From the NCBI RefSeq assembly GCF_003726095.1, contig NZ_CP026031.1, positions 186,001 through 250,000 on the forward strand: DNA of 64,000 bases. Reading direction: 5' to 3'. The notes under the pieces were generated by a model. The model did no database searches, was not told where the DNA came from, and saw only the letters and a list, made by a program, of their open reading frames with translations. Below are positions 1 to 64,000 of this stretch, piece by piece. The number at the start of each line of letters is the position of its first letter. Position 1 is the first letter of the stretch. The translations under genes and the position numbers were made by a program. The stretch is from Niallia circulans. GTDB lineage: Bacteria > Bacillota > Bacilli > Bacillales > Cytobacillaceae.

Positions 1-165
1 CTGAAAAATTTGCTCTGGATCTTGCTCTGCGATGGCTGGTGCAGGGCTATGCAGCGGATATTCGACATGATGCATGCTTAATACTTTGCCAGCTTCAGCA
101 AATAAGACAGATTTTGTACTCGTTGTACCAATGTCTACACCTAAATATAGGGATGATAATTGCAT
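1..165 (-). CDS. gntK: Gluconate kinase (FGGY family), N-terminal 55 codons only
   Basis: Only the start of this minus-strand gene lies in the window; it runs off the left edge. The translation begins MQLSSLYLGVDIGTTSTKSV, with the phosphate-binding DIGTTSTK loop of FGGY sugar kinases at about residues 10-17, then EYPL and AEQDP motifs typical of gluconokinase. The family phosphorylates gluconate to 6-phosphogluconate with ATP in the cytoplasm. The ATG at 165-163 follows a good AAGGAG ribosome site (171-180 on the other strand). A cre-like box about 105 bp upstream fits catabolite repression. Other FGGY kinases (xylulokinase, glycerol kinase) cannot be excluded from so short a piece. Confidence 0.7.
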   Translation of the reverse strand, partial: MQLSSLYLGVDIGTTSTKSVLFAEAGKVLSMHHVEYPLHSPAPAIAEQDPEQIFQ

Positions 166-268
166 ATTAAAAACTCCTTTAATAAAAAGTCTAAAAAATA
201 TTTCATAAAAATATAAATTCACAGAAAAAAATTTCTTTAATTATATTTTAAAGGAAACAAAATGATTT

Positions 269-282
269 TGAAACTGTTTTCA
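269..282. promoter_or_regulatory. Candidate cre (CcpA) site upstream of gntK
   Basis: TGAAACTGTTTTCA matches the cre consensus TGWAANCGNTNWCA with one mismatch (T instead of C at position 7). It lies between the gntK start and the small gene at 437, so it could serve either one. Confidence 0.5.
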
Positions 283-436
283 TTCATTATTTTAAATTAA
301 TTTCCCATTATTCTTCCTCAAAAGATAAAATAATTGTTGATTTCTCAGATAGCTGTAAATTTTTGCCCTGGTTAGCATAAAAATAAAGCAAAAATATGCT
401 AAACTTAATCTATCTTATGGGGAAGGAGTTTTTTGA

Positions 437-685
437 ATGAATAACGAGATTGAAACGACTTACGAGGCTATTTATAATCAAATTCTCCATTTTCAACTGC
501 AACTGGAAGCGTTGAGTATACAAGCAGGTTCATGGCAAGAAGAGGATCAAGAACAGTTAATTAGAATGTCTATTGCCCTTCAAGCCTCGAAAGATATTTT
601 GGAAAATATGCTTACACCAGGGAAAAAGCTGAACTTTATTTATGAAAAAGGAATGTTCAGCTTGGAAATGTTTGATGAAAAATAA
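437..685 (+). CDS. Small protein of unknown function (82 aa)
   Basis: I do not recognise this protein. It is 82 residues, glutamine- and leucine-rich and predicted largely helical, with no signal peptide, membrane segment or metal-binding motif. The ATG follows a strong GGGGAAGGAG ribosome site with normal spacing, which is the main reason to call it real. It converges on the AraC-family gene that ends at 689, only three bases beyond its stop codon, and the two share a terminator-like hairpin. Function unknown. Confidence 0.6.
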   Translation: MNNEIETTYEAIYNQILHFQLQLEALSIQAGSWQEEDQEQLIRMSIALQASKDILENMLTPGKKLNFIYEKGMFSLEMFDEK

Positions 686-728
686 GCATTAAAGAAGAAT
701 ATCCTCGCTTGGCCGAATATTCTTCTTT
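677..728 (-). terminator. Hairpin between the small gene and the araC-type gene
   Basis: A perfect 12-bp stem (691-702 with 717-728, arm AAAGAAGAATAT) overlaps the last codons of the minus-strand gene. Read on the minus strand it is followed by TTATTTTT, so it mainly serves the AraC-family gene; the plus side has no U-tract. Confidence 0.55.
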
Positions 729-1558
729 CGAAATTCTCCAGGAGTAATACCAGTAGATTTCCGAAATACTTTTGTAAAATAGTTGGCATTCGCAAAACCT
801 ACTTGGACTGAAATGTCTTCAATAGAATATTTGGTTTGATATAATAACTCTGCTCCCTTTATGATACGGATATTCGTTAAATATTGAATCGGTGTAATTC
901 CAAGTACCTTTTTGAATAAACGAGTGAAGTGGAAGCGGGAAAGCGCAGCAGCCTCTGCCATATCATCTGGTCCGATTGGTTTATGATAGTGATTTTGAGC
1001 AAATAATGTCGCATTTAGTATACTTTCAGGAAGCTGAATGTCTCCTATGTTCTTCTTATATTGATACAATTCCATGATAAAGGAATAGGCGAGACTTGAA
1101 GCATAAAAAGCGTTATTTATCTGTTTATCTTTTGCTAGCTGATAAATATGCAGAAGGTGCTGAATGGGTCTCGAGTCCGAAGCTAATTGAATAATTGGCT
1201 GCTCGTTTTCCGTAAAAGAACGCCAGCATTTTTTTACCGTTTCACCATATAGTGTAATAAAAATAAATTCCCAATGCTCACTAGTTGGAGGCAGATAGTA
1301 TCTGTATTCCTCTGAAATATCAATTAAAAATGCCTTTCCAGCTGTCAATTTATGATTTTTACCTCCAAGTTCAATAGCACCAATTCCAGATATGGTATAT
1401 TGAAAAACATACATACTATCCTCTTTACGCTTTTTTCCTTTCCAATTATATAGATGGGAGGTTTGATTTTCCCATCCGATTGACCAAATTTGGGCTACCT
1501 CTTTTGTAATTTTTTCCGTAAATCTGTAAGCAAATACATTATTATCTTTTTTGGACAA
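689..1558 (-). CDS. AraC-family transcriptional regulator
   Basis: A 289-residue AraC/XylS regulator. Residues about 20-165 look like the cupin-type ligand-binding half, and about 185-285 form the two helix-turn-helix AraC DNA-binding domain (ALSRFHFTRLFKK and the signature YFTKVFRKSTGITPGEFR). It starts with TTG at 1558 behind GGAG, seven to eight bases away. It is transcribed away from galK, so regulation of the gal operon or of galactoside breakdown is a reasonable inference, but no effector can be read from the sequence. Regulators of this two-domain form usually activate sugar genes. Confidence 0.88.
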   Translation of the reverse strand: MSKKDNNVFAYRFTEKITKEVAQIWSIGWENQTSHLYNWKGKKRKEDSMYVFQYTISGIGAIELGGKNHKLTAGKAFLIDISEEYRYYLPPTSEHWEFIFITLYGETVKKCWRSFTENEQPIIQLASDSRPIQHLLHIYQLAKDKQINNAFYASSLAYSFIMELYQYKKNIGDIQLPESILNATLFAQNHYHKPIGPDDMAEAAALSRFHFTRLFKKVLGITPIQYLTNIRIIKGAELLYQTKYSIEDISVQVGFANANYFTKVFRKSTGITPGEFRKKNIRPSEDILL

Positions 1559-1737
1559 TAGAATGCTCCTTTCTTAGTAGAGCTGGCATTGGTAGATACT
1601 TGCCTTGGATAAGATAGGAGTAATAGATAGAAATTAAGTGTTTGGCATAAAAATTTGAAATTTATTAGCAAATTATTACCCTTTTCCCTTTCTTATTTTA
1701 CCATTGAGAGAGAAAGGTTTGAAGCATAAAATAAAAT

Positions 1738-1751
1738 TGTAAACGGTTTAA
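1738..1751. promoter_or_regulatory. Candidate cre or operator upstream of galK
   Basis: TGTAAACGGTTTAA matches the cre consensus TGWAANCGNTNWCA except for A at position 13. It lies 56 bp before the galK start codon, where CcpA could block transcription of the galKET operon. It is also partly palindromic, so a LacI/GalR-type operator is an alternative. Confidence 0.5.
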
Positions 1752-1806
1752 TGGAAGTCTAGAAATATGAGTAAGCATAAATGTTCATAAAAAAGGAGAG
1801 ATAGAA

Positions 1807-2979
1807 ATGGCAAAAAATCTATTTGCAACTTTTACAAATATTTTTAATGAAACAGAAACAAGCATCCGTACTTTTTTTGCACCAGGACGTGTGAATTTAA
1901 TAGGTGAACATACTGATTATAATGGAGGACATGTTTTTCCTTGTGCCTTATCTATTGGTACGACAGCACTTGTAAGAAAAAGATCAGATCGAGTGATTCA
2001 ATTTTATTCTACAAATTTTGCGGATTTAGGTATTATTAATGTTTCTTTAGACGATCTATCCTTTAATCAAGCAGATGATTGGGCGAATTATCCAAAGGGA
2101 GTAATAGTAACGCTTGCGCAATATGGATATCAGCTCGATGCTGGATTCGATGTTTTATATGAAGGAGAAATTCCCAATGGTGCTGGCTTATCTTCGTCTG
2201 CATCCATTGAAGTAGTGACAGCCATTATGTTAAATGAGTTGTATTCCTTTGCAATTGATCAAGTCAGCTTAGTAAAAATGTGTCAAAAAGCAGAAAATGA
2301 ATATATTGGTGTGAGCTGTGGAATTATGGATCAATTTGCAATCGGAATGGGCAAAGAAAAACATGCTATATTACTAGATTGCGACACACTTGACTATGTG
2401 TACAGCCCACTAGATTTAGATGCAGCTTCTTTAATTATTGCCAATACAAATAAACGCAGAGGGCTAGCGGATTCTAAATATAATGAGAGACGAGGAGAGT
2501 GTGAAAGAGCATTAAGAGACTTGCAGGGAGAATTAGAGATTCGATCATTAGGTGAATTAACGCCAGAGGAATTCGATTCGCATGCTCATTTGATTAAGCA
2601 AGATGTCGATAGAATGAGAGCAAAGCATGCTGTGTATGAAAATGCTCGAACAATAGAAGCTGTAAAAAAACTTCAAGCAGGAGATATTGCAGGATTTGGA
2701 CAATTAATGAATGCATCACATATCTCCTTACGTGATGATTATGAAGTGACCGGAAAGGAATTAGACGCATTAGTGGAAGCTGCTTGGGAACAAGCAGGGG
2801 TTATTGGATCTCGTATGACGGGAGCAGGCTTTGGCGGTTGTACGATCAGTATTGTCAACAATGAGCATATTGATTCTTTTATCGAGACGGTCGGAGCGAA
2901 ATATGAGGAGCAAACAGGATTGAAGGCAGACTTTTATGTTGTTCAAGTTGGAGATGGAGCCAAGGAAATTGTTGAATAG
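1807..2979 (+). CDS. galK: Galactokinase
   Basis: This enzyme phosphorylates alpha-D-galactose to galactose-1-phosphate with ATP, the first step of the Leloir pathway. The 390 residues match the family length. The galactokinase signature GRVNLIGEHTDYNGG is at about residues 27-41, the GHMP ATP-binding motif PNGAGLSSSAS at 123-133, and the C-terminal motif MTGAGFGGCTISIV at 337-350. The ATG follows AAAGGAGAGATAGAA. It is the first gene of galK-galE-galT, 30 bp ahead of galE, and has a cre-like box upstream. Confidence 0.97.
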   Translation: MAKNLFATFTNIFNETETSIRTFFAPGRVNLIGEHTDYNGGHVFPCALSIGTTALVRKRSDRVIQFYSTNFADLGIINVSLDDLSFNQADDWANYPKGVIVTLAQYGYQLDAGFDVLYEGEIPNGAGLSSSASIEVVTAIMLNELYSFAIDQVSLVKMCQKAENEYIGVSCGIMDQFAIGMGKEKHAILLDCDTLDYVYSPLDLDAASLIIANTNKRRGLADSKYNERRGECERALRDLQGELEIRSLGELTPEEFDSHAHLIKQDVDRMRAKHAVYENARTIEAVKKLQAGDIAGFGQLMNASHISLRDDYEVTGKELDALVEAAWEQAGVIGSRMTGAGFGGCTISIVNNEHIDSFIETVGAKYEEQTGLKADFYVVQVGDGAKEIVE

Positions 2980-3009
2980 TAACAGTAAAATAAAAAGGAG
3001 AGAGAAAAT

Positions 3010-3999
3010 ATGGCGATATTAGTATGTGGTGGTGCCGGTTATATCGGAAGTCATATGGTTTCTGAATTATTAGACCTAGGTGAAGAAGTAATTGTTGTTG
3101 ATAATCTTCAAACTGGGCATAAAGCTGCTGTAAGAGCGGAAGCAACCCTTTATATTGGCGATTTACGGAATGAAAGCTTCTTAGAAGAGGTCTTTAAGAA
3201 TCATACGATTGAAGCGGTAGTCCATTTCGCTGCTGACTCTTTAGTAGGTGAAAGTGTAACAAATCCGTTGAAATACTATGATAATAATGTAAACGGTGCG
3301 ATGACTTTATTGAAAGTGATGCACGCAAATGATGTGAAGAGAATTGTTTTCTCGTCAACTGCAGCAACTTATGGAGAGGCAAAGAATTTTCCGATTCAGG
3401 AGAGTGATGACACGATTCCAACGAATCCCTATGGAGAAACCAAACTAGCCATCGAAAAAATGCTAAAGTGGTGTGAAGCAGCATATGGGATTCATTATGT
3501 AGCTCTTCGTTATTTTAATGTAGCAGGTGCGCATATAGATGGGAGATTAGGGGAAGATCATTTTCCAGAAACGCATTTAATTCCCATTATACTGCAAGTA
3601 GCGTTAGGAAAGAGAGAAGTAATTAGTATTTTTGGTGATGATTATGAGACACATGATGGGTCATGTATTAGAGATTATATTCATGTCACCGATTTGGCTA
3701 ATGCTCATATCCTTGCTTTAAAAAAATTGCAGAAAGAAGAAACAAGCGGTATTTACAATCTAGGGAGTGGAACAGGTTTCACGGTGAAAGAAGTAATTGA
3801 GACAGCGAGAAAGGTAACGGGGCATCCTATTCCAGCAGAAATTGCTCCAAGAAGAGCAGGGGATCCGGCGCGATTAGTTGCTTCATCAGAGAAAGCGCAA
3901 GTAGAGTTAGGGTGGAATCCACAGTACACTTCACTGGAGACAATGATAGGAAGTGCATGGAACTGGTTCCAAGCAAATCCGAATGGCTATAAAGAATAA
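3010..3999 (+). CDS. galE: UDP-glucose 4-epimerase
   Basis: It interconverts UDP-galactose and UDP-glucose using bound NAD. The 329 residues form an extended short-chain dehydrogenase: the Rossmann loop GGAGYIGSH is at residues 7-15, the active-site serine/threonine stretch SST near 115-117, and the catalytic YxxxK is Y141 and K145 in NPYGETK. The C-terminal part carries GSGTGFTVKEV and RRAGDPA motifs typical of GalE. The start follows AAAAAGGAGAGAGAAAAT. It lies between galK and galT in one operon, which supports the galactose role over other NDP-sugar epimerases. Confidence 0.96.
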   Translation: MAILVCGGAGYIGSHMVSELLDLGEEVIVVDNLQTGHKAAVRAEATLYIGDLRNESFLEEVFKNHTIEAVVHFAADSLVGESVTNPLKYYDNNVNGAMTLLKVMHANDVKRIVFSSTAATYGEAKNFPIQESDDTIPTNPYGETKLAIEKMLKWCEAAYGIHYVALRYFNVAGAHIDGRLGEDHFPETHLIPIILQVALGKREVISIFGDDYETHDGSCIRDYIHVTDLANAHILALKKLQKEETSGIYNLGSGTGFTVKEVIETARKVTGHPIPAEIAPRRAGDPARLVASSEKAQVELGWNPQYTSLETMIGSAWNWFQANPNGYKE

Positions 4000-4034
4000 A
4001 TGAGAATGCACTAAGAGGAAAGGAGCAATGTTAT

Positions 4035-5552
4035 ATGACAACCACTATTTATCAGCATGTAGAACAATTGCTTCATTATGGAATAGAATCAAACTTAATT
4101 ACAAAATGGGATATAGATGTAGTGCGGAATAAATTACTCGAAATCTTAGAATTGGATGATTTTGTCCCATCAGAGATTAGCGCTCCAGTGAAAATAGAGT
4201 TGCGTGAACTATTAGATACTATTTTAGATTGGGCTGCTGAACATAATCTCTTGGTAGAAAATACAATTACCTATCGAGATTTACTAGATACTAAATTAAT
4301 GGCTTGCTTTGTTCCGCTGCCCTCTGAAATAAATAATAGATTTGCCATGCTCTATAAGGATAAGGGAGCAAAGAGTGCAACTAGTTGGTTTTATGACTTT
4401 TCAAAAAAAGTTGATTACATCCGCACGGATCGAATTGCTAAAAATGAAGAGTGGCTGGCGCATACGAGTTATGGAGATTTAGAGATTACGATTAACTTGT
4501 CTAAGCCAGAAAAAAATCCACAAGAAATAGCTGCTCTAAAAAAAGTAAAACAAGGTTTTTATCCTAAATGTTTGTTATGTAAAGAAAATGCTGGTTATGC
4601 AGGAAGAGTTAATCATCCGGCTAGACAAAATCATCGTATTATACCAGTGACTCTAGAAGAGGAACAATGGTTCCTGCAGTTTTCGCCATATGTTTACTAT
4701 AATGAGCATGCTATTTGTTTTTCTGAACGGCATGAGCCAATGACCATTTCGAAAAGAACATTTACTAGATTACTAGAATTTGTTCACCAATATCCTCATT
4801 ACTTTATGGGGTCTAATGCCGATCTGCCGATAGTTGGAGGGTCCATTCTTGCCCATGAGCATTTTCAAGGGGGATATCATGAATTTCCGATGGCAAAGGC
4901 AGAAATAGAAGCTGGATTTACGTTGGAGCAGTTTCCTGCTATCCATGCAGGAATAGTTAAATGGCCGATGTCTGTTTTACGTCTAAATGGTACAGACAAA
5001 CAACAATTAGTGGAAGCATCTGATTATATATTAAAAAAATGGCTGGATTATAGTGATGAAAGTGTTGATATTCTTGCATATACAAACGGTGTTCGTCATA
5101 ATACGATCACGCCAATTGCAAGAATGCGCAATGGCCAATATGAAATGGATTTAGTGCTCCGTAATAATCGTACAAGTGAAGAATATCCATTCGGGATCTT
5201 CCATCCACATGAGGAAGTTCATGCGATTAAACAAGAGAATATTGGTTTGATTGAAGTGATGGGGTTAGCAGTTTTGCCAGGAAGATTGAAAGTAGAAATG
5301 AGCTTACTTGCAGAGAATATCGTCAAAGCTGATTTTGAAGAGCGCATCCGTCTAGAGCCAGCTATTGTAAAACACTTAGCATGGGCAAAAAAAGTTAAAG
5401 AAAACAATCCACAGATGACAAAAGAAAATGTAAGTACTATCTTACAAACAGAAATAGGAATTGTTTTTGAGACAATCTTACATCATGCCGGTGTATTTAA
5501 AAGAGATGACGATGGAACAAAAGCCTTTTATCGGTTTATAGAGACACTATAA
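4035..5552 (+). CDS. galT: UDP-glucose--hexose-1-phosphate uridylyltransferase, class II
   Basis: This enzyme moves UMP from UDP-glucose to galactose-1-phosphate, giving UDP-galactose and glucose-1-phosphate. At 505 residues it is the long Firmicutes type rather than the 350-residue E. coli type. A CLLCKENAGYAGR motif lies near residues 179-191 and the GGSILAHEHFQGG stretch near 268-280 carries the histidines expected in the family. It is the last gene of galK-galE-galT, 35 bp after galE, with AGGAAAGGAG before the ATG. The glucose-1-phosphate produced could feed the nucleotide-sugar genes at 43-48 kb. Confidence 0.96.
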   Translation: MTTTIYQHVEQLLHYGIESNLITKWDIDVVRNKLLEILELDDFVPSEISAPVKIELRELLDTILDWAAEHNLLVENTITYRDLLDTKLMACFVPLPSEINNRFAMLYKDKGAKSATSWFYDFSKKVDYIRTDRIAKNEEWLAHTSYGDLEITINLSKPEKNPQEIAALKKVKQGFYPKCLLCKENAGYAGRVNHPARQNHRIIPVTLEEEQWFLQFSPYVYYNEHAICFSERHEPMTISKRTFTRLLEFVHQYPHYFMGSNADLPIVGGSILAHEHFQGGYHEFPMAKAEIEAGFTLEQFPAIHAGIVKWPMSVLRLNGTDKQQLVEASDYILKKWLDYSDESVDILAYTNGVRHNTITPIARMRNGQYEMDLVLRNNRTSEEYPFGIFHPHEEVHAIKQENIGLIEVMGLAVLPGRLKVEMSLLAENIVKADFEERIRLEPAIVKHLAWAKKVKENNPQMTKENVSTILQTEIGIVFETILHHAGVFKRDDDGTKAFYRFIETL

Positions 5553-5605
5553 AAAGTGCAGAGGAAAAAGATTAGATTGGTTAAGGTTAGAATATGAATG
5601 AGAGA

Positions 5606-5659
5606 TGAAAAAAATTCTTAGAGATCACTCGTTTTATAAGAAAACAGGCGGTCTCTAAG
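5606..5659 (-). terminator. Rho-independent terminator of the glycosyltransferase gene
   Basis: An 8-bp stem CTTAGAGA (5617-5624) with TCTCTAAG (5652-5659), plus an inner GTTTT/AAAAC pairing, is followed on the minus strand by a seven-base U-tract (5608-5614). It ends the gene whose stop is at 5682. The downstream end of galT has no separate terminator of its own that I can see. Confidence 0.7.
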
Positions 5660-5681
5660 AAATCAACTCTTAAACTTAATA

Positions 5682-7229
5682 TTAAAGAACCTTTAGCGCC
5701 AAGTGATTGTGAATGGTTTTATAAAAATGCTGCTTATCTGTTTGCTGCTTTTTTAACCGGAGCTTAGGGTTCGGGATATGTAATTGGACTTTATGATAAT
5801 CTCTATAAGATAAATAAATAGTATAAACTGATTTTCCAAGAGCGGTAAAGAATGCTTCTGGTACCATAATTCTCTTTAAAGCCCCTTCATATGGTTCAAT
5901 CGAAAACATAAACTGGTTATGGATGTTGTTTCGATCGCGGAACAGGAGATGTTCAATCTCTTTTGGGTGATCACCTGCAATACGAATATCGAAGCGGAAG
6001 AAACCATTCGTATATTCACAATTTATTAATTCAGCATACATAGGGACTCTAATAAAGTTATAAGGCGAGCTTAGCGGAGAAACCCAGTAAGCAGTATCAT
6101 CTTTAACTACATGTTTTTTTATTTTTTCTTGATTCATCCATCGAAATAATGTTTCGATATCCTTATAGCGTTTTTGTGAAAATAACTGATAACAAACCTT
6201 ATTATAAGGATGGTAAAAATGGTCACTGATCTCATAATCCAACGAAGAAGTCGTCCGTAACATTTTTTTCATGGTGGATATATATGCTTTCCTTTTTAAA
6301 AACTCATCTAATTTCCCTTTAAATGTTTGATTGTTTTCCGTTCTTAGCGTATGATACCGATTTATAAATCGATTAAAGCAATCAAATTCATACAAGCGAT
6401 TAAGGACCATTCGCTTTAACTCTGAATCCATTTCTTTCTCTTTAAAGTAGTTGATTACTTTTCGATTACAATGCATTTTATTTAATACATTCGTCTGCTT
6501 CGTCAAGGATTCGTCATTATCATCTAAGCGATTTAAATAGTAGATAACAGCTTCTGTTGTTGAGATTTTTTTACAATTAGTCAATACTTCCATGAAAAAT
6601 TGCTTATCTTCTCCATACTTCATCTCAGGAAATTGAATTTGGTTCTGTTTTATAATGCTAGACTTCATTAATCTTGCCCTAGGTCCTAAATGATGAAAAA
6701 TATGTGGGATACTCGCCGGGGGGATACTTCTTCTTTCTTTCCATGATTCGTGTTCGCCTACTATGGCATTTTTTTTAGACGTGACTTTAATTGTTTTTCC
6801 CACTATATAATCATCATCTGTTTCATTTAGTACACTATAGAGTTTTTCCAAGCCAGTCTTTTCAAACCAATCATCTGCATCTAAAAAAGTTAAGTAAGGG
6901 GCCGATGAAAGTTCAATGCCTAAATTTCTAGGATAGCCAGGTGTGCCTGTGTTTTTCGCTAGAAGAGCGAGTTTAATATTAGGATGCTCGTTAACAAATT
7001 TCTTCAAGATAGAACGAGTTTGATCTTTAGAGCCATCATCAATAAGTATATATTCAATCTGTGGCATAATGGATTGCTGTAAAACCGATTCAATCGTCTT
7101 CTGGATCGTTTTTTCATTGTTAAATACGGGGGTAATAACAGAAATAATCGGCTGTTCTAAATAGTTTGCACTCTGTAATAGTTCATATTTATATTTATTG
7201 TTTTTTCGAAGAGATGATATATTTTTCAT
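5682..7229 (-). CDS. Glycosyltransferase family 2 with C-terminal extension
   Basis: A cytoplasmic GT-A glycosyltransferase of about 515 residues. The N-terminal 220 residues hold the family 2 core: ISVITPVFNNEKTIQKTIES, the nucleotide-binding LIDDGSKDQT, and LDADDWFE as the DxD region. The remaining 290 residues resemble the linker and beta-rich tail found in wall teichoic acid or surface glycan transferases, which is inference. An upstream in-frame TTG at 7295 exists, but I prefer the ATG at 7229 because AAGGTAGGG precedes it, whereas TTG has no ribosome site. It stands alone between the gal operon and a divergent LacI gene, so its acceptor is unknown. Confidence 0.85.
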   Translation of the reverse strand: MKNISSLRKNNKYKYELLQSANYLEQPIISVITPVFNNEKTIQKTIESVLQQSIMPQIEYILIDDGSKDQTRSILKKFVNEHPNIKLALLAKNTGTPGYPRNLGIELSSAPYLTFLDADDWFEKTGLEKLYSVLNETDDDYIVGKTIKVTSKKNAIVGEHESWKERRSIPPASIPHIFHHLGPRARLMKSSIIKQNQIQFPEMKYGEDKQFFMEVLTNCKKISTTEAVIYYLNRLDDNDESLTKQTNVLNKMHCNRKVINYFKEKEMDSELKRMVLNRLYEFDCFNRFINRYHTLRTENNQTFKGKLDEFLKRKAYISTMKKMLRTTSSLDYEISDHFYHPYNKVCYQLFSQKRYKDIETLFRWMNQEKIKKHVVKDDTAYWVSPLSSPYNFIRVPMYAELINCEYTNGFFRFDIRIAGDHPKEIEHLLFRDRNNIHNQFMFSIEPYEGALKRIMVPEAFFTALGKSVYTIYLSYRDYHKVQLHIPNPKLRLKKQQTDKQHFYKTIHNHLALKVL

Positions 7230-7503
7230 TGCATTCCCTACCTTCATAATTAAAACTAAAAGAAAGTCCTTATAGCAATCATTATGAATCAACAAGCTAC
7301 AAGGTATACTTCCATAAATAGAAAAAATAGTGCATACGTTATTGTTTTTTATCCTGTATAATATAGAGAGAGAAGAACAAGTAAGGAAATCTAGCTTTAC
7401 ATCAAGGAAAAATGAAAAGGCTTTCTTAATTAGCGGGTTTCAAAGAATGCCTGCTCTATAATTGATTTTTCTGGAAGAAAGCAATGTATAAGGAGGTTTA
7501 TAG

Positions 7504-8487
7504 GTGACAACTATTAGTGATATCGCTAAACTTGCGGGCGTGGCCAAAAGTACTGTTTCTAGATATTTAAATGAAGGTTCTGTCAGTGAAGCCACGAAAA
7601 GAAAAATACAGCATATTATCAAAGAAACCGGCTATACGCCTAATGCATTTGCTCAAAGCTTAAAAGCAAAGAAGACAAATATTATTGGAACAATTGTGCC
7701 TCAATTAGATTCGTATGCTTTTTCACGGACTTTAATAGGAATAGATGAAGAGTTGAAGGCAAGGAATTATCAAATGTTAATTTCTCATTCAAATTTAGAT
7801 TTGGAACGGGAAATAGAAAATATTCATTCTTTAGTAAGACAGAAGGTTGCTGGGATCATTTTATTAGCAACAGAAGTTACGAATCGCCATTTAATGATCA
7901 TTAAACAACTAGGAATCCCTGTGCTTATTGTAGGGCAACAGCATGAGGAGATTCCAAGTTTAATTCATAATGATTATGAAGCAGCATATGAATTAGGGAA
8001 ATATATACTTTCTCAAGGGCATAAAAGAATCGCCTTCCTTGGTCTCCAAGAAAAAAATGTTGCAATAGGAATTGATCGGAAAGAAGGGTTTAAGAAAAGT
8101 ATCGAGGAAACAGCAAATATAGATGTCCAATTTTTTGAGGTGAAGATGGATCAAGAAACACAATCATTTTCCATTGTTTCTGAAATAATCGATCGATTTC
8201 ACCCTAGCATCATTGTATGTGCTACAGATAATATTGCCATGGGAACAATGAAAGCAATCTATTCGAAGGGGATTTCTATTCCTTGCGATCTGTCCATAAC
8301 CGGGTTTGGTGGGTATGAAATGACTGAGATGATATATCCAGGTTTAACCACTGCAAAGTTTTTTTATAAAGATGCTGGCAATCTAGCAGCCAGAAAGATG
8401 TTAAGTCTCATTAATGGTGATGATACTCCCATGAAAACAGTTTCTGGGTATGAAATTATTTACCGCGAAAGTGTTAGGCAAATGTAA
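7504..8487 (+). CDS. LacI-family transcriptional regulator
   Basis: A 327-residue LacI/GalR repressor. Residues 2-22 (TISDIAKLAGVAKSTVSRYL) form the helix-turn-helix, followed by the hinge helix (NAFAQSLKAKKTN) and a periplasmic-binding-protein-like ligand domain starting at IIGTIVPQ. It begins with GTG after TAAGGAGGTTTATAG. No sugar gene is directly joined to it: the gene upstream is a divergent glycosyltransferase and the nag operon begins 284 bp downstream behind its own promoter. The N-terminal part resembles sucrose- or beta-glucoside-type repressors, but I cannot name an effector. Confidence 0.9.
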   Translation: MTTISDIAKLAGVAKSTVSRYLNEGSVSEATKRKIQHIIKETGYTPNAFAQSLKAKKTNIIGTIVPQLDSYAFSRTLIGIDEELKARNYQMLISHSNLDLEREIENIHSLVRQKVAGIILLATEVTNRHLMIIKQLGIPVLIVGQQHEEIPSLIHNDYEAAYELGKYILSQGHKRIAFLGLQEKNVAIGIDRKEGFKKSIEETANIDVQFFEVKMDQETQSFSIVSEIIDRFHPSIIVCATDNIAMGTMKAIYSKGISIPCDLSITGFGGYEMTEMIYPGLTTAKFFYKDAGNLAARKMLSLINGDDTPMKTVSGYEIIYRESVRQM

Positions 8488-8495
8488 GTTCAACT

Positions 8496-8543
8496 AAATG
8501 ATATCAGCTAAAAGTGGATTTAGCCGATATCATTTATTCATAT
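8496..8543 (+). terminator. Terminator after the lacI-type gene
   Basis: A long near-perfect stem of 17 bases (8496-8512 with 8519-8535, one mismatch) around a six-base loop follows the stop codon. The tail ATTCATATTTTT is a weak U-tract. It separates the regulator from the nag operon. Confidence 0.75.
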
Positions 8544-8709
8544 TTTTAGAAATAGCAGCAAGAAGGACAATAGGAACTTGACGAAATAAAAGGAAATAAC
8601 TATAATTTGAGGTGAAACCGATTACCGCTAGTTAGTTTGGGGAAATAGAAAAATAGTGAATATCTGATAGGTTAATATTTAATCATCCAAGAAGAATAAG
8701 TATAAATCA

Positions 8710-8725
8710 ACTGGTATAGACATCT
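8710..8725. promoter_or_regulatory. Candidate NagR/DasR-type operator (dre-like) upstream of nagA
   Basis: ACTGGTATAGACATCT resembles the dre core TGGTMTAGACCA bound by GntR-family NagR (YvoA) and DasR proteins. It lies 47 bp before the nagA start, and the GntR regulator encoded as the third gene of this operon is the obvious binding partner. Confidence 0.55.
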
Positions 8726-8771
8726 AGATATATAGATACGCATATTTTTAAAAAAAGGAGCTTTTAGAATC

Positions 8772-9980
8772 ATGATAACGGATGAACCAAAAGAATTAAT
8801 ATTAAAAAATGTATGTATTTACACAGAAACGGAAGTTAATCCAAATGGGTATGTAGTTGTGAAGGAAGGGAAAATTAATTCGATTGGGTTAATGGACTCC
8901 TTCCTTGAAAAAGAATGGGAAAATGCACATATACTAGATTTTCCAAAGGGTATGAATTTAATACCAGGGTTTATTGATATTCATATCCATGGAGCAAATA
9001 ATGCTGACGCAATGGATGCGTCACAGCAAGCCTTAGAAATTATGGCTGAGACATTGCCGAAAGAAGGAACAACAAGCTTTTTAGCAACTACCATGACACA
9101 AGAGGTAGAAAGTATTGAAAATGCGCTCACAACTATTGCCCAGTATGTCGAGACAGCTGATCAATCAGGAAAAGCAGAAATCATCGGGATTCACTTAGAA
9201 GGTCCCTTTATCTCCGAAAAGAGAGTTGGAGCACAGCCAGTCCAATCTGTTAAAAAGCCGAATGTAGAGTTATTTAAAAAATGGCAGACATTATCCAATA
9301 ATCAAATCAAACTTGTTACGATGGCACCTGAGGAAGATGAAAACTTTGAGCTTGTTCGCTATTTAAAGGCAGAGAATATCGTTTCATCAATAGGGCACTC
9401 AGATGCAGTTTATGAGCAAGTATTATCAAGCATTCAAGCTGGTGTAAATCATGTTACTCATCTGTTTAATGGAATGAGAGGTCTGCATCATCGTGATCCA
9501 GGAGTTGCAGGCGCAGCCTTGCTCCATTCGGAGTTAATGGCTGAAATGATTGTCGATGGTGTTCATATTCATCCAGAAATAGTTAAACTTGCTTTTTTAC
9601 AAAAGGGGGCTGAACATATCATTCTCATTACAGATAGCATGCGGGCAAAATGGCTTGCGGATGGTATTTCATCCTTAGGTGGGCAAAAGGTAATTGTTCG
9701 TGATGGAAAAGCGTTATTAGAAAATGGTGCTCTTGCGGGTAGTACATTAAAAATGAATGATGCTATCAATAATATGATGAAATTTACAGGATGCTCTTTA
9801 CAGGATGTTGTCAAGATGGCATCTTATAATCCAGCTAAGCAAATTGGTGTCTTGGATAAAAAGGGAAGTATTGCAAAAGGTAAAGATGCAGATTTAGTCG
9901 TATTAGATGAAAATAATCAAGTGGCACTAACAATTTGTAAAGGGAAAATTGTATATTCGAATGGAGGATTTTCAGCATGA
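8772..9980 (+). CDS. nagA: N-acetylglucosamine-6-phosphate deacetylase
   Basis: It removes the acetyl group from GlcNAc-6-phosphate, giving glucosamine-6-phosphate. The 402 residues show the amidohydrolase fold: GFIDIHIHGANNADAMD with H71 and H73, the metal ligand region IHLEGPF, GHSDA, a VTHLFNGM motif, and the catalytic region LITDSM. The start ATG follows AAAAAAAGGAG. Its last four bases overlap nagB, so the two are translationally coupled. A dre-like operator lies upstream. Confidence 0.96.
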   Translation: MITDEPKELILKNVCIYTETEVNPNGYVVVKEGKINSIGLMDSFLEKEWENAHILDFPKGMNLIPGFIDIHIHGANNADAMDASQQALEIMAETLPKEGTTSFLATTMTQEVESIENALTTIAQYVETADQSGKAEIIGIHLEGPFISEKRVGAQPVQSVKKPNVELFKKWQTLSNNQIKLVTMAPEEDENFELVRYLKAENIVSSIGHSDAVYEQVLSSIQAGVNHVTHLFNGMRGLHHRDPGVAGAALLHSELMAEMIVDGVHIHPEIVKLAFLQKGAEHIILITDSMRAKWLADGISSLGGQKVIVRDGKALLENGALAGSTLKMNDAINNMMKFTGCSLQDVVKMASYNPAKQIGVLDKKGSIAKGKDADLVVLDENNQVALTICKGKIVYSNGGFSA

Positions 9981-10729
9981 AATTAATTGAAGTTCAAAAC
10001 TACGATGAAATGAGTAAAGTAGCAGCCAAAAAAATAATAGAGCAAATACAAACGAAGCCAAATAGTGTGCTAGGTCTTGCTACTGGGGGAACTCCAGTAG
10101 GAACCTATCAGTATTTAATAAAGGATTTTACGGAGAACCAAACATCCTATGAAAAAGTTATCACCGTTAATTTAGATGAATATGTTGGTTTAGAAGAGGA
10201 TAATCCTCAAAGTTATAGCTATTATATGAAAGAACACTTATTTAATCATATAAATATTCCTGAAAATCAAACTCATTTGCCTTTTGCCAAAAATATTGAT
10301 GATAAAGAAGCAGGAAAAAATTATGAGAAACTGATTGATTCTTTTGGTGGAATGGATATGCAAGTTTTAGGAATAGGTGAAAATGGACATATCGGTTTTA
10401 ATGAACCAGGTACTTCGTTCTCTTCTACAACTGATGTTGTTCAATTAGCTGACTCGACAAGAGAGGCAAATGCTCGCTATTTTACTAGTATGGATGAGGT
10501 ACCAACACATGCTATCTCTATGGGGATTTCCACTATAATGAAAAGTCGGAAAATCTTATTGCTCGTGTCTGGAGTGAAGAAGGCATCTGTGCTTAATCAG
10601 TTATTTCATTCCGATATAAAAGAGGATCTTCCAGCTTCTATTTTGAAAAAGCATCCGGATGTTACAATTATCGCTGATCAGGAGGCTTTATCTATTTTGA
10701 AAGAAAATAAAGGAAGTGTGTATAGTTGA
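9977..10729 (+). CDS. nagB: Glucosamine-6-phosphate deaminase
   Basis: It converts glucosamine-6-phosphate to fructose-6-phosphate and ammonia, linking amino sugars to glycolysis. The 250 residues are the usual short Bacillus form. Visible motifs are the phosphate loop LATGGTPVGTY at about 34-44, NLDEYVGL near 66-73 with the catalytic aspartate, and GIGENGHIGFNEPG near 132-145. The ATG overlaps the end of nagA by four bases, and the stop TGA overlaps the TTG start of the next gene, so all three form one operon. Confidence 0.97.
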   Translation: MKLIEVQNYDEMSKVAAKKIIEQIQTKPNSVLGLATGGTPVGTYQYLIKDFTENQTSYEKVITVNLDEYVGLEEDNPQSYSYYMKEHLFNHINIPENQTHLPFAKNIDDKEAGKNYEKLIDSFGGMDMQVLGIGENGHIGFNEPGTSFSSTTDVVQLADSTREANARYFTSMDEVPTHAISMGISTIMKSRKILLLVSGVKKASVLNQLFHSDIKEDLPASILKKHPDVTIIADQEALSILKENKGSVYS

Positions 10730-11445
10730 TCATTAAAGATTCACATATTCCTATCTATTATCAATTAGAAATGGAGATAAAAGAAATCATTAAAGAGCTA
10801 AAGCCTGGTGACCCTATTAGCTCGGAACGGGAGTTTTCCGAAAAATACGGTATTAGCAGGATGACGGTTCGTCAAGCTATTAATAACTTAGTAGCTGAAG
10901 GTGTACTTGTTCGTCAAAGAGGGAAAGGGACTTTTGTTGCTGCACAAAAGGTAGAACAAGAGCTTTCTGGATTAACAAGTTTCTCGGAAGATATGCATTC
11001 AAGAGGGTTAACACCAAAAACTAAAATTCTTGATTTTAAAATAATTCCTTGTCCAAGAGGCATTGCCAGTAAGTTGAAGATAGAAGAGGGCGACCAAGTT
11101 TATGAGGTTAGCCGATTACGGATTGCGGATGATATCCCAATGGCCCTTGAAACTTCCTACCTTCCAACGCTCTTGATTAAGGAGCTGCAGGAAGAGACTT
11201 TACATGGTTCTATATATGAATATGTGGAGCAAACTTTACATCAAAAGATTAGTCACGCTACCCAAACAATTGAATCAACGTTATCCCATAAAAATGAAAG
11301 TGCATCTCTTGGGATTAAAGAGGGGGCACCGGTGCTGCTGATGGAGCGTTTTAGTTATTTGGCTAATGGAACTCCTTTTGAATATGTGAAATCTATTTAT
11401 CGCGGAGACCGGTATAAATTTATTATTGATATGAAGAGATCTTAA
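10726..11445 (+). CDS. nagR: GntR/HutC-family regulator of amino-sugar genes
   Basis: A 239-residue repressor with an N-terminal winged helix (about residues 8-72, including SEREFSEKYGISRMTVRQAI) and a C-terminal UTRA ligand domain (about 92-232). Known NagR (YvoA) and DasR proteins have this layout and sense GlcNAc-6-phosphate or glucosamine-6-phosphate. It starts with TTG overlapping the nagB stop by four bases, with AAAGGAAGTG upstream. Its place as the third gene of nagA-nagB-nagR, together with the dre-like site before nagA, supports autoregulation of the operon. Confidence 0.92.
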   Translation: MIIKDSHIPIYYQLEMEIKEIIKELKPGDPISSEREFSEKYGISRMTVRQAINNLVAEGVLVRQRGKGTFVAAQKVEQELSGLTSFSEDMHSRGLTPKTKILDFKIIPCPRGIASKLKIEEGDQVYEVSRLRIADDIPMALETSYLPTLLIKELQEETLHGSIYEYVEQTLHQKISHATQTIESTLSHKNESASLGIKEGAPVLLMERFSYLANGTPFEYVKSIYRGDRYKFIIDMKRS

Positions 11446-11761
11446 TCACGATGCTAGATTACTACAAAGTAGTTACATGAACTGATGATAAAGAGATGGA
11501 GTCCCTACAAATAGAGACTGTATAAATATGGTTAGTAATTGCTTCTGACGACAGCATATTTAAAATAAAGTTTGATGAAAAACATAAATATAACAATGGA
11601 AATACGGTAGCCTCTTTGTAGGACTTCCGTATTTTTTTTGTAAAGTGAAAAGGGAAATAGTAGAGAAGAGGAGGTTTAGTCATCTGTATTCTAGAATTCA
11701 TTATATTGGGGCTTGAGGTGAATAAATAGGGGAAGAAATTTACTAAATAGGAGGAGCCTAT
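11446..11761 (+). other. Structured intergenic region between nagR and pxpA
   Basis: This 316-bp stretch has no convincing gene. It holds several inverted repeats: ACTACAAAGTAGT near 11460-11472, GAGTC/GACT near 11499-11519, AAATATG/CATATTT near 11524-11561, and a terminator at 11600-11639. The segment 11500-11516 is complementary to the terminator loop region 11611-11625, so two mutually exclusive folds are possible. I cannot match it to a known riboswitch class. Confidence 0.45.
11600..11639 (+). terminator. Rho-independent terminator between nagR and pxpA
   Basis: AAATACGG pairs with CCGTATTT around an inner AG-CCT/AGG-ACT pairing, followed by eight Ts (11632-11639). It can end the nag operon or act as an attenuator ahead of pxpA. 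Confidence 0.75.
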
Positions 11762-12526
11762 ATGTCTATTGATATAAATTGTGATTTAGGGGAAAGCTAT
11801 GGTGCTTATCGAATTGGGAATGATGAAACAATTATCCCCTATGTAACTAGTGTAAATATTGCTTGTGGTTTTCATGCCGGTGATCCAACTATCATGAGGA
11901 AAACGGTGAATCTTGCACTGGAGAATAAAGTGGCGATTGGTGCCCATCCAGGCTTTAATGATGTTCTTGGCTTCGGAAGGAGAGAAATAAATATATCACC
12001 CAATGAAGTATATGATATAGTCATTTATCAAATAGGAGCATTAGAAGCATTTGTGAAAGCAGAGGGCGGAACCTTGCAGCATATAAAGCCACATGGTGCG
12101 TTATATAATATGGCTGTGAAAGATGGACGATTGGCTGATGCGATTGCCAAAGCTATTTACAAGATAAATCCTGCGTATATTCTATTCGGTTTAGCGAACA
12201 GTGAATTGATTAGAGCAGGGAAACGTTATGGCTTAGAAACTGCTAACGAGGTATTTGCAGATCGAACTTATCAATCAGATGGAAGTTTAACCCCACGTAC
12301 ACATAAACAAGCTCTTATCGACTGCCCTAAACAGGCAGCTAAACAGATAATTGATATGGTTAAGAATAAAAAGGTTACCTCTGTACAAGGTGAAGAGATA
12401 CCTATTCAAGCAGATACCATATGTATTCATGGTGATTCCACCCATGGTATATCCATTGTAAAAGAAGTAACATCTACGTTACTTCAATCGACAATAACCA
12501 TCCGCAATTTTATGGAGAAAACATAA
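11762..12526 (+). CDS. pxpA: LamB/YcsF family protein, 5-oxoprolinase subunit A
   Basis: The family provides the A subunit of the ATP-dependent 5-oxoprolinase PxpABC, which opens pyroglutamate to glutamate. The 254 residues match the family length. Key signatures are [12 protein letters not shown] at the N-terminus, [11 protein letters not shown] near 33-43, [15 protein letters not shown] near 60-74 and [10 protein letters not shown] near 102-111. The ATG follows AGGAGGAGCCTAT. The partner genes pxpB and pxpC, normally next to it, are absent here, so it is either an orphan copy or its partners lie elsewhere. Confidence 0.93.
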
Positions 12527-12905
12527 GGATTTCAATGTAGTATTGCTAAAAAACCCCCTCAACTAGAATGTTGGAAACTAATTACAATACCAAGAATTTA
12601 GTTACAATTAATGATCCGATGAAATAAATAGAAAATTAATCAATTTTTAAAGAAAAAACTGGAATTTTTATTACGTTAAGATGTATAATGTATTTCATTG
12701 ATGTTACAATAAAGTAGTTTTGTAATTGCTTTGTAACAAAAAAGATAAATACTTTAGGATAGTAATAATTAAATGAAGAACTCGCAAGAAATACATACTT
12801 ACTATTTAATAATGGAATAAAAAATGCTCTCTGGAATTTTAGTAATAGGAGTTTTTTGATTGTTATCTGTCCGTTGATTCACTGGTTTTGTTAGGGGTGG
12901 GGGAA
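12527..12905 (+). other. AT-rich intergenic region before the sigma-factor gene
   Basis: About 380 bp without a credible gene. It is AT-rich and contains TTTGTAAC/GTTACAA-like short repeats around 12600-12740. I see no terminator with a clear U-tract and no recognisable RNA. It presumably contains the sigma-gene promoter. Confidence 0.4.
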
Positions 12906-13397
12906 ATGGGTTCGATTGAAGAGCTCTATGAAAGATATAGTCAAGAATTAATTCATTTTCTGATCTATTTAGGGGTGAAAAAGGAAGAGGCAGAAGATTT
13001 AGTACAAGAAGTTTTTATACGATTGCTAAAAACAAAGTGTCTCTTTAAAGGGGAAAGTAGTGAGCGAACTTGGCTATATACAATTGCTAAAAATATTGCC
13101 ATTGATCATTTTAGAAAACAAAAAAATTCCTATACCTTTGATTGTGAAATACCTATCCATATAAAGGATGAACAAGCTCTTCCTGATGAAGTTGCCATGA
13201 AGAAAGAACAGCTTGATTGGATTAAACATTTACTTTATTGTTGTACAGAAGATCAAAAAAAAGTAATTTACTGCAGATATTTAAAGGAATTGTCTATAGG
13301 AGAAACTGCTTTGAATTTGGGGTGGTCTGAAAGTAAAGTGAAGACGACACAGCATCGGGCTTTAAAATTGCTCAAAAAGAATTTAGTAGGCATATAA
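12906..13397 (+). CDS. RNA polymerase sigma factor, ECF type
   Basis: A 163-residue sigma-70 family protein with only regions 2 and 4. Region 2 is at about residues 5-75 (EEAEDLVQEVFIRLL and WLYTIAKNIAIDHFRKQ), and region 4 at about 105-160 (LKELSIGETALNLGWSESKVKTTQHRALK). Such factors direct RNA polymerase to stress or envelope promoters. An in-frame TTG at 12888 exists, but I choose the ATG at 12906 because GGGGTGGGGG sits just before it. No anti-sigma gene follows; the next gene is convergent, so control of this factor is unclear. Confidence 0.88.
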   Translation: MGSIEELYERYSQELIHFLIYLGVKKEEAEDLVQEVFIRLLKTKCLFKGESSERTWLYTIAKNIAIDHFRKQKNSYTFDCEIPIHIKDEQALPDEVAMKKEQLDWIKHLLYCCTEDQKKVIYCRYLKELSIGETALNLGWSESKVKTTQHRALKLLKKNLVGI

Positions 13398-13459
13398 AGT
13401 CCGCAAGGTAACAGAAGGAGTTAAATGTGTTAGGGACAAATTTAACTTTCACTTACATT

Positions 13460-13491
13460 AAAAAAGTGGAGGCATATCCTCCACTTTTTTT
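13460..13491. terminator. Bidirectional terminator between sigma gene and peptide transporter
   Basis: AGTGGAGG pairs with CCTCCACT around CATAT, flanked by six As on the left and seven Ts on the right. It can terminate both convergent genes. Confidence 0.9.
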
Positions 13492-13493
13492 GT

Positions 13494-14987
13494 TTACTTT
13501 ATTCCTTTCATCTTGTTTTGAATCATAGGTGATAACAAGAAAAGGATAATACTTAAGAAAATAGCTACTCCTCCAAGAATACCGAAATATGCAACTTCAG
13601 ATATTTTTGTGAATAATGGGGCGATTTGTGCATTTAGTGCTTGGGCAGCAGCACTGGATAAGAACCAAAGACTCATTGTCTGTGCAGAGAAAGCCGCTGG
13701 CGCCAGTTTAGTTGTAGCAGACAGGCCAACTGGAGATATACATAGCTCTCCAACTACTACTAGGAAATAGCTTAATACTAACCATAATGGGCTAACTAAT
13801 GTGTTTACTCCGCTTAAATAAGCAGGTAACATCATAATGATAAAGGATAAACCGGCAAACAATAAAGCAATTGAAAACTTCTTAGAAACAGAAGGTTGAC
13901 GATTTCCAAGCTTAACCCAAATCCATGCAAATACCGGTGCAAATATAATAATGAACAATGGATTGATTGATTGGAAAATAGTTGGTGAAAGACTAAATCC
14001 GCCAAACTCTAATTGTGTTCGTTTATCAGCATAGGCAGCAAGAATGGTTGATCCTTGTTCTTGAATCGCCCAGAACATAACGGCAGCTAAAAACAGTGGG
14101 ATATAGGCAATCAATCTAGAACGCTCATCACGAGTAGTTTTTGGACTGCGATACATAACAATAAAATAAATAGCTGGAATTAAGAAGCCGAGAATTCCGA
14201 CAATTGTGACAAAAGATTCGAAAGTTAAGATTTTCAATGGAATTAAAATAGCTAAAATGATGGCAATGACCACTATGCTAATACCAATAGAAGAATATAC
14301 CTTTTTCTTTTCTTTTTTAGATAATGGATTTGGCACAAATGTACCAGCAAGACCTAAATTCTTCTTCTTTGTCATCATGAATACAATTAATCCACATAAC
14401 ATACCAATTGCAGCAAGTCCAAAACCAAGATGGAAACTATAATTCATTCCAATTTCGCCAACAATAATTGGTGACAGGAATCCACCAAGGTTAATTCCCA
14501 TGTAGAATATACTAAAACCTGCGTCACGACGCGCATCCTCTGGACTATACATTTCTCCAACAATACTTGATACATTTGGTTTTAATAATCCTGTTCCGAT
14601 AACAATTAAAATCATGGAAATAAAGAACATGGTAATACTACCCGGCACAGCTAATACAATGTGACCAAGCATAATGAATATACCGCCATAGAAAACGGCC
14701 TTACTTGTCCCAAATATTCTATCTGCAAACCATCCACCAATAATACCAGACATATAAACGAGTGAACCGTATATAGATACAATGGCAATCGCCGTACCTT
14801 CGGAAATACCTAATCCACCTTTAGATACTTCGTAGTACATATAATAAACTAGGATGGCTCTCATCCCATAGTAGGAAAATCTTTCCCAAAATTCTGTAAA
14901 GAAAAGTGTGAACAACCCTTTAGGATGACCAAAAAATCCCTTTTGGGGAACACTGTCCACAATTTTCTGTTTATTTAAATCTGACAT
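13494..14987 (-). CDS. POT/PTR-family proton-dependent oligopeptide transporter
   Basis: A 497-residue inner-membrane transporter that imports di- and tripeptides with protons. The POT signature is clear: FFTEFWERFSYYGMRAILVYYM at the N-terminus (split here by eye, residues about 28-49), with the ExxER-type motif in the first helix, and SIFYMGINLGGFLSP around 150-164. About 14 hydrophobic segments can be traced. The upstream in-frame start at 15044 has no ribosome site; the ATG at 14987 follows GGAGGTTTCTTTA, so I use it. It stands alone, convergent with the sigma gene. Confidence 0.93.
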   Translation of the reverse strand: MSDLNKQKIVDSVPQKGFFGHPKGLFTLFFTEFWERFSYYGMRAILVYYMYYEVSKGGLGISEGTAIAIVSIYGSLVYMSGIIGGWFADRIFGTSKAVFYGGIFIMLGHIVLAVPGSITMFFISMILIVIGTGLLKPNVSSIVGEMYSPEDARRDAGFSIFYMGINLGGFLSPIIVGEIGMNYSFHLGFGLAAIGMLCGLIVFMMTKKKNLGLAGTFVPNPLSKKEKKKVYSSIGISIVVIAIILAILIPLKILTFESFVTIVGILGFLIPAIYFIVMYRSPKTTRDERSRLIAYIPLFLAAVMFWAIQEQGSTILAAYADKRTQLEFGGFSLSPTIFQSINPLFIIIFAPVFAWIWVKLGNRQPSVSKKFSIALLFAGLSFIIMMLPAYLSGVNTLVSPLWLVLSYFLVVVGELCISPVGLSATTKLAPAAFSAQTMSLWFLSSAAAQALNAQIAPLFTKISEVAYFGILGGVAIFLSIILFLLSPMIQNKMKGIK

Positions 14988-15250
14988 TAAAGAAACCTCC
15001 TCTATTATTTTAATATAATACTGAAAAGATACTAGACTTGTCAAAAAAAATTTTGCTAGAACATAAAATTGGAATAATTTGTGGCTTTTTAGAGTCTGAA
15101 TTCATAATAATCATTTTATTATGAAAAATAATAATGTTTTTAATATAATTTTTTTCGCTTCAAGTGAGTAGTTTTAATTTGATTCGAAATATATGTATAA
15201 AAAATTAGCAGAAGGAAGCATACTAGAAAAAAACGAGTTGGTGAGCACGG

Positions 15251-16039
15251 GTGCAACAATTCAATGAGCAAGCATATAGACATAAAAACATGAATATGTC
15301 TATTATTGGAACAAATTATTTAAGTGTAAGCAATCCTTTGATGCCACTATGGTGGGCTCTTGCCATGCCAGGTACTGGTCATATTATGGTTGGAAAGTTA
15401 TTGATAGGAGTACTTTTATTTATATGGGAATTTTTGATTAATACACAGGCGCATTTAAATTTAGCTATTTTGTACTCCTGTATTGGCGAATTTCAATTAG
15501 CTGCTGAATCGCTGGATATAAGATGGTTTTTTTTCTATGTAGGAATTTATATTTTTAATGCATGGGATGCATACAGAATAACTACGGATATTAATCAATT
15601 TTCTAAGTTAGCTAAAGAGGAAAGATATCCACTAATGCCATTTGTCATCCATCCATTGGGAATCAATTATTTGCAGCGAGTAAATAAATGGGTACCAGTA
15701 TTTTGGTCCATCATTACTCCAGGTCTTGGTCATTTAATTCTTAGAAACTTTTTAACGGGTTCATTTTTATTAGCTAGTCATCTAATCATAATCTACCATT
15801 CAAAAGCATTAGAAGGAATTTATTTCACTTGCAGAGGATTGTATGGTTTAGCGACCTCCATTATTAATATAGAATGGCTTCTGTTTCTGCCGTCCATTTA
15901 TCTATTTGCTGCATGTGATACATATTACCATGCCATTGAAATGAATCAACTGTTTAGACTAGAACAGAGCCATTATCTTGAACAAAAATATTCTTTTTAT
16001 CTTAAAAGAAACTTTAAAATAAAGGACAATAATCCATGA
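15251..16039 (+). CDS. Membrane protein with two internal repeats
   Basis: I do not recognise a named family. The 262 residues hold two homologous copies of about 97 residues, at roughly 22-120 and 148-245. Each contains a W....PG.GH motif (WALAMPGTGHI and WSIITPGLGHL), a hydrophobic segment, an I-W-F stretch and an A-D-Y...NQL ending. The motifs point to a duplicated membrane module. It begins with GTG at 15251 after GGTGAG, a modest ribosome site. Its last four bases overlap the next small membrane protein, so the two are likely partners. Confidence 0.75.
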   Translation: MQQFNEQAYRHKNMNMSIIGTNYLSVSNPLMPLWWALAMPGTGHIMVGKLLIGVLLFIWEFLINTQAHLNLAILYSCIGEFQLAAESLDIRWFFFYVGIYIFNAWDAYRITTDINQFSKLAKEERYPLMPFVIHPLGINYLQRVNKWVPVFWSIITPGLGHLILRNFLTGSFLLASHLIIIYHSKALEGIYFTCRGLYGLATSIINIEWLLFLPSIYLFAACDTYYHAIEMNQLFRLEQSHYLEQKYSFYLKRNFKIKDNNP

Positions 16040-16479
16040 ATATTATCTCCGTCTTTGATCATTCCTTAAAAGTCGAATTGGTACTACATGAATTAGAAAA
16101 ACATCATATTCGCAAGGAAGATATATTTGTATCATCTCTTAATAAAAAAGGGGTAGAGAAAAAATATATGGATCCTTTCAATGCAGATGGTTTTAATATG
16201 TTCTTTGTTGCTAGTGTGAGTATGATTATGATGCTTTTGGGGACCATCTATGGATTTGTTCTTTATTTAGGTCCAATTCTTTGGGGATTAATTGGTTTAA
16301 TAGCGGGAATTTGTATCACTATTCCGGTAGATTATTTGTATAAGCGGTGGAGAAATAAAGAAGAGATAAAGCCAAGTAAAGCGGAGTTAATTATCGTTAT
16401 TCATTGTGAGGAGACTCAAGTAGCTTTAATAGAAAGTCTATTGTACCAACATCATACAATTGGGTTAGTTAAAATATAA
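16036..16479 (+). CDS. Small membrane protein, partner of the preceding gene
   Basis: A 147-residue protein with a soluble N-terminal part of about 50 residues beginning NIISVFDHSLKVELVLHELE, two membrane segments at about 56-75 and 80-103, and a cytoplasmic tail that again ends in an alpha/beta-like fold (ELIIVIHCEETQVALIESLL). The two soluble halves may pair as a ferredoxin-like domain, as in small stress or regulatory membrane proteins; that is inference. It overlaps the upstream gene by four bases (ATGA). Confidence 0.75.
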   Translation: MNIISVFDHSLKVELVLHELEKHHIRKEDIFVSSLNKKGVEKKYMDPFNADGFNMFFVASVSMIMMLLGTIYGFVLYLGPILWGLIGLIAGICITIPVDYLYKRWRNKEEIKPSKAELIIVIHCEETQVALIESLLYQHHTIGLVKI

Positions 16480-16480
16480 A

Positions 16481-16509
16481 AAAAAGGAATCTAAATTTAT
16501 AGACTCCTT
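16481..16509 (-). terminator. Terminator of rpe, shared with the convergent membrane gene
   Basis: Stem 16484-16493 with 16500-16509 (one mismatch), followed on the minus strand by a run of Us from the A-tract just left of the stem. It lies between two converging genes. Confidence 0.75.
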
Positions 16510-16518
16510 GTTACTATT

Positions 16519-17163
16519 TTATCCACGTATTGCTTTAATTGCTTCTTCACGATTAGGATTGTTATAAATAAATGATCCGGCAACAAGAACATTCGCGCCT
16601 GCCTCTTTGACTAATACAGCAGTATCAGTATTAATACCACCGTCTACTTCAATATCAAGTGTTGGATTTAACAGATCTGCTAACTGACGTACTTCTTTAA
16701 TTTTAGGAAGGACATTAGGAATAAAAGCCTGTCCGCCAAAACCAGGATTAACTGTCATTAATAGAACCATGTCAATATCTTCGATAATATGCTTAATCAT
16801 TTCTACTGGCGTACTTGGATTTAATACTACTCCAGCCTTTACGCCCTGTTCTTTTATTAATTGAATAGTACGATGCAAGTGGCGAGAGGCCTCTACATGT
16901 ACGGTGATGATATCAGCACCAGCCTTAGCGAATGCTGGAATATAAGCATCTGGATTTTCAATCATTAAATGAACATCTAATGGCAAAGTTGTCACAGGAC
17001 GAATTGCTTCCACAATAAGTGGGCCAATAGTTATATTTGGTACAAAATGACCATCCATTACATCCACATGAATGTAATCAGCGCCACCTCGTTCTACATC
17101 TTTCACTTCATCCCCTAGCTTAGCAAAATCAGCGGAGAGAATGGAGGGTGCAATCTTAATCAT
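16519..17163 (-). CDS. rpe: Ribulose-phosphate 3-epimerase
   Basis: It interconverts ribulose-5-phosphate and xylulose-5-phosphate in the pentose phosphate pathway. The 214 residues show the family signatures IAPSILSADFAKLGDEV, HVDVMDGHFVPNITIGP and VNPGFGGQ, and the phosphate site DGGINTDTA. The ATG follows GGGAGGCATACAA. In Bacillus the main rpe copy sits with prkC and rsgA; this one stands alone, so it may be a second copy linked to pentose or deoxysugar use. A related allulose-phosphate epimerase cannot be excluded. Confidence 0.92.
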   Translation of the reverse strand: MIKIAPSILSADFAKLGDEVKDVERGGADYIHVDVMDGHFVPNITIGPLIVEAIRPVTTLPLDVHLMIENPDAYIPAFAKAGADIITVHVEASRHLHRTIQLIKEQGVKAGVVLNPSTPVEMIKHIIEDIDMVLLMTVNPGFGGQAFIPNVLPKIKEVRQLADLLNPTLDIEVDGGINTDTAVLVKEAGANVLVAGSFIYNNPNREEAIKAIRG

Positions 17164-17354
17164 TTGTATGCCTCCCTTTCTTAATCTATGTATTACATCA
17201 AAATTATAGCAGATTGTGAGATATCGAACAAGCTGATTGGATGCGCTTGCTTGTTTTTATGAAAGGTTGAGGATAAAAAATTGTAGCCACTTCGTTCGAA
17301 TAAGAGGATAAATAGAAGTGGCTATCCATAAGTGAATCTCATCATAGTGAAGAA

Positions 17355-17777
17355 TTATAGTTTAGTTATGATTTCTTTTTGAATATCAGCTGGTGCTGCA
17401 GCATAATTTGTTGAAATACATGTAATAAGCATTTCTTTATTCTTGTAGAAAGGTTCTTTGTTTTTATTATAATAAAAACGAACACTTTCTTCTTCTTTAA
17501 AAAATTCTTTCCCGATTTTTAATAGAGTAGTAACGGGTAGTTTCTCAAAGGAAACAGTGCTTACTTCTTCTTTTCTAGAAACTACAGGCTGTTCTTGGTC
17601 TGTATTCTTAAATTCGCTCACCAATTTTTTTAGAACTTTTTCTTGCGAGATTACTTGTTTCAAAAGTTTTTTACGAACTCTTTTTTTCTTCGATTGAAGT
17701 CCAAAAGTTTCTAATATATAGTGATGTAATTCTGTATTTTGTGTTACTTCTTCTTGCATCTTACTCATTGTATCCAT
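17355..17777 (-). CDS. Unknown lysine-rich cytoplasmic protein (140 aa)
   Basis: I do not recognise it. The 140 residues start with a predicted coiled-coil, with a very basic patch (SKKKRVRKKLLK) near residues 29-40 and then acidic heptads. The C-terminal half (RFYYNKNKEPFYKNKEMLI) looks globular. There is no signal peptide or membrane segment. The ATG follows GGAGTTTTGCA and a good promoter lies upstream, so it is probably real. It may bind nucleic acid through the basic patch, which is only a guess. Confidence 0.65.
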   Translation of the reverse strand: MDTMSKMQEEVTQNTELHHYILETFGLQSKKKRVRKKLLKQVISQEKVLKKLVSEFKNTDQEQPVVSRKEEVSTVSFEKLPVTTLLKIGKEFFKEEESVRFYYNKNKEPFYKNKEMLITCISTNYAAAPADIQKEIITKL

Positions 17778-17844
17778 TGCAAAACTCCTCTAATCTTTTC
17801 TTTCACCACTAAATCCATAGAAAATAGGGATTTGGCACTGAATC

Positions 17845-17872
17845 ATTATATACTAAACTGTTAAAAGTACAA
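17845..17872 (-). promoter_or_regulatory. SigA-type promoter of the 140-aa unknown gene
   Basis: On the minus strand TTGTAC (17872-17867) and TATAAT (17850-17845) are separated by 16 bp, about 70 bp before the ATG at 17777. Confidence 0.6.
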
Positions 17873-17926
17873 AATTTACTTCGGTTAACGAAATAAACAT
17901 CTGTAAAAATAAGGTTAGCAAACTTA

Positions 17927-17954
17927 GAAAAAAAGGCATCAAAAGCCTTCTTTC
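17927..17954 (-). terminator. Distal copy of the pepT terminator hairpin, with U-tract
   Basis: A hairpin with arms AAGGC and GCCTT extended by flanking A/T pairs. On the minus strand it is followed by TTTTTTT. It duplicates the hairpin at 18206-18232 that immediately follows pepT; the 251-bp element separates the two. Only this distal copy keeps the U-tract. Confidence 0.75.
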
Positions 17955-18205
17955 AGACTGTCGACAAACTCCTAATTCGGTAATTAGGAGTTTGTCTTAG
18001 TTTATAAATATACATTATTTTAAATAAGAGTTAATTTCCGTTGCAGGGGTTCGCTTTCCGTGGGGCTCGCGCTGAGACGCTTCTGCCTAAAGGCCTGCAG
18101 GGTCTCAGACTGTCTCGCAGATCCCACAGGAGTCTCACCCCTTTCACTCCAATCAATGCATAATAATTCCATTTACATTTCCTAAATTCCTTTTGTCAAC
18201 AAGCT
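17955..18205. mobile_element. 251-bp MITE-like element inserted in the pepT terminator (copy A)
   Basis: This non-coding element is nearly identical to 27909-28159, with nine differences counted by eye and no length change. It begins AGACTGTCGACAAAC and ends with the imperfect inverse of that sequence (11 of 15 matching), as terminal inverted repeats do. Inside are a 15-bp hairpin (17963-17996, arm GACAAACTCCTAATT) and a GC-rich foldable core (about 18040-18145) with CTGAGAC/GTCTCAG pairing. The flanks 17927-17954 and 18206-18232 are copies of the same terminator hairpin, a target duplication of about 27 bp. It encodes no protein, so it would need a transposase in trans; an IS1182-type source is my inference. 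Confidence 0.85.
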
Positions 18206-18232
18206 GAAAGAAGGCATCAAAAGCCTTCTTTC
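18206..18232 (-). terminator. Proximal copy of the pepT terminator hairpin, U-tract lost
   Basis: The same hairpin as 17927-17954, directly after the pepT stop codon at 18235. Its 3' side on the minus strand now runs into the element (AGCTTG) instead of a U-tract, so it should terminate poorly. Confidence 0.7.
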
Positions 18233-18234
18233 CT

Positions 18235-19467
18235 TTATCCACGTTCTTCAAATAGGCGGACAATTTCTACGATTACATTTGTTGCTTTTACCATGTTATC
18301 GACAGAAATGAACTCATATTTACCATGGAAGTTTTCTCCACCTGTAAAAATATTGGGAGTTGGCAATCCCATATAAGATAACTGTGAACCATCTGTACCA
18401 CCGCGAATTGGCTGAACAATTGGTGTAATACCGAGATTTACCATTGCTTGATAAGCTACATCCACAATTTCTTTTACGGGTTCAATTTTTTCCCGCATAT
18501 TGTAGTATTGGTCGTTTAATTCCAGTTTTACTGTTTCGGCACCATACTTTTCATTTAACTCCGCTACAATTGTCTGCAGGATTCTTTTTCTCTCTTCAAA
18601 AGAAGTACGATCAAAATCACGGATAATATAAGCAAGCTTTGTTTCTTCCACGTCTCCCTCAAAGGATAGTAAATGATAAAAACCTTCATAGCCCTCCGTA
18701 TATTCAGGTGCCTCATTTGCTGGTAAGCGGTTTTGTAATTCCATCGCTATTTTCATACTATTAACCATTTTTCCTTTTGCTGTACCAGGATGAACATTCG
18801 TTCCCTTCACTGTGATTTTTGCGCCAGCAGCATTGAAGCTTTCATATTGCAATTCGCCTAATGGCCCGCCATCAACAGTGTAAGCAAAATCAGCATTAAA
18901 GGCTTTTACGTTAAATTTATGTGGACCTCTGCCGATTTCCTCATCTGGTGTAAATGCCACTCTAATTTTACCATGTTTAATTGCTGGGTTTTCTTTTAAG
19001 TAAATAAGAGCTGTTACAATTTCGGCAATACCTGCTTTGTTATCTGCTCCTAGTAAGGTTGTGCCATCCGTTGTCAACAAAGTATGTCCTACGTAATTTT
19101 TTAATTCTGGAAAATCTTTAGGAGATAAAACGATATGTAAATCTTCGTTTAAGGTAATATCCTCCCCATCATAATTTTCCACTTTTTGTGGACGTACATT
19201 TTTACCTGTAAAATCAGTAGCAGTATCTAAGTGAGCAAGGAAGCCGATTGTCGGCACTTTTTTCTCAGTATTTGCTGGCAAAGTTGCCATCACATAACCG
19301 TTTTCATCAATCGTTACTTCTTCCATACCAATTTCTTTCAGCTCTTCCACCAATAAATTGGCTAATGTTAATTGTCCTGGTGTAGACGGACATTCTAAAT
19401 TATTTTCATTTGATTGGGTATCGACAACTGCATACGATACAAAACGATTTATTATATTTTCTTTCAT
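18235..19467 (-). CDS. pepT: Peptidase T (tripeptide aminopeptidase)
   Basis: A zinc-dependent M20 peptidase that cleaves the N-terminal residue from tripeptides in the cytoplasm. The 410 residues match the Bacillus enzyme. Metal-site motifs are GFLAHLDTA near 74-82, [14 protein letters not shown] near 134-147 and the catalytic [13 protein letters not shown] near 173-185, with a C-terminal [16 protein letters not shown] use the ATG at 19467, which follows GGAGTTGAATCGC; the in-frame start at 19506 lacks a ribosome site. Its terminator has been split by the inserted 251-bp element. Confidence 0.95.
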
Positions 19468-19682
19468 GCGATTCAACTCCTTTATCAGATAGTTTGATTT
19501 TATCATAGGAGGAATGAATAAGACGAATATTGTGAATTTATGCTAAAAAGTCTCCCATTTCAGTTGTCGTTGGTAAATAGGTATGTTCACAATTATGTTG
19601 AATTTAGTGGAGGATTGATGCTTTATTTACAGAGCTTTTTAGATAGAATATAGTTAATAGGGTTTGAAAAAGGAGATTGAGA

Positions 19683-20288
19683 ATGAAAAGAAAAAATAGA
19701 CCGATTATTATATTTAGTGTAATTGTGGTAATTATTATTATTTGTATCGCAGCTATATGGACACTAAAGAGTAAGGATAATGACGCAATTGAAGACATAC
19801 AGAAAATAAATGCATCAGCTACTTTTAATCAACAAGAGGAAGAATATATCGTTTATTTCTGGCAAGCCACTTGTACATACTGTAAACAAATTGAAAAAGA
19901 TGTTCTTTCTTTTAGCAATAACGGTGACACACCTATTTATGTTGTAGATATGCACGATGAAAAAAATGAATCGAGCTGGTATGACTGGGAAGAGCATCAT
20001 AAAAAGTATGACCAAGTAATTGGGAAAATCGAAGACGGGAAAGAAGTATGGAATGAGGGCATAAACATAGAGAATTTCCAAAATGATAAAAATACTGCTT
20101 GGGGAATTGTCGCGAACGAAGAAAACCAAATCATTGCAACACATAATACTGCTTTCGGAAACGAAGTACCAGAAAACGCGGAAGAAATTGAGATTACAGG
20201 AACACCAACGATGATAAAAATCAAAGATGGGAAATTTGCAGCATATGCAGTCGGCGTGGAAGAAACTGTAGAAATGCTAGGGAAGTAA
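19683..20288 (+). CDS. Membrane-anchored thioredoxin-like protein
   Basis: A 201-residue protein with a basic N-terminus and one membrane segment (about residues 7-27, PIIIFSVIVVIIIICIAAIW) that anchors a thioredoxin fold outside the membrane. The CxxC redox pair is in ATCTYCKQIE near residues 59-68 and the cis-proline motif is GTPTMIK. It probably reduces or oxidises thiols of extracytoplasmic proteins. An in-frame TTG at 19677 lies within the ribosome-site region; the ATG at 19683 is seven bases after AGGAG, so I chose it. A long central insertion (about 45 acidic residues) is unusual for small thioredoxins. Confidence 0.82.
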   Translation: MKRKNRPIIIFSVIVVIIIICIAAIWTLKSKDNDAIEDIQKINASATFNQQEEEYIVYFWQATCTYCKQIEKDVLSFSNNGDTPIYVVDMHDEKNESSWYDWEEHHKKYDQVIGKIEDGKEVWNEGINIENFQNDKNTAWGIVANEENQIIATHNTAFGNEVPENAEEIEITGTPTMIKIKDGKFAAYAVGVEETVEMLGK

Positions 20289-20293
20289 ACAGT

Positions 20294-20340
20294 AAAGAAG
20301 CTTTAAGATAGGGTGAACCTGTCTTAAAGCTTCTTTTTTT
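20294..20340 (+). terminator. Terminator after the thioredoxin-like gene
   Basis: AAGAAGCTTTAAGA pairs with TCTTAAAGCTTCTT, followed by seven Ts. A classic strong terminator. Confidence 0.9.
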
Positions 20341-20371
20341 GAAGAAGAGCGACAAAGTGACAGAATTCGGC

Positions 20372-20565
20372 GGGAGGGATGTTCATAAAAGGAATGAAAG
20401 CCAAAAAGTAGGACGGGAAAAAGAAAAGTGGCATTCATTAAAAGGATGAAAGCCCAAAAAACAAAAACATTCGGAAAAAGTAGTGTTCATGAAGGGAATG
20501 AAAGTCAGAAAGAAGAAGGTCAAAGAGAAAAGTGGCGTTCATCAAGCAAAAGAAAGCGAAAATAC
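20372..20565. repeat. GTTCAT...AATGAAAGC repeat, four units of about 52 bp
   Basis: Four imperfect units start at about 20376, 20428, 20480 and 20532. The consensus is AGTGGCGTTCAT followed by a short spacer, GGAATGAAAGC and an A-rich tail. Spacing between the GTTCAT/ATTCAT cores is 51-52 bp. The core contains an inverted repeat (TTCAT...ATGAA). No open reading frame of substance runs through it. A related set is at 57634-57790. Confidence 0.65.
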
Positions 20566-20679
20566 ATCTTAACTCACTAAAAAACAATAATAAGCGAAAG
20601 CGTAACATAGATACACATCATATTCTTCCCTTTTAAGAGGATTAGTCTTTAAAAAGAGAAATAAAAACAAATAAACTAT

Positions 20680-20708
20680 TTCAAAAACAAACAAACATAT
20701 TATATAAT
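20680..20708 (+). promoter_or_regulatory. SigA-type promoter of rhaEW with A/C-rich operator-like region
   Basis: TTCAAA (20680-20685) and TATAAT (20703-20708) are 17 bp apart. The surrounding DNA holds repeated AAAACAAA/ACAAACAAAC motifs, similar to the inverse of the region before rhaD, which suggests a common regulator (the DeoR protein at 36650 is the candidate). Confidence 0.55.
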
Positions 20709-20752
20709 GTATTTGGGGTATAAAAAAACAATTTCTGAAGGGAGAAATATTA

Positions 20753-22822
20753 ATGGTACAGAATTTATGGAATAATGAAAAAGCTTCGCAGTTAAATAAG
20801 GGATTAGAAGAACTTGTATATCGTTCCAACTTAATCGGAACAGATCGAGCAGTATGTAATTGGGGTGGCGGTAATACTTCAATGAAAACAATCGAAAAGG
20901 ATTTCCGTGGTAGAGACATAGAAGTAATGTGGGTAAAAGGAAGTGGTTCAGATTTAGCAACAATGAAAGCGCATAATTTTACTGATCTAAAGCTAGAGGA
21001 TATAAAACCGTTAATGGAAAGAAAAGAAATGTCAGATGAGGAAATGGTTGCTTATCTATCTCATTGTATGATTGATCGTTCTCATCCAAGGGCATCTATT
21101 GAAACTTTATTACACGCTTTTTTACCGTATAAACATGTAGATCATACACATCCCGATGCTATTATTAGTATTTGCTGTGCTGATAATGGAAAACAAATTG
21201 CCGAAGAAATATATGGGAATCGTTTCGTTTGGGTACCGTATATTCGTCCTGGCTTCACCTTATCTAAAATGATTGCAGAAGGTGTGAAGAATAATCCAAA
21301 TGCAGAATTAGTATTAATGGAAAAACACGGTCTTGTTGTTTGGGGAGAAACTGCCGAAGAAAGCTATAACAAAACAATTTCAATTATTAACGAAGCGGAA
21401 AAATATATTCATAATAAAATAGACGAGGAGCAAGTATTTGGCGGAGAACAATATCCTGCTTTAAATGAAGAAGAGGCAGAAGAAATTTTAAGCCAAGTAA
21501 TGCCAGTAATCCGGGGCGCGGTTAGTGGAGAAAAACAAATGCTGTTAACCTACGATAGAGGGGCTGATGTGCTTCAATTTGTAAATAGCAAGGATGCGAA
21601 AACCTTATCACAAATTGGTGCAGCATGCCCAGATCATCTTGTACATACGAAAAGACAGCCTTTATATATTGAATGGAATCCAACAACGAAAGATATTGCT
21701 AGTTTAAAAGAAAAGATTAAATCAGGTGTAGAAGAATTTAAAAAAGAATATACATCGTATTTTGATAGAAACAAAGAGACTGGAGATCAAATTTCTGAAA
21801 CTGCTCCGCGTGTTATTCTAATACCTGGCATTGGGATGGTTAACACTGGGAAGACACTAGCTATGGCAGCAGTAAGCGGCGCTTTATACCACCGTGCAAT
21901 TTCTGTTATGAAGGGAACTACCACCTTAGGTAATTTCGTCTCGTTAAATGAAAATGAATCATTTAAAATAGAGTATTGGCCACTAGAATTGTATAAATTA
22001 TCCCTTGCCCCGAAAGAAGCTGAATTCTCTCGTAAAGTCGCATTTGTTACAGGTGGAGCTGGTGGGATAGGCAGTGAAACATGTCGACTATTTGCAGAGC
22101 AAGGGGCACATGTTGTTATTGCAGATCTTAATATAGAAGGTGCCGAAAAGGTTGCAGCAGAAATAAATGAGAAGTATGGTTCCATGAGAGCATTAGCTGT
22201 TAAGATGGATGTAACAAAAGAAGATGCGGTGAAAGAAGCGTACAAGAAAACAGCTCTAACCTTTGGTGGTGTGGATATCATCGTCAATAACGCTGGTCTT
22301 GCTACTTCTAGCCCGTTTGACGAAACGTCTCTACAAGAATGGAATTTAAACTTAAATGTTCTTGGTACAGGGTATTTTCTAGTTGCAAGAGAAGCGTTCA
22401 AACAAATGAAGGAACAAGGACTAGGTGGAAGTATGGTCTTCATTGGTTCTAAAAACTCTGTCTACGCAGGGAAGAATGTTACGGCCTATAGTTCTGTAAA
22501 AGCAATGGAAGCGCATCTTGCACGATGTATTGCAGCAGAGGGAGGAGAATTCGGTATACGTGTTAATACTGTCTTACCTGATGCCGTATTACAAGGATCC
22601 GCTATTTGGGGCTCTAAGTGGCGTGAAGAGCGAGCAGCTAACTATGGAATTGAACCAGATCAATTAGAAGAGCATTATAAAAAACGGACCACTTTATTAG
22701 TTAATATTTTTCCAAAGGATATAGCGGAAGCGATTTGTTATTTCTCTTCCTCCAAAGCGGAGAAAACTACTGGATGCATGCTGACAGTAGATGGAGGAGT
22801 TCCAGCGGCCTTTACGAGATAA
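20753..22822 (+). CDS. rhaEW: Bifunctional rhamnulose-1-phosphate aldolase / lactaldehyde dehydrogenase
   Basis: A 689-residue fusion known from Bacillus. The N-terminal half (about 1-400) is a class II aldolase/adducin domain with CNWGGGNTSMK, the zinc-site VDHTHPDAI and MEKHGLVVWGE; it splits rhamnulose-1-phosphate into DHAP and L-lactaldehyde. The C-terminal part from about residue 428 is a short-chain dehydrogenase with TGGAGGIGS (434-442), NNAG and catalytic Y579/K583 in YSSVK; it oxidises lactaldehyde. The ATG follows GAAGGGAGAAATATTA. It is the first gene of the rhamnose block, and a separate RhaD aldolase is encoded 17 kb downstream. Confidence 0.93.
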   Translation: MVQNLWNNEKASQLNKGLEELVYRSNLIGTDRAVCNWGGGNTSMKTIEKDFRGRDIEVMWVKGSGSDLATMKAHNFTDLKLEDIKPLMERKEMSDEEMVAYLSHCMIDRSHPRASIETLLHAFLPYKHVDHTHPDAIISICCADNGKQIAEEIYGNRFVWVPYIRPGFTLSKMIAEGVKNNPNAELVLMEKHGLVVWGETAEESYNKTISIINEAEKYIHNKIDEEQVFGGEQYPALNEEEAEEILSQVMPVIRGAVSGEKQMLLTYDRGADVLQFVNSKDAKTLSQIGAACPDHLVHTKRQPLYIEWNPTTKDIASLKEKIKSGVEEFKKEYTSYFDRNKETGDQISETAPRVILIPGIGMVNTGKTLAMAAVSGALYHRAISVMKGTTTLGNFVSLNENESFKIEYWPLELYKLSLAPKEAEFSRKVAFVTGGAGGIGSETCRLFAEQGAHVVIADLNIEGAEKVAAEINEKYGSMRALAVKMDVTKEDAVKEAYKKTALTFGGVDIIVNNAGLATSSPFDETSLQEWNLNLNVLGTGYFLVAREAFKQMKEQGLGGSMVFIGSKNSVYAGKNVTAYSSVKAMEAHLARCIAAEGGEFGIRVNTVLPDAVLQGSAIWGSKWREERAANYGIEPDQLEEHYKKRTTLLVNIFPKDIAEAICYFSSSKAEKTTGCMLTVDGGVPAAFTR

Positions 22823-22886
22823 TATTGGTTAGATTATTATTCTAATTTGTGCTTTTGAGAGCCTTAAAGAGATAAAGATAAGCATA

Positions 22887-22925
22887 AAGGAAGTGTGATT
22901 TCCATGAAAATCATACTTCTTTTTA
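22887..22925 (+). terminator. Terminator of rhaEW
   Basis: GGAAGTGTGATTT pairs with AAATCATACTTCT (one wobble) around a short loop, followed by TTTTT. Confidence 0.85.
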
Positions 22926-23191
22926 ATGTTAAATAAGGTAATATATGTTAATATGGTTTATGAATGTTTATTAAACTAACGGATGAAAATTGGTTAAAAG
23001 TTGTTTTGTATTCCTGAATAAGTCGAGGGAAATGAGGACATCTCTGTGAAATAGTATTAACGAATGACTAAAATATTTTTCCAGCTAATACCCTCAACTA
23101 ATGGAAGGTCAATTTGGTTAAGTGGATATACCATTTGTGATAGTCCTCTAAAGCCAGGGAATATTAAATTTGCAAAGGGGAGTAGGCGTTA
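22926..23191 (+). other. Intergenic region before the lipoprotein gene
   Basis: AT-rich DNA holding the ribosome site (AAGGGGAG) and presumably the promoter of the lipoprotein gene. I see no other element. Confidence 0.4.
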
Positions 23192-23794
23192 ATGAAAAGA
23201 ATATTTTATAGTATGCTAATTCTTTTTCTATTAAGTGCATGTTCAAAAGGAGGTGGAATGGAGACGGAAGAGGAAATAGTCGATACAAATAATGTGAAGG
23301 TTCCTAGTACCATTTTTTATTCTGACAAACAAAATAGTGTAATTGATGAAGAAGAAATGAAATCAAGCATAAAAACATACTTAGACACCCATGAAGAATT
23401 ATCTCTTGCTAGTTCCCCTTTTCAAGAGATAATAGACGAAGAAAAAGAATTAACGAAAAGTGATTTAGAGAAGTTAAAGCAAATTAACAGGCTTACAAGA
23501 GAAAATGATGATAACTTTTTAAACTATATCTCACAAAATACATTACCCCAGGGTTATCAAGAAGAATCCGAAAGAATAAGTAGATATATTACAAGTTTAA
23601 ATGGGATGCTAGATGAATTAGATACAGTGCTCGACCAACTTACAGACGACTTGAATGAAGATGTCATTCCTACAGTAAACATGGACTCTTTATATAAAAG
23701 CAGTAAGGTAGTTAACGGAAGAGAACAGAAAAAAATAGAAGAGTTTCTGGAAAATAAAAATATCAAGACTAAAGCATTTGGACGTAAGCAATAA
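23192..23794 (+). CDS. Lipoprotein, NDxxF-motif type
   Basis: A 200-residue secreted lipoprotein. The signal peptide MKRIFYSMLILFLLSAC ends in a lipobox LSAC, with lipidation at C17, then a glycine/serine stretch and acidic helices. A NDDNF sequence near residue 107 fits the NDxxF motif of a family named in Bacillus genomes; the match is from memory. The C-terminal part forms a predicted helical bundle (ISRYITSLNGMLDELDTVLD). Function is unknown. It interrupts the rhamnose genes but has its own upstream region and probably is not part of that pathway. Confidence 0.75.
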   Translation: MKRIFYSMLILFLLSACSKGGGMETEEEIVDTNNVKVPSTIFYSDKQNSVIDEEEMKSSIKTYLDTHEELSLASSPFQEIIDEEKELTKSDLEKLKQINRLTRENDDNFLNYISQNTLPQGYQEESERISRYITSLNGMLDELDTVLDQLTDDLNEDVIPTVNMDSLYKSSKVVNGREQKKIEEFLENKNIKTKAFGRKQ

Positions 23795-23810
23795 GAAAAC
23801 AGCAGATTAG

Positions 23811-23913
23811 AACTGTAAACAGGGCTGTTCTTAAAAATAGAATGGCAAAACAGATAAAGCAGCATAGCTTCTTTTATAGGGAGAGCTGCTTTATGTATTC
23901 ACCGTTTACAGTT
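23811..23913. repeat. Nested inverted repeat after the lipoprotein gene
   Basis: An outer perfect 10-bp pair (AACTGTAAAC at 23811-23820, GTTTACAGTT at 23904-23913) encloses an inner pair (ATAAAGCAGC at 23854-23863, GCTGCTTTAT at 23885-23894). There is no clean U-tract, so it is more than a simple terminator or a decayed one. Confidence 0.5.
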
Positions 23914-24049
23914 TAACTTTCTGTGTGTTAGCGTTAATTCCTCCCCACCTTATTTATCAAAAAATATGTAAGATTCCTCGGAATAGTTGCTAAATTATTC
24001 TGTACTCTCATAATAATACAAAGATAGTTAAATTAGGAGGCAGACCTTC

Positions 24050-25015
24050 TTGGATCATGTTTTAATGGAACAATTAAGGAAGTTAACAGAGGAAGAAATA
24101 TGCATTGTTCAGCAAAAACAAGGGGTAATAAAAGACATCTATACTAGTCAAAGTAATTTTATCATAGAAAGTGAAAAGTTTTTGCGTAATGATAAAATGA
24201 TAGCGGTTAGAAAGCATACACGTTTTATTGATTTTCCTAAACATAAGCATAATTATATTGAGATTAATTATGTCGTAAATGGTCAGTTAAAGCAGAAAGT
24301 TGGGAACGATGAAATCGTGTTGAAAAGAGGAGAACTTCTATTTTTAAATCAGCACATGGAACATGAAATAGAGGCGTGTGATAAGGACGATATCGTCGTT
24401 AATTTCATCATTCAGCCGCCATTTTTTCAATTTATATTTCAATATTTACATGAAGAAAATAAGCTGACAGATTTTTTAATTAGTAGTTTATTTAAACATA
24501 AAGAGAGTGGTCAGTATTTATATTACAAGGTTTCAGAGGTCATAGAAATTCAGGATATAATTGGGAAACTATTAAAAGAAGAAAGTAATAATTCCATTTT
24601 ATCTGAATCGACGATGAAGCTTTATATGGGATTATTAATGATTGAACTGATAAAAAATACTGATAAGATTCAACAAAATGAAGGAGTAACACAAGATCAT
24701 TATGTAGTCATAGAGGCTTTGAGTTACATCGAAGAGCACTATCAGCTAGGGACACTGAATGAACTTGCTGGACGCCTTCACCAATCAATGTCTTCATTAA
24801 GTAAAAATATTAAGAAAGCAACAGGCTATACTTTTAAGGAATTGCAGCAGGAAAAGCGACTGAGCGAAGCAAAGAATCTATTAGAGACAACGGATCTTCC
24901 AATTAAGAGGATTGTAGAAGAAGTAGGTTATGATAATATAAGTTATTTCTATCGGATATTTAAAGAAAAATATAGAATGACGCCAAAAGCGTTTCGGTTG
25001 AAACTAGCAAAATAG
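24050..25015 (+). CDS. AraC-family regulator with cupin domain
   Basis: A 321-residue regulator. Residues about 60-135 form a cupin sensor domain (FPKHKHNYIEINYVV, LKRGELLFLNQHMEHEI), and about 220-318 the AraC DNA-binding domain (LAGRLHQSMSSLSKNIKKAT; YFYRIFKEKYRMTPKAFR). It starts with TTG at 24050, nine bases after AGGAGG; the later in-frame ATG at 24065 is too far from that site. It lies directly before rhaB-rhaA and is probably their activator, like RhaR/RhaS of enteric bacteria, although rhamnose binding is inferred only from position. Confidence 0.88.
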   Translation: MDHVLMEQLRKLTEEEICIVQQKQGVIKDIYTSQSNFIIESEKFLRNDKMIAVRKHTRFIDFPKHKHNYIEINYVVNGQLKQKVGNDEIVLKRGELLFLNQHMEHEIEACDKDDIVVNFIIQPPFFQFIFQYLHEENKLTDFLISSLFKHKESGQYLYYKVSEVIEIQDIIGKLLKEESNNSILSESTMKLYMGLLMIELIKNTDKIQQNEGVTQDHYVVIEALSYIEEHYQLGTLNELAGRLHQSMSSLSKNIKKATGYTFKELQQEKRLSEAKNLLETTDLPIKRIVEEVGYDNISYFYRIFKEKYRMTPKAFRLKLAK

Positions 25016-25033
25016 TAATATGCTAGTTTTTTC
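25002..25033 (+). terminator. Terminator overlapping the end of the araC-type gene
   Basis: AACTAGCA (inside the last codons) pairs with TGCTAGTT, followed by a U-tract. It separates the regulator from rhaB. Confidence 0.75.
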
Positions 25034-25184
25034 TTTGTAATCTAATTCCTTTTATAAAACAATGAAGGAGATATGGAAAATAAGGACAATAAAAAAGAAA
25101 AGTGCGTTATTTTATTTAAAAATGAAACCCATTACAATATCCCTAAGAAAACGTTTTTTAATTCCTTTTCAAGGAGAGGTGTAA

Positions 25185-26603
25185 ATGACTAGATATACAC
25201 TGGCAGTAGATATTGGGGCCTCAAGTGGTAGGCTTATTCTCGGGTCTGTTTCATTAGAAAAATTAGAACTGAAAGAAATTCACCGGTTCGAAAATAGGAT
25301 GATCAAAAAAGGACAGCATTATTGCTGGGATATAGAAATGATATTTTCGGAAATAAAAAAAGGAATTAAAAAATGTAATGACATAGGAATTACTCCTGAA
25401 AGTATTGGTATCGATACATGGGCAGTAGATTTTGTATTACTAGATGAAAAGGGGGAACTTTTAACAGATGCTGTTGCTTATAGGGACGATCGAACGGATG
25501 GCATGATGGAAGAAGTATTCCAGAAAATAATGAAAGAAAGATTGTATTTAGAAACGGGAATTCAATTCCAAAAATTTAATACTATTTATCAGTTATATTC
25601 GTTAAAAAAGACACAGCCAGAAGTATTCGCACAAGCGAAAACCTTTTTAATGATACCTGATTATTTACACTATTTATTATCAGGTATTGCAGTGAATGAA
25701 TACACCAATGCTACTTCGACACAGTTATTAAATGCTTTCACCAAAAAATGGGATAAAACGATACTTGATACATTAGAGATCAATAAAGAAATATTCCAAG
25801 AAATTAAAAAGCCAAATACGATTCTTGGGAATTTAAGACCAGAATTAGTGGAAGAGTTTGGCTTTGATATGAAAGTGATTTTGCCAGCGACTCATGATAC
25901 AGGTTCAGCAGTAATTTCAGTTCCAGCTTTTAATGATACAATCTATATCAGTTCGGGGACATGGTCATTGATTGGTGTGGAAAATAGATTTCCAATTTGT
26001 GTGACAAAGGCTTTAGATTATAACTTTACTAATGAAGGAGGAATTGATTATCGCTATCGTTTCTTAAAAAATATTATGGGACTATGGATGATACAGGAAG
26101 TCAGACGCAATTATAATAACCAATACTCTTTTGCCAAGTTTGTTGAATTAGCAAAAGAGGCACAAGGTTTTTCAAGTATTGTAAATGTAAATGATAATCG
26201 TTTTCTAAAGCCTGACAATATGGTAGAAGAAATTCAGAACTATTGTCTAGAAACAGGACAGCAAGTTCCGGCAACACCTGGAGAAATAGCGAAATGTGTT
26301 TATGATAGTTTAGTAGATAGCTATGTTATAGCGATAAATGAGATAGAAGAAATTTTTGAAAAAACTTTTCCGAGTATTAATATTATTGGCGGCGGCTGTC
26401 AGAATGAAATGCTAAACCAGCTACTTGCAGAAGCGTCTCAGAAGGAGGTATATGCTGGACCGATAGAAGCGACAGCAATTGGGAATATTGTTTCTCAATT
26501 CATCGCATTAGGAGAAATAGATAGTTTATCAGAGGCTAGACAAATGATAAAGCAATCATTTGAGATAAAAGTATATAAAGCTGCGGAAGATGCAATCAAA
26601 TAA
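25185..26603 (+). CDS. rhaB: L-rhamnulose kinase
   Basis: It phosphorylates L-rhamnulose to rhamnulose-1-phosphate with ATP. The 472 residues are a complete FGGY kinase: AVDIGASSGRLILG at the N-terminus (phosphate 1 loop), GIDTWAVDFVLLD near 84-96, the TGSAVISVPA and SSGTWSLIGVE stretch near 241-266 and IIGGGCQNEMLNQLLA near 401-416, features specific to RhaB-like kinases. The ATG follows AAGGAGAGGTGTAA. It is followed 15 bp later by rhaA, so the two form an operon that feeds the aldolases RhaEW and RhaD. Confidence 0.95.
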   Translation: MTRYTLAVDIGASSGRLILGSVSLEKLELKEIHRFENRMIKKGQHYCWDIEMIFSEIKKGIKKCNDIGITPESIGIDTWAVDFVLLDEKGELLTDAVAYRDDRTDGMMEEVFQKIMKERLYLETGIQFQKFNTIYQLYSLKKTQPEVFAQAKTFLMIPDYLHYLLSGIAVNEYTNATSTQLLNAFTKKWDKTILDTLEINKEIFQEIKKPNTILGNLRPELVEEFGFDMKVILPATHDTGSAVISVPAFNDTIYISSGTWSLIGVENRFPICVTKALDYNFTNEGGIDYRYRFLKNIMGLWMIQEVRRNYNNQYSFAKFVELAKEAQGFSSIVNVNDNRFLKPDNMVEEIQNYCLETGQQVPATPGEIAKCVYDSLVDSYVIAINEIEEIFEKTFPSINIIGGGCQNEMLNQLLAEASQKEVYAGPIEATAIGNIVSQFIALGEIDSLSEARQMIKQSFEIKVYKAAEDAIK

Positions 26604-26618
26604 AAGGAGGACACAAAC

Positions 26619-27872
26619 ATGTCTGTTAAAGAAAATTTTGAGCTGGCAAAAAAACAATATGAGCAATGGGGAGTAAATGTAGAAGAAGCATTAGAAAAGC
26701 TAAAGAATATCCCGATTTCAATCCATTGTTGGCAAGGGGATGACATTGCTGGATTTGAAGTAAATCAAAGAGAATTATCTGGTGGTATTGATGTAACAGG
26801 GAATTATCCTGGGAAAGCAACGAATCCGGAGGAATTAAGAAGCGATTTAGAGAAGGCGCTCTCACTTATTCCTGGAAGACATCGCGTGAATCTCCATGCT
26901 ATTTATGCAGAAACCAATGGGCTAGCCGTAGAAAGAGATGAGCTAGAGCCAAAGCATTTTGAAAATTGGGTGCAATGGGCAAAAGAAAATGGCTTAGGGC
27001 TGGATTTTAATCCGACTTTATTTTCCCATGAAAAAGCAGCTGATGGATTAACGTTAGCTCATCCAGATCAAGAAATTCGTGATTTTTGGATTCAACATTG
27101 TATTGCTAGTCGAAAAATTGCTGAATATTTCGGGAAAGAGCTCGGAACGCCTGCATTAACGAATATATGGATACCGGATGGCTACAAAGACATTCCAAGC
27201 GACCGTTTAACTCCAAGAAAAAGACTAAAGGATTCCTTGGATAAAATTTATGCTGTAGAAACAGATGAACGCTATAATTTAGATGCAGTAGAAAGCAAGG
27301 TTTTTGGAATTGGTTCAGAATCTTATGTAGTCGGTTCCCATGAATTTTACTTAGGCTATGCCTTGAAAAATAATAAATTATGCCTCATGGATACAGGTCA
27401 TTATCATCCGACCGAGACTGTTTCGAATAAAATTTCTTCCATGCTTTTATTTAGTGATAAATTGGCATTACATGTATCTCGACCAGTAAGATGGGATAGT
27501 GATCATGTTGTTATTTTAGATGATGAACTAAAAGAAATTGCTGTAGAAATCGTACGTAATGATGCATTAGATAAAGTAATTATAGGTCTTGATTTCTTTG
27601 ATGCAAGCATTAACCGCGTAGCAGCATGGACAATTGGTACAAGAAATATGATTAAAGCACTTTTAAATGCATTATTGCTTCCAAATGATAAATTAAAACA
27701 ATTACAAGAGGAAGGAAATTTTACAGAGAGATTGGCATTAATGGAAGAATTTAAAACATATCCATTTGGGGCAATCTGGGATTACTATTGTGAACAAATG
27801 GATGTACCGGTGCGTGAATCTTGGCTGAATGAAGTGAAAGTGTATGAGGAAGAAGTTCTATCCAAAAGATAA
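26619..27872 (+). CDS. rhaA: L-rhamnose isomerase
   Basis: It converts L-rhamnose to L-rhamnulose, the entry reaction of the pathway, using manganese in a TIM barrel. The 417 residues match the family. Diagnostic stretches are [17 protein letters not shown] near 29-45, [23 protein letters not shown] near 126-139, [11 protein letters not shown] near 182-192 and [16 protein letters not shown] [13 protein letters not shown] near 257-269. The start follows AAAAGGAGGACACAAAC. Rhamnose mutarotase rhaM, often in the same cluster, is not seen here. The 3' side carries a terminator split by a mobile element. Confidence 0.97.
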
Positions 27873-27880
27873 AATAAAAA

Positions 27881-27908
27881 GAAACCACTCTCAACCGTGA
27901 GTGGTTTC
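27881..27908 (+). terminator. Proximal copy of the rhaA terminator hairpin, U-tract lost
   Basis: A 10-bp stem (GAAACCACTC with GAGTGGTTTC) directly after rhaA. It runs straight into the element (AGACTG) with no U-tract. It is repeated exactly at 28160-28187. Confidence 0.8.
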
Positions 27909-28159
27909 AGACTGTCGACAAACTCCTAATTCAGTAATTAGGAGTTTGTCTTAGTTTATACATATACATTCTTTTAAATAAGAGTTGATTTCCGTTGCAG
28001 GGGTTCGCTTTCCGTGGGGCTCGCGCTGAGCCGCTTCGCCCTAAAGGCCTGCAGGGTCTCAGACTGTCTCGCAGATCCCACAGGAGTCTCACCCCTTCCA
28101 CTCCAATCAATGCATAATAATTCCATTTGCATTTCCTAAATTCCTTTTGTCAACAAGCT
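27909..28159. mobile_element. 251-bp MITE-like element inserted in the rhaA terminator (copy B)
   Basis: The second copy of the element at 17955-18205, same length and same orientation on the plus strand, about 96 percent identical by eye. The host here is a different terminator with an unrelated sequence, and again the full 28-bp hairpin is duplicated exactly on both sides. That shows the element moves and duplicates its target, rather than carrying the hairpin itself. It contains the same 15-bp hairpin near its left end and the same GC-rich core (about 27994-28099). Confidence 0.87.
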
Positions 28160-28192
28160 GAAACCACTCTCAACCGTGAGTGGTTTCTTTTT
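28160..28192 (+). terminator. Distal copy of the rhaA terminator hairpin, with U-tract
   Basis: An exact repeat of 27881-27908 followed by TTTTT. It is the working half of the original terminator, now 250 bp further from rhaA. Confidence 0.8.
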
Positions 28193-28299
28193 ATTGGTTA
28201 AAAGGTGGAATTGCATGTTGGATACTTGTTTTTTCTTTTCACTGCAAATGTTTCCATGTATAATGATACATACAGTTTTTTCCTTTGGAGGTGTGGTTT

Positions 28300-29301
28300 T
28301 TGAAGCGGTTACTGTATGTATATATGTTTGTTTTTATATTATTTGGTATTTATTTTTATTATTCTCATTTGTATAATGCTTTAGACGATAATAACGGTGT
28401 AAAAAGAGAGCGCTTACAAGTTGTCGTTAATGACGAGTTTGTGATGGTCACCTTTCTGGCAGGGATGGATTACTGGAAGTCGGCATTAAAGGGATTTGAG
28501 GATGCGGCTAATGAATGGAATGTTTCGGTTGCTTATAGAGGTGGAACGCAATATGACCTGCATGAGCAAATTACTATATTAGAGCAAGTGATTGCCAAGA
28601 AGCCTGCTGGGATTGCTCTTTCTGCCATAAATCCGAATAATCTAAATGCCACCATTGATAAAGCTGTGGAGATGGGAATCCCAGTTGTTTTGTTCGATTC
28701 TGATGCACCGTTAAGTAAAGCATCAGCCTTTTTAGGTACTAACAATTATGAAGCGGGTGTAAAGGCAGCAGATAAACTGTCATCCCTTATAAATAAAAAG
28801 GGAAAAGTAGCCGTCATTACGTTACCAGATCAGTTAAACCATCAAGAAAGAACAAAAGGGTTTGTGGAAACCATTAAATCAAACTATCCGAATATTGAAG
28901 TGGTGCAAGTCCAAAATGGAGAAGGCGATCAACTGAAATCGGAAAAAATAGCAAAAGAGATAATGAAAAACTATCCAGATATTAAAGGGATATTTGTAAC
29001 AGAAGCAAATGGGGGAGTCGGAGTAGCAGATGCAGCAAAAGAAAACAAGAAGATGGATGTAAAGATTATTAGCTTTGATGTAGACAGAAAGACATTAGAT
29101 AACATAGAAAACGGAACTATATCTGCAACCATTGCTCAGGGAACATGGAATATGGGCTATTGGTCCATGCAGTTTCTTTTTAAACTGCATCAAAAGGACA
29201 TCATTAGCGATCCTCATGGCCTGCCTTCTTATGTCGATACGGGAATTACCATTGTTACAAAGGATAATGTGAAAGAATACTATGCCGAATATACAAAGTA
29301 A
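28300..29301 (+). CDS. Membrane-anchored sugar-binding protein (sensor component)
   Basis: A 333-residue periplasmic-binding-protein fold (type I, ribose/xylose-binding family) tethered by one N-terminal membrane segment (about 4-26). There is no lipobox, so it is likely an uncleaved anchor. The domain runs from about 45 to 330 with motifs such as FLAGMDYWKSALKGFEDAA, LFDSDAP and VTEANGGVGVADA. A TTG start at 28300 follows GGAGGTGTGG and is preferred over the TTG at 28285. It lies 19 bp before a sensor kinase gene, as AraP does in Geobacillus AraPST and XylFII in clostridia, so it probably presents a sugar to that kinase rather than feeding a transporter. Confidence 0.85.
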   Translation: MKRLLYVYMFVFILFGIYFYYSHLYNALDDNNGVKRERLQVVVNDEFVMVTFLAGMDYWKSALKGFEDAANEWNVSVAYRGGTQYDLHEQITILEQVIAKKPAGIALSAINPNNLNATIDKAVEMGIPVVLFDSDAPLSKASAFLGTNNYEAGVKAADKLSSLINKKGKVAVITLPDQLNHQERTKGFVETIKSNYPNIEVVQVQNGEGDQLKSEKIAKEIMKNYPDIKGIFVTEANGGVGVADAAKENKKMDVKIISFDVDRKTLDNIENGTISATIAQGTWNMGYWSMQFLFKLHQKDIISDPHGLPSYVDTGITIVTKDNVKEYYAEYTK

Positions 29302-29320
29302 GGAAGAAAGGTTTAGATAA

Positions 29321-31123
29321 ATGTTTGCGAAATTAAGGAAAGTTAATGATTTTTCACTAAGAGATAAATTGATTGCTTTGTTTTTACTAATTAGTATTAT
29401 CCCAGCCATTGGACTAGGTTTATTAGTCGGTGTAACAGTGGAAAAAATTTTAGGAGAACAAGCAACAAAAAATACCTTGCAATTAATCAATCAAGTAAAC
29501 ACGACATTAGAATCTTCCATAACAAATGTACAAAATGTAAGTTATCTCATTTCGATGGATGCACAAATTAAGACTTTTTTTTCCTCAAATCGAAAGGAAG
29601 GCAACGAGACGGATCAAAGTTATTCTATTCGCCAAACAATGCAAGGGTTTACATCCTTGTACCCAGAAATTGCAGGAATCCTACTAATAAATAAGCAAGG
29701 AAAATATATTAGTAATGAACTTTATGCAGAGGATAAGGTTGATTTAACAAAGGAGGAGTGGTACAAGGAAGCAGTCCGTAATAAAGGGATCTTTAAAATT
29801 ATTGGGAAGCCTGAAAAGCGTCATATTATCAGCCAAATTAATTACAAGGATGAAGATGTCGTGACTGTTGTTAGGGCAATCGTCGATAGAGATACACAAG
29901 AAATAACCGGTGTCTTATTAATCGATTTAAAATTAAGAGTCATTGGAGAAGCGATGAATAATGTCCATATTGGATTATCGGGATTTTTAACTGTAATAGA
30001 TGAAAATGGCAAAGAGATTTATTCTACTTCTAATAGTGAAGCAATCGAGATTCCAGAAACGATTTTATTGGAAGGAGATTGGGGGGCTTATAAAAAGGTA
30101 GTAGATGGGGAGAAGATGGAGTTTATTTATCAAAGAACCCCTTTTTCCAATTGGACAACAGTTGGGATATTTCATTCAGATGAATCAGTAGCAGAGGTAA
30201 AAGAAATTCAATTGTATTTGTTCTTTTTTGTATTTTTTTTATGTTTTGCCGGTATAACGGTGTCTTATTATTTTTCTCATTCTATTTCCAATCCGATCAT
30301 TGAATTAATGACGATGATGAGAAAAATTGAAGATGGCCAGATGGAAATCCGCTATAAGGGGAAACGAAAAGATGAGATTGGCAGACTAGGAAAAACATTT
30401 AATCATATGATTACAAAGATTAATAGTTTAATAACATTAACAGAAGTGCAAGAAAAACAAAAGAGAGAAGCAGAATTAAGAAGTCTTCAAGCACATATAA
30501 AGCCACATTTTCTATACAATACATTAGATACGATTAATTGGATGGCAAGAAAGCATGGAGCAAAAGATGTTGCAGAGGTAGTTGCATCATTATCTTCCTT
30601 TTTCAGAATTGGTTTAAGTAAGGGCAATGATATGATTCCCTTAAAAGACGAAATGAAGCATATTCAAAGTTATCTTATGATTCAAAAGGCAAGATATCAG
30701 GAGAAATTAAGTTATGAAATTATATATGATTCTAATTTGACAGAAGTAACAATCCTTAAGTTGGTCCTTCAGCCTATAGTGGAGAATGCAATTTATCACG
30801 GAATAAAAGAAAGGAGAGGACCTGGAAACATAATAATCTCTGCAATTCAGGAAAATGCGTGCTTACTTTTAAAAGTTACGGATGATGGAAAAGGCATGGA
30901 AGAGGAGGAGTTACATGCACTAAGAGAAAAACTAAATACACTTGTGATCTTAAAAAAGGAAAGGAAGGAACAGATAAATTTTGGCTATGGCATGATGAAT
31001 GTACAAGCAAGAATTAAACTTACATATGGAGACGCGTATGGTCTCACAATTGATAGTGAGCCTGATAAAGGAACAACAGTAACGATAAAACTTCCCATGA
31101 ATCTAGAGGAAAAGAAGGAGTGA
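29321..31123 (+). CDS. YesM/LytS-type sensor histidine kinase
   Basis: A 600-residue membrane kinase. Segment 1 is at about residues 17-37, an extracellular Cache-like domain at about 40-295, segment 2 at about 298-320, and a HAMP domain at about 320-372. A His_kinase domain follows with LQAHIKPHFLYNTLDTINW (likely phosphoacceptor H396). The ATPase domain has the N box VENAIYHGIKE, DDGKGM and GYGMMNVQARI. It starts with ATG after GGAAGAAAGG. Gene order with the binding protein before it and the regulator six bases after it indicates a three-component sugar sensor that signals to the next gene product. Confidence 0.93.
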   Translation: MFAKLRKVNDFSLRDKLIALFLLISIIPAIGLGLLVGVTVEKILGEQATKNTLQLINQVNTTLESSITNVQNVSYLISMDAQIKTFFSSNRKEGNETDQSYSIRQTMQGFTSLYPEIAGILLINKQGKYISNELYAEDKVDLTKEEWYKEAVRNKGIFKIIGKPEKRHIISQINYKDEDVVTVVRAIVDRDTQEITGVLLIDLKLRVIGEAMNNVHIGLSGFLTVIDENGKEIYSTSNSEAIEIPETILLEGDWGAYKKVVDGEKMEFIYQRTPFSNWTTVGIFHSDESVAEVKEIQLYLFFFVFFLCFAGITVSYYFSHSISNPIIELMTMMRKIEDGQMEIRYKGKRKDEIGRLGKTFNHMITKINSLITLTEVQEKQKREAELRSLQAHIKPHFLYNTLDTINWMARKHGAKDVAEVVASLSSFFRIGLSKGNDMIPLKDEMKHIQSYLMIQKARYQEKLSYEIIYDSNLTEVTILKLVLQPIVENAIYHGIKERRGPGNIIISAIQENACLLLKVTDDGKGMEEEELHALREKLNTLVILKKERKEQINFGYGMMNVQARIKLTYGDAYGLTIDSEPDKGTTVTIKLPMNLEEKKE

Positions 31124-31129
31124 GAATGA

Positions 31130-32356
31130 ATGGATAAACAAATATGGAATGTGTTAATTGCCGATGATGAACCCATTATTCGGGAAGGGATACGGAATGT
31201 CATCGATTGGTCTGCACTTCAGATGAATGTTATAGCAGAAGCGGAGGATGGGGAAGAGGCGATAGAGCTTTCGCTGATGCATTCTGTCGACATCCTCCTT
31301 ATAGATATAAATATGCCAATTGCAAATGGATTAATGGTGATTAAACAGGTAAAAGCCAAGCTGCCAGACTGCCAAATTATTATTATAACGGGGTATGATG
31401 AATTTAAGTATGCCCAAGAAGCCGTTCGATTAAATGTATTCGATTATTTATTAAAACCTATCGATCCAGATCATCTAATGGGATTGTTAAATAAGATAAA
31501 AATGGAGTTAGTAGAAGTAAATAAAAAAAGGGCTTTATTGGACAGAACGTCCGAGCAATTCACTAAAAATCTGCCGACCTTACAACATAATTTCTTCCGT
31601 GAATGGATAGGGGGCAAATTAACGAACGAGGAAATAAAGGAACAATTAGCTTTTTACTATTTAAATACGAGTATACCTAAACAACTAGTAGTTATTTCTT
31701 GTTTGGAATTTCTCGAGAACAAGTCTATCTTAAGTGAAAAGGAAAAAGGAGAGATTCAAGAATCGTTAAAATATCATATTCTCTTATTCTTAAAACACAA
31801 GGAAATAGGTTATTTTCATGATGAATCAGGTTTGATCGCTCTAATTATCTGGCAAACTATCACTAATGAGGTAGCTTTACAGTTGGAGGAATATATCAGA
31901 AAAGAACTAAAAATGTCTATTGCCATCTATATAAATAACAATGAAGTGGATTACAAACAACTCTTTTCCTTATATAAAAACTGTAAAGAAATGATCCAAA
32001 AGGAAATGAATATTTCACCTATTGTGAGAAGGGCAAAGAGTATTATTGACCATCAATATGCAGATTCTTCCCTTTCACTCGAGAAGGTTGCGATCACTTT
32101 ACAGGTATCTCCTGTTTATTTAAGTAGATTAATGAAGCAAGAATTAAAAGTAAGTTTCGTCCAGCTCCTTACAACGAAACGAATGAAACAGGCAATATAC
32201 TTACTTCAATCAACGGATTATCCAATTATCACGATATCTCAGCTAGTAGGGTATGAAACGCAGCATTATTTTAGTACAGCGTTTAAAAAGATTATGGGCG
32301 TTTCCCCTAATAAATATCGTAGAAATATTATGGAGGAAACAAATAATATAAAGTGA
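31130..32356 (+). CDS. YesN-type response regulator (REC plus AraC domain)
   Basis: A 408-residue regulator. The receiver domain spans about 6-125 with acidic pocket ADDE near 11-14, phosphoacceptor D59 in LIDINMP and FDYLLKPI carrying the conserved lysine. A central region of about 180 residues has no clear motif, and the AraC DNA-binding domain lies at about 305-402 (VSPVYLSRLMKQELKVSF; YFSTAFKKIMGVSPNKYR). It follows the kinase gene after six bases. The ABC transporter genes next to it are the obvious target, as AraT acts on araEGH and YesN on xylFGH in related bacteria. Confidence 0.93.
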   Translation: MDKQIWNVLIADDEPIIREGIRNVIDWSALQMNVIAEAEDGEEAIELSLMHSVDILLIDINMPIANGLMVIKQVKAKLPDCQIIIITGYDEFKYAQEAVRLNVFDYLLKPIDPDHLMGLLNKIKMELVEVNKKRALLDRTSEQFTKNLPTLQHNFFREWIGGKLTNEEIKEQLAFYYLNTSIPKQLVVISCLEFLENKSILSEKEKGEIQESLKYHILLFLKHKEIGYFHDESGLIALIIWQTITNEVALQLEEYIRKELKMSIAIYINNNEVDYKQLFSLYKNCKEMIQKEMNISPIVRRAKSIIDHQYADSSLSLEKVAITLQVSPVYLSRLMKQELKVSFVQLLTTKRMKQAIYLLQSTDYPIITISQLVGYETQHYFSTAFKKIMGVSPNKYRRNIMEETNNIK

Positions 32357-32396
32357 AGGAAGTAGGGGCCATGAAAGATGGGCTTCTTTTTTTTTG
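32357..32396 (+). terminator. Terminator of the sensor operon
   Basis: GAAG...CCAT pairs with ATGG...CTTC with an internal bulge, followed by nine Ts. It ends the binding protein-kinase-regulator operon ahead of the transporter promoter. Confidence 0.75.
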
Positions 32397-32518
32397 CGTA
32401 ATAAGCCTAAACGCTGACCAGGAAAATAGGTGGAAGATCAACTGTCCGTATAGCCAATTGAATTAACTAAGATGGGTAAAGGGATAGATAAGACACCACA
32501 AATCTTTTTTTAGTGAAA

Positions 32519-32532
32519 TGAAAGCGTTTTAA
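32519..32532. promoter_or_regulatory. Candidate cre (CcpA) site upstream of the sugar ABC transporter
   Basis: TGAAAGCGTTTTAA matches the cre consensus except A at position 13. It lies about 120 bp before the binding-protein gene, where it could repress the transporter during growth on glucose. Confidence 0.55.
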
Positions 32533-32652
32533 TTTAAGTTAAAAAAGTATAAAAATAGTAAATTATTTGAAAAGACCATCCTTGAGGCAGATGCTATAGT
32601 AAGTTTAGTCAAAATAAATGCTTAAGAAAAATGTAGAAAGGGGGAAGTTTGT

Positions 32653-33735
32653 TTGTGTAAAAAAGTGTATACATTTATTGCTGTCATTGTACTAACATTT
32701 ATTACTACTGCATGTGGAGTTGAAAAAACATCTGGAGAGTCAAAAGGGTTTATTGGTATTTCCATGCCTACCAAATCATCAGAAAGATGGGTAAATGATG
32801 GAGAAAATATGAAAAAACTGTTTGAAGAACTTGGCTTTAAAACGGATTTACAATATGCAGAGGATGTGATTGAAAATCAAACAGCACAAATTGAAAATAT
32901 GATCACAAAAGGCGTAGATATTCTTGTCATTGCCCCCATCGATGACCGATCTGGTTTAACAGGAGTTTTAGAGAGAGCCCATAAGGATGGCATAAAAATT
33001 ATTTCTTATGACCGTTTAATACAGCACAGTGAATATGTAGATTATTATGCAACATTCGATAATTTTAAAGTAGGAGAGCTGCAAGGACAATATATTGAGG
33101 AGAAGTTAGGATTGAAAGAATCTGAAGGACCATTTAATATAGAGATTTTTGCAGGATCACCAGATGATAACAATGCATACTTTTTCTTCGATGGAGCAAT
33201 GTCAGTCCTTCAGCCATATATAGATTCTGGCAAACTAGTCGTAAGAAGTAAGCAAACAAAATTTAGTCAAGGAGCGACACTCCGCTGGGATGGGGCACTA
33301 GCTCAAGCTAGAATGGATAATTTATTAAGCGCACATTATTCCTCTGAACGGATAGATGCCGTCTTGTCTCCCTATGATGGTATTAGTATTGGGGTTATCT
33401 CGTCTTTAAGGGGTGTTGGCTATGGAAGCAAAGATAAACCGATGCCGATTATAACAGGGCAAGATGCAGAGCTTGCTTCTATTAAAGCAATTATAAATGG
33501 AAGACAAACGCAAACCATTTTCAAAGATACACGAGAATTAGCTAAGAAAGCTGTGGAAATGGCAAGGGCATTACTCAATGGAGAGGAAGCAGAAGTAAAT
33601 GATACGGAAACATATAACAACGGAAAAAAAGTAGTTCCTGCTTATCTTTTGAAACCGGTTTCTGTGGATATAGAAAATTATGAAGCTGAATTAGTTGATA
33701 CGAATTATTATACGAAAGAGCAGCTGGGACAGTAA
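32653..33735 (+). CDS. chvE: Monosaccharide ABC transporter, substrate-binding lipoprotein (ChvE/AraE type)
   Basis: A 360-residue extracellular binding protein. The signal peptide [20 protein letters not shown] ends in a lipobox TTAC with lipidation near C21. The body is a type I sugar-binding fold ([40 protein letters not shown]) closest to ChvE/multiple-monosaccharide and Geobacillus AraE-type proteins. It starts with TTG at 32653 after GAAAGGGGGAAGTTTG. It is followed by the ATPase and permease genes. L-arabinose, xylose or galactose are family substrates; rhamnose is possible from context. Confidence 0.9.
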
Positions 33736-33765
33736 TAGTAAGAAAAAATAGAGGTGGTGAAGGAC

Positions 33766-35301
33766 ATGGCAAATATAATTCTTGAAATGCAAAATATTAC
33801 AAAGGAGTTCCCAGGCGTTAAAGCTTTAGATGATGTTAATTTAAAGGTTAAGCAAGGAGAAATACACGCTCTTTGTGGGGAAAATGGTGCTGGTAAATCA
33901 ACTTTAATGAAGGTATTGAGCGGAGTTTACCCACATGGTACTTATTCTGGAGATATTTTCTTTCATAATGAAGTTTGCATATTTAAAGACATCAAACAAA
34001 GCGAAGAGCTAGGAATCGTAATCATCCATCAAGAACTTGCATTAGTATCGGAATTGACGATAGCAGAAAATCTCTTTTTAGGAAATGAAATCGTTAACAA
34101 GGGCGTTGTTGATTGGAATAAAACAATTTTGCGTACACGGGAATTGCTTAAAAAAGTCGGATTAAGTGAATCACCAAATACAAAGGTAAGTGATATTGGA
34201 GTAGGTAAACAACAATTAGTAGAAATCGCAAAAGCTTTATCAAAGGATGTTAAGCTGCTTATTTTAGATGAACCAACAGCTTCTTTAAATGAGAATGACA
34301 GCGAAAACTTACTAAATTTATTATTAGACCTTAAAAAACAAGGAATGTCTGCCATCATTATATCGCATAAACTGAATGAAATTGAAAAGGTTGCCGATTC
34401 TATTACCATTTTAAGAGATGGAAAAACGATTGAGACATTGGATGTAAAGAATGATCAGGTGGATGAAAACAGAATTATCAAAGGTATGGTAGGGAGAGAT
34501 CTTACCAATCGATATCCTGAGCGAATTCCTCATATTGGAGAGGTTGTTTTTGAGGTAAAAGATTGGAATGTATACCATCCAAAGCATATGGATAGGAAAG
34601 TGATCGATAATGTCTCCTTAACAATCAGAAGGGGAGAGATTGTCGGGGTTGCGGGGTTAATGGGAGCTGGACGTACAGAATTAGCAATGAGCCTATTTGG
34701 AAGAGCATATGGAAAGAATATTAATGGAAAAATAATAAAAAATGGGAAAGAAGTGCAATTCAAAGATGTAACTGCAGCTATCAATAATGGGCTAGCCTAT
34801 GTTTCGGAAGATAGAAAAGGCAATGGTTTAATCTTAATGGAAGACATTAAACAGAATATTACGCTTGCAACGCTTGACCGTATTTCTAAACATTCTGTGT
34901 TAGATAAGAATCAAGAGATAAAGGTTGCAGAAGAATATCGGCAGAAATTCAGAATAAAAACGCCAAGCATCTTTCAAAAAGCTGGAAATCTGAGTGGCGG
35001 TAATCAACAGAAAATCGTATTAAGTAAATGGGTTTTTTCAGAGCCGGATATCTTAATTTTAGATGAACCTACTAGAGGAATAGACGTTGGTTCTAAGTAT
35101 GAAATTTATACAATCATTAATGATCTTGTCAATGAGGGAAAAAGTATTCTAATGATTTCGTCTGAATTACCAGAGTTATTAGGGATGTGTGACCGTATTT
35201 ATGTAATGAATGAGGGGCGCATAACAGGAGAAGTTCTTAAAGAAGAAGCAAATCAAGAGAAATTAATGAAATATATGACCAAAAGTAAAGTAAGGGGGTA
35301 A
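33766..35301 (+). CDS. mmsA: Monosaccharide ABC transporter, double ATP-binding subunit
   Basis: A 511-residue protein with two ABC domains in tandem, as in AraG, XylG and MmsA. In the first, Walker A is GENGAGKST near 38-46, the signature is in [11 protein letters not shown] (variant) and Walker B is [10 protein letters not shown] near 163-172. In the second the Walker A is degenerate (GLMGAGRTE), while [14 protein letters not shown] and [16 protein letters not shown] are intact. That asymmetry is normal for sugar importers. The ATG at 33766 follows GAGGTGGTGAAGGAC; an in-frame GTG at 33754 lies within that ribosome site and is rejected. It drives import by the adjacent permease. Confidence 0.94.
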
Positions 35302-35308
35302 GCGAACA

Positions 35309-36502
35309 ATGCAGCCACAAATAAAACCAAATCCAGTAGGTTCACAAAAAAGCAAATCACTTTTTCATGTTAATTTCCGTCAGTATAGTATGATTATCGC
35401 TTTAGTATTCATCATGGTATTGTTTCAAATTATTACGGATGGATTATTACTAAAACCCTTAAATATTACAAACTTAATCTTACAAAATAGCTATATATTA
35501 GTTTTAGCAGTTGGAATGTTACTTGTTATCGTCACGGGACACATTGATTTATCGGTAGGATCAATTGCCGCATTTGTTGGAGCCATCTCTGCCATTATGA
35601 TGGTAAATTATGAAATGTCACCATTTTTAGCAATCGTCATTTCTTTAGTATTAGGTGCTGTTATCGGAGCATGGCAAGGTTTTTGGATTGCATATGTCCG
35701 AATTCCAGCATTTATAGTCACACTAGCAGGAATGCTCCTATTTAGAGGGTTGACGATGATTGTATTAGAAGGGAAATCGATTGCACCTTTTCCTGAATCC
35801 TTTCAGAAAATCAGCTCTGGATTTATTCCTGATATAAGTGGAGGATCGCTGCATCTATTAACGATTTTAATTGGTGCTGTTTTATCTATCATTATCATTT
35901 TCCTTCAATTAAAAAACAGAAGGAATCAATTAAAACATCAATTTGATGTCCAACCATTTGGCCTATTTGTATCGAAGTTAGTAGGAATGATTTTAATTTT
36001 GAATATCTTTACCTTTGTTCTCGCAACCTATGAGGGCATCCCCAATATTTTAATTGTATTAGGTATTCTGATTGTTATTTATACATTTGTAACAAACAAA
36101 ACAAAAGCAGGAAGACATATCTATGCAATCGGAGGAAATGAGAAGGCAGCTTTGCTTTCTGGGATTAAAACGAAAAAGATGACATTTATGGTATTTGTTA
36201 ATATGGGAGTACTTTCTGCATTGTCTGGTCTCTTATTCGCTGCACGTTTGAATGCGGCTACTCCAAAAGCTGGTAATCTTTTTGAACTGGATGCCATTGC
36301 AGCTTGTTTCATCGGTGGAGCTTCTGCATATGGGGGTATTGGAACCATACCTGGAGCAATTATTGGTGGTTTGGTAATGGGAATCATGAATAATGGAATG
36401 TCACTAATGGGACTTGGCATTGACTGGCAGCAAGGAATTAAAGGGCTGGTACTTTTAGCAGCTGTAGCATTTGATATTTATAATAAAAACAAAGCACAAT
36501 AG
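35309..36502 (+). CDS. mmsB: Monosaccharide ABC transporter, permease subunit
   Basis: A 397-residue integral membrane protein with about ten hydrophobic segments and the sugar-permease motifs LVIVTGHIDLSVGSIAAF near 74-91, RIPAFIVTLAGMLLFRGLT near 131-149 and YAIGGNEKAALLSGIKTKK near 271-289. The long form with a cytoplasmic insertion matches XylH/GguB/MmsB. It starts seven bases after the ATPase gene and ends the operon, before a terminator. It forms the channel for the monosaccharide delivered by the lipoprotein encoded at 32653. Confidence 0.94.
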   Translation: MQPQIKPNPVGSQKSKSLFHVNFRQYSMIIALVFIMVLFQIITDGLLLKPLNITNLILQNSYILVLAVGMLLVIVTGHIDLSVGSIAAFVGAISAIMMVNYEMSPFLAIVISLVLGAVIGAWQGFWIAYVRIPAFIVTLAGMLLFRGLTMIVLEGKSIAPFPESFQKISSGFIPDISGGSLHLLTILIGAVLSIIIIFLQLKNRRNQLKHQFDVQPFGLFVSKLVGMILILNIFTFVLATYEGIPNILIVLGILIVIYTFVTNKTKAGRHIYAIGGNEKAALLSGIKTKKMTFMVFVNMGVLSALSGLLFAARLNAATPKAGNLFELDAIAACFIGGASAYGGIGTIPGAIIGGLVMGIMNNGMSLMGLGIDWQQGIKGLVLLAAVAFDIYNKNKAQ

Positions 36503-36512
36503 TTTGATAGGA

Positions 36513-36551
36513 AGGGATGGAGTAAGGATTATCTTATTTCATCCTTTTTTT
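36513..36551 (+). terminator. Terminator of the sugar ABC transporter operon
   Basis: GGATGGAGTAAG pairs with CTTATTTCATCC with G-U wobbles, followed by seven Ts. Confidence 0.85.
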
Positions 36552-36649
36552 GATGGGAGGGCTTCTTATTAAAACGAAAAATATGCTATAGTAATAAACA
36601 TATATCAACTTAATCCCAAGAAAACAAAAATGGAGGGAGAACTTCGAAA

Positions 36650-37414
36650 GTGCTTGTAGCAGAAAGACGTAGAAAAATTGTGGAGCTTGTGAATGAAAGA
36701 ATAAGTATACGCGTATCAGAATTAAGTGAAATTTTTTCGGTAACGGAGGAAACGATTAGAAGAGATTTAGAGAAATTAGAGCAGGATAAGCTTTTGATGA
36801 GAAGTCATGGAGGGGCAGTGAGTATTGAAAAAGAACCAAGTGATACTCCTTTCATGGAGAGAGAGGTTACGAACGCAGAACAAAAGAGAGCAATAGCCCG
36901 AGAAGCGGTAAAGCGCATACAGCCTGGAGAACAAATCATCTTGGATGGTAGTACTACTGCCTGGTATATGGCGTCACAATTACCTGATATGCCTTTAACT
37001 GTGATTACTAATTCTATTAAAGTAGCGTTGGAATTAAGTAAGAAGGAACAGATTAGAGTAATATCAACAGGTGGAATGCTTTTGTCGAAATCATTATCTT
37101 ATGTAGGACCACTGGCTGAACGTTCCCTTGAACGATATTATGTTAATAAGCTGTTTTTATCATGTAAAGGAGTAGATATGCAAAGTGGTCTAAGTGATGC
37201 TAATGAATGGCAGGCATTATTAAAGAAGCAGATGATGAATATATCATCAGAGGTTACTCTTCTTGTTGATTCAAGCAAATTCGGAGTAAAGACTTTTGCT
37301 CATATTGCCAATCTAGATCAAATACAATATGTCATTACAGATGAACGTATTCCGGAAGAATATGCAAACTGGTTTCAAGAAAAAAATATCTCTTTTCAGG
37401 TCGTTCCGTCATAA
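36650..37414 (+). CDS. DeoR-family transcriptional regulator (RhaR candidate)
   Basis: A 254-residue repressor. The N-terminal helix-turn-helix has the DeoR signature (RRRKIVELVNERISIRVSEL, EETIRRDLEKLEQ and MRSHGGAV), and the C-terminal DeoRC sugar-phosphate domain shows LDGSTTAWYMASQL and ITNSIKVALEL. It starts with GTG at 36650 after GGAGGGAGAACTTCGAAA. B. subtilis regulates rhaEWRBMA with a DeoR-type RhaR; position before rhaD and similar AAACAAA-rich sequence before rhaEW and rhaD make this the likely rhamnose regulator, with a phosphorylated rhamnulose as a possible ligand. That assignment is inference. Confidence 0.88.
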   Translation: MLVAERRRKIVELVNERISIRVSELSEIFSVTEETIRRDLEKLEQDKLLMRSHGGAVSIEKEPSDTPFMEREVTNAEQKRAIAREAVKRIQPGEQIILDGSTTAWYMASQLPDMPLTVITNSIKVALELSKKEQIRVISTGGMLLSKSLSYVGPLAERSLERYYVNKLFLSCKGVDMQSGLSDANEWQALLKKQMMNISSEVTLLVDSSKFGVKTFAHIANLDQIQYVITDERIPEEYANWFQEKNISFQVVPS

Positions 37415-37446
37415 AATGATTTGTTCAAGCTTACGGGCAGAAAATG

Positions 37447-37494
37447 AAAGATGGCACCAATATTTTTGATAATAGATTGGTGCTATCTTTTTTT
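37447..37494 (+). terminator. Terminator of the deoR-type gene
   Basis: AAAGATGGCACCAAT pairs with ATTGGTGCTATCTTT (one wobble), followed by a T-run. Confidence 0.88.
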
Positions 37495-37574
37495 ATTTGG
37501 AGAGAATGTGATTTTAAAAACAAATCAAAATAAAACAAAAAAAATCACAGAAAATACAAAATAATAAGTTGTTT

Positions 37575-37618
37575 TTATTTTTGAATGTGTTGACTTATTT
37601 TTGTTTAAGTCATAAAAT
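37575..37618 (+). promoter_or_regulatory. SigA-type promoter of rhaD with TTATTTTTG direct repeats
   Basis: TTGACT (37590-37595) and TAAAAT (37613-37618) are 17 bp apart. Two TTATTTTTG-like direct repeats, one before the -35 box and one inside the spacer, resemble the inverse of the AAACAAA-rich region before rhaEW and may be DeoR-regulator sites. Confidence 0.6.
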
Positions 37619-37663
37619 AAGGATATGAAAAACAAGATTAATAGATTAAGGGAGTGAAGAGAA

Positions 37664-38500
37664 ATGGTTGCGATTATGCAAAAGCAAAATATTTTAGAGG
37701 CTCCATTTATTAAAGAAATGTGTGAAGCAACATTTAATATGTGGAATATGGGCTGGGATGAACGGAATGGAGGAAATATCAGTTATCTTTTAGAAGAAGA
37801 GTTAGTGGAACAGTATTTGGATACTGGCAAAATTATTCGGTCTATCCCTTTGAAGTTTCCAGTGCCAGAATTGGCAGGGAAGTATTTTATTGTAACAGGA
37901 TCTGGGAAGTATTTTAAAAATGTGAAAAAAGATCCTGCAAATACACTTGGTGTTTTAAAAATAGATAAGAGTGGAGAAAAAGTGCATATACTATGGGGAT
38001 TTGAAGATGGGTCGAATCCTACAAGTGAGTTACCCTCCCATTTTATGAGCCATATTGCACGTTTACGAGTAGACCCAAATCATCGGATTATCATGCATAA
38101 CCATGCCACAAATATACTTGCAATGACATTTATGCATGATTTAGATGAAGCAAGTTTTACAAAAACACTATGGCAAATGTGTACCGAATGTATTGTTGTT
38201 TTTCCGGATGCAATCGGGATTCTGCCTTGGATGGTTCCTGGAACAGATGAAATTGGAGAAAAAACAGCAGCGAAAATGAGAGAGCATCGTTTAGTTGTTT
38301 GGCCACATCATGGAATATTCGGTGCCGGATCCACAATGGATGAAACATTCGGGCTGATTGAAACAGCAGAAAAAGCAGCACAAATTTATACGATTATTGG
38401 GGATGCTTCAAAGATTAAGCAAACCATTACGGACCAGCAGTTACAAGACTTAGCAGATGCTTTTCAAGTAGTACCTAGAGAAGGCATATTACATCTATAA
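37664..38500 (+). CDS. rhaD: Rhamnulose-1-phosphate aldolase (class II)
   Basis: A zinc-dependent aldolase that splits L-rhamnulose-1-phosphate into DHAP and L-lactaldehyde. The 278 residues match the E. coli-type enzyme. Key motifs are [15 protein letters not shown] near 26-40, the phosphate site VTGSGKYF, the zinc histidines in [13 protein letters not shown] near 143-155, and [12 protein letters not shown] near 210-221. The ATG follows AAGGGAGTGAAGAGAA. It duplicates the aldolase half of RhaEW but makes free lactaldehyde, which a reductase would normally handle; the broken gene right after it looks like that reductase. Confidence 0.95.
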
Positions 38501-38575
38501 AAGAATCAGGGCAAATCGCTCTTTCTTTATAAATAATCATGTGAATTATTGAACAAATAAAAGGAGGCAAATCAA

Positions 38576-38686
38576 ATGTGTGCACATGTATTTTATGTTC
38601 CAAGTACAAATTTAATGGGAAGAGGCTGCCTGCAGGAAGTGCTGATGACAATTTACATGTTTATTCCTTGCAACCAACATATATGA
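38576..38686 (+). pseudogene. Remnant of an iron-type alcohol dehydrogenase (lactaldehyde reductase-like)
   Basis: Only 36 codons follow an excellent AAGGAGGCAAATCAA ribosome site. The first 22 residues, MCAHVFYVPSTNLMGRGCLQ and on, look like the N-terminus of group III iron-containing alcohol dehydrogenases such as FucO-like lactaldehyde reductases. The reading then shifts into unrelated residues and stops at TGA (38684-38686). A second frame, up to TAA at 38769, reads YEKIGGQLAKVL and may be another scrap. The catalytic domain, about 350 residues, is missing, so this is an internal deletion. Its place after rhaD fits lactaldehyde reduction as the lost function. Confidence 0.65.
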
Positions 38687-38746
38687 AAAAATCGGTGGAC
38701 AGTTAGCTAAAGTTTTAGATGAGAAACGATTGCGTAAAAATAATAA

Positions 38747-38795
38747 AGGATGTCTTAAAGAGTTTAACTAACTATTTAAGACATCCTTATTTTAT
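38747..38795. terminator. Bidirectional terminator between the broken gene and the STAS gene
   Basis: AAGGATGTCTTAAA pairs with TTTAAGACATCCTT, followed by ATTTTATT. It lies between converging units and overlaps the end of the minus-strand gene by a few bases. Confidence 0.85.
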
Positions 38796-39634
38796 TCTAC
38801 GACTCGCTTTAAGCCAATGCTAGCTAAAGCAGTGTGTAAATTGGCACATGTCGTAATTTTACTAAAGTCGATTCCTAATGAAATAATCGTTTGAGCAATT
38901 TCTGGTCTAATACCAGAAACGATGGATTTAACACCAATTAAGTCTAAGGCATGAACGACTTTAAATAAATTGTCTGCCACCATTGTATCGACGATTGGTA
39001 CTCCTGAAATATCTAAAATGAGATATTCAATTTTTAAATTGGCAGATTCCTGCAAGGCAACTTCTAAAATTAATTGAGATCGCTGTGTATCAATTTCCCC
39101 AATAAGAGGTATGATGGCTGTTTCTTTTGCTATTGGAACAACTGGAACAGACAGCTCTTCTAAAGCTGTATAAGCAAGCTTCATTATCTGTGTGTTATGC
39201 TCTTCATAAATATGCCCTATGTAAGCACTAATTTCATCGAGTATAGGATCAATAATCTTGCCAACATCCAACATGGTAATTGGCGCGAAAGATTTCTGTT
39301 CTAATTCTTCTGTGAATACGTCCCAGATCACATTTCGGTATATCGATAAGGAACGCAGGGCAGATTGTAATGGAATATGGTTCTTTACAAAGGCTTTCCC
39401 AGTTTTATCCGACCAATACTCTATTCCTTCCGAATTTTTTTTATCTTTTAACGCTTCGGCCAAGATAAAGAAAAGCTTAGCGTTCCATTTATGCATATCT
39501 TCTTCGGGATAAGGAAGAGAAAAATCAGATGCCTGCTGCTGTAAAAATTGCGAAAGCAGCCTATTTGTGTTTTCAGCAAGGATGTTCTGGTTTTCTATAA
39601 TTTTGTTCCCGATATAAGCTAATTCATCCTTCAA
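38792..39634 (-). CDS. RsbR-like STAS-domain protein
   Basis: A 280-residue protein with a helical N-terminal domain (about 1-155), like the non-heme globin domain of RsbR paralogues, and a C-terminal STAS domain (about 170-275) with PLIGEIDTQRSQLIL, ILDISGVPIVDTMVADNL and IVSGIRPEIAQTII. In Bacillus such proteins are part of the stressosome that controls sigma-B. The conserved threonines at GVPIVDT and the second site can be seen. The TTG at 39634 is seven bases from AGGAG; an ATG at 39673 has no ribosome site, so I prefer TTG. It stands alone, away from other rsb genes. Confidence 0.87.
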   Translation of the reverse strand: MKDELAYIGNKIIENQNILAENTNRLLSQFLQQQASDFSLPYPEEDMHKWNAKLFFILAEALKDKKNSEGIEYWSDKTGKAFVKNHIPLQSALRSLSIYRNVIWDVFTEELEQKSFAPITMLDVGKIIDPILDEISAYIGHIYEEHNTQIMKLAYTALEELSVPVVPIAKETAIIPLIGEIDTQRSQLILEVALQESANLKIEYLILDISGVPIVDTMVADNLFKVVHALDLIGVKSIVSGIRPEIAQTIISLGIDFSKITTCANLHTALASIGLKRVVE

Positions 39635-40110
39635 AATGCTCACTCCTAGTTTAAATCTATTAATAGTATACATGTTCTTTCATTATATGTGGAGTAAATG
39701 AGCTTTTCCACCATTGATAAATTAATAATTTCGCAGAAAAAAATTGAGTAAGCTTTCTATGTCTTAATCAACCCTTTTTATTCTACTTAATTTTTTCTGT
39801 GCTGTCTGTAAATATAAAGATGAACCGTTTTTACATTTCTATTTAGCAATATCTATAGGCAATGTTTTTCATGTCCATACAAGCTAGAGTATGGGAATAT
39901 CATTGATTAGTTAAATCAAATTCTAAAAATTATAGGGATATCTTATCAAAAAAAGCAGTAAATAACCAATGAATTTTAAGGGATTTACAAAAAAACTTTT
40001 TATTAGGGAATACATAAAAAAGTGGAAAATGTAAGGGGATTTATCCGGGCAAGTAGAGGTAAGAGCTAACTTGGTTTATGACAAAGGAAGTTTTGAAAAC
40101 GTATTACTAA
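39635..40110. other. Long intergenic region between the STAS gene and treA promoter
   Basis: About 475 AT-rich bases with no credible gene on either strand. It should hold the promoter of the minus-strand STAS gene. I see no repeat or RNA of note. Confidence 0.4.
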
Positions 40111-40114
40111 TCAG

Positions 40115-40142
40115 TTGACAACTTGTATATACATGTTATGAT
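40115..40142 (+). promoter_or_regulatory. treA promoter with TreR-type operator in the spacer
   Basis: TTGACA (40115-40120) and TATGAT (40137-40142) are 16 bp apart. The spacer holds TTGTATATACAT (40123-40134), which matches the TreR operator core TTGTATATACAA of B. subtilis in all but the last base. Repression by TreR in the absence of trehalose-6-phosphate is expected, but treR is not in the window. The start codon is 199 bp further on. Confidence 0.7.
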
Positions 40143-40340
40143 GAAAGAGAATAAAAATTATTAGTCTTGTTCAAATTCCGAATCATATAGAAGAAACGTT
40201 TCTATAATGTCAAACCAACTCGTAAATCTATTGAGCAAGTACTAGTAATCAAAAGGAAGTAAAAAAACGTAAATGCTAACTGTATTGTGTTTTTACAGAC
40301 AGGAAAAAGAACATAATTTTCACATCGGTGGTGTATATAG

Positions 40341-42023
40341 ATGAAACAAGCATGGTGGCAAAAGGCAGTTGTGTATCAAATTTATCCGAAGAGTTTTCAA
40401 GATACAACAGGAAACGGTGTAGGAGATATTCAAGGGATTATTAAAAGATTAGATTATTTAAAAGAATTAGGGGTAGATGTATTGTGGTTAACACCTATTT
40501 ATGCTTCTCCTCAAAAGGATAATGGCTACGATATTAGTGATTATTATTCCATTCATCATGAATATGGAACGATGGAAGATTTTGATCAGCTATTAAAGGA
40601 AGCCCATCAAAAAGGCCTGAAAGTTATTATGGATATCGTTGTTAACCATACTTCAACGGAACATGAATGGTTTAAACAAGCAGCATCTTCTAAAGATAAT
40701 CCATACCGTGATTTTTATATTTGGAAAGATGGAAAAGAAGATGGCAGTGAACCAACGAATTGGCAATCTAAATTTGGTGGAAATGCATGGCAGTATGATG
40801 AAAAATCTGGCCAATATTATTTACACCTTTTTGATGTAACGCAAGCTGATTTAAATTGGGAAAATGAGCATCTTCGTGATGAAGTGTATAAAATGATGCA
40901 ATTTTGGTTTGAAAAAGGCGTAGATGGTTTTCGTCTTGATGTCATTAATTTGATTTCAAAAAATCAAAATTTCCCAGATGATGACGGATCCGTAGCGCCT
41001 GGAGATGGAAGGAAATTTTATACAGATGGACCTCGTGTGCACGAATTTATCCATGAAATGAATCAAGAAGTATTTTCCAAATATGACAGTATGACAGTTG
41101 GAGAAATGTCTTCTACAACACTAGAGCATTGCGTTAAATATACAAAGCCAGAGCGAAATGAGTTAAGTATGACTTTTAATTTCCACCACCTAAAGGTTGA
41201 TTATCCCAATGGAGAGAAGTGGGAAATTGGCGAAATGGATTTTCATGCTCTGAAACAAATTTTATCTAAATGGCAAGTTGGTATGAATGAAGGAGGAGGA
41301 TGGAACGCACTTTTTTGGTGTAACCATGATCAACCACGTATTGTTTCCCGTTATGGGAATGACGGGGAATTCCACAACGAATCTGCTAAAATGCTTGCTA
41401 CTACCATCCACATGATGCAAGGCACACCTTATATTTATCAAGGAGAAGAATTTGGCATGACAGATCCTAAATTTACTTCGATTGATCAGTATAGAGATGT
41501 GGAATCTTTGAATATGTATAATATTTTACAAGCAAACGGTAAATCAGAAGAAGAAATTCTCGAAATTTTGCGCAGAAAATCACGTGATAACTCTCGTACA
41601 CCTGTTCAGTGGAATGGTAAGAAAAATGCTGGGTTTACGGATGGAACGCCATGGATTGAAACGGCTCGAAATTATCGAGAACTAAATGCAGAAAATGCAT
41701 TAAAGGATAAAGACTCTATTTTTTATCACTATCAAAAACTTATCCAGCTGCGGAAAGAATACAATATCATTACAGACGGAGATTATGAACTAATTGCTCC
41801 TGAAGATGATAAAATATTTGCCTATTTACGCAGTACAGACAAAGAGAAATTATTAGTCGTTAATAATTTCTATGAAGAAGAAGTGACATTTACTTTATCA
41901 GAGCACATTGATTGGACAGGATTAACAGGTACCATTCTTCTATCTAATTACCCTGATTCCGATTCCATGAGAGAAAGTATAAAGCTAAGAGCATATGAGT
42001 CTATTGTCTATTATATAAAGTAA
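40341..42023 (+). CDS. treA: Alpha,alpha-phosphotrehalase
   Basis: A GH13 enzyme that hydrolyses trehalose-6-phosphate to glucose and glucose-6-phosphate in the cytoplasm. The 560 residues match the family. GH13 regions are visible: VVYQIYPKSFQDTTGNGVGD near 10-29, MDIVVNHTSTEHEWF near 97-111, the nucleophile region GVDGFRLDVINLI near 193-205 and the catalytic loop NHDQPRIVSRYG near 329-340. Oligo-1,6-glucosidase is close in sequence, but the TreR-type operator upstream favours TreA. It starts with ATG after ATCGGTGGTG. The PTS permease treP is missing here. Confidence 0.93.
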   Translation: MKQAWWQKAVVYQIYPKSFQDTTGNGVGDIQGIIKRLDYLKELGVDVLWLTPIYASPQKDNGYDISDYYSIHHEYGTMEDFDQLLKEAHQKGLKVIMDIVVNHTSTEHEWFKQAASSKDNPYRDFYIWKDGKEDGSEPTNWQSKFGGNAWQYDEKSGQYYLHLFDVTQADLNWENEHLRDEVYKMMQFWFEKGVDGFRLDVINLISKNQNFPDDDGSVAPGDGRKFYTDGPRVHEFIHEMNQEVFSKYDSMTVGEMSSTTLEHCVKYTKPERNELSMTFNFHHLKVDYPNGEKWEIGEMDFHALKQILSKWQVGMNEGGGWNALFWCNHDQPRIVSRYGNDGEFHNESAKMLATTIHMMQGTPYIYQGEEFGMTDPKFTSIDQYRDVESLNMYNILQANGKSEEEILEILRRKSRDNSRTPVQWNGKKNAGFTDGTPWIETARNYRELNAENALKDKDSIFYHYQKLIQLRKEYNIITDGDYELIAPEDDKIFAYLRSTDKEKLLVVNNFYEEEVTFTLSEHIDWTGLTGTILLSNYPDSDSMRESIKLRAYESIVYYIK

Positions 42024-42134
42024 TAATATTTCGTGCAGATATAGGCTTTTAGAAATATTATTTATTAGATTTATGGGAAAATTTTTGTTATTAAGTTAAA
42101 ATAGGAAGTGAATCTTTTATTGGAGGGTGCTACC

Positions 42135-42608
42135 TTGTTTAAAAATCTATTTAAGAGAAATAAGGAAGAAAAAACGAATACGACTCAAACTTATATTCAA
42201 CCATTAGAAGGAAAGCTATTAAGCATTACAGAAGTTCCAGATCCAGTATTTGCGCAAAAAATGATGGGAGACGGCATAGCGGTTGATCCATCCAATGGCG
42301 TATTAGTTGCTCCAGCAGATGGTCAAATTATGAATGTGTTCCCAACAAAGCATGCAGTAAGTATGACTGATAACAATGGAAAAGAAATCTTAATTCATGT
42401 TGGATTAGATACAGTTAGTTTAAAAGGGGAAGGGTTTACTTCTTTTGTTAAAGATGGAGATAAAGTAAAACAAGGACAAAAATTAATGGAAATTGATTTT
42501 GATGCAATCAAATCAAAGGTTCCTTCCATCATTACGCCAATGGTATTTACTAACCTTGAAGAGAATGAAAAAGTGATAGTAGAAGGTAATGAGATTAGAA
42601 TAGGATAA
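42135..42608 (+). CDS. PTS glucose-type EIIA domain protein
   Basis: A 157-residue EIIA-Glc domain that accepts phosphate from HPr and passes it to an EIIB domain. The histidine site is in EILIHVGLDTVSLKG near 93-107, paired with a second histidine near 78 (TKHAVSMT). The N-terminal tail is basic. I prefer TTG at 42135, seven bases after GGAGGG, over an in-frame GTG at 42108. It lies 112 bp after treA; the B. subtilis trehalose permease TreP lacks its own EIIA, so this protein may supply it. Confidence 0.9.
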   Translation: MFKNLFKRNKEEKTNTTQTYIQPLEGKLLSITEVPDPVFAQKMMGDGIAVDPSNGVLVAPADGQIMNVFPTKHAVSMTDNNGKEILIHVGLDTVSLKGEGFTSFVKDGDKVKQGQKLMEIDFDAIKSKVPSIITPMVFTNLEENEKVIVEGNEIRIG

Positions 42609-42616
42609 TAATGAAT

Positions 42617-42649
42617 GCTATGAGGTAATTTTACCTTATAGCTTTTTTT
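42617..42649 (+). terminator. Terminator after the EIIA gene
   Basis: GCTATGAGGTAA pairs with TTACCTTATAGC, followed by seven Ts. Confidence 0.9.
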
Positions 42650-42666
42650 ATTCGGAATAGGGATAA

Positions 42667-42696
42667 ACTGCCTACAGGTAAAACTGTAGGTTTTTT
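42667..42696 (+). terminator. Second terminator after the EIIA gene
   Basis: CCTACAG pairs with CTGTAGG around a short A-rich loop, followed by six Ts. It backs up the one 20 bp upstream. The remaining 240 bp before the next gene hold no feature that I can name. Confidence 0.8.
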
Positions 42697-42939
42697 ATAT
42701 TTGTTTGAATTTCCCCTCTTTCTTTAGGGATAATTTTATAAAAAGTATTGCTGTTCTCTTCTATAGCAAGAAGAGTAAGGACTCATAATATCCTTCAAAA
42801 AAGGACAGTCTGATCAGTATTTTCTTCAAATTACTCGAAAAATTCGCCTATATCTTACCAAACCTAATGAAACAACCTACGCATAATTAGTAGCCTGTAC
42901 ATATAATGGCATGAAAATACTAAGAGAAGAGGTGAAAGC

Positions 42940-43686
42940 ATGAAAGTTGTAATTTTATGTGGGGGCAAAGGAATGAGAATGAGAGGCTTAACAGAGAATA
43001 TACCGAAAGCCTTAGCTGATGTTAATGGGAAGCCAATTATATGGCATATTATGAAGCATTATAGTGAATATGGTCATCAAGATTTCGTTTTACCAGTGGG
43101 CTATAAAGGAGAGCAGATAAAAGATTACTTTGTTAATTCAGCCTGGAGAAATAATGATATACAAATTGATTTAGCAAACAATCAATATAACATTCTAGAA
43201 AAAACAGAGCCATGGACAATAACTTGTATAGATACTGGTCAAGATACAATGACTGGAGCAAGAATTAAACAGTTAGAATCATATATAGATGATGATATCT
43301 TTCTATTAACCTACGGAGATGGTTTGTCTGATATTGACTTAGATAAACTTATTGCCTTTCATAAAGAAAAAGGAAAAACAGTTACACTTACAGGCATCAA
43401 AAAAAATAATCAATATGGAGTACTGGATATAGAAGATGGTATTGCTAACCGCTTTGCCGAAAAGCCGATTTTAGATGACTGGATTAATGGGGGATTTTTT
43501 GTTTGCAATAAGGAGTTCTTTCAGTATCTATCAGCCCAGCCGGATTGTGTGTTAGAGGAAGAGCCATTAAGAAAGTTAATTGAAAAGAGAGAACTTGCTG
43601 TCTATTTGCATGAAGGTATATGGGTATCTATTGATACGCCAAAGGACTTGGAAGATGCAAGAAAGATTTGGAAAAAAGAACAATAG
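42940..43686 (+). CDS. rfbF: Glucose-1-phosphate cytidylyltransferase
   Basis: It makes CDP-glucose from glucose-1-phosphate and CTP. The 248 residues show the nucleotidyltransferase N-terminus LCGGKGMRMRGLTENIPKAL, LPVGYKGEQIKDYF, YGDGLSDIDL (metal site) and a C-terminal GIWVSIDTPKDLEDARKIW. This is the RfbF form rather than a glucose-1-phosphate thymidylyltransferase; the CDP-glucose dehydratase encoded at 47640 supports it. The ATG follows AGAGGTGAAAGC. It opens a surface-glycan gene cluster on the plus strand. Confidence 0.92.
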   Translation: MKVVILCGGKGMRMRGLTENIPKALADVNGKPIIWHIMKHYSEYGHQDFVLPVGYKGEQIKDYFVNSAWRNNDIQIDLANNQYNILEKTEPWTITCIDTGQDTMTGARIKQLESYIDDDIFLLTYGDGLSDIDLDKLIAFHKEKGKTVTLTGIKKNNQYGVLDIEDGIANRFAEKPILDDWINGGFFVCNKEFFQYLSAQPDCVLEEEPLRKLIEKRELAVYLHEGIWVSIDTPKDLEDARKIWKKEQ

Positions 43687-43710
43687 ATATAAGGGAGAGA
43701 GAGGATTGCC

Positions 43711-46662
43711 ATGAAATGGCTAAAAAGAAATATCATATCAGACTTTTTAAAAGCATTGTCGAGTGAGGAGAAACAAGAAAAGTCAGCGACGTTAAATATT
43801 CAACTGTTTTCAAAAGAGATTTCAGTGAAATTCCATGTAGATAATCTAGTTGATATTATAAATGGGGCAAGGAAAAATAATAAGGTACTGGAATTACCCT
43901 CACCACAAGCAGAAACTTCCACACCGGAGATTATAGATGCACAAGCATCAGTTGTTAATGAAAATGCCCAGGAAACAATGGGGGCTATTATACAAAATGC
44001 AGAAGTAATCGATCAAGAAAAAGCGAGACAAGAAGCGGAAGTGAAAGAAAAAGCAAGACAAGAGGCAGAAGCGAAAAAAGCAAGACAAGAAGCGGAAGCG
44101 AAAGAAAAAGCAAGACAAGAGGCAGAAGCGAAAAAAGCAAGACAAGAGGCAGAAGCGAAAGAAAAAGCAAGACAAGAGGCAGAAGCGAAAAAAGCAAGAC
44201 AAGAAGCAGCGGCAAAAGAAAAAGCAAAACAAGAAGCAGCGGCGAAAGAAAAAGCAAGACAAGAAGCAGCGGCAAAAGAAAAAGCAAGACAAGAAGCGGC
44301 GGCGAAAGAAAAAGCAAGACAAGAAGCAGAAGCGAAAAAAGCAAGACAAGAAGCAGCGGCAAAAGAAAAAGCAAGACAAGAAGCAGCGGCGAAAGAAAAA
44401 GCAAAACAAGAAGCAGCGGCGAAAGAAAAAGCGAGACAAGAAGCGGCGGCGAAAGAAAAAGCAAGACAAGAAGCAGCGGCGAAAGAAAAAGCAAAACAAG
44501 AAGCAGCGGCGAAAGAAAAAGCAAAACAAGAAGCAGCGGCGAAAGAAAAAGCAAGACAAGAAGCAGCGGCGAAAGAAAAAGCAAAGCAAGAAGCAGTGGC
44601 GAAAGAAAAAGCGAGACAAGAAGCAGCGGCAAAAGAAAAAGCAAGACAAGAAGCGGCAGCAAAAGAAAAAGCAAAGCAAGAAGCGTTAAAAGAAGCAAAA
44701 GATCAACAAATAGTATTAGTAAACACAAAAGAGCAAACTAAATTATCGCCAACAGAGCCAATCGCATCAACCAATCAAAATTTTTGTGTGATTGCCGGTA
44801 AAGAATATTGCATTAAAATTATGGCGGTTTATGAGTCTCTTGCTAAAAATAGTGATAACTTCAACTTATGGGTATGTTGTACGGATGCTATTACGCACAA
44901 ATTTTTAAATGAAAAGAATCTAAAAAATATGCATCTTATTAGAGTAGAAGAAATAGAGAATGATCAATTAAGAGCAGTTAAACAAGAACGAATGATTAAT
45001 GAATATTGTTGGACATTAAAATCTTTCCTAATTGAATATATCTTAAAAAATAACGATATTGAGCAAGTATTATACTGCGACGGAGATATTTATTTCTTCT
45101 CTAATCCAGCAAGTATTTTTAATGAGTGGGGTTCTGCTTCCATCTTTTTAACTCCACAAAGAGATCTAGATTGGGTAGAACAAAAATATGGGAAGTACCA
45201 AGCAGGTATTATTGGATTTAGAAAAGATGAAATTGGATTGTCAGCTGTTCAATGGTGGAAGGAGCGCTGCATTGAATGGTGTGGAGTAGTTGAGAGCAAT
45301 GGACGTTTTGGAGATCAAAAGTATTTAGATCAACTGCCAATAATGTATGATAACGTGCGAATATCTTCTAATTTAGGAGTAAATGCTGCACCTTGGAATA
45401 TTATCTACAATAATGATTTCAACGTTTCTTTACAAGGAGATAAAGTTTTTATCAATAACGATCCACTTGTTGCTTATCATTTTTCCTGTATAACCATATA
45501 TGATAGTGATAAATATGATTTATGGAGTATGCATCAATTAAATATTCAAAAGGAAATTATGAATTATATTTATGTTCCATACCTTGATTTATTAGAAAAT
45601 TTAATCAAAAACTATCAAAATAGTTATCCTGGTATTATTAAGGCAACATTATCGACAAAAGACTTTATTCAAGCGAAGACAAAATATCAATCAACAAAAT
45701 TGAAAAAAAGAATGATTCAATACAATAACTATTTATTATTAACCTCCATATTTAGTAAAGAATATTTAGTTAAAGGACTTGCAATGTATCACTCGCTTAG
45801 CAGACAAATAGATAATTTTCACATATGGATTTGTACAATGGATTCAGAAACCTATGATGTCTTATCCAATCTTAACTTGAAAAATGCTACGCTAATACCA
45901 GTAGAGACATTTGAAACCCCACAATTAAAAGAGATAAAACAACAACGAACGCTGCAAGAATATTGTTGGACAATAAAAGCGACGTTACTAGAACATTTAC
46001 TATCCACACATGCAGATATTGACCATCTCTTCTATTGTGATAGTGATTTATATTTCTTCTCTAACCCACTTTCTGTAATTGATGATTTTAGTAGATACTC
46101 TGTTTATTTATGTCGCCAACGCGGAACAGATACACTGGAACATTTTCATGGACAATATCAAGCGGGATTTATCGGCTTCAAAAACGAACGAAATAGCCGG
46201 AAAATTCTAAATTGGTGGAAGAAGAAGTGTTTAGAAGAATGTTCAGAGGTTTATAACGATGAACGTAAATCATGGGGAGACCAATTGTATTTAGACCGCA
46301 TCCCAGAATTATTTGAAAATATAAAAGTGAATCAAAACCCAGGAATCAACGCTGCTCCATGGAATCTTATTTTGAACAATACAGACCAAGAAGTAACCAT
46401 GAGGGAGAATAATGTATATATTGACAGTAATCCATTGATATTCTTCCATTTTGGAAGCCTCCTGATCTTAAATGAGAATGAATTTGATCTATGGAAGCTA
46501 GAAAAAGTAGACATTTCATCCGCCACTTTAACGTATATTTATAATCCGTATTTAACGAAAGTAAGGGAGCTATTGAGCAGCTTATCTAATAACGCCCAAT
46601 TCTTTGCTAATCTTCCTAGCGGATATATAGCCAAAAATCCTTATTCCATTGCCTCATTATAA
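43711..46662 (+). CDS. Two-domain glycosyltransferase with long charged-helix region
   Basis: A 983-residue protein of unusual build. Residues 1-100 form a small N-terminal domain. Residues about 102-330 are a repetitive Lys/Arg-Gln-Glu-Ala segment of period ten (AAAKEKARQE), about 23 units, predicted to be one long, highly charged helix of TolA or single-alpha-helix type. Then come two homologous GT-A-like domains of about 310 residues, each with an EYCWT motif and a DxD site: CDGDIYFFSNP (D457, D459) and CDSDLYFFSNP (D777, D779). No signal peptide is visible. The helix may act as a spacer or scaffold. It sits 24 bp after rfbF and overlaps the same cluster. Confidence 0.8.
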   Translation: MKWLKRNIISDFLKALSSEEKQEKSATLNIQLFSKEISVKFHVDNLVDIINGARKNNKVLELPSPQAETSTPEIIDAQASVVNENAQETMGAIIQNAEVIDQEKARQEAEVKEKARQEAEAKKARQEAEAKEKARQEAEAKKARQEAEAKEKARQEAEAKKARQEAAAKEKAKQEAAAKEKARQEAAAKEKARQEAAAKEKARQEAEAKKARQEAAAKEKARQEAAAKEKAKQEAAAKEKARQEAAAKEKARQEAAAKEKAKQEAAAKEKAKQEAAAKEKARQEAAAKEKAKQEAVAKEKARQEAAAKEKARQEAAAKEKAKQEALKEAKDQQIVLVNTKEQTKLSPTEPIASTNQNFCVIAGKEYCIKIMAVYESLAKNSDNFNLWVCCTDAITHKFLNEKNLKNMHLIRVEEIENDQLRAVKQERMINEYCWTLKSFLIEYILKNNDIEQVLYCDGDIYFFSNPASIFNEWGSASIFLTPQRDLDWVEQKYGKYQAGIIGFRKDEIGLSAVQWWKERCIEWCGVVESNGRFGDQKYLDQLPIMYDNVRISSNLGVNAAPWNIIYNNDFNVSLQGDKVFINNDPLVAYHFSCITIYDSDKYDLWSMHQLNIQKEIMNYIYVPYLDLLENLIKNYQNSYPGIIKATLSTKDFIQAKTKYQSTKLKKRMIQYNNYLLLTSIFSKEYLVKGLAMYHSLSRQIDNFHIWICTMDSETYDVLSNLNLKNATLIPVETFETPQLKEIKQQRTLQEYCWTIKATLLEHLLSTHADIDHLFYCDSDLYFFSNPLSVIDDFSRYSVYLCRQRGTDTLEHFHGQYQAGFIGFKNERNSRKILNWWKKKCLEECSEVYNDERKSWGDQLYLDRIPELFENIKVNQNPGINAAPWNLILNNTDQEVTMRENNVYIDSNPLIFFHFGSLLILNENEFDLWKLEKVDISSATLTYIYNPYLTKVRELLSSLSNNAQFFANLPSGYIAKNPYSIASL
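44014..44700 (+). repeat. 30-bp tandem coding repeat inside the glycosyltransferase gene
   Basis: The DNA of the charged-helix region is a tandem repeat of about 30 bp (unit GCAAGACAAGAAGCAGCGG with AAAGAAAAA), with a few 24-27 bp units in the first 200 bp. The codon choice is very uniform, as expected from recent duplication. Long open frames on the opposite strand arise only because the repeat has no stop codons there. Confidence 0.85.
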
Positions 46663-46674
46663 GAGGTGGGTGAC

Positions 46675-47619
46675 ATGAAGTTAAAAAATAAAAAAGTTTT
46701 AGTTACAGGTGCTTATGGTTTTATTGGCTCCCATCTTATTAAACGGTTAGTGAAAGAAAATGCGTCTGTCGCTGTTATTATTCGAGAACATTCCAATCCT
46801 TGGAGAGTACAGGAATATTTGCCTCATTTAAAAAAATATGAGGCAAATATTCAAAATCGCTCAGACATATGTCGGATTATTCATGAATTTCAACCAGATT
46901 ATATTTTTCATTTAGCAGCTTATGGAACAAACCCAAGTAACAGAAATGACTTACTTGCATATGAAACTAATATTGTTGGAACAATGAATATTTTATTTGC
47001 AGCCAAAGGTACCAAGTGTAAAAAAATTATTTGCCTTGGCAGTAGTTCTGAATATGGAGATAAAAAGGAAAAGATTCATGAAGATATGTTATTAGAACCA
47101 GTTGATATCTATGGAAGTACAAAAGCAGCATCTACTATTATTTCCCATCAGTTAGCACAAGAATATAAGCTTCCCATTATCACTTTACGGGCATTTAATA
47201 TTTTTGGGGAAGCAGAAGATAATCATAAATTATTCTCTCATATTATTGAAAAAGTATTACGTGGTGACGAGGTGAAATTAACGTCGTGTGATCAATACCG
47301 TGATTATAGTTATGTCGGCAATATCGTCGATGGCTTAATCCTTGCAGCCACATATGAAGGAAGTAATAATATGATTTTAAATATGGCTTCTGGAAATGCC
47401 TATCCTTTACGATATTTTGTTGATTTGATTTATCAGCATTTAGGCACAAAGCAAGTACCATTATATGGTGCCATTCCCAAAAGGGAGAATGAAAGAAATG
47501 CGCCTATCCCTGATATTACAAAGATTCAAAAAGTGCTTGGATGGACTCCTGCTGTTTCCATAGAAGAGGGGATAAAGAAAACCATTGCCTGGTATAAAAG
47601 TTATTATCATTTTCATTAA
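46675..47619 (+). CDS. NAD-dependent epimerase/reductase (nucleotide-sugar)
   Basis: A 314-residue extended short-chain dehydrogenase. The Rossmann loop is VTGAYGFIGSH near 9-19, followed by FHLAAYGTNPSN near 81-92, the catalytic serine in LGSSSEYGD near 122-130 and YGSTKAAST with catalytic tyrosine and lysine near 145-153. It lies directly before the CDP-glucose dehydratase gene and probably acts on the 4-keto-6-deoxy product of that enzyme, as paratose/abequose synthases do; dehydratase or epimerase activity is equally possible. I chose the ATG at 46675 after GAGGTGGGTGAC over an in-frame GTG at 46666. Confidence 0.87.
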   Translation: MKLKNKKVLVTGAYGFIGSHLIKRLVKENASVAVIIREHSNPWRVQEYLPHLKKYEANIQNRSDICRIIHEFQPDYIFHLAAYGTNPSNRNDLLAYETNIVGTMNILFAAKGTKCKKIICLGSSSEYGDKKEKIHEDMLLEPVDIYGSTKAASTIISHQLAQEYKLPIITLRAFNIFGEAEDNHKLFSHIIEKVLRGDEVKLTSCDQYRDYSYVGNIVDGLILAATYEGSNNMILNMASGNAYPLRYFVDLIYQHLGTKQVPLYGAIPKRENERNAPIPDITKIQKVLGWTPAVSIEEGIKKTIAWYKSYYHFH

Positions 47620-47639
47620 TGGGAGTGGAGGTGTTACTT

Positions 47640-48710
47640 ATGACAACTGATTGGCGAAAAATTTATAAAAATAAAACGGTACTGATAACTGGTCATACAG
47701 GTTTTAAAGGTTCTTGGCTGGCTATTTGGTTAATGAAGCTAGGCGCGAATGTAATTGGTTATTCTTTAGATCCAATTGGAGAAGAGAGTTTATTTAAATT
47801 AACAGAACTGAATAATAAAGTGAAGGATATTAGAGCAGATATTCGTGATGCTGCTAAACTACAAGCAGTTTTTGAAGAATATCAACCTGAAATTGTCTTT
47901 CATTTGGCAGCACAGCCATTAGTGAAACAATCTTATCGAGACCCTATCTATACGTATGAAGTGAATGTAATGGGGACAATGCATGTATTGGAAGCAATCA
48001 GAAAGTCACCTTCTGTAAAAGCAGGTGTAATGGTAACCAGTGATAAGTGTTATGATAATAAGGAATGGGTATGGGGCTATCGTGAAACAGATCCGATGGG
48101 AGGATATGATCCATATAGTTCCAGTAAAGGATGCTGTGAACTATTGATTTCTTCTTATCAGCATTCCTTCTTTCCAATTGAGTCTTATTCTAAGCATGGT
48201 AAGTTAATTGCTTCTGTACGAGCGGGTAATGTAATTGGGGGAGGGGATTGGTCGGAAAATCGCATTATCCCTGATAGCGTTCGCTCCTTAATGTCTGATC
48301 AAGCGATAAAATTACGTTCTCCTCATTCTGTTCGTCCGTGGCAGCATGTATTAGAGCCGCTTTCAGGTTATTTGAAAATAGGTGCTTATCTATACGAGGG
48401 GAAAACACAATATGCCGAAAGCTGGAACTTTGGGCCAGAATCTGATAGTGTGACAACCGTACAACAATTAGTCGAAAAAATTGTTGAACACTGGAATGGT
48501 GGCACATGGGAAGTAGAACCATCATGTTCTGCAGAACATGAAGCAAAGCTTCTTAGTTTAGATATAAATAAAGCAAAGTATTATTTAGATTGGCATCCCA
48601 AATGGAATATTGATCAGACCGTTTATTATACAATGGAATGGTATAGGTTGTATCAAAAAGTGGACGTTTACGAGCTATGCTTAAAACAGATAAATGAGTA
48701 TGAAAAATAA
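47640..48710 (+). CDS. rfbG: CDP-glucose 4,6-dehydratase
   Basis: It converts CDP-glucose to CDP-4-keto-6-deoxyglucose. The 356 residues contain VLITGHTGFKGSWLAIWL (a dehydratase-specific Rossmann loop), IVFHLAAQPLVKQSYRDP near 87-104, VTSDKCYDNKEWVWGYRE near 131-148 and YSSSKGCCELLISSY near 158-172 with the catalytic tyrosine and lysine. These are typical of RfbG. The ATG at 47640 follows GGAGGTGTTACTT; an ATG at 47619 overlaps the previous stop but lacks a ribosome site. With rfbF and the epimerase it makes a CDP-deoxysugar for the surface glycan. Confidence 0.94.
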   Translation: MTTDWRKIYKNKTVLITGHTGFKGSWLAIWLMKLGANVIGYSLDPIGEESLFKLTELNNKVKDIRADIRDAAKLQAVFEEYQPEIVFHLAAQPLVKQSYRDPIYTYEVNVMGTMHVLEAIRKSPSVKAGVMVTSDKCYDNKEWVWGYRETDPMGGYDPYSSSKGCCELLISSYQHSFFPIESYSKHGKLIASVRAGNVIGGGDWSENRIIPDSVRSLMSDQAIKLRSPHSVRPWQHVLEPLSGYLKIGAYLYEGKTQYAESWNFGPESDSVTTVQQLVEKIVEHWNGGTWEVEPSCSAEHEAKLLSLDINKAKYYLDWHPKWNIDQTVYYTMEWYRLYQKVDVYELCLKQINEYEK

Positions 48711-48722
48711 AATCATCCGATT

Positions 48723-48801
48723 AATAGAAGCTTTCCTTCCCTTTAATAGAGAATGGCTCCAAAAAGGGAAAGGTTTAAAGAGCTTCTATTTTTATTTTTT
48801 T
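48723..48801 (+). terminator. Terminator of the rfb genes
   Basis: AATAGAAGCT pairs with AGCTTCTATT, with an inner CCTT-CCCTTT/AAAGGG-AAGG pairing, and TTTTTATTTTTTT follows. This long hairpin ends the plus-strand cluster. Confidence 0.78.
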
Positions 48802-48837
48802 AGGTTAATATAGCTTATACCGGCTTTTTATATGTAT

Positions 48838-48873
48838 AAAAGGGATGTTCCGTAGAATAGGAACATCCCTTTT
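48838..48873. terminator. Bidirectional terminator between the rfb cluster and the pyruvyl transferase gene
   Basis: AAAAGGGATGTTCC pairs with GGAACATCCCTTTT around an eight-base loop. It lies just before the stop of the minus-strand gene (48877). Confidence 0.8.
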
Positions 48874-48876
48874 AAA

Positions 48877-49968
48877 TTACTTTTTTAATGACAAGATAAA
48901 GTTTTTATGTCTTGCGACAATTCTCTCTTTTGCTTGCCTAAGCTTTTTTCGGTTCTTATTGCTTGTTAAATAATATTCTTTGTTTTCAATCGTTTCTGCT
49001 AGTTTCTCCGTATTGGATAGTAACGTATAAGGTAATTGATGGACAGAGGCGGCGAAATCTACACCTTTTGAGCGATAAGCTAATTGGAAGAATGGGGTAC
49101 CGCTTGATGCAGAAAGTACATTTGCATGCAGCTTTAAGTTAAGCGAAAAGTGGCATAGCGATAAGAAAGAATAAATTTGTGAAGCTGTGCAAACTTCTGG
49201 AATGAATGTGACTTTTCCTTTCTTCTTTATGCTCTCATATAGTTCCTTGCAGTGAGGAACATCTAAATCCCACATTGGAAAAATTACAATTTGGTATCCT
49301 TTTTTTAAAAGATTGGTACATGCTTTAATGATTTGCTTTTTAAGTTTATATTCATCATAGCCAAAAAGGATGTTTTGGGTGGTACCCCAATTGACCGCAA
49401 TTATTTTTTTATCGTGATCTTGCAAGTATTTGCTTCTTATATAGTCGTCCTTTTGGGGAGTAAACAGCATCCCAGAATCACCGATTATCTGGTAATTACT
49501 CGTTGGCGAAGGATTTAAAGTCTTAATATACTTTTGTGTAAGTGGGCCTCTAAGACCTGCGAATGTGGAGTATTCAATCACTTTTTTTATTTTTTCTCTA
49601 TTAATCTCTTTATTATTGAAGGTGGTGGAGGATAATTGGAATTTTCCCCTTTTAAAGGATTCAATTGTTTCTTCCGTCATATAATCAATACCTGTTCCAT
49701 AGCAATATAGTGGAAGTTTCATTTCGATTGCCTCTAATGCCAAATCGATAAAGAAATTGCCCTGAAATAAAGAGCCACCTCCTAAGATAACGATATCAAA
49801 TGGTTTTTCTCCATATAATTCTTTTAGGGTTTTAGAAGAATTAATTGGGTAGGAGAATAAAGTATAGTCCTCGTGAAGCCATCTTTCGCAAGCTTGAGCA
49901 AATGCTTCATAACAAACTTCATCTCCGATATTATTAACACCCAAATAACCAAGATATAAGATTCTCAT
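48877..49968 (-). CDS. Polysaccharide pyruvyl transferase family protein
   Basis: A 363-residue member of the PS_pyruv_trans family, which adds pyruvate ketals to wall or surface sugars. The N-terminal stretch LGYLGVNNIGDEVCYEAF and the glycine-rich VILGGGSLFQGNFFID near 60-75, plus IIAVNWGTTQN and a C-terminal LNLKLHANVLSASSGTPFF, fit the family, as in CsaB. ATG at 49968 follows GAAGGGGGC and overlaps the stop of the upstream minus-strand glycosyltransferase by four bases, so they are coupled. Acceptor unknown, likely the cluster glycan. Confidence 0.88.
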   Translation of the reverse strand: MRILYLGYLGVNNIGDEVCYEAFAQACERWLHEDYTLFSYPINSSKTLKELYGEKPFDIVILGGGSLFQGNFFIDLALEAIEMKLPLYCYGTGIDYMTEETIESFKRGKFQLSSTTFNNKEINREKIKKVIEYSTFAGLRGPLTQKYIKTLNPSPTSNYQIIGDSGMLFTPQKDDYIRSKYLQDHDKKIIAVNWGTTQNILFGYDEYKLKKQIIKACTNLLKKGYQIVIFPMWDLDVPHCKELYESIKKKGKVTFIPEVCTASQIYSFLSLCHFSLNLKLHANVLSASSGTPFFQLAYRSKGVDFAASVHQLPYTLLSNTEKLAETIENKEYYLTSNKNRKKLRQAKERIVARHKNFILSLKK

Positions 49969-50930
49969 TGCTCGTTGCCCCCTTCTTTAGCAAGAATTTC
50001 TTCAATATGAGCAAGGAGCTGCTGCGCACGAACTTGTACAGAATGTTTTTTTCTTACCATTTTATAGCCATTTAAAGCAATTTTTTTCCCTAATGTTTCA
50101 TAATTTCTTAAATGATATTTAGCCTTACGCATAAAATTTTCTTCATTGATTTCAATGAAATGAACTCCAGGGATAAATCCTAAATCTTTAATTTCTTTTG
50201 TGCAGGAAGCTAGTAATAAAGTATTACAAGCTAAAGTCTCGTAGTATTTCATTACAGGATAATGATAAATGGAATCACAAGTAAAAAACATTTTTGCTTT
50301 GTTCAGTTCTTGTGCGAAGCTGCTCGCTACTTTAAATGATCTCTCATCATACTGTTGGTGGAAATAGCCAGGATGCGCATGATAGGTGAAATTTGATAAA
50401 TTCTTCATTTGATCAAGAATTTTTTGACGTAATGGATAAACAGTAGGATGTACAGCCCCCATCATTAAATAATCAATGGTTTTCGGTTGCTTGAAGTCTT
50501 TAAATACATCAATATTTACATAATGAGGAAACCATATCATTTTATCTTTAAATTCTGGATACCATTCTAAAAAAGTATCTCTATAATGGGTGAAGATATA
50601 TTTAACATTATTTTCTTTAATGAATGCTCTTCTTTGATCCATTTGGTAGTTTAAATCATGCATGATAATCCCAAATGGAATATTGCAGTCCTTTAGACCA
50701 GTTACTTTTGGTGATCGGGTAGGACGTAAATCATTAACTAGGATAAAGTCAGGCTGAAAGTTCATTTTTTGTATCGTCTCACTTATATTACCGTCTTCCT
50801 CCCAGGTTCTAATATCAACGTATTTTTTTAATTCTTTTGTTAAATAATACGTATTTCTTTCTATCCCATTTTCCCAATTTTTTGTAATAAAAAGTATCTT
50901 TCTTTTCTTCTTTAATGTCATCAGCATCAT
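49965..50930 (-). CDS. Glycosyltransferase, CgeB-like (GT-B fold)
   Basis: A 321-residue protein whose N-terminal half (KILFITKNWENGIERNTYYL; FILVNDLRPTRSP; GIIMHDLNYQMDQRRAF) and C-terminal half (KYYETLACNTLLLASCTKE; PGVHFIEI) look like the CgeB/DUF3880 group of GT-B transferases that modify the spore surface. There are three possible ATGs (50930, 50927, 50921) close to AAAGGA; the last gives the most usual spacing, and I keep the longest frame. It begins divergently from the gene at 51078 and is coupled to the pyruvyl transferase downstream. Spore-coat glycosylation is an inference. Confidence 0.85.
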   Translation of the reverse strand: MMLMTLKKKRKILFITKNWENGIERNTYYLTKELKKYVDIRTWEEDGNISETIQKMNFQPDFILVNDLRPTRSPKVTGLKDCNIPFGIIMHDLNYQMDQRRAFIKENNVKYIFTHYRDTFLEWYPEFKDKMIWFPHYVNIDVFKDFKQPKTIDYLMMGAVHPTVYPLRQKILDQMKNLSNFTYHAHPGYFHQQYDERSFKVASSFAQELNKAKMFFTCDSIYHYPVMKYYETLACNTLLLASCTKEIKDLGFIPGVHFIEINEENFMRKAKYHLRNYETLGKKIALNGYKMVRKKHSVQVRAQQLLAHIEEILAKEGGNEQ

Positions 50931-51077
50931 GTCCTTTCCCTAATGTTTACTATATATTCTATTCTTGTCCCCCATAAATCGGACCATAGCAAATGGTCCA
51001 AATGTTAGCTGCTGGTCACCTTTTTATGGATTGTCCATATACTATTAAGAGATATGAGAGGTAGGAGGAGTACTTAG

Positions 51078-52187
51078 ATGAGTAAGATTATTCTTTCAGG
51101 TTATTATGGAGAACAGAATGGCGGAGATGATGCATTGTTACTAGTATCCTCTTGGGGAAGCCGGAAATTTCTATCTGGAGATAAAATTTATGGGACATGT
51201 ATACAAAAGCCTGTTCTGCCATTAAATGCGGAAATTGAAGCATTATTTGTTCAAGAAGAACAAGAACGTAATGAAAACTTACTTCGTTTGTACAGGCATT
51301 GTTATGAGAGTGATTTAATTTTATTTGGTGGTGGCTCTGTTTTTCATTCGACAGATAAAATGACAAGAGATAGCGATTTAATCGATTTAAATAGAGGAAA
51401 AGGAGCAGCGGCAATTGGGGTATCCTTTGGACCATTTAGAGATTCGGCTGCTGAAGGTGCATGTAAAAAGCTTATCGAAAAGTTTAATTATATCGGCTGT
51501 AGAGATGAGGAAAGCTATGAACTAATTCGTTCTTTCTCCTCCGATGTAAAGGTAGAATTAACATTTGATTTAGCCGTACTTTTACCACTTGTAGCTGGTG
51601 AAAATTTTAATGGAATTCACACAAGAAAAGGTTTGGGAATTTCCTTATGTCACTACGAGAGATATATTGGTGGAGATACAAGTATTGAAAAGACGAGACT
51701 GAAAAAAATAGTCAATGTTCTAAATGGACTTCACCAGGAGGAAATAGAAGAGTTAGTCTTTATTGATTTTAATGGTCATCCTATTTTTGGAGATCAAGAC
51801 ATACATCGTGAAGTCATCGACCAATTACACACAAAGATTCCTATTAAGCATCTGTCATATGATAAAGATCCAATGAACACTCTCCGAACTATTGCCTCAT
51901 TAAAGGGATTGATTGGGATGAGACTGCATAGCTCTGTGTTTGGCTATATTACAAATACACCGACAATCATTCTTTCTTACCATCCTAAATGTGATGGATG
52001 GGCCAAGCAAATTCAAGCAGATAAAGAGTATATTATTCCGTCCCATTCCTTTGAAGAGGAGAGCATATGGCATGCTCTTAAACAAATTATAGCTGGACAA
52101 TATAGGTATCCAAAACTATCGATAAAGGATGCACAATCACTAGCGATGAAAAATTGGGAGGGTGCAAGATGGTCGCTGTCTCAGTAG
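51078..52187 (+). CDS. Polysaccharide pyruvyl transferase family protein (second)
   Basis: A 369-residue homologue of the gene at 48877, in the opposite direction. It shows ILSGYYGEQNGGDDALLL at the N-terminus, LILFGGGSVFHSTDKMTRD near 85-103, IGVSFGPFRDSAAEGACKK and IGMRLHSSVFGYITNTPTI near 280-298, motifs of CsaB-like ketal transferases. Two copies with low similarity suggest two different acceptor sugars or steps. The ATG follows GGTAGGAGGAG. The next gene overlaps its 3' end by 19 bp, so it is coupled to a family 2 glycosyltransferase. Confidence 0.9.
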   Translation: MSKIILSGYYGEQNGGDDALLLVSSWGSRKFLSGDKIYGTCIQKPVLPLNAEIEALFVQEEQERNENLLRLYRHCYESDLILFGGGSVFHSTDKMTRDSDLIDLNRGKGAAAIGVSFGPFRDSAAEGACKKLIEKFNYIGCRDEESYELIRSFSSDVKVELTFDLAVLLPLVAGENFNGIHTRKGLGISLCHYERYIGGDTSIEKTRLKKIVNVLNGLHQEEIEELVFIDFNGHPIFGDQDIHREVIDQLHTKIPIKHLSYDKDPMNTLRTIASLKGLIGMRLHSSVFGYITNTPTIILSYHPKCDGWAKQIQADKEYIIPSHSFEEESIWHALKQIIAGQYRYPKLSIKDAQSLAMKNWEGARWSLSQ

Positions 52188-53104
52188 TTATTCCACTATA
52201 TAATAAAGTACAATATATTGAACGAACGATTATGTCCATTCTTTCGCAAACATTTCAAGATTTTGAGATTATTATTGTAGATGATGGTTCAACAGATGGC
52301 AGTGTTGAAAAAGCGGAAACATGGATAGACGAGCGGATTAAGGTCCTAAAGATGGAACACAAAGGTGCCTCAGCAGCTAGAAACAAGGGAATACTTGCAG
52401 CTACAGCTGAATTAATTACATTTATTGATGCAGATGATGAGTGGAAACCAGGTTTTCTTGAGAAAATTATCTATTTAAAAGATAAATATCCTGAATGTGG
52501 CGCTTATGCAACAAGCTATGAAATCGTTCTGCCGACGAAAAAGAAAATAATCCCATCCATATATCAAACACCTGAAAAGTGGGAAGGGGTATTTACAAAC
52601 TATGTTGAAAAAACATTAAAGGATTTACCAATCATTTCTTCTGCAATCGCAGTTCGAAAGCAAGTTTTTGATAAAATAGGTTTATTTAAAGAGGGAGAGC
52701 CTCTTGGTGAAGATCAAGATATGTGGTTGCGAATTGGAATGAACTATTCGATTGCTTATATAAATGAAAGCAATGCCATTTATTACCGCGGGTTAGAAAA
52801 CAGTGTATGCATGGATTTGACCATATTAAATCGCTATCCGATCATTTATTCATTAGAGAATTTGCTTCATAAAGAGGAAATTCCATATATAGATTTGTAT
52901 TTGTCAAAATTAAAATTAGACTATAGTAAAAGATTACTAGAGGCAAATAAATTAGATTCTGCTTGGCAAGAATTACAGAATACAAAAGCAAGTGTTTATA
53001 AATGGCAAAAAATAAAACTTTGGTTATTCTACTATTGGAAAAAAATCAGCAATAAATATAGTTTTACACAAAAAAACATAATAAAAAATGCCCGTAAGCT
53101 GTAA
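52169..53104 (+). CDS. Glycosyltransferase family 2
   Basis: A 311-residue GT-A glycosyltransferase. Motifs are VSVVIPLYNKVQYIERTI near 4-21, IIIVDDGSTDGSVEKAE near 35-51, ARNKGI and the DxD-type ITFIDADDEWKPGF near 85-98; the C-terminal region has the acceptor motif GEDQDMWLRIG. The in-frame TTG at 52154 is weaker than the ATG at 52169, which follows GGGAGGG. It overlaps the upstream gene by 19 bp and is the last gene of this direction of the cluster. It probably adds a sugar to the surface glycan. Confidence 0.9.
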   Translation: MVAVSVVIPLYNKVQYIERTIMSILSQTFQDFEIIIVDDGSTDGSVEKAETWIDERIKVLKMEHKGASAARNKGILAATAELITFIDADDEWKPGFLEKIIYLKDKYPECGAYATSYEIVLPTKKKIIPSIYQTPEKWEGVFTNYVEKTLKDLPIISSAIAVRKQVFDKIGLFKEGEPLGEDQDMWLRIGMNYSIAYINESNAIYYRGLENSVCMDLTILNRYPIIYSLENLLHKEEIPYIDLYLSKLKLDYSKRLLEANKLDSAWQELQNTKASVYKWQKIKLWLFYYWKKISNKYSFTQKNIIKNARKL

Positions 53105-53160
53105 TCCTAGGAAAAAGTGCCCCATGCTAATACAAGCGGAGGCGAGAAGTTATTTATGGT

Positions 53161-53640
53161 ATTTGCTGAAAAATTGGGAGTTTGGCTGATATCCCTGAAG
53201 TTTTGGCTGATATATTTCAAGTTTGGCTGATATCCCTGAAGTTTTGGCTGATATATTTCAAGTTTGGCTGATATCCCTGAAGTTTTGGCTGATATATTTC
53301 AAGCTTGGCTGATATCCCTGAAGTTTTGGCTGATATATTTCAAGCTTGGCTGATATCCCTGAAGTTTTGGCTGATATATTTCAAGTTTGGCTGATATCCC
53401 TGAAGTTTTGGCTGATATATTTCAAGTTTGGCTGATATCCCTGAAGTTTTGGCTGATATATTTCAAGCTTGGCTGATATCCCTGAAGTTTTGGCTGATAT
53501 TATCCAAGTTTGGCTGATTCCACCCTCGCTTTGGCTGAATAAATCCATAGTTTGGCTGAAAAGCCGTTTGCAGAGGCTGAAATCCATCTCGCATTAGCTA
53601 ATAAATCCAAAGGGGCAGATAAATTCCCCGTTTGACTGAT
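53161..53640. repeat. 41-bp tandem repeat array, TTTGGCTGAT family (array 1)
   Basis: Eight nearly identical 41-bp units start at 53181, 53222, 53263, 53304, 53345, 53386, 53427 and 53468, with a variant at 53509. Each unit has two half-units, both beginning TTTGGCTGAT, alternating 20 and 21 bp apart. The two half-units differ in the spacer (ATCCCTGAAG and ATATTTCAAG types). Both ends decay into half-units with single changes, such as TTTGGCTGAA and ATTAGCTAAT, at the same spacing down to about 53640. It contains no stable gene, lies between a glycosyltransferase and a CDF exporter, and shows no CRISPR-type unique spacers. Confidence 0.9.
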
Positions 53641-53929
53641 ACTATATGATATTTTGGTTTACTTACCGTATTTAATCAACTTGAATTTAAATGTTAGCTT
53701 TCTTCACTGCAACTATAACTATCCCAAAATTTTCATTTATGAATAATATAACTTATTTTCTTACTTTCATTTCCCACAAACGAATACATTCCTAAAGAAA
53801 AGTAAATGATTAATTTGTAAGAAGGCAACTTTTTTTCTCTAGACCCACTGCTTTCTTTTCTGCTAATATGTTTAAGTTGACTTTTTAAGTGTATTGAAAT
53901 TTTTGGAAAATAAAAGAGGTTGATGAAAT
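53641..53929. other. Intergenic region before the cation exporter
   Basis: AT-rich DNA after the repeat array, ending in the GAGGT ribosome site of the next gene. It presumably includes that gene's promoter. I recognise nothing else. Confidence 0.4.
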
Positions 53930-54820
53930 TTGGGATCGAGAGAATTGCTAGCCAAACGAGTAGCTTGGATTAGTGTAATTAGTAATATTATCTTAACAAT
54001 TGGGAAAATAATAGTGGGTTGGATAGGGAATAGTGATGCGGTTTTTGCCGATGGAATTCACTCAGCTGCAGATGTGTTTGCCTCTGTCCTTGTTTTAGTC
54101 GTTATTAAAATTGCGAATAAACCGGCAGATCAGGAACATCCATATGGACATGGGAAGGCAGAAATAATTGTATCTGGTATTGTTGGTATGATTCTTTTAT
54201 GTGTCTCTATCTACTTGGTATATGAAGTAATAATTGGGTTATTCCATCCCATCACAACACCAAGTATGATTGCAATGTGGGTTGCTGTTATTTCTTATAT
54301 TTCGAAAGTGCTATTATATCGATATAGTAAAAGGATTGCGAAGGAACAAAGCAGTAAAGCAATTGAAGCAATTGCTTATGATCATAAGGCTGATATTGTG
54401 GCATCCATTGCAGCAGCAATAGGCGTTCTGTTCTCTATCCTTGGAGAAAAGTTGAATATACATTTATTTCTTTATGGAGATAAGCTTGCAACGATCATTG
54501 TAGCTTATTTGATTTTTAAAATTGCGAAGGAAATGGTAAGTGAAGCTTTTGATATTTTACTGGAGCGGAATATAGATCTGGCAATTTTAGCAGAGTATCA
54601 TGACATAATTTCTTCCTTTGCTGAAGTAAAGCGAATTGACCGACTCCGTGCTAGAGAACATGGTCACTATATATTAGTCGATTTACGTATCTCAATCGAT
54701 TACGATAAAACCATTAAGGAAGGTCATGATTTATCTAGAAAAATAAAAAAGAAATTAATGGCAAAGCACGATAATATTAATGAAGTGCTAATTCATTTGA
54801 ATCCATATTTTAAGGACTAG
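53930..54820 (+). CDS. Cation diffusion facilitator (CDF) family exporter
   Basis: A 296-residue membrane exporter of divalent metals (zinc, manganese, cobalt or iron). Six hydrophobic segments are traceable in the first 210 residues. The metal-site motifs are DAVFADGIHSAADVFAS near 35-51 and YDHKADIVASI near 149-159, followed by a cytoplasmic C-terminal domain with VKRIDRLRAREHGHYILVDL. It begins with TTG at 53930 after AAGAGGT; no in-frame ATG lies nearby. It stands alone, so the metal cannot be told from context. Confidence 0.93.
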   Translation: MGSRELLAKRVAWISVISNIILTIGKIIVGWIGNSDAVFADGIHSAADVFASVLVLVVIKIANKPADQEHPYGHGKAEIIVSGIVGMILLCVSIYLVYEVIIGLFHPITTPSMIAMWVAVISYISKVLLYRYSKRIAKEQSSKAIEAIAYDHKADIVASIAAAIGVLFSILGEKLNIHLFLYGDKLATIIVAYLIFKIAKEMVSEAFDILLERNIDLAILAEYHDIISSFAEVKRIDRLRAREHGHYILVDLRISIDYDKTIKEGHDLSRKIKKKLMAKHDNINEVLIHLNPYFKD

Positions 54821-54866
54821 CATTCTTTTGTCCATGCAAAGATACCGCAATTACTTTTTATATAAC

Positions 54867-54925
54867 TAAAAAAGGTCATGAAAAAGTGTTGTTCTTACAT
54901 GAACGCTTTTTCAATGACCTTTTTC
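54867..54925. terminator. Bidirectional terminator between the CDF gene and the nucleotidyltransferase gene
   Basis: AAAAAGGTCAT...AAAAAG pairs with CTTTTT...ATGACCTTTTT around a 20-base loop. Poly-A and poly-T runs at both sides let it act in both directions. It touches the stop codon of the minus-strand gene. Confidence 0.85.
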
Positions 54926-55727
54926 AATAATTCCAGACTTCTTTTAATGAAAATCGAAATAGCTCATTTAATTGTTCGGTTGGATCTTCCGAATTTTTTT
55001 GCAACCCTTTTGCGTATGCTTCTAGCTCGTGGATCTCACTTTCTAAGAATGTATTAATGAGATTGATTCGTGGTTCAAGTGATAATTCTTCGCCGGATTT
55101 TTTTCTTTCTAATAAAGTACTAATACTTGTAAGAAGGTCACCAGCAGGGATAAGTTCATGTACTAATGTTTCGAACTCCATTGGCGGAACCGTTTGGTAT
55201 ATTTGAGTCCACTTTGCTGCTAAAATTGGTCTTAATACATAAAAATATTTTTTTATTTTAACGGTATCTCCTTGTAGGTATTCTCGAAAATTTCCTTTTG
55301 CCATATTTAAATAATGATAGATAATGGAAGCAGGCGAGAATATTTCTTTTTCTAGTTCTTTCATTTGATCGATGGTTGAAAAACGCTGATAATATACCAT
55401 ATTAGAGCGTAACCATTCTAATAACGGAGGATTGGACTTGCGAAAAAGCTTAAGCGTTTTAGTTAGTTCCCAGCCGCTCATATCTAATAAGGGATCAACA
55501 GGGATTGATAATGAATCGTGGTTTGGAATCTCGATTACATCTCGGCTGCGATCAATCGATAAGTACCAGTTTGGCTGGTGAATATAAATAAAGCGAACAT
55601 CATAATCACTATCCTTGGATGGAAAGCCCCATGCCCGACTTCCAGATTCACATGCATAAAGCACCTTTATGTTAAATTCCTTTTCCGTTTGCTCAATCAC
55701 TTTTCTGATATGGTTTTCCAAAGGCAT
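54924..55727 (-). CDS. YcgL-type nucleotidyltransferase domain protein
   Basis: A 267-residue member of the predicted nucleotidyltransferase group COG3541 (YcgL/RlaP). The N-terminal pol-beta-like motif CESGSRAWGFPSKDSDYDVR near 24-43 carries the GSRAWG loop and the DSDYDVR metal-binding aspartates. The long C-terminal helical part is typical of the family. Its biological substrate is unclear; RlaP members are linked to RNA repair. The ATG at 55727 follows AGGTATATGCC-type sequence (TTGGAGGTAT on the minus strand). It stands alone. Confidence 0.87.
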   Translation of the reverse strand: MPLENHIRKVIEQTEKEFNIKVLYACESGSRAWGFPSKDSDYDVRFIYIHQPNWYLSIDRSRDVIEIPNHDSLSIPVDPLLDMSGWELTKTLKLFRKSNPPLLEWLRSNMVYYQRFSTIDQMKELEKEIFSPASIIYHYLNMAKGNFREYLQGDTVKIKKYFYVLRPILAAKWTQIYQTVPPMEFETLVHELIPAGDLLTSISTLLERKKSGEELSLEPRINLINTFLESEIHELEAYAKGLQKNSEDPTEQLNELFRFSLKEVWNY

Positions 55728-55794
55728 ATACCTCCAATTGATTTTTGCTCATTTTACCAAAAAAATCAGCGATTTACCATATTAATCTGCAAAA

Positions 55795-55808
55795 TGATAA
55801 CGTTCTCA
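55795..55808. promoter_or_regulatory. Candidate cre (CcpA) site before the TIM-barrel isomerase gene
   Basis: TGATAACGTTCTCA fits the relaxed cre pattern TGWNANCGNTNNCA. It lies just before a TACAAT box (55811-55816) that could be a -10 element, a position expected for CcpA repression. Confidence 0.5.
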
Positions 55809-55895
55809 TGTACAATAATAGGGAGTGCTTATTTTGTCTGACTATCCCTTTAGGGAGTAATTGGGGGAAAGAATAACAAGGAGGAGGAAGTAAAA

Positions 55896-56657
55896 TTGAA
55901 GAATATACCGATTGCCATCCAAATGTATACGTTAAGAAATGAGTGTGAGGAGGATTTTCGCGGAACCCTCCGTAAAGTGGCGGATCTTGGATTTCAAGGA
56001 GTAGAGCTTGCTGGATATGGGGGAATCCCTGTAGCAGAATTAAAGGAATTATTGGATGAACTAAATTTACGAGTAGCAGCATGCCATGTGCCATTAACTG
56101 ATTTAGAGAGCGATCTTTCCCAGGTTATTCAAGATCAAATAGTATTAGGGAGTAAATTTTTAGTATGTCCCTATCTTTTACCAGACAAAAGAACAGAAGC
56201 GGATTATCAATCACTAATTTCTTTCTTGAATATGGCAGGAGCAGAATGTCGAAAAGCAGGGATATCTCTCTGTTATCATAATCATGATTTTGAATTAGAT
56301 ATAATGAGTGATGGAAGAACGGCATTAGCTACGATAATGGAAGATACAGATCCAACATTAGTTTTTGCAGAACCGGATGTATACTGGCTTTCGAAGCGAG
56401 ACTATGATCCAGCAAAATGGATTGATACATATAAAGACAGAATGAAGCTTATTCATTTAAAGGATATGACAACCGATGAAGAACAATTCTTTGCTGAGGT
56501 AGGTACAGGAAGTATTGATTTTCAAGCAATACTTGAAAAAGGAGAGGACATAGATATCCAATGGTGGATCATTGAACAGGATGCAACTAGAAGAACTCCA
56601 TTGGAAAGCATTGAAATTAGTTTGCGAAATCTAAGGGAAATGTTAGCGGTACGGTAG
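55896..56657 (+). CDS. Sugar phosphate isomerase/epimerase (TIM barrel)
   Basis: A 253-residue protein of the AP endonuclease 2-like TIM-barrel group that includes xylose isomerase-like and inosose dehydratase-like enzymes. Motifs are IAIQMYTLRNECEEDF, LGFQGVELAGYGGIP near 30-44, the metal site region LCYHNHDFEL near 126-135 and LIHLKDM near 186-192, and a final WWIIEQD. The substrate cannot be told. It begins with TTG after GGAGGAGGAAGTAAAA. A cre-like site upstream hints at catabolite control. A strong hairpin follows the gene. Confidence 0.85.
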   Translation: MKNIPIAIQMYTLRNECEEDFRGTLRKVADLGFQGVELAGYGGIPVAELKELLDELNLRVAACHVPLTDLESDLSQVIQDQIVLGSKFLVCPYLLPDKRTEADYQSLISFLNMAGAECRKAGISLCYHNHDFELDIMSDGRTALATIMEDTDPTLVFAEPDVYWLSKRDYDPAKWIDTYKDRMKLIHLKDMTTDEEQFFAEVGTGSIDFQAILEKGEDIDIQWWIIEQDATRRTPLESIEISLRNLREMLAVR

Positions 56658-56677
56658 ATATAAACGTAACTAGATAA

Positions 56678-56701
56678 ATCAGTGGGGATTTCCCCACTGA
56701 T
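56678..56701. terminator. Hairpin between the isomerase and DDAH genes
   Basis: A perfect 11-bp stem (ATCAGTGGGGA with TCCCCACTGAT) around a two-base loop lies between convergent genes. Neither side has a clear U-tract, so termination may be partial. Confidence 0.65.
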
Positions 56702-56716
56702 GAAATGTACCTTTTC

Positions 56717-57547
56717 CTATTCTCTAAGTAAGGGCATGGAACAACAACGAAATGATCCACCAGATTTAATGATTTCGGAAAAATCAACCTCGAGTACTTC
56801 ATACCCTCTTTTTTGCAATTCTTTATTAACCCCTTCATTCATAGGTAAACTAATTACCTTTTTGTTGCCAATGGATAATACATTTGTACCTAATGTTTCT
56901 TGCTCTTTAGCGCTTACGTGAATGAATTCATAACGTTCTCGCAGTAATTTTTCTTTTTCTTTATGAAATTCCCCTGGGAAAATTAATCCCTCTGTAGGAG
57001 AAAGAATATTAAAGACACAATCTAGATGGAGATATGTATCCGTAAACGGGACAGCTATGACATCATAAGAAGGCATCAAGGTCTGTAAATGGCGGACCGC
57101 TGCTTCATTTGTACGCTGACTGATGCCTACAAAAATTGTTTTCCCATCAATAATCACATCGCCGCCTTCAATAAAATTGCCTTTAATATCTGTATAAGTG
57201 ATTTCTTTTTTCTTTAAATAATCTATTAAAACTCTTTCTTCTCCATGTCTAGCATCTCGTGCCATTTCTGCCACAAAGATCTGACTTCCTAAAGTGAAGC
57301 CGATATCTCTTGTAAAAACCTGTTCATGGTATTTTTCTTCTGATGGAAGAAGCAGTGTTTCCACTCCATTTTTTTGTAGAGTTTCAATAAACATTTCATG
57401 CTGCTTTACGGCTAGTTTTTTATCAATATTTTTCTTTGCATGTTTTTTTTGAATATCATTTATAGGGACTTTAATAGCCATATATTCGGGAGAAACTAAG
57501 ACCACTGTTTTTAATGGATCATATTCATTGGAACAATGTATTTTCAT
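56717..57547 (-). CDS. Dimethylarginine dimethylaminohydrolase-type hydrolase
   Basis: A 276-residue member of the amidinotransferase/DDAH family, like B. subtilis YkgA. It has FTRDIGFTLG near 79-88, NFIEGGDVIIDG near 123-134, the histidine motif DTYLHLDCVFN near 170-180 and the C-terminal nucleophile cysteine in GGSFRCCSMPL near 263-273. The family cuts guanidino groups from arginine derivatives. The ATG at 57547 begins MKIHCSNEYDPLK. It stands alone on the minus strand. Which arginine derivative it uses cannot be inferred. Confidence 0.9.
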   Translation of the reverse strand: MKIHCSNEYDPLKTVVLVSPEYMAIKVPINDIQKKHAKKNIDKKLAVKQHEMFIETLQKNGVETLLLPSEEKYHEQVFTRDIGFTLGSQIFVAEMARDARHGEERVLIDYLKKKEITYTDIKGNFIEGGDVIIDGKTIFVGISQRTNEAAVRHLQTLMPSYDVIAVPFTDTYLHLDCVFNILSPTEGLIFPGEFHKEKEKLLRERYEFIHVSAKEQETLGTNVLSIGNKKVISLPMNEGVNKELQKRGYEVLEVDFSEIIKSGGSFRCCSMPLLRE

Positions 57548-57633
57548 GATAAAACCCTTTCCATTATAGTATAGAAATTAGTTTTTCCTGAATGACTTTT
57601 TTTATGAAAGAACTTGTGAAATCATTTTTAGGG

Positions 57634-57790
57634 GATGAGGTTTATGTGAAGGCAATGAAAGACACAATTGCAAGAATAAGTGGTGGAAGTGGTGTTCATA
57701 GAAGGGATATGGGCAAGAAAACCTAGAGGAAGTGGCGTTCATCAGGGAAATGAAAGCGAAGAAAAACCAGTAGAAGTAGCATTCATTCCA
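57634..57790. repeat. GTTCAT...AATGAAAGC repeat, related to 20372-20565
   Basis: Three to four imperfect units between the DDAH and swrC genes. GTTCAT cores are at 57694, 57737 and an ATTCAT at 57781, with a weaker GTTTAT near 57640; the first two intervals are 43 and 44 bp. AGTGG[CT]GTTCAT, GAAATGAAAGC and AGAAGT[AG]GC are shared with the first set, but the spacing differs (43-44 bp instead of 51-52). Confidence 0.6.
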
Positions 57791-57825
57791 CTATTATAGT
57801 TAAACCAAAGGAAAAAAAGACAGAC

Positions 57826-57858
57826 AAAAGCCAGTGAAGAATGCCTTCACTGGCTTTT
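57826..57858 (-). terminator. Terminator of swrC
   Basis: AAAAGCCAGTGAAG pairs with CTTCACTGGCTTTT around a five-base loop. Read on the minus strand it follows swrC, and TTTT runs lie beyond. Confidence 0.8.
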
Positions 57859-57870
57859 GTCATTTAGTCA

Positions 57871-60800
57871 TTAGTTTTCGTCAATATCTTTACGATTTTT
57901 CTTAAATAGTTTAGAAAGAATTTCATAAACAATAGGGACGATAACAAGTGTTAACAACGTAGAACTGATTAAACCACCAATAACAGTAATACCAAGGTCT
58001 TTAGAGATTAATCCACTACCACCAGAACCAACTGCTAGTGGAATTAATGCACCAATTGTTGCAATAGCTGTCATTAGAATTGGACGAAGACGTGTTGATC
58101 CTGCTTCAAGAATCGCTTCACGCATATTCATTCCATCTCGTTCCATATGAATGATTCGGTCTACTAATACAATGGCATTCGTTACTACAATACCAATTAA
58201 CATTAAGAGCCCCATCATTACCGAAACAGAAATGGTCTGACCTGATAGGTACAATCCGACAAACGAACCGATAACAGCAAATGGTAAACTGAATAGAATC
58301 GAAAATGGAGCAACTCCTTCTCGGAATGTAACAACAAGGATAAAGTACACGATCGCAACAGCCGCAATCATAGCAATACCTAATTGTGTGAATGTTTCAT
58401 TCATATCTGCAGTTACACCCGCAACTCCCATTGTAACGCCTTTTGGTAAGTCGATTTTATCGATTTCTTTATCTACTTCATTTGTTACTTTGGACACATT
58501 ATCACCAATGATTTTTCCTGATACAGTTGCATAGTACTCGCCTTCACTACGAGAAAGCGTATTTTGGGTAGTTCCTTTTTTTACATCCACAAGTTTTGAA
58601 AGTGGCATATTTTGGCCAGTAGCAGTCGGGATTTCTGTATCTAGCATATCGTCGATTGATTTCGGCTGTGCTGATTTTTCTTGTTGGACAATAACATCAA
58701 GCTCCTGCCCGTCTTTTTCAATCGTTGTTAACACATCTTTTGAATTGTTAGGGCTTAGTGTTGCAAGTAGCTGACCAGCTGTTAACCCATATTGTAACAA
58801 TTCTTGCTGATTTACTTTAAATGTATATTCCACATAAGCGTCTTCAGCTGTTGTAGTAACATCTTCTAAACCATCATTCTTTTTTAACATATCTTCCACT
58901 TTTTTCACTGACTCATTCAGCTTATCTAAATCTTCACTGTAGAATGTATAGCTAACTTCATTTGTTGACATTCCGGTTGATGAGAAGTCTTGGGATTTCC
59001 ATTCGCCAGATTGGTCGAGATTTGTAATATATTCCTCAATTTCATCACGAGCTTCAGGGAAATTTTTCATATCTTCATCAAAGATGAGATACATAAGTGC
59101 ACCGCCAGCTCCAGTGCCCATCATTGCGCTTTGTGCATCAGCTGTATCATTTATCGATAATTGAACGATATCGATATCTTTGCGGTCAAGCATTTTTTCT
59201 TCTACTTCTGTAACGTTCTTTAATGTCTCATCCTTTAGTTCACCCGTTTCTGGAGTGTAGGTGATATACATCGTTTTTTCTTCTTCACTTCCTAGGAAGC
59301 TAAAGCCGATTAAAGGAGTGAGGGCAACACTTCCAGCTAATAAAATAACAGCGATAACGGAAGTGATGATTTTATGATTAAGTGCTTTTTCGAGAATACC
59401 TTTATACCAAGTTGCCAATTTTCCAGCTTCTTTATGATTACTTTCTGTTTTCTCACTATATAATTTTTTCTTAAATAAGAAATGAGAAAGGGCTGGAACG
59501 ATTGTAATGGCAACAAGTAATGATGCTCCAAGTGCGAAAGCCATTGTTAAGGCGAAAGGACGGAATAATTCTCCAACCATGCCTCCAACAAACATTAATG
59601 GAGCAAATACCGCAACTGTTACTAAAGTAGAAGACAGGATTGGTTTAAACATTTCAATCGTTGCTTCTCTAATAAGCGCGCGGCCAGTTAATTTTTCTTC
59701 TTTCAGGTGCAAGCGTCGATAAATATTTTCCACGACAACGATGGAGTCATCGATTACCCTTCCAATTGCCACGGTAATAGCACCTAGCGTCATAATATTT
59801 AATGTGATATCCATCCAGTTTAATAGTAGCAATGCCATGAAAATAGATACTGGAATGGAAATAATCGAGATAATCGTTGATTTAAAATCACGTAAGAATA
59901 GTAAAATGATTAATACAGCAATTAAACAACCAAATACGGCCTTTTCAACCATTGTAAGCACAGATTTTTCAATCGGATCTCCTTGGTCGAGAGAAACATC
60001 AATTACTAAGCCATCAATATTTTTTTGCTCATCTTTAATTAAATCTTTTACACTGTTAACAACATCAACAGTGTTTGCTTGTTGACCTTTGACAATTTGG
60101 ATGGCGATTGCATCTTTACCATTTGTACGAGAAACTGATTCCACTTTCCCAACTACTTTAATTTTGGCAATATCGCTAAGTTTTACAAATGGGGAAGGAT
60201 TTTGTTGAGATGGAGTGACAGGAATTTGCATATTCTTTAGTTCTTTTTCTGTCATAAATTTCCCATCAATTGCAACTGCTTGTTCGCCTTCTTCAAACTC
60301 GTAAAGTCCTAAAGAAACTGCTAAGTTACTCGCTTGAATCATATCTTTAACAGTATCTTCCGTTAAATCTAATTGCGCCATTTTTTCTTTATCATATGTT
60401 AAATCTACTTCTTCAATATGCTGACCTGTGATAGTTGCAGAAGCGACACCATTAATCTTTTCGATTTTTGGGAGAATGATATCTTCCACAGTTGAGGTTA
60501 ATTCGGTAATGTCTTCTTTTGTACTGCTGACACTTAACGCTACAACTGGCATCATGTTCATACTGATTGCTGTAATTGTAGGTTCCTCTGCATCTTTAGG
60601 TAAGGTGACATTATCCAGAGCGGATTGTAAAGCTCGTTTTGCTTCATCCATATCCGTCCCATATTCATATTCTAATTGAACATTTGCCATGTTCGAATAA
60701 GAATTCGAATAGACAGCTTTAACATCTTCCAGATTTTCTACTACTTTTTCTATCGGTATGGAAACTTCTTCCATGATTTTCTCCGGCGTAGCTCCCGGGT

Positions 60801-60954
60801 AAACATCCATTACGGTTAAGTATGGAATAGAGATATTTGGTATGGTTTCCATATTCATTTTTGTACCAGAATAGATACCTGATACAGTAATAATAATGGT
60901 TAGTAACCAAACCGCAAGCTTGTTACCTAACACAAAATTTACTAAACCTTTCAT
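57871..60954 (-). CDS. swrC: RND efflux transporter (SwrC/YerP type)
   Basis: A 1027-residue RND pump with 12 membrane segments in two halves and two large external loops. The second N-terminal loop starts at SGTKMNMETIPN; the proton-relay region of TM4 is VAIGRVIDDSIVVVENIYR near residue 400; the second half carries MLIGIVVTNAIVLVDRII and the ATIGALIPLAVG region. In B. subtilis SwrC exports surfactin and is needed for swarming, and in others it exports hydrophobic drugs. The ATG at 60954 follows GAAGGTG on the minus strand. It diverges from a TetR gene, with overlapping promoters and one palindrome in between. Confidence 0.93.
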   Translation of the reverse strand: MKGLVNFVLGNKLAVWLLTIIITVSGIYSGTKMNMETIPNISIPYLTVMDVYPGATPEKIMEEVSIPIEKVVENLEDVKAVYSNSYSNMANVQLEYEYGTDMDEAKRALQSALDNVTLPKDAEEPTITAISMNMMPVVALSVSSTKEDITELTSTVEDIILPKIEKINGVASATITGQHIEEVDLTYDKEKMAQLDLTEDTVKDMIQASNLAVSLGLYEFEEGEQAVAIDGKFMTEKELKNMQIPVTPSQQNPSPFVKLSDIAKIKVVGKVESVSRTNGKDAIAIQIVKGQQANTVDVVNSVKDLIKDEQKNIDGLVIDVSLDQGDPIEKSVLTMVEKAVFGCLIAVLIILLFLRDFKSTIISIISIPVSIFMALLLLNWMDITLNIMTLGAITVAIGRVIDDSIVVVENIYRRLHLKEEKLTGRALIREATIEMFKPILSSTLVTVAVFAPLMFVGGMVGELFRPFALTMAFALGASLLVAITIVPALSHFLFKKKLYSEKTESNHKEAGKLATWYKGILEKALNHKIITSVIAVILLAGSVALTPLIGFSFLGSEEEKTMYITYTPETGELKDETLKNVTEVEEKMLDRKDIDIVQLSINDTADAQSAMMGTGAGGALMYLIFDEDMKNFPEARDEIEEYITNLDQSGEWKSQDFSSTGMSTNEVSYTFYSEDLDKLNESVKKVEDMLKKNDGLEDVTTTAEDAYVEYTFKVNQQELLQYGLTAGQLLATLSPNNSKDVLTTIEKDGQELDVIVQQEKSAQPKSIDDMLDTEIPTATGQNMPLSKLVDVKKGTTQNTLSRSEGEYYATVSGKIIGDNVSKVTNEVDKEIDKIDLPKGVTMGVAGVTADMNETFTQLGIAMIAAVAIVYFILVVTFREGVAPFSILFSLPFAVIGSFVGLYLSGQTISVSVMMGLLMLIGIVVTNAIVLVDRIIHMERDGMNMREAILEAGSTRLRPILMTAIATIGALIPLAVGSGGSGLISKDLGITVIGGLISSTLLTLVIVPIVYEILSKLFKKNRKDIDEN

Positions 60955-60971
60955 AATACACCTTCCCTTTA

Positions 60972-61000
60972 TTGACTAATCTAACTCATTTACTTATAAT
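60972..61000 (+). promoter_or_regulatory. SigA-type promoter of the tetR-type gene
   Basis: TTGACT (60972-60977) and TATAAT (60995-61000) are 17 bp apart, an almost ideal promoter, directly ahead of the palindrome at 61003-61018. Confidence 0.75.
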
Positions 61001-61025
61001 AAATGACTAAGTAGTCATATGTCAA
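60996..61025 (-). promoter_or_regulatory. SigA-type promoter of swrC
   Basis: On the minus strand TTGACA (61025-61020) and TATTAT (61001-60996) are 18 bp apart. The palindrome at 61003-61018 lies entirely inside the spacer. Confidence 0.65.
61003..61018. promoter_or_regulatory. TetR-type operator palindrome between swrC and tetR
   Basis: ATGACTAAGTAGTCAT has perfect 7-bp arms (ATGACTA/TAGTCAT). It sits in the swrC promoter spacer and just after the tetR -10 box, so a bound dimer could block both genes. That fits autoregulation of pump and regulator. Confidence 0.75.
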
Positions 61026-61050
61026 TCAATAGTACATAGGAGAGAATGAG

Positions 61051-61902
61051 ATGACAAAAAAACAGCTGATCATGGAAAAATCAATAGAGTTATTTGCAAA
61101 GCAAGGATTTGCGGCTACTTCCGTTCAACAAATAACGGAACATTGTGGGATTTCTAAAGGGGCCTTCTATTTATCCTTTAAGTCAAAGGATGAACTAATT
61201 ATGGCTTTAGTTGATTATTTTATGGAACAGTTCATCGTGAAACTTGACTATGCAGTCAATCACGTAGATGATATTCTTTATCATTTTTATTATGAAATAT
61301 TATATACATTTAAGGAAAATTCTAGTTTTGCGATGTTATTTATTAAAGAGCAAGCGCTTTCGTTTAATGAAGAATTTATTCGAAAGTTTACTTATTATGA
61401 TCATTTATTGGAAAAAACAATCGAGCATATGATTGGAGAAGTATATGATTCATCCAAACAAGCAATCAAGTATGATTTAGTATTTAGTATTAAAGGGTTT
61501 CTTAATACTTATACGCATATTGTATTAAACCATAATAAATATATTGATTTTGATTTACACAGGCTTGCAAAATCTCTTGTAGAGAAAACAGACATCCTAG
61601 CTTCATATACAGAATCACCATATTTTACAGAAAGTATCTATCAGTTGCTGCATCAGTCCGTTAAGGAAGAAAGTGCGACAAAAGAGGATTTACTGCAACT
61701 TATAAAAGGGAAAAGGGAAGAAGTAGATGATCATTATGTGAACGAATCGCTTTCTTTACTGATAGAGCAGTTGGAAGAGAAAACATTGAACCCGGTTTTA
61801 CTAAAAGGATTGATTGAAAACATTCGACATCATCGTGACTGTATTTGGTTATCCTATTTATTATTTCAATATTTTCAGCTTCATCCGAGTCATCAACAAT
61901 AG
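61051..61902 (+). CDS. TetR/AcrR-family regulator of the RND pump
   Basis: A 283-residue regulator, longer than the typical 190-220. The N-terminal domain (about 3-50) is a clear TetR helix-turn-helix: LFAKQGFAATSVQQITEHCG, ISKGAFYLSFKSKDEL. The helical C-terminal ligand domain is extended by about 70 residues, which is unusual but known in the SwrR/YerO type. It starts with ATG after GGAGAGAATGAG. Its divergent position and the palindrome before swrC make it the likely repressor of that pump. The inducing ligand is unknown. Confidence 0.92.
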   Translation: MTKKQLIMEKSIELFAKQGFAATSVQQITEHCGISKGAFYLSFKSKDELIMALVDYFMEQFIVKLDYAVNHVDDILYHFYYEILYTFKENSSFAMLFIKEQALSFNEEFIRKFTYYDHLLEKTIEHMIGEVYDSSKQAIKYDLVFSIKGFLNTYTHIVLNHNKYIDFDLHRLAKSLVEKTDILASYTESPYFTESIYQLLHQSVKEESATKEDLLQLIKGKREEVDDHYVNESLSLLIEQLEEKTLNPVLLKGLIENIRHHRDCIWLSYLLFQYFQLHPSHQQ

Positions 61903-61911
61903 ATATATTTT

Positions 61912-61948
61912 AAAGATGAATTCTTTACAGGATTCATCTTTTTTTTAT
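61912..61948 (+). terminator. Terminator of the tetR-type gene
   Basis: AAAGATGAAT pairs with ATTCATCTTT around a ten-base loop, followed by a T-run. Confidence 0.88.
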
Positions 61949-62084
61949 TTAAATCCTTTCAAAGCAATCAAGGAATCGTATCAAATAAAATATTCTTGAT
62001 AAAAGTGAAAATATACACTAAAATTGAAATAAATCATTTGTTATGACGAATAAATGAGAGTTTGTAATGATAAAGGAGAAAAAA

Positions 62085-63233
62085 ATGAAAGTATTTCAAG
62101 CAATTATAATGACGGTATTTATTGGATTTATCGGTTTTTTTGCAACAATGTTAACCACTTTATTCACAGCGAGTACATTTTATCTATGGTTTTTACCGAT
62201 TATTACTGTACTTTATATAATAACTGTTTATCTATTAATTTTTGAATGGTGGAAGAAAAAAGCGGTCAAAAAGGCAAGATTAATGATTTTAGCTATTAGT
62301 ATCTGCGGGATAGCGGGTTATATAATTTATGAACATTACGATAAAAATTTAGAGGTTGTTAGTAGTCAAGATACGGATTTAACAGAATATATGCCATTTT
62401 TAGAGGGAACAAAAGCAGTTTCGCTGAAAGAAGAATCACCATTTAAAATTGAAAAAAATCTTCCGCGGTTAGATGGCTCTACCGCTCTTTATCCTGTATA
62501 TGCAGGATTTGTTCAAGCAGTGTATCCACAAAAGAAGTATCCGTTAGAGGAAAGTGAGGTAGTTTCAAGTCAAACAAGTGAGGCATATAATCGCTTATTA
62601 AATCGTGAGGCAGACATTATATTTATGCCAAAGCCTTCAGAGAAACAATATAAAATGGCTGAGAGCCAGGGGGTGAAATTAAAGCTGACGCCAATTGGGA
62701 GAGAGGCATTTATCTTTTTTGTTCATGCAAAAAATCCAGTGGAAACACTCAGCATAGAACAAATACAGGATATTTATTCTGGGAAAATAAGAAACTGGAA
62801 GGAAGTCGGTGGAAAACATGAAAAAATTAGAGCATTTCAAAGACCAGAAGAAAGTGGCAGTCAATCTGCCTTGCTAAGGGTCATGGATGGAAAACCGTTA
62901 ATGGACCCTCCCACAAAGGATATTGTCGATGCAATGGAAGGCATAATAAGTGAAACTGCAGACTATCAGAATAAAAGTAATGCAATTGGATTCTCTTTCC
63001 GGCATTTTTCAGAAGATATGGTGCGTAATGGAAAAATAAGAAATATTGCTGTTGATGGAATACCTCCTACAGTAGAAACAATTAAAGATGGAAGTTACCC
63101 ATTCATTAATGAATTTTATGCTATAACGCTGGAGGATAATAGCTCTCCCCAAATAGATGGATTTTTAAAATGGATGGTGTCAGAGCAAGGCCAACAGATT
63201 GTTTCGGAAACTGGTTATGTGGCAGTTGAATAG
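62085..63233 (+). CDS. PstS-like substrate-binding protein with N-terminal membrane region
   Basis: A 382-residue protein. Three hydrophobic segments lie in the first 85 residues (about 9-29, 31-55 and 69-83). The rest, from about 110, is a phosphate-binding-protein-like fold (PBP_like_2) with LPRLDGSTALYPVYAGFVQA near 128-147, TSEAYNRLLNREADIIFM, FIFFVHAKNPVETL and IYSGKIRNWKEVGG. The membrane part replaces the lipoprotein signal of ordinary PstS. The phosphate-binding serine/threonine loop (DGSTA) is present, so phosphate or another oxyanion may be sensed or captured. ATG at 62085 after AAAGGAG is preferred over 62067. No pst genes follow. Confidence 0.82.
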   Translation: MKVFQAIIMTVFIGFIGFFATMLTTLFTASTFYLWFLPIITVLYIITVYLLIFEWWKKKAVKKARLMILAISICGIAGYIIYEHYDKNLEVVSSQDTDLTEYMPFLEGTKAVSLKEESPFKIEKNLPRLDGSTALYPVYAGFVQAVYPQKKYPLEESEVVSSQTSEAYNRLLNREADIIFMPKPSEKQYKMAESQGVKLKLTPIGREAFIFFVHAKNPVETLSIEQIQDIYSGKIRNWKEVGGKHEKIRAFQRPEESGSQSALLRVMDGKPLMDPPTKDIVDAMEGIISETADYQNKSNAIGFSFRHFSEDMVRNGKIRNIAVDGIPPTVETIKDGSYPFINEFYAITLEDNSSPQIDGFLKWMVSEQGQQIVSETGYVAVE

Positions 63234-63374
63234 ATACTAATATGTGGAAAATCTTTATTTGGGTAACCGGTAGTATTTATTACTGACCGAGTTACCCATT
63301 TATATGGTAAACAGCAATGAAAGAATCTTTATTTTGTATTTATAAGTGAAAACTAACTAATTAGAATGATAGAT

Positions 63375-64000
63375 ATCAGTAAATAGGGGGGGAATCAGCC
63401 AAAGTAGGAAAATATCAGCCAAAACAGCAGGGGAATCAGCCAAAGTAGGAAAATATCAGCCAAAACAGCAGGGGAATCAGCCAAAGTAGGAAAATATCAG
63501 CCAAAACAGCAGGGGAATCAGCCAAAGTAGGAAAATATCAGCCAAAACAGCAGGGGAATCAGCCAAAGTAAGAAAATATCAGCCAAAGCAGCAAGGGAAT
63601 CAGCCGAAGTAGGAAAATATCAGCCAAAGCAGCAAGGGAATCAGCCAAACTAGGAAAATATCAGCCAAAACAGCAGGGCAATCAGCCAAAGTAAGAAAAT
63701 ATCAGCCAAAACAGCAAGGGAATCAGCCAAAGTAGGAAAATATCAGCCAAAACAGCAGGGGAATCAGCCAAAGTAAGAAAATATCAGCCAAAACAGCAGG
63801 GGAATCAGCCAAAGTAAGAAAATATCAGCCAAAACAGCAAGGGAATCAGCCAAAGTAGGAAAATATCAGCCAAAACAGCAGGGCAATCAGCCAAAGTAAG
63901 AAAAAATATCAGCCAAAACAGCAAGGAAATCAGCCAAAGTAAGAAAATATCAGCCAAAACAGCAAGGAAATCAGCCAAAGTAAGAAAATATCAGCCAAAA
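63375..64000. repeat. 41-bp tandem repeat array, inverse orientation (array 2, runs off the edge)
   Basis: About 15 units of 41 bp reach the right edge of the window. Each has ATCAGCCAAA twice, spaced 20 then 21 bp, the exact inverse of TTTGGCTGAT in array 1. The alternating spacers are of GTAGGAAAAT and ACAGCAGGGGA type, and align with the inverse of array 1 spacers (AAAT and CAGGG stretches). One unit near 63900 has two extra As. The first, degenerate half-unit is ATCAGTAAAT at 63375. The true length is unknown because the array is cut by the window. Confidence 0.92.

Follow-up and report, generated by a model that had tools for sequence, protein, structure and literature searches.

The element behind pepT is, in our reading, a MITE of a distinct clade of the IS1182 family whose members duplicate the whole DNA hairpin into which they insert; for the observed facts together with the MITE identity, we put the probability at about 0.9. 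The window (the whole 64,000-nucleotide stretch of DNA that was analysed) corresponds to positions 186001-250000 of a 5.18-Mb genome on a single contig. Within it, the element we call copy A is non-coding, 253 bp long, and runs from 17954 to 18206 on the + strand. We placed its limits at CAG...CTG, the boundary common to its relatives, and the 251-bp element given in the initial annotation (17955-18205) is thus two bases short. The element has what characterizes a MITE: it is short, does not code for protein, ends in inverted repeats, lies between target duplications, and can be linked to a plausible autonomous relative.

Copy A interrupts the terminator of pepT (peptidase T; 18235..19467, - strand; TIGR01882, 677.4 bits), leaving a 25-bp terminator hairpin on either side. 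The right copy (18207..18231) adjoins pepT and has a perfect 9-bp stem; the left copy (17929..17953) is distal to pepT and differs from the right one by a single mismatch. The direct repeat around the element spans 26 nt with one mismatch at a spacing of 278 bp, and the target duplication, first estimated at about 27 bp, is 25 bp. The left terminal inverted repeat, CAGACTGTCGACAAA (17954..17968, + strand), is common to IS1182-family ISs; the right one, CAGCTTGTTGACAAA (18192..18206), is read on the - strand, and the two are identical at 12 of 15 positions, imperfect as had been described. The other internal parts predicted are also there: a perfect 15-bp subterminal hairpin (17963..17996, + strand), which overlaps the left terminal repeat and scores as terminator-like in the inward direction, and a structured, GC-rich core about 127 nt long (18030..18157, + strand), which recurs within certain autonomous ISs and, on its own, in relatives. 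Folded as DNA, the copy A region is far more stable than its shuffles (z -6.85, with 0 of 100 shuffles equally good), and no Rfam family reached its gathering score in a scan of the window. There is no transposase gene in these 253 non-coding base pairs, so we class copy A as a non-autonomous relative and not as an IS.

A second copy in the same window, copy B (27908..28160, + strand), lies behind rhaA (L-rhamnose isomerase; 26619-27872, + strand) and is flanked by two identical 26-bp hairpins (left, 27882..27907; right, 28161..28186). Copies A and B alike carry the terminal repeat CAGNNTGTNGANAAA at both ends. An empty site is found in G012, a genome of the same genus whose pepT is 99% identical; behind this gene the element is absent, and one 25-bp hairpin stands between flanks that match those of the filled site. 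Subtracting the G012 site from the filled site leaves the element plus one extra hairpin, apart from a few point differences. Because the empty site has one hairpin, the hairpin was duplicated upon insertion, and was neither replaced nor double beforehand. The site of copy B in G012 also lacks the element and has one hairpin, which has diverged.

A BLAST search with the element against its own genome returned at least 39 matches (with scoring of 40 of 54 initial candidates), and eight more copies of the element stand there at 94-98% identity. Of those 39, ten arise from the internal hairpin aligning with itself, and in two cases a single copy had been split over two rows; after clean-up, 27 places are left, several of which are truncated or contain the core alone. 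For the end pattern AGNNTGTNGACAAA, this genome has 39 occurrences, as compared to 11 for the reversed control. We assembled 17 two-ended copies, 16 from the 27 places plus a 149-bp variant (L060) from the end-pattern search. In 14 of the 17, the left flank matches the right flank with a score above all 272 mismatched left-right pairs, and at every one of these 14 targets the hairpin has AAAA by its left foot or TTTT by its right foot. Most of the other two-ended copies in the genome thus sit at terminator-like hairpins that have been duplicated, as was seen at pepT. The three exceptions are a copy with the left hairpin only (L004), one with part of the right hairpin (L014), and one that is decayed (L009). 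Hairpin pairs are also visible by eye at two truncated copies outside the scored set, L011 and L016. The genome has no intact IS1182 transposase in a search with NF033551, which found one remnant (E 3.1e-6), and a PF13751 search gave one sub-threshold match only; the element is therefore probably immobile there now.

To look for autonomous relatives, we searched 61 genomes, including its own, with the model for IS1182-family transposases (NF033551), which gave 30 loci. A transposon family sharing the ends of the MITE does exist: elements with the same ends were found among these loci in other genomes, and they are IS1182-family ISs. The two transposases tested, those of L094 and L092, match NF033551 at 485.6 and 488.1 bits (cut-off 270) and contain Pfam DDE_Tnp_1_6 and DUF772; a sequence search of solved structures with the L094 transposase found none at E 0.01. 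All seven complete ISs that we inspected among them (L091, L092, L094, L095, L096, L110, and L111) have a hairpin on both sides, and perfect duplications of 21-25 bp flank eight of nine stretches from the genome G047, the exception being L121. At one of the seven, L092 (G010:C77), the terminator hairpin that the IS entered adjoins the right end of a MITE, so that a single terminator was used repeatedly.

We then took the best 80 of 430 confirmed loci from a scan of named genomes and looked for repeats beside the transposase gene in a manner blind to the ends. In the 77 of these best 80 of 430 that remained after three at contig ends were dropped, direct repeats of at least 13 bp were present in 63 and of at least 18 bp in 60, as compared to 44 and 2 of 1522 mismatched pairs. 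Adding to the best 80 of 430 the seven ISs, one Vibrio plasmid copy (these eight having been selected because both ends were seen), and the nine G047 stretches yields 97 loci, of which 74 show a duplication that abuts CAG/CTG exactly: 58 of the 80, seven of seven ISs, the one Vibrio plasmid copy, and eight of the nine G047 stretches. The duplications in these 74 IS loci (best 80 of 430 included) are 16-35 bp long with a median of 25; the two copies have zero mismatches in 72 of the 74, the first base is A and the last base T in 60, and the 74 targets are 74 distinct sequences. The other 23 of the 97 (again including the best 80 of 430) are without a junction-exact duplication, and many of them have no recognisable end or stand at a contig end. 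L167 has a repeat in the end-blind search and falls outside the junction-exact count for a coordinate reason. L159 looks like a nested insertion. At L196, L197, and L201 both IS ends are present with a different hairpin on each side, which could reflect recombination between copies. Taken together, the empty site, the genome copies, and these foreign transposons exclude chance as the source of the repeat around copy A; they also bear out the original proposal of a mobile element inserted in a terminator with duplication of the entire hairpin.

Other branches of the family behave differently. A uniform repeat test was applied to 21 of the 30 NF033551 loci, leaving out nine fragments or partial loci. 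The hairpin repeat was present in the seven ISs and absent at the truncated L107, and in 12 of 13 loci of other IS1182 branches there was no repeat of at least 15 bp, with the left flank limited to 171 nt at L104; the thirteenth, L112, has only 5 nt of left flank. L102 and L106 have repeats of 13 and 14 bp that are not exact hairpins at the ends. Likewise, ten copies from two further branches (ends GAGGCTGGGACAAAA and TGAGTCAATTTCATAAG) lack any repeat of at least 11 bp within 60 nt of their ends; a Staphylococcus ISSau3 copy with ends GAGGCTGGGACAT has no repeat at its flanks; and a second Staphylococcus IS1182 transposase locus has no such repeats, its transposase being, like that of ISSau3, longer than 550 aa and outside the clade. 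At the Vibrio plasmid copy, on the other hand, the ends are near-CAG-type and a 19-bp hairpin is perfectly duplicated. In a maximum-likelihood tree of 41 transposases (26 duplicating and 15 not), the trait maps to one change with support of 96/98 and in 94% of 200 bootstrap trees; the label 'no' here means that no repeat was detected at a threshold of at least 12 bp or at least 11 bp, depending on the locus. This tree leaves out L262, whose flanks lack a repeat, and L104 and L264, which have very long branches. When L112 (5 nt of left flank) and L218 (labelled from the end-blind search only) are also removed, the 39 rows still give one change, with support of 84/96 and in 84% of bootstrap trees, and with L135 on a very long branch. 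Judging from these transposase sequences, a single origin of hairpin duplication is likely, though not secure, among the branches tested.

The MITE and the ISs share more than their ends in some cases. In four Bacillaceae ISs (L158, L162, L165, and L166), the GC-rich core is found as one copy just inside one end at about 77% identity, and it occurs as two inverted copies in L187, L096, L095, and L179 (for L095 and L179 with the variant L015 as query). The ISs of 1548-1576 bp gave no core match by BLAST. The core also occurs outside ISs, however, and the arms of the MITE have no match to ISs: in a BLAST search against the 74 ISs (best 80 of 430 included), none matches along both arms, and the matches beyond the core cover 19-30 bp of an end only and come from the variants L015 and L060, not from copy A. 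Hairpins with T-runs are visible by eye at one or both ends of 10 of the 12 ISs inspected (L094, L091, L175, and others), overlapping the terminal repeats; they possibly insulate the IS from outside transcription, and the MITE has a feature of this kind in its left hairpin.

The core itself (about 127 nt, GTTGATTTCCG...CCAATCAAC) is seen as a repeat in its own right, free-standing or within IS1182 elements (L066-L090), and mostly through it the MITE query matches 40 of the 61 genomes, including its own. An alignment of 24 core sequences predicts 32 pairs, 13 of them with double changes; the covariation term contributes only -1.53 of the -29.68 kcal/mol of the consensus fold. One locus, L067 (G005:C1:597716-598584), has four tandem cores at a spacing of 246-249 bp. 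In the host genome, L022, L023, and L028 have cores between different, CGCAGACTGAATACAC-like ends, which suggests a second repeat family using the same core.

What exactly is duplicated bears on two of the alternative explanations. The five outer pairs are all complementary, with G-T allowed, in 58 of the 74 IS targets (best 80 of 430 included), as compared to 0.7% of shuffled targets, and when the window is shifted by 1-6 bases only 0 to 5 of the 74 keep them. The duplication is therefore in register with the hairpin, and its length follows the hairpin, not a fixed ruler. Pairing continues outward beyond the duplication in 56 of the 74 IS targets (best 80 of 430 included), indicating that the cut falls in the A-T part of the stem and not always at the last possible pair. 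An ordinary transposase with a fixed stagger of about 25 bp, striking terminators as safe intergenic sites, would explain the median length in this set and the rarity of open frames at the junctions; however, the lengths range from 16 to 35 bp with both ends coinciding with hairpin ends, and a shift by a single base already lowers the count from 58 of 74 to 0 or 5 (best 80 of 430 included), so the register refutes this explanation and we allow it next to no probability. A stretch of A4 on the left or T4 on the right accompanies 69 of the 74 IS targets (best 80 of 430 included), as compared to 19% of random placements, and both are present at 39, as compared to 1.3%. A 300-nt frame is open to the junction at only 13 of 132 sides, from 12 loci (best 80 of 430 included), as compared to 61% of random windows; the count covers those of the 148 junction sides whose flank extends for 300 nt or more (16 are shorter), and the random windows include the transposase gene. 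With these tracts and so few open frames, the target sites are mostly terminators between genes. The tracts, together with those at the 14 duplicated targets of the host genome, would also suit a transposase that recognises the terminator through transcription, by way of a paused RNA polymerase or an RNA hairpin, instead of extruded DNA. Against this, five of the 74 targets (L147, L172, L178, L092, and L124; best 80 of 430 included) have no A4/T4 tract, though shorter T-rich runs lie near some of them, and the ends of the duplication keep the register of the palindrome, in line with cleavage of DNA at the hairpin's foot. We regard a route through transcription as unlikely, yet as having a real share of the probability.

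The remaining two alternatives deny either the duplication or the transposon. Had the inverted repeat been replaced, as in IS1272, the two hairpins would be an older tandem pair; IS1272 is of the same family and has terminator hairpins as its targets, according to the available parts of PMC5678879 and PMC4923244. In the case of copy A, G012 refutes this idea: its empty site has one hairpin between otherwise matching flanks. The idea fares no better with the ISs, where an identical hairpin lies on both sides in 72 of 74 loci (best 80 of 430 included). Moreover, ISSau3 and the second Staphylococcus transposase fall outside the clade, at loci without such repeats. We consider replacement extremely unlikely. 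Nor is the element likely to be primarily a regulatory RNA or a REP-like palindromic repeat: the core is conserved across 24 sequences and stands alone in relatives, as such a repeat might, but the 253-bp unit has IS ends, target duplications, and many dispersed copies, the core is also a module within some ISs, and the close relative G012 lacks the 253-bp unit at pepT. This makes a repeat of that sort very unlikely.

We therefore return to hairpin duplication by an IS1182-family transposase, for which we propose the following course of events. The MITE would be moved in trans by a DDE transposase of the hairpin-duplicating clade acting on its ends, CAGNNTGTNGANAAA and its inverse at the other end. 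The transposase may recognise an extruded hairpin or cruciform, or a single-strand hairpin, by its shape, or it may instead read the palindrome as duplex DNA. We lean, with modest confidence, towards a joining step in which, on each strand, one 3' end of the element attacks the 5' foot of the hairpin. At a four-way junction these two positions would be neighbours, although in the linear sequence the length of the entire hairpin separates them, and gap filling would then copy the hairpin to both sides. The gene-side hairpin now appears to run into the element and not into its own T-tract, and transcription entering the element may be stopped by the hairpin at its end. The host should tolerate such an insertion, with the site between genes and the T-tract retained by the distal hairpin, because of which termination has probably been moved rather than lost. 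Each insertion would also double the number of available targets.

The target duplications made by DDE transposases are normally short and constant in length. In this clade a whole hairpin is duplicated and the length varies, so that whether transposases read extruded hairpins inside living cells can be put to a direct test. Since IS1272, by published accounts, removes hairpins of this sort, the family offers two contrasting branches with which to find the determinant of joining polarity. Exact hairpin repeats around CAG...CTG ends provide an easy signature for annotating such elements, and the doubled terminators are a visible change behind host genes.

These results can be set beside what is known of the family. 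IS1272 and TnSha1, IS1182-family elements of Staphylococcus, resemble the present clade in having an IS1182-family DDE transposase and hairpin or terminator targets; in the portions of PMC5678879 and PMC4923244 available, these targets have no sequence consensus, several are confirmed terminators, and the IS1272 transposase is 548 aa long. The same sources report that IS1272 replaces or partly deletes the hairpin and makes no target duplication. The initial annotation was thus right to suspect a non-autonomous IS1182-family relative, given the shared ends, and needs correction as to IS1272. As that element is reported to remove the hairpin without a target duplication, the nearer kin lies in a different IS1182 clade; of the members named in the annotations seen, ISEfa7 comes closest. 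The present element, unlike IS1272, is flanked by two hairpins where the empty site has one, and 72 of 74 ISs (best 80 of 430 included) have identical copies. ISSau3, a Staphylococcus relative with a transposase of similar length to that of IS1272, falls outside the present branch in a tree that does not contain IS1272 itself.

In a tree of 44 transposases that includes L262, the transposase of ISEfa7 (IS1182-like, Enterococcus faecium; ends CAGACTGTAGACAAA/TTTGTCTACAGTCTG) falls inside the hairpin-duplicating branch, and it is about 55-56% identical to the query; unlike the MITE, ISEfa7 is autonomous and protein-coding. L262, the one annotated ISEfa7 copy inspected, shows no repeat shared between its left and right sides, and for enterococci the trait is therefore supported by other loci, L193, L194, and L198 among them. 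Closer to the MITE in their parts are L158, L162, L165, and L166, which have the same end type, the hairpin duplication, and the GC-rich core; they differ in being 1.74 kb long with a transposase gene, and the MITE arms outside the core gave no alignment to them in the BLAST search.

The targeting of hairpins by the IS1182 family is already known from the accessible parts of PMC5678879 and PMC4923244, the latter citing Siguier 2015 for palindromic targets, and the available text of PMC12056078 describes the family as having or lacking target duplication, with targets defined by sequence or structure. Whole-hairpin duplication as the regular mode of an IS1182 clade was not found described in the portions of the literature that our search covered; ISfinder and TnPedia lie outside that search, so prior notice is possible, and ISEfa7 did not occur among the matches listed. 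Duplication of a whole stem-loop was, however, drawn as an alternative, pathway b, in Fig 13 of PMC5678879, where the accessible text prefers attack at the 3' foot with removal of the hairpin. The transposons seen here look as pathway b, in the part of that paper available, would predict. A fuller picture, to which we give even odds, is that of an IS1182 clade spread across Bacillota and a Vibrio plasmid with a polarity opposite to that of IS1272: it would attack the 5' feet of the hairpin, duplicating what IS1272 removes, and so realise pathway b, multiply its own targets, and live in terminators that it leaves doubled, with terminator-like hairpins at its own ends and with MITEs riding on it.

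Bacterial MITEs in general, as described in the available parts of PMC10969869, are likewise short and non-coding, with inverted repeats, target duplications, and many intergenic copies. In those parts the term IS1182 is absent, and the passages on terminators are not about target choice. What sets the present element apart from the MITEs described there is that its duplication is a complete hairpin, and that its length varies.
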